From positions 1 through 27,794 of IMG/VR virus record IMGVR_UViG_3300042554_000177: DNA of 27,794 nt; one strand, written 5' to 3'. A program made the translations under genes and the position numbers. This DNA is from a virus. The notes beneath the pieces are model-generated. The model saw only the letters and a list, made by a program, of their open reading frames with translations. It was not told the origin of the DNA and ran no database searches. This document shows, piece after piece, positions 1-27,794 of this stretch (position 1 is its first letter; each line of letters starts with the position of its first letter).

Positions 1-1000
1 CCGCGACTGTGTTGACATTGGCAATCGATCCACCAACAGCATTGACATTGGCAATCGATCCGGCCACCGTCCCAATGGTATTAGTGCCACCAAGATTAGA
101 CGCTACTGTGTTGACATTGGCAATGTTAGTTCCAACAGAATTGACATTGGCAATGTTCGTTCCAACGGTTTCAATTTCAGAAACCGGCTCGTTCAAATCA
201 TTGGCTACTGTGGTGATGTCGGCCAAGTTATTGTAAACCGTGACAATGTACCCATCTGGCGCAGCGCCAGAAGCCCCAGACGCAACATCGGCCACCGATC
301 CAAAATCATAGGCCCAGCCAGTACCTGCCAAATCATCGCCAATTGTGCCAATCTCCGTGGCCTTGGCAGCCAATGTAGAGATGTCGCTGCCAATGGCATT
401 AAGATCCTCAATGTCCTGCTTAATGTCATCCAGATCCTCAATGGCCTGGGTAATCCCTGATAGGGCAACTACCTGTTCGGCAATGTCCGCCACTTCCTGA
501 ACGCCAACCAGGCTATTGCTGACATCTAATTCGCCATTGGCATCAAATCCTAAAACTTTGCCAGCCCGCACACTCGATGCCGGTAGCACGGCGCTTAATG
601 ATGTTGAATCGGTTTCGGCAAACTTGATTGATCGATCAACAGCGGATTGCTGCTGCTGCACAATCTGTGTCAACTTATCTAGCGCTTCCTCATGGGTTTC
701 TGCTGGGAACGGGTCATTGCCCTGATAGTCAACTTCCTGGGTAATCGGGACATTACGGACAATCACCAGGCTTGTGCCTGCTGCTGGGGCTGTCAACATA
801 GTCACCGTGCCACCAGCAGGGTTTCCGGCCCCGGTAACCGTGTAGTCTGTGGTTATGGTCTTGACTGTCTCAGTACCATTGGCCGCCCTGGATATGACCT
901 TTAAATGGTCATTGTCCAAAAAGTAATAAGTGACCGAAAAGGCCGTAGTCGAGCCATTGCCCGAATACGAAACCCTGGATGTTGAACTTGATACGGTCAT
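1..1000 (-). CDS. Tail fibre/spike, N-terminal part (runs off window)
   Basis: Open reading frame of 333 codons with no stop before the window edge, so the receptor-binding C-terminus is missing. It starts at the ATG at 1000, which overlaps the stop of the giant ejection protein as ATGA; GAGGT lies six bases upstream. Residues 1 to about 125 read like the T7-type fibre N-terminal domain that attaches fibres to podovirus tails: MTVSSSTSRVSYSGNGSTT at the start, then DYTVTGAG, GGTVT, NDPFPAETHEEALDKLT and a glutamine-rich stretch. A coiled-coil-like region with many I/L-A/D heptads follows. From about residue 255 there are ten-residue repeats of the form [ST]VG[TG][NS]IANVN. The assignment to the T7-type fibre N-domain is from family knowledge; host receptor and fold of the missing part cannot be judged. 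Confidence 0.85.
   Translation of the reverse strand, partial: MTVSSSTSRVSYSGNGSTTAFSVTYYFLDNDHLKVISRAANGTETVKTITTDYTVTGAGNPAGGTVTMLTAPAAGTSLVIVRNVPITQEVDYQGNDPFPAETHEEALDKLTQIVQQQQSAVDRSIKFAETDSTSLSAVLPASSVRAGKVLGFDANGELDVSNSLVGVQEVADIAEQVVALSGITQAIEDLDDIKQDIEDLNAIGSDISTLAAKATEIGTIGDDLAGTGWAYDFGSVADVASGASGAAPDGYIVTVYNNLADITTVANDLNEPVSEIETVGTNIANVNSVGTNIANVNTVASNLGGTNTIGTVAGSIANVNAVGGSIANVNTVA
12..154 (-). repeat. 30-bp repeats encoding ten-residue fibre repeats
   Basis: The 14-base string TTGACATTGGCAAT (plus-strand text) occurs at 12-25, 42-55, 111-124 and 141-154, that is in two pairs, each with 30-bp spacing. In the fibre frame it encodes IANVN within ten-residue units, with two more degenerate units between the pairs. 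The periodicity matches protein repeats, so it is a coding repeat. It may continue to the left of the window. Confidence 0.8.
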
Positions 1001-4000
1001 CTTATTACCTCACTAGGTTTAATCAGGAATGTCTGGTCATTCTCCCTTTCAATCCTACGCTCCATTCTACGCAAGTACCCAGGATTCAGCCACTCCTGTA
1101 CCCGGTAAAGGATTAAATAGTCCAGCGCCATCCTGGTATAAAACAGGTTCATAAACGGCGTATTTGCAATGACCAGGCGGAATGTCTGCGCGGCTGCGTC
1201 ATCCCCTGATTTAAGCCTTCCCCACAGGTCAGCCAGGTCATCCATAGTGCCAAATGTTGGGCCTGCTACGGTGGCTATAAATCCGCCTCCGTGGCGATTT
1301 TTCATTTCGCCAAACAAGAAGTCACCGTAAATACCAAACGCCCCGCCCTGCAACATTGAGGCTGCCCAGGTAGATGGTGACAGCGGATCGCGTGGTGACC
1401 GGCCCTTAATCAGATCCTTAATAGCCATTGCGCCATACCCAAACAAACTCATCCACAGGATCATGTTAGCCATGCCCAACATGTCACCTTTTCCGTTTTT
1501 CAGGTAGTCACCCAGGTTGTCATAGCCACGGCCATAAATTTCCCGGCCAATTGTGCGCTGCAAAATGGCTACTGGGAAAGATTTAAACTGAGCAAAGAAC
1601 CTAGCAATCTCACCCCAGACCGTGCCAGGATTTGTGCCGCGCAACAAAAATGCTCTTGTTCTAGCATCCGGCTCAATTACAGCATGCTCTCCACGGTCAA
1701 TAAACATTGAGCGCATTGCGCCCTGGATGTCTTGAATCAGGTTAGCAACAGACGCATCATTGACCTGGCGGCCAACGCCCACAATGTAATTTTCAAGCGC
1801 TTCACGGGGTAGAGATGCAATGCCCTCTGGGGTCATGTATGTCCGGCCATCGGCTTCTTTGGTAGATGCCATGCGGATTAGATCCCACTTGCCTTCATCA
1901 ATGTTGTAAAGGCTAAACAAATTTTGCAGGTCTGGGCGCAGGTCAATAAACCTAGTGTTTCTATGGAATGCGAGGTTAGCCGAAAGACTGAGCGCTGCCG
2001 ACTTCCGCAAAGTTTCCGTCCACCAGGTCAAACCATTCCATTTAAAGAACTGGTTTTGCAACTTGGTCATTGTGCCGCCCATGTTTTGCTCACCATCAAA
2101 CCGGCGCAGCACGCCATTACGCATGCTGTCAAAAAACACGCCCAGGCTGTTCATAATCTCTTGCTGCTCCTGGCTGCCACGGCCCTGCAGCAAGCCATTG
2201 ATAGCATCGGCCATACCGGAAAACAGGGTGCGCCCCTGGAACCGTTGCTCTGCTGCGTATACCGGAATGTCGGTTATTGACGAAATTACAGCGCCGCCCA
2301 ACTTAGACATTGACTGCCAGGTACGAACACCGGCAGAAATCCTGGCGGCCATCTGATGGGCAGGTATATTGGCTGTGCCATCCACATGCGATAGCAAATC
2401 CATAACTGCTTTATTGCTTTGAATAAATTTACTATATGCCTTTGTATCGCCACGCAAATTATTTGCAACCTCATCCATCATGCGCTTAATAGCAGCCTGT
2501 GGATTTGTGCCAAAAATTTTCATTAGGCCAGCAGACCTGGCAGACCGTTCTAATCCACCCAGCACAGCATCGGCAAACCTGGCAGATCCAAACTTGTCGT
2601 TATAGTCATACCAGGAATCACCGTCCCTAAAATACAGCGTCCTAGACTGCGAGGCTTTGCGGGCCAATGACAGACCCTGACCACGAAATGCGGCCATTGT
2701 GTCCTCATCAGGATCAAACTTCATATGCTGGCCGGAAGCAAAATTGGTATACATCTCACGCAGGCCAGCCTCAATATCGGTCACGCCACGGCTGATAAAG
2801 GTCTTATCAATGTCAATTCTGGGCAGCACAAAATCGCGCCACTCGTTAAATGATGCATTGCGTACCCGGAACGGATCATGCGTCTGGCGGACAATGTATC
2901 CCTTCAAATCACGAATCCATGCGCCAAATCGATTCTGGGTATTGCGGGCATCATTTTGATACTTGTTAATAATCTCAGCCATCTGCACGGCTTCGCGTGG
3001 CATCCGGCTCATGTCGGCATTAGGATCAGCCATCATGTAAAGCGCCCTGGCTGTATCGCGGGCCATTGCCTCAGAAGTAAACAACTTCCACAGACCGGCA
3101 CGCTCCATGTCGGCAATGATGCCGCCCATCCATTGGCCTAAGAATTGATTGATTTCAGCCTGGGCAGATGCCCGTGCGCCACGGCGCTTCATCTCAGACC
3201 CGGCAATCAGGGCTTTAAAGCCCTCAACTTCCATGCCCTTAAACTCGCCCTGCACAAACGACAGCGCCTTCATTCTGGCAGCCAGGTTAAGCGCTGCATT
3301 ACGCTTTTCAATTACCGCCGCCATCATTAGATTATTAGCCAATTCATTGGCTGCCTGCATAGCGTCAGATTGCAGGCTGGATGCCATGTCCTGGGCCATT
3401 GAGGATTCGCGGATCTTCCGCAGCCGGTTACGCACAGATGCATTCTGAAACCGCAATTGTGCCAGCAGGTCATCAATTTCTTGCTTAGTTAGCGTGCCGC
3501 CAGATGCCGATTGCATGGCCGACTGCGCCGCTGCGTCATCACTAATGCGCTCTGCTGCCGCCCGGATTGCTTTACTGTAAACCTCGGCTTTAGCAATGGC
3601 ATCATCAAACAATCGCATTTCTGCTGCCATGTCATTAGATTGATCCGCGCCACGGGAATACTGGAATTGAAACTCCATATCCAGCCCCATGCGCTCACGC
3701 CTTGCCACAGAATGCAATGACGATACGGCCAGCGCCCGAATGTCTGCCTCAGTCAATTCTATGTTGTCGCGCACCAATTGGAATGTACGGTACGCCCAGG
3801 CACGCACGGCTGCAATGATCTGCTTGACCAGGCTTAACTCTGGAGCATTCTCGATCAGGTAGGCTAATTGCTCAGATGCCACATGCTGGCTAGGCGTATC
3901 CTTTGGAACATTGCTGGCAGCCTCTACAAACTTGGCATCACCACGGGCAATGCCTTCAGCCACCTGGCCCAGCACATCCTTGTAAACAATTGGGCCAAGT

Positions 4001-7000
4001 AACTGCTCCATACCCACATGCTCACCTACTTCGTGCAAAATCAAACCAGGTACTTCGGCTGCTTTGACATTTTCAGCAACAATGTAAACCGTGCCATCTG
4101 GGCCGGTCATGCCGCGCACATCTTCTGGATGCGGGCCATCAGGTAATTCGCCAACTTTATTAACAATCTTAATCTGGCCTACTTCTAACAACTTTTCTGT
4201 TGACCGGCCAAACGCGCCAACAGCAGCAGTAGTGATTGAATCTACTGTTTCTGTGACTTCGACTTCTGCACCTCTGGCGTATTGAGCATCCTGTCGAGTT
4301 CCATCTCCGCCAGTTTCGACTTTCTTAGGCGCTCCGCCTGGCTCACCAGCAATTCCTGTTTCTGTGTTGTAGTCAATAATTTCCCGTGCAGCCCGTTTCC
4401 CGTTAGATAGTGCCGCGCTAAGTTCTTTGTGAAGTTCTCCATCAATGCCTCCAAGGGATAGCAATTCGTCCAGGTTAGATTGTAATTCTTTTCTAGCCTT
4501 CTGGATCTGCAAATCTTTTTGCAAATCAGACACCAAAACAACCTGGGCCTTGCGCTCACTTGTTTTGCGATCCTTGTAAAAGCACCCCATTGTGCCGGTC
4601 AGGTCACATGCCGTACATGTCCAGACATTTTTTTCTGCTGTTTTATCCAAAATCTGGACAAACGATACGCCTGGCTGGGTAATCTTTTTGCCACCGTCCA
4701 CCGGGCAAAGATTGTTTTTCTTCATTTTTGGGTACAGATCAGGGAACCGCTGGGCCAATTCTGCCGGATCGACAGCCTTGCCTTTTAGGTTTACCGGCAG
4801 GTATACCGATACCCGGTCATGCAATGGGTTAAGCATGGCTTCTGTTATATCGTCAGTAATTGTCACGGCCAAACGCAGGTCTGGATTGTCCATTGCCACC
4901 TTGATATTGGTGGAATCTACAGACAGCATTTTTAGATTCATCTCAGACATCTGGCGCAGCAATTCTGGGCGCTTTGAGAAAATCTGAATTGCAATGCCGC
5001 GCTCATTGAGTTTATTAACCAGCACTACCTGCGCTGGGGACAGATCACCCTTGTCATTTAACCGCAGCGACAAACCGGCCCGGCCTGCTGCCGTGGCTAG
5101 ATAGTCATTGGCAATCTTGTCAGCCATCTGGTCTGGGAATTTTTCAATCATAAATTCCGTAAACTCAGACTTGGCAATCTCATTGGGCCTGGCATTAGAT
5201 CCTGCTGCATAGCAATGAACCGCGCACGCCCTGCTTGGATCGCAATTGGTAAACGATGTAGAAATGTCGTTTTCAGCCTTACGATTGCCGCCGATAAACT
5301 CATAAGAATCCAGCACCATTCGTAAAATCTTGTCACCAAATTGCGGGTATTTTTTAAATGTCTTAATGATCTTAGTGGCAGCCATATCTTGCTTGCCCCA
5401 GATCTCGTTTTTCTCCAGCATTGAAATGTCTTGACCTGCCATAGCGCGATCTAGCATTTCACGATAGGCCATACCCTTGACCGCAGCAGCCGCCCAGGCC
5501 GTGCCTTTAAACTGTTCCAGGTTATCCATCACCCTAGTCTGCTCTTCTTTTGGCAGCCGTTTAATCCTAGCCAATACTGCCTCGCGGACATCCGGGTTTA
5601 CTTTGTCCAAATCACCGGTAATTGCATTTTTGCCAGCCTCTGGCACAGATTCAGCATCTGTGGGCTTAGTAGCCCTGGAATACTTGTACGCATCATTGCC
5701 CCGCTTAACCACCTCATCGGCCTGGAATAGCGCGTCATCCAGCGACTGTTGGGCATCGGTCACGCCTTTGGATCTTAAATCCACAGCAACCGCAGCGTCA
5801 GCGTCAGCAGAAATTAGGGCATCAATACTTTGCTGCTCATTGGCAGCAGCAAGCGCAGAATCCTTAGTAGTAGTGCCAATGGATTGATCTGCCCCAATAA
5901 TTGGATCAACATTGACTTTTTGCCCTTCGGCCAATTGGGCCACAGACACACGCAACGCTGCCTCACGGGTTTCAGCGGATACCCGGTTAATCTTGGCCGA
6001 AGCAGACGGATCGTTCATCATTCCGTCCATTGCCTGGTCAATCAGATCCATCTTGGTAGGCGCTGCAACGCCACCAAAAATATCACCCTGGGTAGGATCA
6101 CCAGCGCGATCTAGGGCTGCATAGTATTCGTTAATAAAGCCAGAAATGGCACGGGCAGACCGGATGTTGTCATCCAGGAATCTCAGAATCTCTAACTGCT
6201 CCGGTGTCATGTCACGGCCAAGAATGTCACCCTGGCTCATGTAGTCATCAAAATCCATGCCCTTGGAGCGCAGGTCAGTCAACTTAGCAACCGCTGCCTG
6301 CAGATCATCAGAAATGTCGGCATCAAATAACCGGCCCTCTGCAATACGCGCACGGGCATCAGCAATCACCCCAGCAGACCGGATCAGCGCTGTAGACAGA
6401 TTGGCCGATGCATCATCAGTAGATTCAACCAGGCGCTTTAGGATTTGGCTGTCACCATAAGCACGGTACAAAATTGCATTCCGCAGCCGGGTAAGACCTT
6501 CTTTAGACAAATACCCTTCTGATGTCAGCAGCGCCGACTGTTGATTGACCGGGAATTGACCAACCCATTGCTTGATTGCGCCTCGATTGCCAGCCGTATT
6601 TAGATCTCCATTTTCAGGAATATCAAACCCACGAAAATCTTTTAAGCGCTCCGCATCCACTCCGGCCTGCTCAAGCGCCGACATGCGGGCAGCGCCCCCT
6701 TCGTTAGAAATAATAGCCGCCTGCTTGATGTCTACATCCTCGCGCAGCACTCGCACCAGCATTGGCTTTTTCATGCCATCAATGGCCGTGGCATCAACGC
6801 CAAATTCGTCCAACTGCGCCAGCAGCCGTGATCGATAATTGCCCACCTTGCCAATGTCATACGATGTCGAAATTCCCATCACACGGCCATTGCCGCCAAT
6901 AACCAGGCCATCCTTAGATAATGTCGGTGCGCCATAGTCCATGACGGGTGACCATTGCAATTGGTCATAGTCAGGGTTATTACTAATTTCGCGGATTTGG

Positions 7001-8106
7001 GCGCTTGATGCCTGGCGTGTACGGTCTCGCCATTGATTGTCGGCCTTAGTCATTGCAGCCTCGACATCCACCAGGTCAACAACAGCCCATTGCGCGGCCA
7101 CTTTGGTCTGACCAATACTGACCTGGGTATCCTCGCCATAAATAGTGCCACGGGGTAGCGCTACATCCTGGCCTTGGCGATCAATTGATCCGGTATCACG
7201 GATCAGCCCGGCAGCACGCAGCACCGATTGCGGATACTTCTGGGCAATCTCAATAACCTGCTCTGGACTATTGATGCCCTGGGCAACCAATGCGTCCACC
7301 TCATAAACCTGCTTTATCTGGTCAGTAGACAGCCCTAGCAGCCGATTAAACGGATCAGGCTTGTTGCGGTATGCCCGATAAAAATCAGCCCCGCTGCCGC
7401 CCAATACATGCAGCCCACCGCCAAATACAGCGCCAAACCCAATGTTCAGCGCTGAATCCAACATGCCGTAGTCGGCCTGCTCAAACTTGGCAGACCCATA
7501 GATGATTGGCTCAACCAGCGCAGCGCCAACCAAACCTTCGGCAGCGCCCACAGCCAGGCGCGGCAGCACCCGTGAACCAGTAGTCCCAGCCCTAGCCAGC
7601 AATTGAGCATAGCGGGCCTGGCCCACAATTGGCACAAATGCCGTACCCACATTGATTGGATCTAGGATAGACGCAGCAAACGCAGTACCAAACTTGGCCG
7701 TGCCAGCCACAAACCCACTAGGCCCGCGCTGGATAATGTCATTGCGGCGCATCTCGTCTTGCTTGCGCTCGATCAAAATATCTAGCGCTTTGACATTGAT
7801 GCCATCATCCGGCACTTCTAACTTGACACCGGATTCTTTAATCTTTTGCCTGGCAGTTAAAGCATCCAATCTGTCTGGCGCTGCCACCGGCTGGACACCG
7901 GCCATTGCCTCTTCTGGGCTAATCTCTTCTGGCCCGCGCCCCGCTTCCATTGCCTGGCTTAACTCGCCAGCCCTAACAACTGACAGCGTAGGTGACCGGA
8001 TTAGCGCTTCGCGTGCGGTCTGGTAAAGGGTTTCGCCTAGACCAGCCGAGTATTCGTCCAGGGTAGTGTTGCGTCTTGTCGGTAATCCATCGGTATAAAT
8101 TGGCAT
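997..8106 (-). CDS. Giant multidomain ejected virion protein (2369 aa)
   Basis: Very large internal virion protein, placed directly before the fibre gene and after two other ejection proteins. That is the usual place for the largest T7 gp16-like ejection protein. Residues about 130-235 are rich in small and hydrophobic residues (possible membrane segments). Residues about 320-500 resemble the DdrB-type ParB-like domain, with GGNGR at 404-408. Residues about 940-1195 resemble the phage GP88 domain, with Cys 955, 961, 965 and later Cys 1134, 1164, 1167, 1175. Residues about 1280-1465 look like a zincin protease with HEVGEH at 1358-1363. Then come alpha-helical, coiled-coil-like segments and a C-terminal region (about 1640-2369) with RAFLLRGTNPGTVWGE and FFAQFKSFPVA, typical of large podovirus ejection proteins. 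The ribosome site is weak (GGGTAGAGCAA before ATG), 13 bases after the upstream stop. The ejection role is inferred from position and the C-terminus. Confidence 0.85.
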   Translation of the reverse strand: MPIYTDGLPTRRNTTLDEYSAGLGETLYQTAREALIRSPTLSVVRAGELSQAMEAGRGPEEISPEEAMAGVQPVAAPDRLDALTARQKIKESGVKLEVPDDGINVKALDILIERKQDEMRRNDIIQRGPSGFVAGTAKFGTAFAASILDPINVGTAFVPIVGQARYAQLLARAGTTGSRVLPRLAVGAAEGLVGAALVEPIIYGSAKFEQADYGMLDSALNIGFGAVFGGGLHVLGGSGADFYRAYRNKPDPFNRLLGLSTDQIKQVYEVDALVAQGINSPEQVIEIAQKYPQSVLRAAGLIRDTGSIDRQGQDVALPRGTIYGEDTQVSIGQTKVAAQWAVVDLVDVEAAMTKADNQWRDRTRQASSAQIREISNNPDYDQLQWSPVMDYGAPTLSKDGLVIGGNGRVMGISTSYDIGKVGNYRSRLLAQLDEFGVDATAIDGMKKPMLVRVLREDVDIKQAAIISNEGGAARMSALEQAGVDAERLKDFRGFDIPENGDLNTAGNRGAIKQWVGQFPVNQQSALLTSEGYLSKEGLTRLRNAILYRAYGDSQILKRLVESTDDASANLSTALIRSAGVIADARARIAEGRLFDADISDDLQAAVAKLTDLRSKGMDFDDYMSQGDILGRDMTPEQLEILRFLDDNIRSARAISGFINEYYAALDRAGDPTQGDIFGGVAAPTKMDLIDQAMDGMMNDPSASAKINRVSAETREAALRVSVAQLAEGQKVNVDPIIGADQSIGTTTKDSALAAANEQQSIDALISADADAAVAVDLRSKGVTDAQQSLDDALFQADEVVKRGNDAYKYSRATKPTDAESVPEAGKNAITGDLDKVNPDVREAVLARIKRLPKEEQTRVMDNLEQFKGTAWAAAAVKGMAYREMLDRAMAGQDISMLEKNEIWGKQDMAATKIIKTFKKYPQFGDKILRMVLDSYEFIGGNRKAENDISTSFTNCDPSRACAVHCYAAGSNARPNEIAKSEFTEFMIEKFPDQMADKIANDYLATAAGRAGLSLRLNDKGDLSPAQVVLVNKLNERGIAIQIFSKRPELLRQMSEMNLKMLSVDSTNIKVAMDNPDLRLAVTITDDITEAMLNPLHDRVSVYLPVNLKGKAVDPAELAQRFPDLYPKMKKNNLCPVDGGKKITQPGVSFVQILDKTAEKNVWTCTACDLTGTMGCFYKDRKTSERKAQVVLVSDLQKDLQIQKARKELQSNLDELLSLGGIDGELHKELSAALSNGKRAAREIIDYNTETGIAGEPGGAPKKVETGGDGTRQDAQYARGAEVEVTETVDSITTAAVGAFGRSTEKLLEVGQIKIVNKVGELPDGPHPEDVRGMTGPDGTVYIVAENVKAAEVPGLILHEVGEHVGMEQLLGPIVYKDVLGQVAEGIARGDAKFVEAASNVPKDTPSQHVASEQLAYLIENAPELSLVKQIIAAVRAWAYRTFQLVRDNIELTEADIRALAVSSLHSVARRERMGLDMEFQFQYSRGADQSNDMAAEMRLFDDAIAKAEVYSKAIRAAAERISDDAAAQSAMQSASGGTLTKQEIDDLLAQLRFQNASVRNRLRKIRESSMAQDMASSLQSDAMQAANELANNLMMAAVIEKRNAALNLAARMKALSFVQGEFKGMEVEGFKALIAGSEMKRRGARASAQAEINQFLGQWMGGIIADMERAGLWKLFTSEAMARDTARALYMMADPNADMSRMPREAVQMAEIINKYQNDARNTQNRFGAWIRDLKGYIVRQTHDPFRVRNASFNEWRDFVLPRIDIDKTFISRGVTDIEAGLREMYTNFASGQHMKFDPDEDTMAAFRGQGLSLARKASQSRTLYFRDGDSWYDYNDKFGSARFADAVLGGLERSARSAGLMKIFGTNPQAAIKRMMDEVANNLRGDTKAYSKFIQSNKAVMDLLSHVDGTANIPAHQMAARISAGVRTWQSMSKLGGAVISSITDIPVYAAEQRFQGRTLFSGMADAINGLLQGRGSQEQQEIMNSLGVFFDSMRNGVLRRFDGEQNMGGTMTKLQNQFFKWNGLTWWTETLRKSAALSLSANLAFHRNTRFIDLRPDLQNLFSLYNIDEGKWDLIRMASTKEADGRTYMTPEGIASLPREALENYIVGVGRQVNDASVANLIQDIQGAMRSMFIDRGEHAVIEPDARTRAFLLRGTNPGTVWGEIARFFAQFKSFPVAILQRTIGREIYGRGYDNLGDYLKNGKGDMLGMANMILWMSLFGYGAMAIKDLIKGRSPRDPLSPSTWAASMLQGGAFGIYGDFLFGEMKNRHGGGFIATVAGPTFGTMDDLADLWGRLKSGDDAAAQTFRLVIANTPFMNLFYTRMALDYLILYRVQEWLNPGYLRRMERRIERENDQTFLIKPSEVIR
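3712..4269 (-). other. Zincin-like protease domain inside the giant protein
   Basis: Residues about 1280-1465. The core is LILHEVGEH, giving His1358, Glu1359 and His1363 (HExxxH spacing), followed about 50 residues later by SEQLAYLIE, where Glu1412 could be the third metal ligand. Predicted zinc-dependent peptidases with this pattern are known from large phage and conjugative 'polyvalent' proteins. Activity is inference. Confidence 0.55.
4522..5289 (-). other. GP88-like cysteine-rich domain inside the giant protein
   Basis: Residues about 940-1195. It has CDPSRACAVHCYA (Cys 955, 961, 965), then SLRLNDKGDLS at 1013-1023, QIFSKRPELL at 1041-1050, LSVD at 1061-1064, and a second Cys group (1134; CTAC at 1164-1167; 1175). 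The order Cys cluster plus CYA, Arg-x-Asn-x-x-GD, then KRP and LS-D matches what I know of the phage GP88 family. That family's biochemical role is not established. Metal or Fe-S binding is inferred from the cysteines only. Confidence 0.5.
6607..7149 (-). other. DdrB-type ParB-like domain inside the giant protein
   Basis: Residues about 320-500. Features are VVDLVDVEAA near the start, LQWSPVMDYGAPTLSKDG, the GGNGRVMGIS loop at 404-413 and PMLVRVL at 448-454. A GNGR-type loop is the hallmark of ParB-superfamily nucleotide-binding folds. This subtype is known in phage and plasmid polyvalent proteins. The domain is thought to act on DNA or nucleotides in the newly infected cell; that role is inference here. 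Confidence 0.55.
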
Positions 8107-8119
8107 TTGCTCTACCCGG

Positions 8120-10663
8120 TTAAGGCATCATTGGGACTGAAAACATTGTTTCAATCGCTGATCTTTGATTCTCCCCAGCAGATTTTAACTGACCCCAGGT
8201 GTAAACAATTGGCTTTCCTGCTTTGTTTAAAACAGGTGAGCGCGAATCAGCATTAAACAAAACCAAACCGTCCTCATTGGGTGATGTCACCCAATAACTA
8301 TTTTTGCGAATGCTCTTGGCGTAATCTTTTGAAACAAAAGAATCCCTACGCATTGTCTCTGGGATAGCCAGATCATCAGGGTTTATATTTTGCAAAAAGT
8401 AATTTGCGCCCTCTTGCACCCCGGCAGCGCCAACAGACATTGGAACCCGGTAAGTATTGGAAAACACATACCGCCCCATTACGGTAGACTGCGCCGCTTT
8501 CTTGGCTGCGTCAGATTCATTCATGCCCTGGGCGCGGTAATAAGATGCCAGGCGCACGGTCTCATCATAAAAAATGTTGAATTGCTCAATGCCGCCAATA
8601 GTGCGCGGAGACCCGTCAGATCCAACCATTGAAAATTTAAAATCTTCTAATTCTGCTGCCACTTTTTCACCAATAATCTTTTTAGTGTCAGATGGCAGGC
8701 CAACTAAAATATCATCAACTTTGAGTTTAGATGCAATCGCCATGTCGGCTGCGGCTGCGCCGGTCATGCCAGACCCAATCACAATTGCCGATGGTGGCAA
8801 TGCCTTGCTCTGAATCAATTGGCGGTACACCACCGGCCAACTGTCACCCCAGATTTTTGACATTGCGTCAATCTTTACGGCAATCGATTCGCCATCCTGT
8901 GCGCCAATAAACTGCTGCTGAATATTGTCAATTGCAGACTTGGACAGAATCTTGGGCGATCCAATGCCCAGGCGCGTCTGCTCTGCAATTGATGCACTAG
9001 CGTAATTCCTTGCCGCTGTCTTTTGCTCATCTAATGTCGCACCAGCCTTGCCGGTAACATCAATAAACGCCTTGTAAGATGTCTCTACGGTTTTGCTCGA
9101 TGACAGCGCAAACACGGCAGGATCATCCTCGCGCATTTTTAGCACCCGCCCAGCGGCAGCGGACATAATCTGGTGGCGCTTGGATGCCATCTCATAACCC
9201 TCGCCAGGCACGGGCTGCTTAGACGCAACAAACGCATTGATTGCCTCATTGGGCATTGTTTTCATGGTGGAAATGTCACCAGCCAAAACCTGATTGTCTT
9301 GGTATTCCTGAAATTTGCGCGTGCCATCTTGCGGGCCATAGGCACGGATAAACTGATCTTGTGCCAATTGCGTAGGATTCGTTATTCCATTGACCGCCAT
9401 TGCATTGGCATCGCCCACCTGGCGCTCTAATTCTGCACGGTAAACTGATCGCTGTTGGCTTGCATATGTATTAGCAGCCCGGATATAGGTATCCCATTTT
9501 CTGGCATCAACCATATCCAAACCAGGGTTCCCGCTTGCCGTGGCCTGCACTTCAGACGGTTTCATCTCTTTGACAAATGCCTGCAATTTGTCAACACGGT
9601 TCATCCAGCCTTTTAAATACTTGGCATTTTCAGGATCTTGGGCCAGACGGTTATATTCGTCACGGCGCAATTGCAGCAATGTATCGACATTGCCATTTGA
9701 TTGGGCAATTAACTTTTTGGCCGTACCCACACCCATGTTGACAGCGGTATCAAATGCCACGGCAGCCAATTGTGGCGGCAGATCACCAGCATTGATTGCG
9801 TCCCAATAGCGCTGCCGGTAAATCTTGGCTGCGCCATCTTTAGTTAAATTTTTAACATCGATGTCTGGATTGGCTTTTTGATTGATTCCAAAATTGGCTG
9901 GCGCTGCAGACTTTCCGTCTTTTTCGACATATCCGCCTTCCATCTGAAACACAAAATTTAACGCTGGCTCAAATGCTGGGCCACCGGATTTCATTCCAAC
10001 ATCATCTAAAAACTTTTCTGGATCACGCCTAATTGTCGCTTCTGCGTAAGACCCACCAATTGTTTCTTTCAATAGCGTCCGCAATTCCTGCTTTTTGCTC
10101 TCAGGCATATTGGATGCATTGATGCCATCCATGCCAGCCGTAAATGTGCGGTTTAAAGTTTCTGGCGTTGGATCAAGCGCTACGCCCTGGCCGTATTTCA
10201 AAATGCTGTCTTTGTGCAAATTGAAACGATAGTTGACACCCTCTGTGGCCTCAAAACTAAGGGACGATCCAAGGATAGACTTCCGCATGCTGCTCATGTT
10301 GGCAGCCAGCATCCGGCGAGTTCTAGGATTTGCTGTGGCTTTTAAGGTCTGGTCTGACCAGGTATCAAATTCTGATGCAACATTCTTAGTAAAATTCTTA
10401 GCGCCTGGTTCTGCAGAATTCTGCATGTCATTGAGTTTTTGCTTCCACTCAATTTCGCTAGTGGCAAAAACATTATTGGCTTCGGCTTTGGCATTTTCCT
10501 CTTCAACATCATGCATGACCTGGGCGGTCTGCTGCATGGCCTGGCCGACATTGCCCAAAGCCTTACCCATTGCGCCCAGATTGGCATCTGGCACGCGCAT
10601 TTCAGGAATGCCACGGCCACCTGATACGGTCTGTCGCTCTTCGTAGATTGGAATTCTCGCCAT
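8120..10663 (-). CDS. Ejection protein with GH108 muramidase-like domain (847 aa)
   Basis: Second large internal virion protein. It starts with ATG two bases after the upstream TAA, with no clear Shine-Dalgarno, so translation is probably coupled. Residues about 30-225 are mostly helical. Residues about 230-365 match the glycosyl hydrolase 108 N-acetylmuramidase pattern: the FQMEGGY motif with the candidate catalytic Glu242, NFGIN at 257-261, YRQRYWDAI, AFDTAVNMGVG and a late GW (352-353) before the partner helix. The rest (about 375-847) has no domain I recognise and ends near TWGQLKSAGENQ. In podoviruses a peptidoglycan-cutting domain in an ejected protein lets the ejection channel pass the cell wall, as in T7 gp16. 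The GH108 call rests on motif order. Confidence 0.8.
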   Translation of the reverse strand: MARIPIYEERQTVSGGRGIPEMRVPDANLGAMGKALGNVGQAMQQTAQVMHDVEEENAKAEANNVFATSEIEWKQKLNDMQNSAEPGAKNFTKNVASEFDTWSDQTLKATANPRTRRMLAANMSSMRKSILGSSLSFEATEGVNYRFNLHKDSILKYGQGVALDPTPETLNRTFTAGMDGINASNMPESKKQELRTLLKETIGGSYAEATIRRDPEKFLDDVGMKSGGPAFEPALNFVFQMEGGYVEKDGKSAAPANFGINQKANPDIDVKNLTKDGAAKIYRQRYWDAINAGDLPPQLAAVAFDTAVNMGVGTAKKLIAQSNGNVDTLLQLRRDEYNRLAQDPENAKYLKGWMNRVDKLQAFVKEMKPSEVQATASGNPGLDMVDARKWDTYIRAANTYASQQRSVYRAELERQVGDANAMAVNGITNPTQLAQDQFIRAYGPQDGTRKFQEYQDNQVLAGDISTMKTMPNEAINAFVASKQPVPGEGYEMASKRHQIMSAAAGRVLKMREDDPAVFALSSSKTVETSYKAFIDVTGKAGATLDEQKTAARNYASASIAEQTRLGIGSPKILSKSAIDNIQQQFIGAQDGESIAVKIDAMSKIWGDSWPVVYRQLIQSKALPPSAIVIGSGMTGAAAADMAIASKLKVDDILVGLPSDTKKIIGEKVAAELEDFKFSMVGSDGSPRTIGGIEQFNIFYDETVRLASYYRAQGMNESDAAKKAAQSTVMGRYVFSNTYRVPMSVGAAGVQEGANYFLQNINPDDLAIPETMRRDSFVSKDYAKSIRKNSYWVTSPNEDGLVLFNADSRSPVLNKAGKPIVYTWGQLKSAGENQRSAIETMFSVPMMP

Positions 10664-10665
10664 GA

Positions 10666-11253
10666 TTACGCCAGATTAGATGATTGATACGAAAACCCGC
10701 CTTGCATCGGCGTGCCACTTGGGGTGGTCATTGTTTTAAGACCTGTAGAACCAGTTCCAGCCATTGTGTAAGACTTGTACGCCATTGCAGATCCAGACAA
10801 GATGTCGGCCCCGGCGCTGATATACGATGCCCGCACGGCATTCTTGCCTGCAGCCCGATTAACCTTGGCTGAGTATTGATCCATTTCGGCTGATGCCAAT
10901 AATCCCCTGGCTTTTAAATCGCCTTCGTACCGAATTGTCAACGAATCCAATTCCGCCATTGTTTCCGATTGTTCGGCAATATCGGCCATTGATCCGCCCA
11001 GGCCAGCGCCAGATTGAGCAATGGCTGCCCGCTGCTTGCCAAGTATTGTCCTGGCCTGTCGGCGCTGCTGCTCTTCCCGTATATTGGCCTGCTGCCGGGT
11101 AATGTCTGCTTCTTGGCGCTTGATGCCCGCATTGAAATCTTCAGCATTGGCCCTGGCATCGGCCATTGCCTTGTCAGCCTGGCCTTGCTGCAGCGTGCCA
11201 ATAGCCTTCATGGCCGTAGCGGCCACAAGCATTATGGTTACTGGATCAGCCAT
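10666..11253 (-). CDS. Small internal/ejection protein, T7 gp14-like position
   Basis: 195-residue protein with a hydrophobic N-terminus (MADPVTIMLVAATAMKAIGT), then a long charged helical stretch rich in Q, A and R (about 25-110), and a glycine/serine-rich C-terminus. This layout, and its place just before the two large ejection proteins, is that of the T7 gp14-like internal core proteins that form the outer-membrane part of the DNA ejection conduit. AAGGA lies six bases upstream of the ATG. It overlaps the end of the GNAT-like gene by 8 bases. The function is from context and composition; there is no catalytic motif. Confidence 0.7.
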   Translation of the reverse strand: MADPVTIMLVAATAMKAIGTLQQGQADKAMADARANAEDFNAGIKRQEADITRQQANIREEQQRRQARTILGKQRAAIAQSGAGLGGSMADIAEQSETMAELDSLTIRYEGDLKARGLLASAEMDQYSAKVNRAAGKNAVRASYISAGADILSGSAMAYKSYTMAGTGSTGLKTMTTPSGTPMQGGFSYQSSNLA

Positions 11254-11674
11254 GTTTTATCCTTGCGTACAAAATACAGTCCTTGCCTAATGGACTAAAC
11301 GCCCGCATGTACCCTTCGCGCTCAAAGCCCAGCATCTGAATCCAGCGGTGACCAGCCTCAAAATCAGCGTCCACAAATGCCTCAACACGGTTGAAATCTG
11401 TCGTATCTAAAAACCGTTTTACAGCCTTGTGAATCCGCACAAACTGCTTGCCAGCGTATTCAGAAATTAAGCCCCACGCAATGGCTCGATTATCCCATTG
11501 CTTGACCACTCCTGCACATGCTAAAACCTCGTCACCATCCATTGCCGTAAAACACGGGCCAGCAGCCTTCAATGCCGGGCCGTATTCCTCATCAAAAAAC
11601 ACGGACACGGCTGCCTGGCTAGGCTGCAGCACCAAAATCTCAAGATGACGGGATTGGAATGGTTCGATATGCAT
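11246..11674 (-). CDS. GNAT-like internal virion protein (T7 gp13-like)
   Basis: 142-residue protein with an acetyltransferase-like fold pattern: FTAMDGDEVLACAGV as the central beta strands, AFVDADFEAGHRWIQMLGF and YARIKHG at the end. The phrase GHRWIQMLGFEREGYMR is close to the C-terminal part of GNAT enzymes (helix, GF, strand). Proteins of this size and place in T7-like phages belong to the DUF2833/internal protein A (gp13) group, needed for virion assembly although often lacking proven enzyme activity. The ATG shares one base with the upstream TGA stop (TGATG), and AGGA sits seven bases before it. Whether it binds acetyl-CoA cannot be told from sequence. Confidence 0.7.
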   Translation of the reverse strand: MHIEPFQSRHLEILVLQPSQAAVSVFFDEEYGPALKAAGPCFTAMDGDEVLACAGVVKQWDNRAIAWGLISEYAGKQFVRIHKAVKRFLDTTDFNRVEAFVDADFEAGHRWIQMLGFEREGYMRAFSPLGKDCILYARIKHG

Positions 11675-14028
11675 CAGCGATCCTGTGTCTGCAATTGCGG
11701 CATCAGCGCCACCAATGTCATGGGCAGCGGCTGATCCTGCTCAACAATCATGTACCCGTCAAAATCATAACCACCAGGCCATTCCATAATTTTGTCACCA
11801 GTAAATAGCGGCACGGGCGCGTCCATCAGCGCCGATCCACTACGGAATTGGATCTCATCTAAGTGATCAACATCAGGCCCGGCTTTAGCGCCAACCGTAG
11901 CCAAGAACCGAATCACCATCTTATTGATGCGCTTGGTCTTGCCCTGGGCCGTGCCATCGCCAGCGCCAGCCTCTGGGCGCATGGTCTGCAATCTGGATGT
12001 ATACGGCAGCCCAACATGAACCACGCTCGATGCCCGCTGCAATGTCACAGACCCACTTTCAACCGTCCGGTTAGGATGCGCTGCACCATCGGCCAGAATT
12101 GACACAATCTTGCCTTCCAAGTGATCCAGGCCGCTAATTGTGCTGACCGCTGTGCTGTCATATGTCAGGCCGCAATCCACACAAAATGCGTCCTCAATGT
12201 CGTTATTGTCAACAAAATCAGGCCACAAATACTCAATGTATCGCTTGGTCTGCCCATCAATAGTCCGGCGCACAATCATCCATAGGTCATCCTGGTCACC
12301 AAACGGGCTAGGAATGGTTTCTACACACTCCACTATGCCATCCCCTCCCAGCGGGTGACGATGCCAGCCAAGGACATCCTGCTCACGATTAAAGGTAAAT
12401 CCCAGCAACTCGCCATCTGAGCGGACGCACCACACAATTGAATGCGGTTCCTGCTGATAGCAAATATCTACTAATCCGCCGTAGGTGATATGTTCTGACA
12501 ATACCGTTAAATCAGAGGATTTGTAGCCGTTATTGGCAAAATCAAACACCAATTCGCGCAATTTCTGGCCGGAGCGTTGCACAAACAGCACCGATTCGCC
12601 AACCAGTACCGGAATCACAGACTTCGATCCGTAAGACGATTGCGGCACAATCTTCACATTGTCTGGGCCTAGCGGCTGGTCTGTTGTCACCTCTTGGGCC
12701 ACAAACTCGCCACCGGCTGTCCCAATTAGCAGGCCATCAGATGCGGCCAACCACTCAATTTTGTTGACCTGATCGCTTGATACCTCAATGGCAATTGCCA
12801 TGTCAGCCACAACCTGGCCGGATTCGTCACGGTCTGCAAAGTTCTCATAATCGGCAGCCACCGACATATCAATTTTTTGCCCGCTGGCAAATACCAGGCG
12901 CTCACGGAAAAACGCTACCTGGCTGGGCCAACCACGGACGGATGACCAGCGACTAAATGCCCAGCGATTGGTGGCATTGCCAGACCCAACAGCGCCAGAT
13001 GGCAGGCGAGACACAACATCAGCAGTAACCGTGGTGCTGTTAGTAAACCCGGTAATCTTTACATAGCCATAGCCAGGATCGCGAAATTGCCATTGCACCC
13101 CGCTGTCACCATCATAGACAGCGCCAATGCTGTGGATGGGCTTTACCGTGCCTGTGGTGGCCGAATTAAGTGCCTCATAGGTCTTACCATCAGACCGGCG
13201 GCGTGCGCCGCTGCTAATCGATTTGCCAACTTCCCATTGGGTAATTCCATCAACACTCTTTTGCTCTAGCAAAAATGTGCTGCCGACATCGGTAGACGCA
13301 AACAACGCGCTTGATGCTGTTAAAGTAATTCCTGTGCCGGTCTGCGCGGACGCATAAACCGTGATTGCTTCGTCTGGATCGACATCCTCAAACGGGCCGC
13401 CCAAAAAATTGATGTCCTCCAATATCCACTTAGTAGCGGAATACCTGGACAGTTTCTTTGGCGCATAAGACGGATGCACAATGTAAACCACATCGGCAGA
13501 TTGAACCGTCCTCAATTTCAGCGTGTTATTGCTATTAGTCAAATCCGCAGCCGTGTACGGGCTAGGAATCTCGTATGTTGTCCCGGTCAATGTGTGCCAC
13601 TTGCCAGCAGCCAGGTCTGTAGAAAATGTCCCAGAAGTGTGAGCCACCTTGCAATAGTAATTTGTCCCGCCATTGGATCTTAGGTCACCAACCGCATAGG
13701 CCGTGCTGGTCAGCCAGGCCGTAACCGATCCGGTCTGCACCTGACCATAATTGGTGTAAAACCGGATGTATTGGTCACCAAACTCTAGGATGTACGCCTG
13801 GCTTTCGGAAAACTCAAAGCGCAGCAGCCAGGATCTATTGGCAGAATTTTTGATTTCTTCGACAAAATAAGTACCAGACCGGCGGCGTGCCGGGCCTTGC
13901 ACCATCGGTATAAAGTTCTCTAGCGTGCGGCAGCCACTTGAATACTTGTTAAGATCCGTGCGGCCTTCCAGGGTAGGTGACAACTCCCCGGTGTTAAATG
14001 AATACTGTATCGGGCTGGCTTTGGGCAT
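11674..14028 (-). CDS. Tail tubular protein B-like tail hub (784 aa)
   Basis: Large beta-rich tail protein. The N-terminal signature is FNTGELSPTLEGR, then LNKYSSGCRTLENFIP and GPARRRSGTYF. This is the conserved start of T7 gp12-like/stabilisation tail hub proteins in podoviruses. Further in are several segments rich in aromatic and glycine residues, such as WPSQVAFFRERLVFASG, FVAQEVTTDQPLGP and PLGGDGIVECVETIPSP, all usual for this family. I chose the ATG at 14028, which overlaps the upstream stop as TAATG, over a TTG four codons earlier. The protein forms the nozzle to which fibres attach; that role is from the family. Confidence 0.85.
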   Translation of the reverse strand: MPKASPIQYSFNTGELSPTLEGRTDLNKYSSGCRTLENFIPMVQGPARRRSGTYFVEEIKNSANRSWLLRFEFSESQAYILEFGDQYIRFYTNYGQVQTGSVTAWLTSTAYAVGDLRSNGGTNYYCKVAHTSGTFSTDLAAGKWHTLTGTTYEIPSPYTAADLTNSNNTLKLRTVQSADVVYIVHPSYAPKKLSRYSATKWILEDINFLGGPFEDVDPDEAITVYASAQTGTGITLTASSALFASTDVGSTFLLEQKSVDGITQWEVGKSISSGARRRSDGKTYEALNSATTGTVKPIHSIGAVYDGDSGVQWQFRDPGYGYVKITGFTNSTTVTADVVSRLPSGAVGSGNATNRWAFSRWSSVRGWPSQVAFFRERLVFASGQKIDMSVAADYENFADRDESGQVVADMAIAIEVSSDQVNKIEWLAASDGLLIGTAGGEFVAQEVTTDQPLGPDNVKIVPQSSYGSKSVIPVLVGESVLFVQRSGQKLRELVFDFANNGYKSSDLTVLSEHITYGGLVDICYQQEPHSIVWCVRSDGELLGFTFNREQDVLGWHRHPLGGDGIVECVETIPSPFGDQDDLWMIVRRTIDGQTKRYIEYLWPDFVDNNDIEDAFCVDCGLTYDSTAVSTISGLDHLEGKIVSILADGAAHPNRTVESGSVTLQRASSVVHVGLPYTSRLQTMRPEAGAGDGTAQGKTKRINKMVIRFLATVGAKAGPDVDHLDEIQFRSGSALMDAPVPLFTGDKIMEWPGGYDFDGYMIVEQDQPLPMTLVALMPQLQTQDR

Positions 14029-14615
14029 TATTCGTACCAATCCAATGAAAGATATGCGGTAGCCGATCCAGTTCCAACATTGGTCATGCGGATCAGATAC
14101 GACACATTATCTTGAAATATGTATTCAAAAGAAAATGCACCAGATCCGGCAGCCTTTTTAGAATCACCGGCAGAAATATATTCCCGGTGAAACTCCGTGC
14201 CTGTCGCGGTCACGGTAGGATTAACTAAAATGCCCGCCTGGCTGATCCTGGTTGATTCTCTGTTGCGATTGATGGGTGTAAAGATTGTCCCACCAGATGC
14301 GGACGCACCCTCAAACCAGGCGATCTCGCAGTCCTGGCTACAAGATGTCTGGATAGTGACATGAGCGCTTGTTCCGACATTTGTTGTGAACACCATATTG
14401 AGACTTGCACCAGCGGCCAATCCAGCGCTTGGCGGGTAATACTTGTATGCATTAAAAGCCCGGCCTTCATGCATCCGCAGATGGTTAATGTCCAGGATTG
14501 GCAAACCGTAATCAGACCCAACCACGCGCTGTGCGTCATCCGTGTCCTTTGCGGTTAGGGCAACGAACCTGGCAACGGTCTGATCTGATTCGCGCTCGAC
14601 ATATACGGCGGTCAT
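14028..14615 (-). CDS. Beta-rich phage structural protein (195 aa), function unknown
   Basis: Belongs to a common group of phage structural proteins with the C-terminal pattern 'acidic residue - WFEGAS - GT - N-x-NR', then 'V-T-GT-hydrophobic', then 'V-S-Y-L-I-R-T-N' and a terminal WYE. All of these are visible here (IAWFEGASASGGTIF, INRNREST, SYLIRMTNVG, DWYE). Such proteins lie between adaptor and tail hub genes and are usually called virion or decoration proteins, with no assigned job. The start is the ATG at 14615, which overlaps the adaptor's TGA as ATGA; an in-frame TTG six codons earlier is less likely. Confidence 0.7.
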   Translation of the reverse strand: MTAVYVERESDQTVARFVALTAKDTDDAQRVVGSDYGLPILDINHLRMHEGRAFNAYKYYPPSAGLAAGASLNMVFTTNVGTSAHVTIQTSCSQDCEIAWFEGASASGGTIFTPINRNRESTRISQAGILVNPTVTATGTEFHREYISAGDSKKAAGSGAFSFEYIFQDNVSYLIRMTNVGTGSATAYLSLDWYE

Positions 14616-15211
14616 AATCTTGACAGTACCCAACCATCATCAGGCAGATCCTGTGGCGGCTGCTCGATGCCATCAGATCGGATCGCAGCAATCAATGCCT
14701 CGCGGTAATCCTGCCTGGCAGAATCTTTTTTAGTATTAGATTGCGTCAAATCCTCGCACATTTCAAACGCCAGGCGCGAGGCAATCGCTTCTACAAATGT
14801 TGCGTCCCATTGAGTAGTGTCCTCAATGCGGGCCATATAACGGATATTTAGCGGCGCGGTGAGATTCGTAAGAATCTTGCGACTTTCGACAACATATTCT
14901 GCAACGCTGGCATTACGGTAATCGTCCAGACTTGGGCCAGGGTAGACATCATTGACCTGAACCAAGCGGAGATAGTCGCTAGGTAATTGGTACTCATAAT
15001 CAAACCCCCATGTTGGTGTGGTTGACAAGGCAGCCAGGCTTACGCGCTTGACAGAAAACGACCATAAGTGCGCCCGCAATTCAGCATCGCGCACTATTTC
15101 AAACATAGACTTGACTGCGCGGGCCTGCTTATTGTCATCATCAAAAGAGATGATGCGAGCAGCGCCCAACTTGGTCAGCGCCCTGTTGGCAATCTCAACC
15201 TGTGATGCCAT
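14612..15211 (-). CDS. Head-tail adaptor, tail tubular protein A-like (199 aa)
   Basis: Helical adaptor that sits under the portal and joins it to the tail hub. The start EIANRALTKLGAARIISFDDD, then VRDAELRAHLWSFSVKRVSLA and FDYEYQLPSDYLRLVQV, is the classic pattern of T7 gp11/P22 gp4-like adaptors (N-terminal 'A-L-x-x-L-G', 'R-D-x-x-L-R-x-H-x-W', 'Y-x-L-P-x-D-x-L-R'). The C-terminal half contains the helix IASRLAFEMCEDLTQ typical of the family. The ATG is preceded by AAGGGTAGG. The length fits the family's usual 190-230 residues. Confidence 0.88.
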   Translation of the reverse strand: MASQVEIANRALTKLGAARIISFDDDNKQARAVKSMFEIVRDAELRAHLWSFSVKRVSLAALSTTPTWGFDYEYQLPSDYLRLVQVNDVYPGPSLDDYRNASVAEYVVESRKILTNLTAPLNIRYMARIEDTTQWDATFVEAIASRLAFEMCEDLTQSNTKKDSARQDYREALIAAIRSDGIEQPPQDLPDDGWVLSRL

Positions 15212-15220
15212 GACCTACCC

Positions 15221-15409
15221 TTATGCCGGAGGCCAAGCGTCTTGCAGGATGTAGTTCTTAATGTTCTCGATGCACTCTATAACCTGATTCCGATTTGCGT
15301 TATCGGCAAGGTCAATTGCAATCTCAACTGTTTTAGTTTGGCTGGACGATCCTTCGGCAACTTCTGTCATGTTGTCACCAATGTCCAATGCGTAGTAGCG
15401 TGATGCCAT
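15221..15409 (-). CDS. Small conserved phage protein (62 aa), unknown function
   Basis: Starts MASRYYALDIGDN, continues VAEGSSSQTKTVEIAIDL and ends ILQDAWPPA. Small proteins with the same layout ('ALDIGD ... EGSST..K.VE..VDL ... WPP') occur next to the capsid or adaptor genes of many podoviruses and siphoviruses; none has a known role that I can name. A strong AGGAG lies six bases before the ATG, and the gene comes directly after a GC-rich hairpin. The acidic, beta-rich content would suit a virion or chaperone role, but that is a guess. Confidence 0.75.
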   Translation of the reverse strand: MASRYYALDIGDNMTEVAEGSSSQTKTVEIAIDLADNANRNQVIECIENIKNYILQDAWPPA

Positions 15410-15426
15410 TTCGTTCTCCTAATAAC

Positions 15427-15450
15427 GACAGGGGGCTTTCGCCCCCCGTC
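15427..15450 (-). terminator. 10-bp GC hairpin with GAAA tetraloop after the cement gene
   Basis: Minus-strand stem GACGGGGGGC / GCCCCCTGTC closed by the GNRA tetraloop GAAA. The one non-Watson-Crick pair is a G-U wobble in the minus transcript but would be an A-C mismatch in the plus transcript, so the structure suits minus-strand RNA. The downstream bases are GTTATT, only weakly U-rich. It may be a leaky terminator or a 3' stabiliser separating the highly expressed capsid genes from the tail genes. Confidence 0.6.
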
Positions 15451-15457
15451 TTACCGA

Positions 15458-15883
15458 TTAAGGTGCGCTGAAGTAAAGGTCAACAACAGCCGTTCCAGAT
15501 GAGGGCAAAGCAGCCACAGCAATCGTGAGGATCACGGTTTCTTCGGCAGTTAATGCATCATCATCAGCAGCAGTCGAGACACCAAACAGCGTGGGAGCAG
15601 CAGCCGTAAAGACCGCAGCAGCACGATATTTGCCAGAACTTGCAGCAGTACCAATTGCCACCGTGGCAGATGCGCCTAGCGTAGCAGATGCGTTGATAAC
15701 TCCATACGCAAATGCATAGCCAGCCGGAATCTTAGCCAGGGTAATCGTGTCACCAGATGCCTGAGAAGCCAGGGTAAAAGATGCACGAAAACGGCGGATA
15801 CGGCCACCAACTACACCACCATTAGCAAAGCCAGCGGGGGTGTCATAGAGGGTAGATACTTCGTTAGCATAAGTGTTAGCCAT
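15458..15883 (-). CDS. Capsid cement/decoration protein, Bbp16-like (141 aa)
   Basis: Alanine-, threonine- and glycine-rich beta protein directly after the major capsid gene. It starts MANTYANEVSTLYDTPAGFANGG-like, then RIRRFRASFTLASQASGDTI, and LAKIPAGYAFAYGVI with many small residues (ATLGASATVAIGTAASSGKY). This is the pattern of the cement protein paired with BPP-1-like capsids, which in BPP-1 forms jelly-roll dimers on the shell. AGGGAG lies eight bases before the ATG, 12 bases after the capsid stop. The role in stabilising the shell is from the family and the gene pair. Confidence 0.78.
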   Translation of the reverse strand: MANTYANEVSTLYDTPAGFANGGVVGGRIRRFRASFTLASQASGDTITLAKIPAGYAFAYGVINASATLGASATVAIGTAASSGKYRAAAVFTAAAPTLFGVSTAADDDALTAEETVILTIAVAALPSSGTAVVDLYFSAP

Positions 15884-15895
15884 GATTTATCTCCC

Positions 15896-16780
15896 TTACT
15901 CTTGGCAAAGAATTTCAACAACTTTTTTCTCTTCGGTGCGAGTAGCGCCAAAAGTACCCTTACAGTAAACCTGTGTCGAGTAACCCTTGTCTGCACGCTC
16001 AGAGATCTGAGTGTTGATGTCGTTCCACATACCAAGATGCACGCCGCTCTTCGCATACACCGGAACGCGGCGATATGAAGATGCGTCTACACCAAGGCGC
16101 TCACAATGCACAAAGTTAAATCCCATGAACGCTGTGATGCGCCCATCTACAAGCACCGGACGGGTGTTGTAATCAAGGGAGATAGCCTGTGCTTCGTTTA
16201 ACAGATCATCATGCTGCTCGGCGGTAATGACGCAGAACAATTGCTCATTGTCAATATCCACTTCGTTTTCCATAAGGATCTTTTTGGCTTCGCGCAATTT
16301 GGCAATGTTCAGGCCGGTTGCGCCGGTTGAACCAGTAGCCACGGCAATTTGCTGAGTACCTGTAGCAAATGCTGTGCTGGTTGAACCATTCTCGCCGGTC
16401 TTGGCTGTGCCAAAGAAAGCGCTGATGATCTCGTCATCCATTGCACGGCCAAGCGCATAAGCGCCGTTCTGAGCATAGGACGATTGGGGATCGATCAGCA
16501 TACGCAGTTTATCCTGGTCATCGATGAGATCAGCCCACTCATAGTCCACGGGATAAATCCAGCGGGCATCCGAGGGAGTAGAAATCAGCGGTGTATCACC
16601 GTGACGCTGCGTGCGCTTTTGCGCGTTGACTGCTCCAACCTGCTCGACAGCCTTGGCAGCCTTACCAGAATAAGATCCGGTGCTTACCGTGCCGCGCAAC
16701 TTGGAACCCTTTTGCTGCAACAACAATTGCACATTTGTCGTATATTGTTGGACAAAGTGCGTAGTGACATTGAATGACAT
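15896..16780 (-). CDS. Major capsid protein, BPP-1 Bbp17-like (294 aa)
   Basis: HK97-fold shell protein of the Bbp17-like group. N-terminal FVQQYTTNVQLLLQQKGSKL is followed by the conserved DARWIYPVDYEWADLIDDQDKLRML-type region (about 69-95), then AYALGRAMDDEIISAFFG and the C-terminal FCVITAEQHDDLL, FMGFNFVHCERLG and GVHLGMWNDINTQISER. These are standard for this family. The length (about 300) is normal and no protease gene is seen, so no prohead cleavage is suggested. GGAGG stands nine bases before the ATG and a T-rich tract precedes it, suggesting strong translation. It sits between scaffold and cement genes as expected. Confidence 0.9.
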   Translation of the reverse strand: MSFNVTTHFVQQYTTNVQLLLQQKGSKLRGTVSTGSYSGKAAKAVEQVGAVNAQKRTQRHGDTPLISTPSDARWIYPVDYEWADLIDDQDKLRMLIDPQSSYAQNGAYALGRAMDDEIISAFFGTAKTGENGSTSTAFATGTQQIAVATGSTGATGLNIAKLREAKKILMENEVDIDNEQLFCVITAEQHDDLLNEAQAISLDYNTRPVLVDGRITAFMGFNFVHCERLGVDASSYRRVPVYAKSGVHLGMWNDINTQISERADKGYSTQVYCKGTFGATRTEEKKVVEILCQE

Positions 16781-16874
16781 GATTCAAGTCCTCCACAAAA
16801 AGTTAAAAGAAAAAACAACCATTTGCAAAAGGCTTGTCCAAAATTCTGGGGCCGTTCTAACCATTAAAGCCGGT
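16781..16874 (-). promoter_or_regulatory. 94-base T-rich leader of the capsid gene
   Basis: One of the longest non-coding gaps in the structural region. The minus strand carries TTGTTTTTTCTTTTAAC, then TTTTTGTGGAGG just before the capsid ATG. A U-rich tract upstream of the Shine-Dalgarno is a known ribosomal-protein-S1 enhancer pattern. No convincing -35/-10 pair was found; TTGGAC followed 17 bases later by TTGTTT is the closest, and it is poor. Confidence 0.4.
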
Positions 16875-17063
16875 TTAACGCTCGGCGGTCTTTCCCGCCT
16901 GCCCACCAGGCCGCTTGGGAGTGCGGTTCTCTGGTATTACTTGCTCCCGCTGCACGACATATTGCTCGTACAGTACCGCCCGACCTACCACCTCATTAGG
17001 CGGTAGATCAGACCGATGCGCTAATTTTAAACACTCTAGCCTAATTTGTGCAATATCCATCAT
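16875..17063 (-). CDS. Small conserved protein between scaffold and capsid (62 aa)
   Basis: Reads MMDIAQIRLECLKLAHRSDLP, then NEVVGRAVLYEQYVV, and a basic/proline tail (TPKRPGGQ). The 'I-R-L-E-C-L-K-L-A ... P-x-E-V-V-x-R-A-x-x-Y' pattern is found in small proteins encoded near capsid genes of many phages; its job is unknown. The first ATG overlaps the scaffold stop as ATGA, and a second ATG follows directly. It is read efficiently only if coupled to scaffold translation, since no good Shine-Dalgarno is present. Confidence 0.7.
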   Translation of the reverse strand: MMDIAQIRLECLKLAHRSDLPPNEVVGRAVLYEQYVVQREQVIPENRTPKRPGGQAGKTAER

Positions 17064-17893
17064 CCTGGATACCCAGCACGCATTAGGCGCTCCATCTCAG
17101 CCCTTGCATCAGCATCGCCGCCCAGGTACTTAGCAGTCCAGCCCGGATCGTTTTTCAACTGACCAATGCGGACACGGGCAGCCTCTGGTGACATGCCAAA
17201 CCGGCCAGCCCCAGCGCCATCAACAAACGAATCCTCACCCATGCCACGGCCAATCTTGGCAAAGAATTGCAGCATCTGCTTAGTGCCTAGTGCGCCTTCC
17301 ATCTTTTCCAACATGTCCTGCTCTACCCCAAACTGCCGGGCAGCGCGGCGGCCAGCCTCGATGTTCAGGTCATAATCCTTGCCCCATTCCTGGCGCAATG
17401 TCATCAATTCGGCCTCTGCGTTGACAGCATTTTCCTCTTGCTGGCTGCTTGCCATCATCTGCTGCTGGGAATTCCACCACTCAGCCAGACCCTGGGCCTG
17501 CTTGGCATTAAGGCCCAACTTGTGGAATTCGCCTGCAGCCATCTTGGCAAACTCGCCGGTATCGCCATCAGGCACGGGCAATTTGTATTCATCCGGGCTT
17601 TTTGGCCTGCCTAGCCGGTCATAGACCTGGCCCCACTCATCAGCGGCTGCGTCATCCTTTGGCAGCACCAGACCCCGGCCAGCCTTATCAGCACCCAGGA
17701 ATTTTTCCAGATTGATATACCCGGTAATTGCGTCACCCGGATCTTTCCAGCCCTTGTTTTCTACAAACCCTCTTATGTCCTCTGCGTAGCCCCCGTACCA
17801 AGATTGCTGTTGACCATTGGCTTGAGCGCCTTCGCCTGCGGGCGCTGTGCCTGCAGGGTTGCCAGCGGGTGCTGACCCTGTACCTTGATCCAT
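17060..17893 (-). CDS. Capsid scaffold protein (277 aa)
   Basis: Hydrophilic, acidic protein just upstream of the capsid gene. The N-terminus is a low-complexity Gly/Ala/Pro/Gln stretch. It is followed by the pattern GWKDPGDAITGYINLEKFLG with VLPKDDA and GRPKSPDEYKLP, very typical of podovirus scaffolding (the 'W-K-x-P-x-D-x-x-x-S/G-Y-x-x-L-E-K-x-x-G ... P-x-x-Y-x-L' layout). A long helix with AEWWNSQQQ follows, then LRQEWGKDYDLNIEAGRRAARQFG and PEAARVRIGQLKNDP at the C-terminus. GAGG lies six bases before the ATG. The C-terminal helices probably bind the capsid protein, by analogy. Confidence 0.85.
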   Translation of the reverse strand: MDQGTGSAPAGNPAGTAPAGEGAQANGQQQSWYGGYAEDIRGFVENKGWKDPGDAITGYINLEKFLGADKAGRGLVLPKDDAAADEWGQVYDRLGRPKSPDEYKLPVPDGDTGEFAKMAAGEFHKLGLNAKQAQGLAEWWNSQQQMMASSQQEENAVNAEAELMTLRQEWGKDYDLNIEAGRRAARQFGVEQDMLEKMEGALGTKQMLQFFAKIGRGMGEDSFVDGAGAGRFGMSPEAARVRIGQLKNDPGWTAKYLGGDADARAEMERLMRAGYPG

Positions 17894-17894
17894 A

Positions 17895-18182
17895 TTATTC
17901 CTCTTTTTCCTCTAGGTTAATGACTGCCCGATCCTCCAGGTGGAGGTGGGCCATTATTCGCAGCCAGACTTCCCGCCTGCCTTCGGCCATAGCCGTGGCA
18001 ATTGGATCAACTGAACGCGAAACGGGTGACACGACCACCGTGGATGCGGTGGCCCTGCAGAATTTTTTAAGGTCAGCCAGGACAATCTCACCGTCCGGGT
18101 TTAATTGCCCACTTTCAGCCAAAAACATCCGGCGGTAGGCGTACTTTCTTTTGCGTATCCGTGCCAGTAATTTTTCGATCAT
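17895..18182 (-). CDS. Bbp19-like phage protein (95 aa)
   Basis: Small protein starting MIEKLLARIRKRKYAYRRMF, then ILADLKKFC-like text (IVLADLKKFCRATAST) and EGRREVWLRIMAHLHLED. The layout 'YRxxF ... G-x-x-V-L-x-D-L-x-x-F-C ... D-P ... EGRR-x-x-x-x-R-I' is the Bbp19-like family, found directly after portal genes in BPP-1-type and many other podoviruses. No mechanism is known. The ATG overlaps the portal stop as ATGA, so translation is coupled. Confidence 0.8.
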   Translation of the reverse strand: MIEKLLARIRKRKYAYRRMFLAESGQLNPDGEIVLADLKKFCRATASTVVVSPVSRSVDPIATAMAEGRREVWLRIMAHLHLEDRAVINLEEKEE

Positions 18183-19822
18183 AAGGGCAACGGAGCAGGT
18201 ACTTGACCGGACATTGCCTGAGTTTCAGCCAAAGTCTTAGCCGATTGCGACAGAACCGGCGCTGCGGCCAGCAATTGCTGCGCTTGGGATTCTTCGGCCT
18301 GGGCTTCCTTCATAGCACTAATTTCTTCCTTAGTACGCAGGATCTTAGCCGGTACGCCATTGATCTCGCTTAACTCACGGGCAATCTCTTCTGGCTTAAA
18401 AATCATCATTACAGACGGATCGATCTGGGCCAACGGCGCAACAGCCTCCAGGGTACGCAAAATCGCCACACCCTCTTCAGCCCGCTGCGCCCGGTTCAAT
18501 GGTGACACATACTCAATTTCAATCTCGCCACCAATCTCAGCCAGCGCCTCCGGCATAGCAGGCAAAATGCCAGCCCGTGCCAGGATGTCCAGTTCCCGCT
18601 CAATCATTGGGCCAAGCATCTCAGACTGTTGGCGGCCCATTGTCGGAGCCAGCAATGCCCCCTTTTCCTGGGCGCGGAGCATGGCCTCTGTTGCTGTCAT
18701 GTTGGGCGCTTCTACCAGGATCTGGAACAGGGTAATCAGGAATGCGTCATTGATAACTTTGCGGCGCTGCTCCATCATGTCCATGCCAATGTCAACACGC
18801 GCTCCGGTCTCAAGCGGGCGCACCATCTGCTCACCGCGCTCGTTTACTCCACCGTAGTTCAATGCGCCTGGCCGAGTGTTAAACGCCTGCAGCACACCAT
18901 CTTCCTGCAACAGCAAGGGTGGATCAACAATTTTGTGCGCTGCACGCATCACGGTCTTGCTCATCTCGTTGATCATCTTGATGTCCGGCAGCACAGTCAT
19001 TGCCGGGCTGCGTCCATAAATCTCTTTTGGCGCGGTGACATACCGGCTTACGGCATATGGAAACGACTGATAACCACCGGCAGACAGGATCTCGCGGGTA
19101 TCGGTGCTGACATAGTAGGACGAAAACGGCATGCCCATATAGTCTTTGCGGCCAGCCATGCGATCCATGTTGGGCTTAACGCAATGGATAAACTCAAACT
19201 TCTGCTCTGGATTCTTTTCTAGGGCTGTCCGTACCTTTTCCGGCACTTTGTCATAGCCCCAGCGCTGCGCTGCCTGTCTGGCAGTAAACTCAAACTTCCG
19301 GTTGACCTTATCAATCACCCCGGCATGGTTCTCAGCAAAGTAAATCTCAGACAGATGGATTGATTTGTACCGAATGCCAACGCCAACAATGTCATCGATC
19401 AGTAGCGCTCCGCTGCCAAACGCGCCCAGCGACATGTAGTTCTCATGGGCCTGGCTGGCAAAGTTAGACTTTGGGCTGTACCGAACCTGAAACAATATCT
19501 CTGTCACTTCATCCAGATATGCCTGGATCTCAGGATCATCAGACAACCCTGGCGTGGTGACTTTCAACTTATGCCAGCGCTGCGTCCTGGGTGTCAGCAT
19601 AGATTCCATCGCGGCAGCAAAGCGCTCCAGCGCCAGGCCAGCCGTGGCATCAAATACTTTTTCGGTGCGCTTCTCGCCTTCGGTCTTATCTGTTGCGGCA
19701 AAATAATTCTGCCTGGGCAGCACTCGCTCCGCTATTTCGCGCCAATGTTCTTCCCATACTCCACGGGCAGATACCATCTGCTCATGTTCCCGGATTATCT
19801 CGTCAGCGCGTGAATCGGCCAT
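18179..19822 (-). CDS. Portal (head-to-tail connecting) protein (547 aa)
   Basis: Podovirus portal of the PF12236 head-to-tail connector type. N-terminal helix followed by WEEHWREIAERVLPRQNYF, DATAGLALERFAAAMESMLTPRTQRWHKL, a middle part with MPFSSYYVSTDTREIL, YPYAVSRY-like FPYAVSRYVTAPKEIYGRSPAM and VLPDIKMINEM, and a C-terminal NMTATEAMLRAQEKGALLAP plus SPLNRAQRAEE. All are landmarks of this family. Twelve copies form the ring at one capsid vertex through which DNA enters and leaves (family knowledge). AGGA lies nine bases before the ATG. The C-terminus is Gln/Ala-rich and probably forms the barrel helix. Confidence 0.92.
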   Translation of the reverse strand: MADSRADEIIREHEQMVSARGVWEEHWREIAERVLPRQNYFAATDKTEGEKRTEKVFDATAGLALERFAAAMESMLTPRTQRWHKLKVTTPGLSDDPEIQAYLDEVTEILFQVRYSPKSNFASQAHENYMSLGAFGSGALLIDDIVGVGIRYKSIHLSEIYFAENHAGVIDKVNRKFEFTARQAAQRWGYDKVPEKVRTALEKNPEQKFEFIHCVKPNMDRMAGRKDYMGMPFSSYYVSTDTREILSAGGYQSFPYAVSRYVTAPKEIYGRSPAMTVLPDIKMINEMSKTVMRAAHKIVDPPLLLQEDGVLQAFNTRPGALNYGGVNERGEQMVRPLETGARVDIGMDMMEQRRKVINDAFLITLFQILVEAPNMTATEAMLRAQEKGALLAPTMGRQQSEMLGPMIERELDILARAGILPAMPEALAEIGGEIEIEYVSPLNRAQRAEEGVAILRTLEAVAPLAQIDPSVMMIFKPEEIARELSEINGVPAKILRTKEEISAMKEAQAEESQAQQLLAAAPVLSQSAKTLAETQAMSGQVPAPLPL

Positions 19823-19825
19823 GAT

Positions 19826-20350
19826 TTATCGTCCTAGTAACTGTCGAACACCAACATCAACATCGCTGCTCAACTCACCGGCCAAGATATTAGATGCCTT
19901 TGCACGGCGGCGGCGCACCATATCCAAGGATTCTGCTGCAGCGCGGGCTGTATCTATTTGCGGCCCTTTGGCAATGTCGGCTTCTTTTTGAAGTTCTGCT
20001 GCTGATTTTTGTGGTGGCGGAGGTGGAGGCTCAGGCGGCTTGAGGCCAAGAGCGCCAGCAACCGTTCCCACCACAGACTTAACCGCTCCTGTGACTGCTT
20101 TAAAGGCTTTTTTGAGGAAAAATTCTGGGTAACCGGTTTCGGGGTTAATTTTGTTTTTCTCGTGACCAACGGTAAATTCCTCCATGTCAACATCATAGGA
20201 TTCAAACAATGCCTTGATCACCTTTTGTGCGTCCGCATTGTCAGCAATCTGTCGAGGAATAACAATCTCGCCAGCCGTTAAATGCCCAACCAGGCTGTCG
20301 GTATCGCGGCCAGCCTCTTCAATCTCTTCAAGCATATCCTCGTCTGGCAT
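19826..20350 (-). CDS. Unknown phage protein with shared C-terminal motif, paralogue C (174 aa)
   Basis: N-terminal part (1-80) has LVGHLTAGEIVIPRQI and FTVGHEKNKINPETGYPEF, a conserved module seen in several phage virion-associated proteins ('H-L-T-x-G-E-x-V-x-P ... N-x-I-N-P-x-T-G'). Then come a hydrophobic, glycine/valine-rich stretch (85-103), a polyproline run (PPEPPPPPP), DTAR at 133-136 and the tail RRRRAKASNILAGE...RQLLG. The two genes upstream carry the same tail. I chose the ATG at 20350 with GGGAGA nine bases upstream; a longer frame starting at 20404 would overlap the upstream gene. It lies directly before the portal. Function unknown. Confidence 0.75.
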   Translation of the reverse strand: MPDEDMLEEIEEAGRDTDSLVGHLTAGEIVIPRQIADNADAQKVIKALFESYDVDMEEFTVGHEKNKINPETGYPEFFLKKAFKAVTGAVKSVVGTVAGALGLKPPEPPPPPPQKSAAELQKEADIAKGPQIDTARAAAESLDMVRRRRAKASNILAGELSSDVDVGVRQLLGR

Positions 20351-20351
20351 C

Positions 20352-20636
20352 TTATTCTCCCAGTAAACGCTTCTGACCAACATTAGTATTACCTGCTGCC
20401 TCACCCATTAGGATGTTGGCTGCACGGCCACGGCGGCGTGTGCCTGCCATTGCGCCAGTAGCGCCAAGACCAGCGGCCTGCGCTGCTGTCGCTGCTGCTG
20501 CCTGGGCTGCAGGTGCTGTTGGTGCTGCAGGCTTTGCTGGTTCGGCTGCAGCAGTACCGCTGCTAGATGATTTTCCCGTAATTACTTGGGCAACCGTTTT
20601 AGGAATGTTCGCAACTGCTTTTGATACTCCACCCAT
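20352..20636 (-). CDS. Alanine-rich protein with shared C-terminal motif, paralogue B (94 aa)
   Basis: Low-complexity protein: short N-terminal helix (AVANIPKTVAQVITG), a long Ala/Pro/Thr/Gln linker (about 25-65) and the tail RRRGRAANILMGE...QKRLLGE. GGAGG lies five bases before the ATG and the gene starts two bases after paralogue A. The tail lines up with those of its two neighbours. The middle looks unfolded. No enzyme motif. Probably a virion or assembly factor, judged only by its place between terminase and portal. Confidence 0.7.
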   Translation of the reverse strand: MGGVSKAVANIPKTVAQVITGKSSSSGTAAAEPAKPAAPTAPAAQAAAATAAQAAGLGATGAMAGTRRRGRAANILMGEAAGNTNVGQKRLLGE

Positions 20637-20637
20637 A

Positions 20638-20847
20638 TCAACCTCCCATTAGTTTATTTGTGTCCCCACGCTCAACTAATTCGCCTGTGGGTTCATCAGA
20701 AAGAATTGTCGCTGCGCGACCTTTGCGCCTTCTCAACATTTTGTCGCGCTCTTGCTGCGCCTGGCGTGCAGTATCAACTGTAGGTGGCGGTGGCGGCGGC
20801 TCTGGTGGCGGCGGCGGTGCTGGCATCTTGGGCTTTAGAAATCCCAT
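20638..20847 (-). CDS. Proline-rich protein with shared C-terminal motif, paralogue A (69 aa)
   Basis: Starts MGFLKPKMPAPPPPPEPPPP, then TVDTARQAQQERDKMLRRRKGRAATIL and ends NKLMGG. It shares polyproline, DTAR and the R-R-R-x-G-R-A-x-x-I-L motif with paralogue C, and the tail with paralogue B. AGGAG lies seven bases before the ATG, nine bases after the large terminase stop. Small proline-rich proteins with this 'GRA-x-x-I-L' tail occur beside terminase or portal genes in other phages; none has an assigned role that I know. Confidence 0.72.
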   Translation of the reverse strand: MGFLKPKMPAPPPPPEPPPPPPTVDTARQAQQERDKMLRRRKGRAATILSDEPTGELVERGDTNKLMGG

Positions 20848-20856
20848 GTTCTGCTC

Positions 20857-22086
20857 CTAAGAAAAAATCTCATACTCACTAACAGCCTGGCGTGGACGAG
20901 CCTCAACCCGTCTGTTCGCCCTGCGTGCGTTCTCTAATGCATAGCGCAGCGCATCGATGACATGATTTTCTTTGTCCTCTAATTGCGGCAGCACTTCCCC
21001 TGTCATTTTATCCACCTTATAGGAATAAAGCGATAGTTCGTCAATTGTATGCTTACAGCGCGGATGCACAACTATTTCAAAAGATTTTAGCCATTCGATC
21101 CCATCCTCGACTGACTTTGGCCCTTTGATGGCTGCATTGATCCTGGGGAACCCGTTCTTTCTCATGTGGCTGATGGTCTCTGGCCTGGCTGAATCAGCCG
21201 TGATCGGCCACTTTTCGGCCTCCGGCACGGTCATAAACAGGTCTGGCGTGTTGACAATCTCGCAGCCAACCATGTATGCCTCATAGTCCACATACAGTTT
21301 ACGGCCCGTTATGTAGCAACGCACCAGGACTGTCGGATCTGTGGCAAACCCCCAATCAGCGCCAAAGCGCAGCACGGCATTGACATCGGTCTCAAACTCT
21401 TCAATTCGCCAATTGTGGAAAACCTTGGCCTCGCTGTTGGTCAGGTAGCCGCCCATCCAGACATGGTTAAATTTATCTGGATCGCGCCCCCGGTCATACT
21501 CCATTTCTTCCCGCAGCACATCAGGAAACCAGGGATTGTCCGAGTAATTGACTTTGACCACGGATGCATCTGGCGGTGGATTGTCACCCCGCAGCAGCAT
21601 GTCAACAGGATCTGTGGCCTCGCGTGGGTTCCATGAGAACCACAACTCGCTGCCTGGCTTACGGATGGTGGGCCGCAGCAGGTCAATCGATACCTGGCTC
21701 ATAGATTGCGCCTCTTCCACCCAGGCCCGGTCAAACCCTTCCAGCGACTTTATGGAATCTGCCGTGTGGTTCTGCATACCCTGAAAGATAATCAGGCCAG
21801 GCCCGCGCTTAGACTTGATCATTGAATCCTGGACATCAAAGTAAGCGCCAGCATTCAGGTCTTGGATCTTGTTTTCTAGCAGCCGCTTGACCGATTGGTT
21901 CAGGGTACGCTGGATCTCCCGGACGCAAACCGAGGATTGGGCCTGGTTCCGGATATGTTCCTCAATCATCATTTCAGCAAAGAAATGGGACTTGCCCGAA
22001 CCCCGGCCACCCCATGCCCCCTTGTACCGGCTGGGACTAAGTAACGGCAGCGCCCATCTAGGCGTATCAATGTTTAGGATCGACAA
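20857..22086 (-). CDS. Terminase large subunit (409 aa)
   Basis: ATP-driven DNA packaging motor and headful nuclease. Walker A is GGRGSGKS at 26-33, Walker B with catalytic Glu is AWVEEA at 121-126, and the coupling motif is SWNP at 151-154. The RNase-H-like nuclease has FGADWGFATDPT (Asp244), ADSARPETI (Asp298) and NHVIDALRY (Asp378). This is the Terminase_3 (PBSX/Sf6-like) type, short at 409 residues but complete. The only good start is a TTG at 22086: a TAA stands five codons upstream in frame, and no ATG or GTG occurs before the Walker A motif. It overlaps the small terminase by 20 bases, which suggests coupling. Confidence 0.95.
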   Translation of the reverse strand: MSILNIDTPRWALPLLSPSRYKGAWGGRGSGKSHFFAEMMIEEHIRNQAQSSVCVREIQRTLNQSVKRLLENKIQDLNAGAYFDVQDSMIKSKRGPGLIIFQGMQNHTADSIKSLEGFDRAWVEEAQSMSQVSIDLLRPTIRKPGSELWFSWNPREATDPVDMLLRGDNPPPDASVVKVNYSDNPWFPDVLREEMEYDRGRDPDKFNHVWMGGYLTNSEAKVFHNWRIEEFETDVNAVLRFGADWGFATDPTVLVRCYITGRKLYVDYEAYMVGCEIVNTPDLFMTVPEAEKWPITADSARPETISHMRKNGFPRINAAIKGPKSVEDGIEWLKSFEIVVHPRCKHTIDELSLYSYKVDKMTGEVLPQLEDKENHVIDALRYALENARRANRRVEARPRQAVSEYEIFS

Positions 22087-22447
22087 TTGTCCGCTTTACT
22101 TCCTCTACCTGCAGAGGCCCGCCATCTTTACCCGTTATTTCTGTCTCTTGCTTGTCGCTATAGCCGTGCTTGCTCAACAGCAACTTGGTAATCGTGCTAT
22201 TCAAATCCCCGGCGAGACCACCATTTATCAATCGATTTTCCTGAATCGATAGTAATTTCCTAATAATGTCAGAAAATTCCTCGTGTTCTTTGGCCCAGGC
22301 ATACATTGTTTCCCGGCTTTTGCCCAGGTAAATAGCCAATCCGGCCACCGATGGAATGACATCCCCGGACACCTTATAGTCCCCGGCAATATATTCCCTA
22401 GCCTTGTCAACACATTGCGGCCACTCTGGCGGTCTGCCTGCTCCCAT
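22067..22447 (-). CDS. Terminase small subunit (126 aa)
   Basis: DNA-recognition subunit of the packaging motor. It starts MGAGRPPEWPQCVDKAREYI, then SVAGLAIYLGKSRETMYAWAKEHEEF (helix-turn-helix-like), LLSIQENRLINGGLAGDLNSTI and the C-terminal KLLLSKHGYSDKQETEI. The phrase 'N-x-x-x-x-x-L-L-x-x-K/N-H-G-Y-x-D-K' is the hallmark of the P22 gp3/Terminase_2-like small subunits. The ATG overlaps the preceding stop as TAATG, with GAGGG five bases upstream. Confidence 0.88.
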   Translation of the reverse strand: MGAGRPPEWPQCVDKAREYIAGDYKVSGDVIPSVAGLAIYLGKSRETMYAWAKEHEEFSDIIRKLLSIQENRLINGGLAGDLNSTITKLLLSKHGYSDKQETEITGKDGGPLQVEEVKRTIVDPKH

Positions 22448-22635
22448 TACTTCCCTCTCAATTTCTTTGCGCCTGGGCTGCGCTCTCTCATAGCCCGGCT
22501 TAGTATCTTGCTGCCAGTATCGGCCTTGTTGTAATCCTTGGCTACTGATTGCGGCACGCCAACCTTCTTGGCAAACTTTGGGTCATGGGCGGCAGCGGCC
22601 ATTAGCCTGGCCTGGGCTGCTGATTTGCTTGGCAT
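22447..22635 (-). CDS. Small basic phage protein (62 aa), shared C-terminal tail
   Basis: Starts MPSKSAAQARLMAAAAHDPK, then FAKKVGVPQSVAKDY and the tail RERSPGAKKLRGK. The N-terminal part ('P-S-K-S-x-A-Q-x-R-L-M-A-A-A-A-H-x-P-x-F-A-K-K-x-G-I/V-P') is a widespread small phage protein found near terminase or portal genes, of unknown role. The tail is nearly the same as that of the gene just upstream. AGAGGATAAG precedes the ATG. Strongly basic, so DNA or capsid contact is possible. Confidence 0.75.
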   Translation of the reverse strand: MPSKSAAQARLMAAAAHDPKFAKKVGVPQSVAKDYNKADTGSKILSRAMRERSPGAKKLRGK

Positions 22636-22636
22636 C

Positions 22637-22825
22637 TTATCCTCTCAGCCTTTTAGTGCCTGGATTCTTTTCCCGGCCTATGATTTCGGCTGCTGTCTTG
22701 GCTGATTCCCTAAATGCTTTGGCTGTTGGCGCTCCAGGATCACCCGGTGATCTCATGCGCTCCCCAGACCCAGCCTCGATCCTGGCTCTTTTCTTATGGA
22801 TATTGGCATACAAACCTGGTTTCAT
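22637..22825 (-). CDS. Small basic phage protein (62 aa), first gene after the tRNA
   Basis: Starts MKPGLYANIHKKRARIEAGS, then GERMRSPGDPGAPTAKAFRES and ends REKNPGTKRLRG. The 'G-L-Y-A-N-I-H-x-K-R-x-R-I-x-A-G-S-G-E-x-M-R ... G-A-P-T-A-x-A-F' pattern is common among small phage proteins of unknown role. The start ATG has GAGGG five bases upstream. The longer in-frame reading from 22969 is false: it runs through the tRNA. Confidence 0.78.
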   Translation of the reverse strand: MKPGLYANIHKKRARIEAGSGERMRSPGDPGAPTAKAFRESAKTAAEIIGREKNPGTKRLRG

Positions 22826-22851
22826 AGTTCCCTCATTATATTTGGAGATGA

Positions 22852-22890
22852 CCCGGCACACGGTAAAATCCGTGTCTGGCTGAAGCCGGG
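22852..22890 (-). ncRNA. Nested hairpin between the tRNA and the packaging genes
   Basis: Ten bases after the tRNA CCA end (minus reading) the sequence can fold as two stacked 6-bp stems: CCCGGC pairs GCCGGG, and inside it ACACGG pairs CCGTGT with the loop ATTTTA. The nine bases TTCAGCCAG bulge out on one side only. No U-tract follows, so it is not a normal intrinsic terminator. It could guide tRNA 3' processing, protect the packaging mRNA or regulate it. Only the pairing is seen; the role is open. Confidence 0.4.
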
Positions 22891-22899
22891 CCACCAAAC

Positions 22900-22975
22900 T
22901 GGTAGCGGGTGATGGACTTGAACCACCGATCTCCGGTTTATGAGACCGGCGAGATAACCACTTCTCCAACCCGCG
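22900..22975 (-). tRNA. tRNA with CAU anticodon (tRNA-Met, initiator-like)
   Basis: Complete 76-base cloverleaf with an encoded CCA. Acceptor CGCGGGT/ACCCGCT, U8, D stem GAGA/TCTC with an 8-base loop containing GG, anticodon stem CCGGT/ACCGG with loop CTCATAA, five-base variable loop AGATC, T stem GGTGG/CCATC with loop TTCAAGT, discriminator A73. The first pair is a C1-U72 mismatch, and position 11-24 is A-U; both are features of bacterial initiator tRNA (which has a 1-72 mismatch and A11-U24). Of the three conserved G-C pairs of the initiator anticodon stem, two are present and the third is U31-A39. The C1 base is directly after the RusA stop codon. Elongator Met or Ile2 remain possible. Confidence 0.92.
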
Positions 22976-23317
22976 CTAGTAAATCGTTACCTTGACCATT
23001 CCCCCAATGCTGTCAGCAATGTCAACTAACCCATATCTAAACCGCCGGTCATTAGCGTCCAATGCGTCTGCCAATCCGTCCAGCCCAGACTTGATCGATG
23101 CCATCATGTTGTCCAGGTCTCGCGCCCGGCGATCAGGCGGCACAAACAAAATATCCAGCAGCACTTTGTCTTGATGCTCAATTTTCGGAACCTTTGCCTG
23201 CAATGTCAACATGTGCCATTCGTACCGATAAAGTTTCTTTTGCCTTGCCACCGCTGCCCAATGCGCCCTGGCGTTAGGACTTAGTATTGCCCTGGGCCAC
23301 GGGTAAATTATTTGCAC
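22976..23317 (-). CDS. rusA: RusA-family Holliday junction resolvase (113 aa)
   Basis: Structure-specific endonuclease that cuts four-way junctions. The active-site segment PPDRRARDLDNMMASIKSGLDGLADAL (given here only in outline: Asp67, Asp69, Lys76, Asp80) plus the later DANDRRF (Asp90) matches the RusA acidic residues and lysine. The usual family start (YPWPRAILSPNARAHW, 5-20) is also present. Length 113 is normal (E. coli RusA is 120). The start is a GTG at 23317, inside the end of the HNH gene, with GAGG four bases upstream. In phages it resolves branched DNA before packaging, which suits its place before terminase. Confidence 0.9.
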   Translation of the reverse strand: MQIIYPWPRAILSPNARAHWAAVARQKKLYRYEWHMLTLQAKVPKIEHQDKVLLDILFVPPDRRARDLDNMMASIKSGLDGLADALDANDRRFRYGLVDIADSIGGMVKVTIY

Positions 23318-23571
23318 AGCGCCTCGATAGTCTTAGCCAGCATGTCCAATTCTGTCATTTTATTGATCCGCATCATGGTCTTATTGCCATGCACACCCAG
23401 CGGCCCGGTGTGACAACTAGGACAGAGCGGCACGACCAACCAATTACTGGCCCGCTGCGCCATCCCCTGCCCTTCCCGGATATGGTGAACCTGTACCCCA
23501 TGTTCTCCGCATAAAACGCACGGCAATTCGGCCACTCGCCCCATATGACGGATCTCAGGTCTTGTTGCCAC
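23308..23571 (-). CDS. HNH nuclease, Ref-like (87 aa)
   Basis: Small zinc-dependent HNH nuclease. CVLC (18-21) and CPSCH (50-54) form the metal knuckle, with the catalytic VHHIREGQGM segment (His29, His30) between them and His61 near the end. The 'C-x-x-C ... H-H-x-R-x-G-x-G-x-x-x-R-A-S ... P-L-C' pattern is that of Ref-type RecA-dependent nucleases, and its place among NinB and RusA fits a recombination role. The start is the GTG at 23571 with AAGGA five bases upstream; it overlaps the zinc-ribbon gene by 17 bases and the RusA gene by 10. Confidence 0.8.
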   Translation of the reverse strand: MATRPEIRHMGRVAELPCVLCGEHGVQVHHIREGQGMAQRASNWLVVPLCPSCHTGPLGVHGNKTMMRINKMTELDMLAKTIEALCK

Positions 23572-23743
23572 GCTTTTCCTTGCATTCCTTGCATATCCAC
23601 CTGTATCTCAGCCCGCCTGGAAACACTATGTCCATGCCATCCTTGTTATTTCTGTCAATTTTGCAATTGCTGCAATACCTAACTCCAAAATCTGACGCAA
23701 TCTTATGCGTGATTTTCGCTAACTTCTTCTGGGTACTGCTCAC
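23555..23743 (-). CDS. Zinc-ribbon protein (62 aa)
   Basis: Contains RYCSNCKIDRNNKDGM and RYRWICKECKEKR, giving a CxxC pair near residue 24 and another near residue 53, enough for one zinc ribbon. The rest is basic. I chose the GTG at 23743, with AGGGAG nine bases before it; an ATG 15 codons upstream is also possible but would deepen the overlap with NinB. Zinc-ribbon proteins of this size are common in phage nin-type regions between recombination genes. No specific function known. Confidence 0.65.
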   Translation of the reverse strand: MSSTQKKLAKITHKIASDFGVRYCSNCKIDRNNKDGMDIVFPGGLRYRWICKECKEKRGNKT

Positions 23744-24107
23744 TAAATTGCACTCCCTTGGTTGATCCAAAATGATAGATGAATTCAATCAATTCGTTCA
23801 TCTCCAACTTTGTCATTTTGCTGGTTGATGTCCCCAGCACCACAAACCCACCCTCAATACCAGGCACAACATCCTGGCGCTTTAGCGCTGCCGTACAAAC
23901 ATCCTTCCAATTTTCCGCTGTCAACTTGCTGCCGTGCCAGTTTACCTGCTCCGCCAGGTCTGTCAGCAGCGCCCACATTAAAGCATTCTGGGCCAGGCTG
24001 CGCTTTGGTTCTTGAACCGTAACCACATACCCATCACCCGCCAGGCGCACCGCCTCAATGGCCCGGTCTCTAGCCTGCCGGTGATTCATCACAAATATCT
24101 GTTTCAC
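23703..24107 (-). CDS. ninB: NinB/Orf-type recombination mediator (134 aa)
   Basis: Lambda Orf (NinB) family, which binds SSB and single-stranded DNA and takes over RecFOR-like roles in phage recombination. Landmarks are KRSLAQNALMWALLTDLAEQ (35-54), LTAENWKDVCTAALKR, VLGTSTSKMTKLEMNELIEFIYHFG and GVQFSE. The start is the GTG at 24107 (GGAG six bases upstream), which overlaps the stop of the micro-ORF before it as GTGA. A reading from 24161 would swallow that micro-ORF and is less likely. The length (134) is close to the usual 140-145. Confidence 0.88.
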   Translation of the reverse strand: MKQIFVMNHRQARDRAIEAVRLAGDGYVVTVQEPKRSLAQNALMWALLTDLAEQVNWHGSKLTAENWKDVCTAALKRQDVVPGIEGGFVVLGTSTSKMTKLEMNELIEFIYHFGSTKGVQFSEQYPEEVSENHA

Positions 24108-24178
24108 TCGCCCCTCCACATTCCAATGCCCACCCAGACCAACGCAATTCCCACCACCCATATTGCAATGTCAATCAT
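24104..24178 (-). CDS. 24-aa membrane micro-ORF
   Basis: Tiny frame that reads MIDIAIWVVGIALVWVGIGM and then WRGE. Nearly the whole chain is one hydrophobic helix with a charged end, so a single-pass membrane peptide. The ATG overlaps the previous stop as ATGA, GGGGG stands five bases upstream, and its own TGA overlaps the GTG of ninB. This fully coupled placement with no unused bases argues for real translation; the alternative is a short spacer that happens to be open. Confidence 0.5.
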   Translation of the reverse strand: MIDIAIWVVGIALVWVGIGMWRGE

Positions 24179-24321
24179 TCTTGCCCCCGTTTTATCTCGT
24201 CCAACACCTGCTCCCTGGTAAAAGACCTGTGCTTTTCGATGCACCACAACATGCCATTGGCTGCTTTTTTATTTGGCCTGGTTGATTCCACCAGGGTCAC
24301 GCAGCACTCTAGGCAACTCAA
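24175..24321 (-). CDS. Small Cys-containing protein after the P-like gene (48 aa)
   Basis: Reads with a TTG start at 24321, which overlaps the TGA of the P-like gene (ATTGA). The start is MSCLECCVTLVESTRPNKKA, followed by MLWCIEKHRSF and LDEIKRGQE. Small proteins of the form 'C-L-x-C-C-x-x-L-V-x-x-x-x-P-x-x-x-x-A-x-x-M-L-x-x-I-E' follow replication genes in other betaproteobacterial phages. GTGGGGGC precedes the TTG by about eight bases. A longer frame open upstream to 24612 overlaps the P-like gene completely and is taken as a shadow. The start is uncertain. Confidence 0.55.
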   Translation of the reverse strand: MSCLECCVTLVESTRPNKKAANGMLWCIEKHRSFTREQVLDEIKRGQE

Positions 24322-24956
24322 TCGGTATTGCCCCCACTTCCTACCCGCCCGGCTTTCGCAGCCTGGACAAATTCTCTGATCATCTGCCTGGCCCGCTCCG
24401 CTGCCGCCGGATCTGCTGGCTTTTCCGCTGGCGCTGGCAGCGCTGTCATCGGCTCCGGTATCTCCGGCCATTGATTCTTTTTGATCTCCCGATCCAGCGC
24501 AATTTCCCACCGGCTTTTGATCTGCGGGTAACTGCTGCTTTTCAACTCCCATTGCAAATAGGTCATCGCCCAGAATATCGCCGGGTGCGACCACTCCCCT
24601 TTTTCTCCGCATTCCCTGCTCCTGATTCCAACTATGGCTTCGTAATATGCCCTCTCCGGCTCTATTTCGGGCCTACACGCCGCTAAAAATTCTGGGAGAG
24701 ATGGAGGCCAGGGGTACTTCCTACGAACGGCAGCAAGGCCCGTTTGGATGGCCGTAGGGGTAATTCCGTCCTCAATGAATGCCTCTGCCCACACTTCGCG
24801 CCAATTCTGGATCTGTCCCTCGCTGCTAAATGCGGCCCGCCACCGGCTGGGATACAACCCTTCCAATCGGTTGAACAGGTGATCCATCAAACTGATGCCC
24901 AATTTCGGGTGAACAGCCAGCCAATTACTGGCCTGGGGTGATGTCAATAACGACAT
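24318..24956 (-). CDS. Lambda P-like replication protein (212 aa)
   Basis: Helicase loader of the lambda P type, which brings host DnaB to the phage origin. Typical pieces are LMDHLFNRLEGLYPSRWRAAF (20-42), QNWREVWAEAF, ITPTAIQTGLAAVRRKYPWPPSLPEFLAACRP and HPAIFWAMTYLQWELKSSSYPQ. A Pro/Ala-rich linker (residues about 170-190) and a basic tail follow. The chosen ATG at 24956 has GGGAGG seven bases upstream; an in-frame start at 25013 lies deeper in the previous gene. It overlaps the end of the DUF1376 gene by 32 bases. Confidence 0.85.
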   Translation of the reverse strand: MSLLTSPQASNWLAVHPKLGISLMDHLFNRLEGLYPSRWRAAFSSEGQIQNWREVWAEAFIEDGITPTAIQTGLAAVRRKYPWPPSLPEFLAACRPEIEPERAYYEAIVGIRSRECGEKGEWSHPAIFWAMTYLQWELKSSSYPQIKSRWEIALDREIKKNQWPEIPEPMTALPAPAEKPADPAAAERARQMIREFVQAAKAGRVGSGGNTD

Positions 24957-25629
24957 TTTGTTCCCTCCCTTTGTTGACAAATGCAAACGGATCAAATTTT
25001 TCGGCCTTGCCATTGGCCTTGTTTACCCACTCCGCTTTGAATCCTTGCCAGCCCCTAGCCACGCATTCGGTGATTGCCTGGTTCAATGTCCAGCCCGCTT
25101 TATTGGCCTCGCGCTTGATGGCCTCCAAGGCCGTGCTGGTCAATGGTGACCTCTTGGCTTTCCTGATCGCTAAAAAATCCTCCCAGACCTTTGCCTCAAC
25201 TTCACCAGGCGCATCAGCGCCTATAGTCTTTTTATTGGTTATTGAGTTATTGGTTATTGGTTTATGGTTAGCATTGCCTTTGGATTGCGTTTGCAATGCG
25301 TCCGCATTGCGTTTGCTCCACCTGGATTCTGCCGAGACCCGCGCCTTTGCTGACTTCTCACGGTATTTCTCAATGTTCTTTTCGCACCCCTTGTGAATCC
25401 ACCCATCTGCTGTCAACAAAAAAAAGTTTTCCAGCACCATCAAAACGGCTGCTTTTTCGTCCCTTGTGCGAGCGCTATGCGTCCGCATAACGACTGCAGG
25501 ATCTGTCGGCAGCGGCTGCTCGTTTAGGTAGTAGGTGTCTATCAATTGCCGGTAAGCGCCATGCTCCAGCAGGGTTAGGTGAAAGGTATCTCGGCGGTAG
25601 TCACCGATATTAAACTGATAGTAATGCAC
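24925..25629 (-). CDS. DUF1376 (YdaU-like) replication protein (234 aa)
   Basis: Phage/prophage protein with an N-terminal DUF1376 domain: HYYQFNIGDYRRDTFHLTLLEHGAYRQLID (2-31), then YYLNEQPLP and FFLLTADGWIHKGCEK. Middle (about 95-135) is a polar linker rich in N, K and T; the C-terminal third has VWEDFLAIRKAKRSPLTSTAL and ITECVARGWQGFKAEWV, common in origin-binding proteins paired with P-like loaders (lambda O/P arrangement). The start is GTG at 25629 with GGAG five bases upstream. Origin binding is inferred from the gene pair. Confidence 0.85.
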   Translation of the reverse strand: MHYYQFNIGDYRRDTFHLTLLEHGAYRQLIDTYYLNEQPLPTDPAVVMRTHSARTRDEKAAVLMVLENFFLLTADGWIHKGCEKNIEKYREKSAKARVSAESRWSKRNADALQTQSKGNANHKPITNNSITNKKTIGADAPGEVEAKVWEDFLAIRKAKRSPLTSTALEAIKREANKAGWTLNQAITECVARGWQGFKAEWVNKANGKAEKFDPFAFVNKGREQNVVIDITPGQ

Positions 25630-25765
25630 ACAATCTCCATAGGTGCTGGCCTATCCGGTGACAATTCCGGCAGGTCAGCCCAGTTAAGGGTTCAATTCGG
25701 TCAGATAGACCAGCCCGATGGAGACTGCATATCTGACCCGCATTGCGCTTGTCACGGCGCGTTGA
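25630..25765. promoter_or_regulatory. 136-base spacer with a perfect 9-bp inverted repeat
   Basis: Non-coding spacer between the repressor-like gene and the replication gene. GGTCAGATA at 25699-25707 and its exact reverse complement TATCTGACC at 25730-25738 are separated by 22 bases. Such an arrangement can be a pair of repressor half-sites or the stem of an mRNA hairpin. The neighbouring gene codes for a small HTH protein that could bind it. CCGG...CCGG is repeated nearby (about 25654-25670). An 18-codon frame here has no Shine-Dalgarno. No good promoter pair was seen. Confidence 0.45.
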
Positions 25766-25969
25766 TCAAGATTCTAACTGCTCATTAAATCTCATGGCAA
25801 CAATACCAAAATGGCGCTGCATTTCAATGGCATGCACATACGGCACATGATTGCGCCTGACCCATTGGCTGATGTTGGATTTGTGAATGCCCAGCATCAT
25901 TGCCAATTTGGTCTGGCTGCCCGCCATCTCAATAGCCTCGCGGAGCGCTGCGGGTTTTTCTCTTTTCAT
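25766..25969 (-). CDS. Cro/YdaS-like helix-turn-helix protein (67 aa)
   Basis: Small DNA-binding protein. ALREAIEMAGSQTKLAMMLG (8-27) followed by HKSNISQWVRRNHVP is a clear helix-turn-helix of the Cro/YdaS type (Q-x-x-L-A-x-x-L-G-x-x-x-x-x-I-S-x-W). The end is VHAIEMQRHFGI. Length as for Cro repressors. AGGGA lies about nine bases before the ATG, within the end of the membrane peptide gene, which it overlaps by 41 bases. It may control the spacer downstream. Unusually it is transcribed in the same direction as the genes on both sides. Confidence 0.8.
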   Translation of the reverse strand: MKREKPAALREAIEMAGSQTKLAMMLGIHKSNISQWVRRNHVPYVHAIEMQRHFGIVAMRFNEQLES

Positions 25970-26069
25970 TTCGGATGTCCCTAAAAATCACTAAAGCAAG
26001 CATTGTCAACATTATTAGCAAAAAAATCCAGATCTGTTGCGCCACAATATGTTCAACAAAATAGGTCAT
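25929..26069 (-). CDS. 46-aa single-pass membrane peptide
   Basis: Frame reading MTYFVEHIVAQQIWIFLLIM, then LTMLALVIFRD and a basic tail (IRNEKRKTRSAPRGY). It has one strong membrane helix (about residues 8-29), and positive-inside rule predicts the tail in the cytoplasm. A near-perfect AAGGAGGT stands six bases before the ATG, which itself is two bases after the upstream stop; that is the strongest Shine-Dalgarno in this region. The 3' end overlaps the HTH gene. Function unknown; it could be a small holin-like or superinfection-type peptide, but nothing proves this. Confidence 0.65.
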   Translation of the reverse strand: MTYFVEHIVAQQIWIFLLIMLTMLALVIFRDIRNEKRKTRSAPRGY

Positions 26070-26071
26070 TA

Positions 26072-26284
26072 TCAAACCTCCTTTATCGTTAAAACAATCC
26101 GTACCGGGTAGGTGTCCTTGTAATAATTGCCGCTGGCCGTATTGGCCTGGGCCAGACCTTCCAAGGCCGCCTTCCTGGTTCGGAATAACCAGGTTCTGGC
26201 CGGTTCACCCGGCTCAACCTGGGGCTTCCAGACTAGATTGCCATATCTGTTCTTTAATGCCCAGCACTTAATTCGCGCAGCCAT
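26072..26284 (-). CDS. Small unknown protein (70 aa)
   Basis: Reads MAARIKCWALKNRYGNLVWK, then EPARTWLFRTRKAALEGLAQ and ends VRIVLTIKEV. The pattern of a short beta-rich domain with 'W-x-L-K-x-x-x-G ... F-x-T-R-x-x-A-x-x' resembles small host-takeover or DNA-metabolism proteins of phages, without any assigned family I can name. The ATG overlaps the SSB stop as TAATG. Basic, no membrane segment. Confidence 0.65.
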   Translation of the reverse strand: MAARIKCWALKNRYGNLVWKPQVEPGEPARTWLFRTRKAALEGLAQANTASGNYYKDTYPVRIVLTIKEV

Positions 26285-26691
26285 TAGAACGGAATGTCAT
26301 CATCAAGGTTATTGATCGACTTCTGCGGCTGGTATCCGTCCGCTTTAGCCTTCTCATGGGGTGTCTGCTCAGACCGGCCACCAATCAACTCAACATCCAT
26401 GACCTTGGCCCGCAACGATGTAGCCTGGCCGCTGCCATCCTTTTTGTCATAGGTCTCAATGTGCGGCTCACTTAGCACCACATGCACCTGTGATCCCTTG
26501 GTCATGTAGGGCAGCAACTTTTCTGCCCGGCTGCCCCAAAATGCTGCCTTGATCCATTGTGTCGGGCGCTTGCCATCCTGCTCCCGCTTGCCGTAATTGA
26601 ACGCCAGGCTTAACTCCACCACGACATCTCCCTGTGGGGTGTGCCGCGCCTGGGCATCATTTCCTACTCGCACAACTCCAGACATCATCAT
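26284..26691 (-). CDS. ssb: Single-stranded DNA-binding protein (135 aa)
   Basis: OB-fold SSB that coats single-stranded DNA during replication and recombination. It shows the usual VRVGNDAQARHTPQGDVVVELSLA, TQWIKAAFWGSRAEKLLPYM and KGSQVHVVLSEPHIETY, and a disordered linker ending in the acidic tip DDDIPF, the docking tail for partner proteins (such as NinB here). Length is short compared with host SSB (about 170), as in phages. Three ATG codons stand in a row at the start; the first overlaps the previous stop, and AGGAG lies eight to nine bases upstream. Confidence 0.93.
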   Translation of the reverse strand: MMMSGVVRVGNDAQARHTPQGDVVVELSLAFNYGKREQDGKRPTQWIKAAFWGSRAEKLLPYMTKGSQVHVVLSEPHIETYDKKDGSGQATSLRAKVMDVELIGGRSEQTPHEKAKADGYQPQKSINNLDDDIPF

Positions 26692-27026
26692 TATCCAATC
26701 TCCTTTAGTTTATGGATTCCTGCTTGGGTAATTTGCCAGGCAACAGCCAGGCGGTTCGACTTCGTTTTGCGTACCATGCCAGCGTCCTCAATGTAGCCAT
26801 GCCGCATCAGGGTGACCCGCATGGGCCTGTATGAATTGCCATCTATTGACATCAGCGCCTGGCCTTCCTCATCTGTCAGCCCTGCCGGATACTGCCCAAT
26901 CACAGCCAGCAACCCATGCGTCCGAGTAGAAAACTTTGGCGCTGCGGCCGCTGCAGATGCCCGGCTAGTGGCCGAATGCCGCTGGTGTGGTGGGTAGGTA
27001 GCATTAAAATCAATTGCAATCTGCAT
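26691..27026 (-). CDS. Winged-helix-like small protein (111 aa)
   Basis: Starts MQIAIDFNATYPPHQRHS, continues LLAVIGQYPAGLTDEEGQAL and SIDGNSYRPMRVTLMRHGYIEDAGMVRKT and ends WQITQAGIHKLKEIG. The last two thirds look like a winged helix of the kind used to sense or bind DNA ('S-Y-R-P-R-x-x-x-L-x-x-x-G-x-I'). I chose the ATG at 27026: AAGGAG lies seven to eight bases upstream and overlaps the exonuclease stop. Longer in-frame starts (27050 or 27167) lack a ribosome site and run deep into the exonuclease gene. No function known. Confidence 0.72.
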   Translation of the reverse strand: MQIAIDFNATYPPHQRHSATSRASAAAAAPKFSTRTHGLLAVIGQYPAGLTDEEGQALMSIDGNSYRPMRVTLMRHGYIEDAGMVRKTKSNRLAVAWQITQAGIHKLKEIG

Positions 27027-27036
27027 GGCCCGCTCC

Positions 27037-27794
27037 TTATCTGTGGTCATTTTTGATCTGCCAGAAATCAAGCAGCCTGGTAAACATCTTCCAGCCCTTC
27101 TCAAGATCCTCTGCAGCCCATTCAACAATCTTGACCACGCCTGGGTTATTGCGCGAGACAAACACATTGGCGCAGCGGGCTTTGGGCATAAGCAGCCCCA
27201 TGCGGTAGGCAGCCAACTGCATCATATGTTCGTCAAATCCCTGGACATCATCATCCGGCCCAAACTCTTTGGTCTTGATGTCAATGATCACGCCATAATT
27301 TCCCTCAATGCTGACTGCGTACATATCGCACTTGCCGCCATATCCCAATGGGTGACCAAAAGATTTTTCGCAAATCCACTCATGCTTTCCAAAATGTTTT
27401 GCTACAGCCTTTTCAACTGCGTCAACATAGGCAGCATATTCGTCACCATATGACTTTCCTTCAAACCCCATTTGAACCGCTGCATGGATTCGCGTACCTT
27501 CCTCTGCCGCTTTCTTGCCGGTCTCGCGTGAATCTTCCATGATCCGATCCAGGTAATCGTCCTCTGTCTCGCCATCTTTTCTGGGCAATGTCATCGCCGC
27601 CAGCAATACCTGCTGCTGCTTCCAGCGCTCCAGGCCGGGCGCAGCGGCCACCTTCATAATGGTTGTGACACTTGGTACAAGGTCTTTTGTCCTGGCATCG
27701 CGCAGCGTGGTATTGCGCTCTTTGCCATTCTTGCCGGTCACCGTGTAGCACGGCTGGCCTGCACGGGTGTACCAATGACCTGCCTCGCTGCACG
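27037..27794 (-). CDS. PD-(D/E)XK exonuclease, 5' end outside window
   Basis: Exonuclease of the PD-(D/E)XK superfamily (lambda Exo/Cas4-like). With numbering from the first in-window GTG (27741): LGYGGKCDMYA gives Asp139, VIIDIKTKEF gives Asp154 and Lys156, and HMMQLAAYRMG (172-182) is the helix QxxxY part. The same frame stays open to the window edge and reads EAGHWYTRAGQPCYTV before that GTG, which looks coding, so the true start lies outside. The protein would process double-strand ends for SSB/NinB-assisted recombination. Stop at 27037. Confidence 0.85.
   Translation of the reverse strand, partial: CSEAGHWYTRAGQPCYTVTGKNGKERNTTLRDARTKDLVPSVTTIMKVAAAPGLERWKQQQVLLAAMTLPRKDGETEDDYLDRIMEDSRETGKKAAEEGTRIHAAVQMGFEGKSYGDEYAAYVDAVEKAVAKHFGKHEWICEKSFGHPLGYGGKCDMYAVSIEGNYGVIIDIKTKEFGPDDDVQGFDEHMMQLAAYRMGLLMPKARCANVFVSRNNPGVVKIVEWAAEDLEKGWKMFTRLLDFWQIKNDHR

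Follow-up and report, generated by a model that had tools for sequence, protein, structure and literature searches.

The giant virion protein encoded in this stretch of phage DNA raises the question of what a block of cysteines contributes to a polypeptide that may enter the host cell together with the genome. The window, meaning the whole stretch of DNA that was analysed, is a single virus record of 27,794 bases. Its gene order (terminase, head-tail connector, capsid, nozzle, T7_gp14, a GH108 protein, an open reading frame (ORF) of 2369 aa and an ORF with a tail-fibre-like N-terminus) marks it, judged by gene content, as a short-tailed phage with the gene set of a T7-like podovirus. The terminase (20857–22086) is closest to those of a phage from the Manatee Spring metagenome (76%) and Xanthomonas phage PBR31 (72%), a hint of a proteobacterial host. 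The nozzle-like protein (11674–14040) gave a weak match to the carbohydrate-binding family CBM_5_12 that fell below the cut-off. The giant protein and the two genes next to it are as follows.

997..8106, minus strand: giant protein of 2369 aa occupying the slot of gp16, the ejection protein, in a T7-like podovirus
8120..10663, minus strand: gp15-like internal protein with a GH108 lysozyme (PF05838, 2.5e-18)
10666..11253, minus strand: T7 gp14-like internal virion protein (PF24072, 1.3e-8)

The 2369-aa gene follows the gp14- and gp15-like genes, as in T7-like phages, its homologues include proteins annotated as internal virion proteins, and the protein matches PHROG 684 ("virion structural protein") at 1.7e-185. 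The original prediction had placed the cysteines in an ejected virion protein, a context that gene order and homology support. By analogy with such proteins, the 2369-aa protein is probably ejected into the bacterium along with the DNA.

The polypeptide may be considered in terms of two virion ends with cargo between them.

7384..8106, minus strand: N-terminal virion part, residues 1–241, matching Ab31 ORF15
6745..7107, minus strand: ddrB-like ParB domain (PF18763) in the cargo, residues 334–454 (E 7.1e-26, over the cut-off)
4018..4035, minus strand: HEVGEH in the cargo, an HEXXXH and possible zincin-like peptidase motif (motif only)
1009..3507, minus strand: C-terminal virion part, residues 1534–2366, matching Ab31 ORF16 and PHROG 684

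Residues 1–241 are 42% identical to residues 1–237 of ORF15 from Pseudomonas phage Ab31, and residues 1534–2366 are 42% identical to Ab31 ORF16 over the length of ORF16. The two are separate adjacent genes in Ab31 and are fused in the window protein, where approximately 1290 residues of cargo lie between the matching ends. Pelagibacter phage homologues of the window protein are annotated as internal virion proteins, one of which ("putative internal virion protein") is 39% identical to the N-terminal part. A Pfam search of the HEVGEH region (4018–4035) returned no match; HEXXXH is on record for one group of peptidases from polyvalent proteins (Iyer et al. 2017, PMC5512222). With a ddrB-ParB domain, a GP88-like module and an HEXXXH motif in one large polypeptide, the window protein has the composition of a polyvalent protein.

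The 2369-aa protein contains exactly seven Cys (955, 961, 965, 1134, 1164, 1167 and 1175). From a rough scan estimate, the chance of all seven lying inside any 221-residue span is about 5e-6. Since Cys is wholly absent from the GH108 neighbour (847 aa), this amino acid appears to be scarce among these cassette proteins. The module that holds the seven Cys has the following parts.

4450..5634, minus strand: seven-Cys GP88-like module, residues ~825–1219, from the exchanged stretch, the alignments and the AlphaFold model
5206..5244, minus strand: C955-x5-C961-x3-C965-Y-A, predicted metal or Fe-S site 1, spaced as in most GP88 proteins aligned
5044..5064, minus strand: RLNDKGD at the end of a predicted strand, matching the R-x-H-x-x-GD motif of GP88
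4966..4977, minus strand: SKRP where the next predicted strand ends, from alignment and model
4915..4938, minus strand: NLKMLSVD, collinear with NL-x-x-Y-x-S-x-D of GP88
4582..4707, minus strand: C1134-P...C1164-x2-C1167-x7-C1175 (CP...CTAC...C), predicted metal site 2, invariant in 8 members

The original prediction had described a Cys-rich block with the motifs C-x5-C-x3-C-Y-A, R-x-N-x-x-GD, KRP and C...CTAC...C, all of which are present at the positions given above, and the seven Cys all fall at residues 955–1175. The block was also located correctly, but its proposed extent (residues ~940–1195) misses about 115 conserved N-terminal residues of the module.

Eight modules were aligned, from the window and from loci L002, L098, L102, L103, L108, L105 and L111, with distant loci recovered by scans that used subregions of the module. 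The seven other modules are 43–72% identical to that of the window across ~395 residues. All seven Cys are invariant among the eight, as are NDKGDLS, FSKRP, NLKMLS, CPVDGGK and WTCxACD. In the helical lead-in, a PADLOC match to REase_III (7.5e-4) in one of the eight members was judged to be due to chance. The module-bearing proteins range from 806 to 3957 residues, some of the reading frames being cut by contig ends, and beyond the module they hold 0–2 Cys per reading frame seen, with none in most. When the whole window protein was compared with them by BLASTP, residues ~815–1335 at most were aligned, which is essentially the module; it is the only stretch common to the window protein and the other polyvalent proteins compared. 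L002 and L098 have further similarity to each other in sequence that the window protein does not share. Since the compared proteins show no similarity to the window protein outside the module, the module may be regarded as an exchanged cassette. A near-twin phage (L001) has DNA that is ~96% identical to the window, and within the module the two differ by four synonymous and no nonsynonymous changes, consistent with purifying selection, the changes being too few to give its strength.

The setting of the module is also recurrent. The module-bearing ORF comes after gp14- and gp15-sized genes in L098, L102, L105 and L108, and a fibre-like ORF is next after it in L102, L108 and L111. The giant module-bearing proteins of L002 (3–7616) and L111 (478–11886) include ART-PolyVal, an ADP-ribosyltransferase domain. 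In L105 (8168–10585), the module lies in a protein of 806 aa followed by an ORF of 1018 aa, suggesting that the gp16 slot is split in two genes there. That phages with little else in common carry the module in this one slot suggests an interchangeable enzyme that would be delivered as infection begins. A tblastn search of phages with the window domain found nothing at 0.01 and only poor matches at E ≤ 10. Two scans of genome contigs found no relatives and so gave no link to a host or prophage.

To our knowledge, GP88 is a widespread phage family with no known activity. Against the Pfam GP88 model (PF17338, curated cut-off 24.4 bits), the window domain scored 18.2 bits and is under the cut-off. 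The modules of L102 and L103, both 71% identical to that of the window, scored 26.8 and 27.4 bits and are above it. Seven of the eight members had GP88 as their best Pfam match, with E-values (library-wide) between 3.8e-6 and 0.0056, which bears out the resemblance that had been proposed. A Streptomyces plasmid that matched the window domain weakly by tblastn (E 1) encodes a true GP88 protein (2.7e-59). A joint alignment of the module and GP88 has no variation at the three N-terminal Cys or at R, GD, S and N, and the alignments show C-x5/6-C-x3-C-[YF]-A followed by R-x4-GD. D29 gp88 and a Byblos protein space the first Cys pair by x6 rather than x5 and have a second group of the form CP...CxxCGxC; as a result, both Cys groups of the module have counterparts in the namesake type of GP88. 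In the module, the second group reads CP...CxxC-x7-C and differs from the D29 type in the last spacing, while some GP88 members have no such group. A profile-profile comparison (hhalign) of the module with GP88, which had been suggested as a check, did not bear the kinship out, being not significant with shallow profiles (E 0.012–0.019, probability 2–4%). A narrow GP88 HMM gave no significant match to the module either, and the shallowness of the profiles probably accounts for both results.

GP88 proteins also exist as small separate phage genes, and the neighbours of 80 GP88 genes gave no clue to function. The view of GP88 as always free-standing needs correction, since one large protein already bears the name "Gene product 88 domain-containing protein" in UniProt. 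In addition, 13 of 23 GP88 proteins (alignment A10, L016–L093) match DUF7227, the best at 1.1e-4, from which the two Pfam families look related.

An AlphaFold model of the module was built from the eight modules alone, with GP88 sequences left out (pLDDT = 71.6, pTM = 0.73). A helical lead-in is followed by the Cys loop with helices and then by an alternation of strands and helices, the strands beginning at 190, 216, 234, 255 and 275 in model numbering. Model residues 312–372, which include most of the second Cys group, have a pLDDT below 50; confidence is low in the region whose counterpart in D29 gp88 is CP...CxxCxxC. A Foldseek search of viral models (BFVD) ranked A0A6J5RM19 first (E 1.8e-20, 31% identity, TMq 0.72). 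GP88 proteins occupied ranks 1, 2, 4, 5, 7 and 8, with E < 0.001 for ranks 1–3 only, and a Radical_SAM protein, DUF7227 and a Gp37/Gp68-like protein were found at ranks 10, 13 and 15. The matches point to the same fold in the module and GP88. A GP88 model made from its own 23-sequence alignment (pLDDT = 90.8, pTM = 0.89) has the same order of elements, with the module having one extra β/α unit ahead of the second Cys group. Taken with the Pfam scores, the models support the kinship of the module as a divergent relative of the GP88 family.

Against the PDB, neither model had a fold match under E 0.001 (best 0.068 for the module and 0.0069 for GP88), and PDB sequence searches with the module found no relative. 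The module list consists mostly of barrels, none significant. Among solved structures, those nearest to the GP88 model are TIM barrels, IspG, which is an Fe-S barrel enzyme, and spore photoproduct lyase, the last with five entries in the list (RMSD 4.7–4.8, E 0.019). Spore photoproduct lyase is a radical SAM enzyme, and the canonical radical SAM motif is CX3CX2C. From the two lists, a barrel-like core is supported, which the original prediction had required of a structural model, and radical SAM kinship is a hint. In the comparison with radical SAM that had been suggested, the β/α order and weak fold matches are what hint at kinship, but all eight members have CX5CX3C and not the canonical motif. 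The element order assigned by DSSP fits a (β/α)6 partial barrel with no significant PDB match, and a Pfam search of the members matched no radical SAM model.

Given the invariance of the Cys, the module is likely to bind a metal such as zinc or an Fe-S cluster. The most likely reading is that of a β/α-barrel Fe-S enzyme, perhaps radical-SAM-like, that would be rebuilt in the new host. The main rival is a module that binds zinc only. The GP88-like fold and the delivery would be the same, but both Cys groups would be structural zinc sites and the protein would bind nucleic acid or protein with no redox or radical chemistry. The C-terminal Cys region is weakly like an L37ae zinc ribbon (Pfam E 0.011 in L105), PDB sequence matches to L43/L37a were seen at E 0.17–0.9, and zinc sites may be better suited than labile clusters to passing the portal partly unfolded. 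The L37ae match is under the cut-off of that family, however, and a three-Cys site by a β/α core with conserved GD, KRP and SxD at strand ends resembles an active site more than it does a zinc ribbon, so that this rival is rather unlikely.

A role in the producing cell is improbable. The domain would then assist virion assembly or modify phage DNA or protein and be a mere passenger after ejection, a view with which the small separate GP88 genes agree; the producing cell could also supply the clusters, and delivery is itself deduced from the setting of the gene. Against this, the module is consistently embedded in an ejection-protein gene beside polyvalent cargo and not separate. That the window by itself is under the Pfam cut-off would fit a functionless degenerate remnant or a chance likeness to GP88, but this is very hard to reconcile with seven Cys and motifs invariant at 43–72% identity, no nonsynonymous change relative to L001 and the GP88 fold matches. 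The conservation largely refutes it.

On balance, the module is probably a divergent member of the GP88 family, an enzymatic cassette that phages can exchange within the cargo region of a polyvalent ejection protein. It would fold, over residues 825–1219, as an α-helical lead-in and a β/α (partial barrel) core. The N-terminal C-x5-C-x3-C loop would hold one metal centre, for which the likeliest candidate is a [4Fe-4S] cluster bound by three Cys in the manner of radical-SAM-like enzymes, possibly with use of SAM, and the C-terminal four-Cys group a second centre (auxiliary Fe-S or zinc). The polypeptide would be packed in the head core and would be unfolded, at least in part, as it crosses the portal and tail. 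A labile cluster would probably not survive this unfolding, from which it is predicted that assembly by the host would be needed. T7 gp16 refolds after exit from the capsid and its C-terminal part has been placed in the cytoplasm (PMC8954989). From this analogy, we infer that the cargo reaches the cytoplasm, where the module would refold, its cluster would be rebuilt from host supplies, and it would, within minutes of the start of infection, modify some target of host or phage origin, with the ParB-like nuclease and putative peptidase acting as neighbouring cargo. A more tentative possibility is a virion-delivered, radical-SAM-like Fe-S enzyme that regains its clusters from the new host and, ahead of any phage gene expression, carries out radical reactions on a macromolecule of the host or the phage.

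Both GP88 and polyvalent ejection proteins were already known, as was a large GP88-domain protein with automatic annotation, of which there is at least one. The literature search found no paper pairing "Gene product 88" with phage, and GP88, radical SAM, Fe-S and cysteine are absent from the main text of the paper on polyvalent proteins (PMC5512222). The literature searched did not contain the combination seen here, in which a GP88-like cargo with seven invariant Cys is recurrent and swapped. That ejection proteins carry such a cargo repeatedly suggests that it acts when the genome enters the cell, and the seven Cys provide a compact handle on it. If the module is an Fe-S enzyme, radical or redox chemistry would join the predicted toolkit of injected phage effectors, and one may ask how a protein with a cluster can come through the portal.

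Among known systems, the radical SAM superfamily shares with the module a three-Cys loop ahead of the first long helices, a β/α core, an acidic motif past the next strand and an additional C-terminal Cys group; the module differs in its Cys spacing and has no sequence-profile match. GP88 proteins present C-x5-C-x3-C-Y/F-A (C-x6-C in the D29 type), R-x-x-x-x-GD and N-L-x4-S-x-D in the same order on a β/α fold. In contrast to GP88, the module has only ~20% identity, sits in giant proteins behind a helical lead-in of ~100 residues, has a final Cys spacing of x7 instead of x2 and has N in its GD motif where GP88 has H. The best fold match, A0A6J5RM19, is a "Gene product 88 domain-containing protein" from uncultured-phage data that aligned over 379 columns, in a structure entry of 1122 residues. 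Polyvalent proteins (PMC5512222) are likewise giant multidomain virion proteins with ddrB-ParB and an HEXXXH motif, and share ART-PolyVal with the relatives L002 and L111. Lastly, T7 gp16 and the podovirus ejection proteins have the same gene position behind gp14- and gp15-like genes, and Ab31 keeps as separate genes the parts that cargo divides in the window protein.
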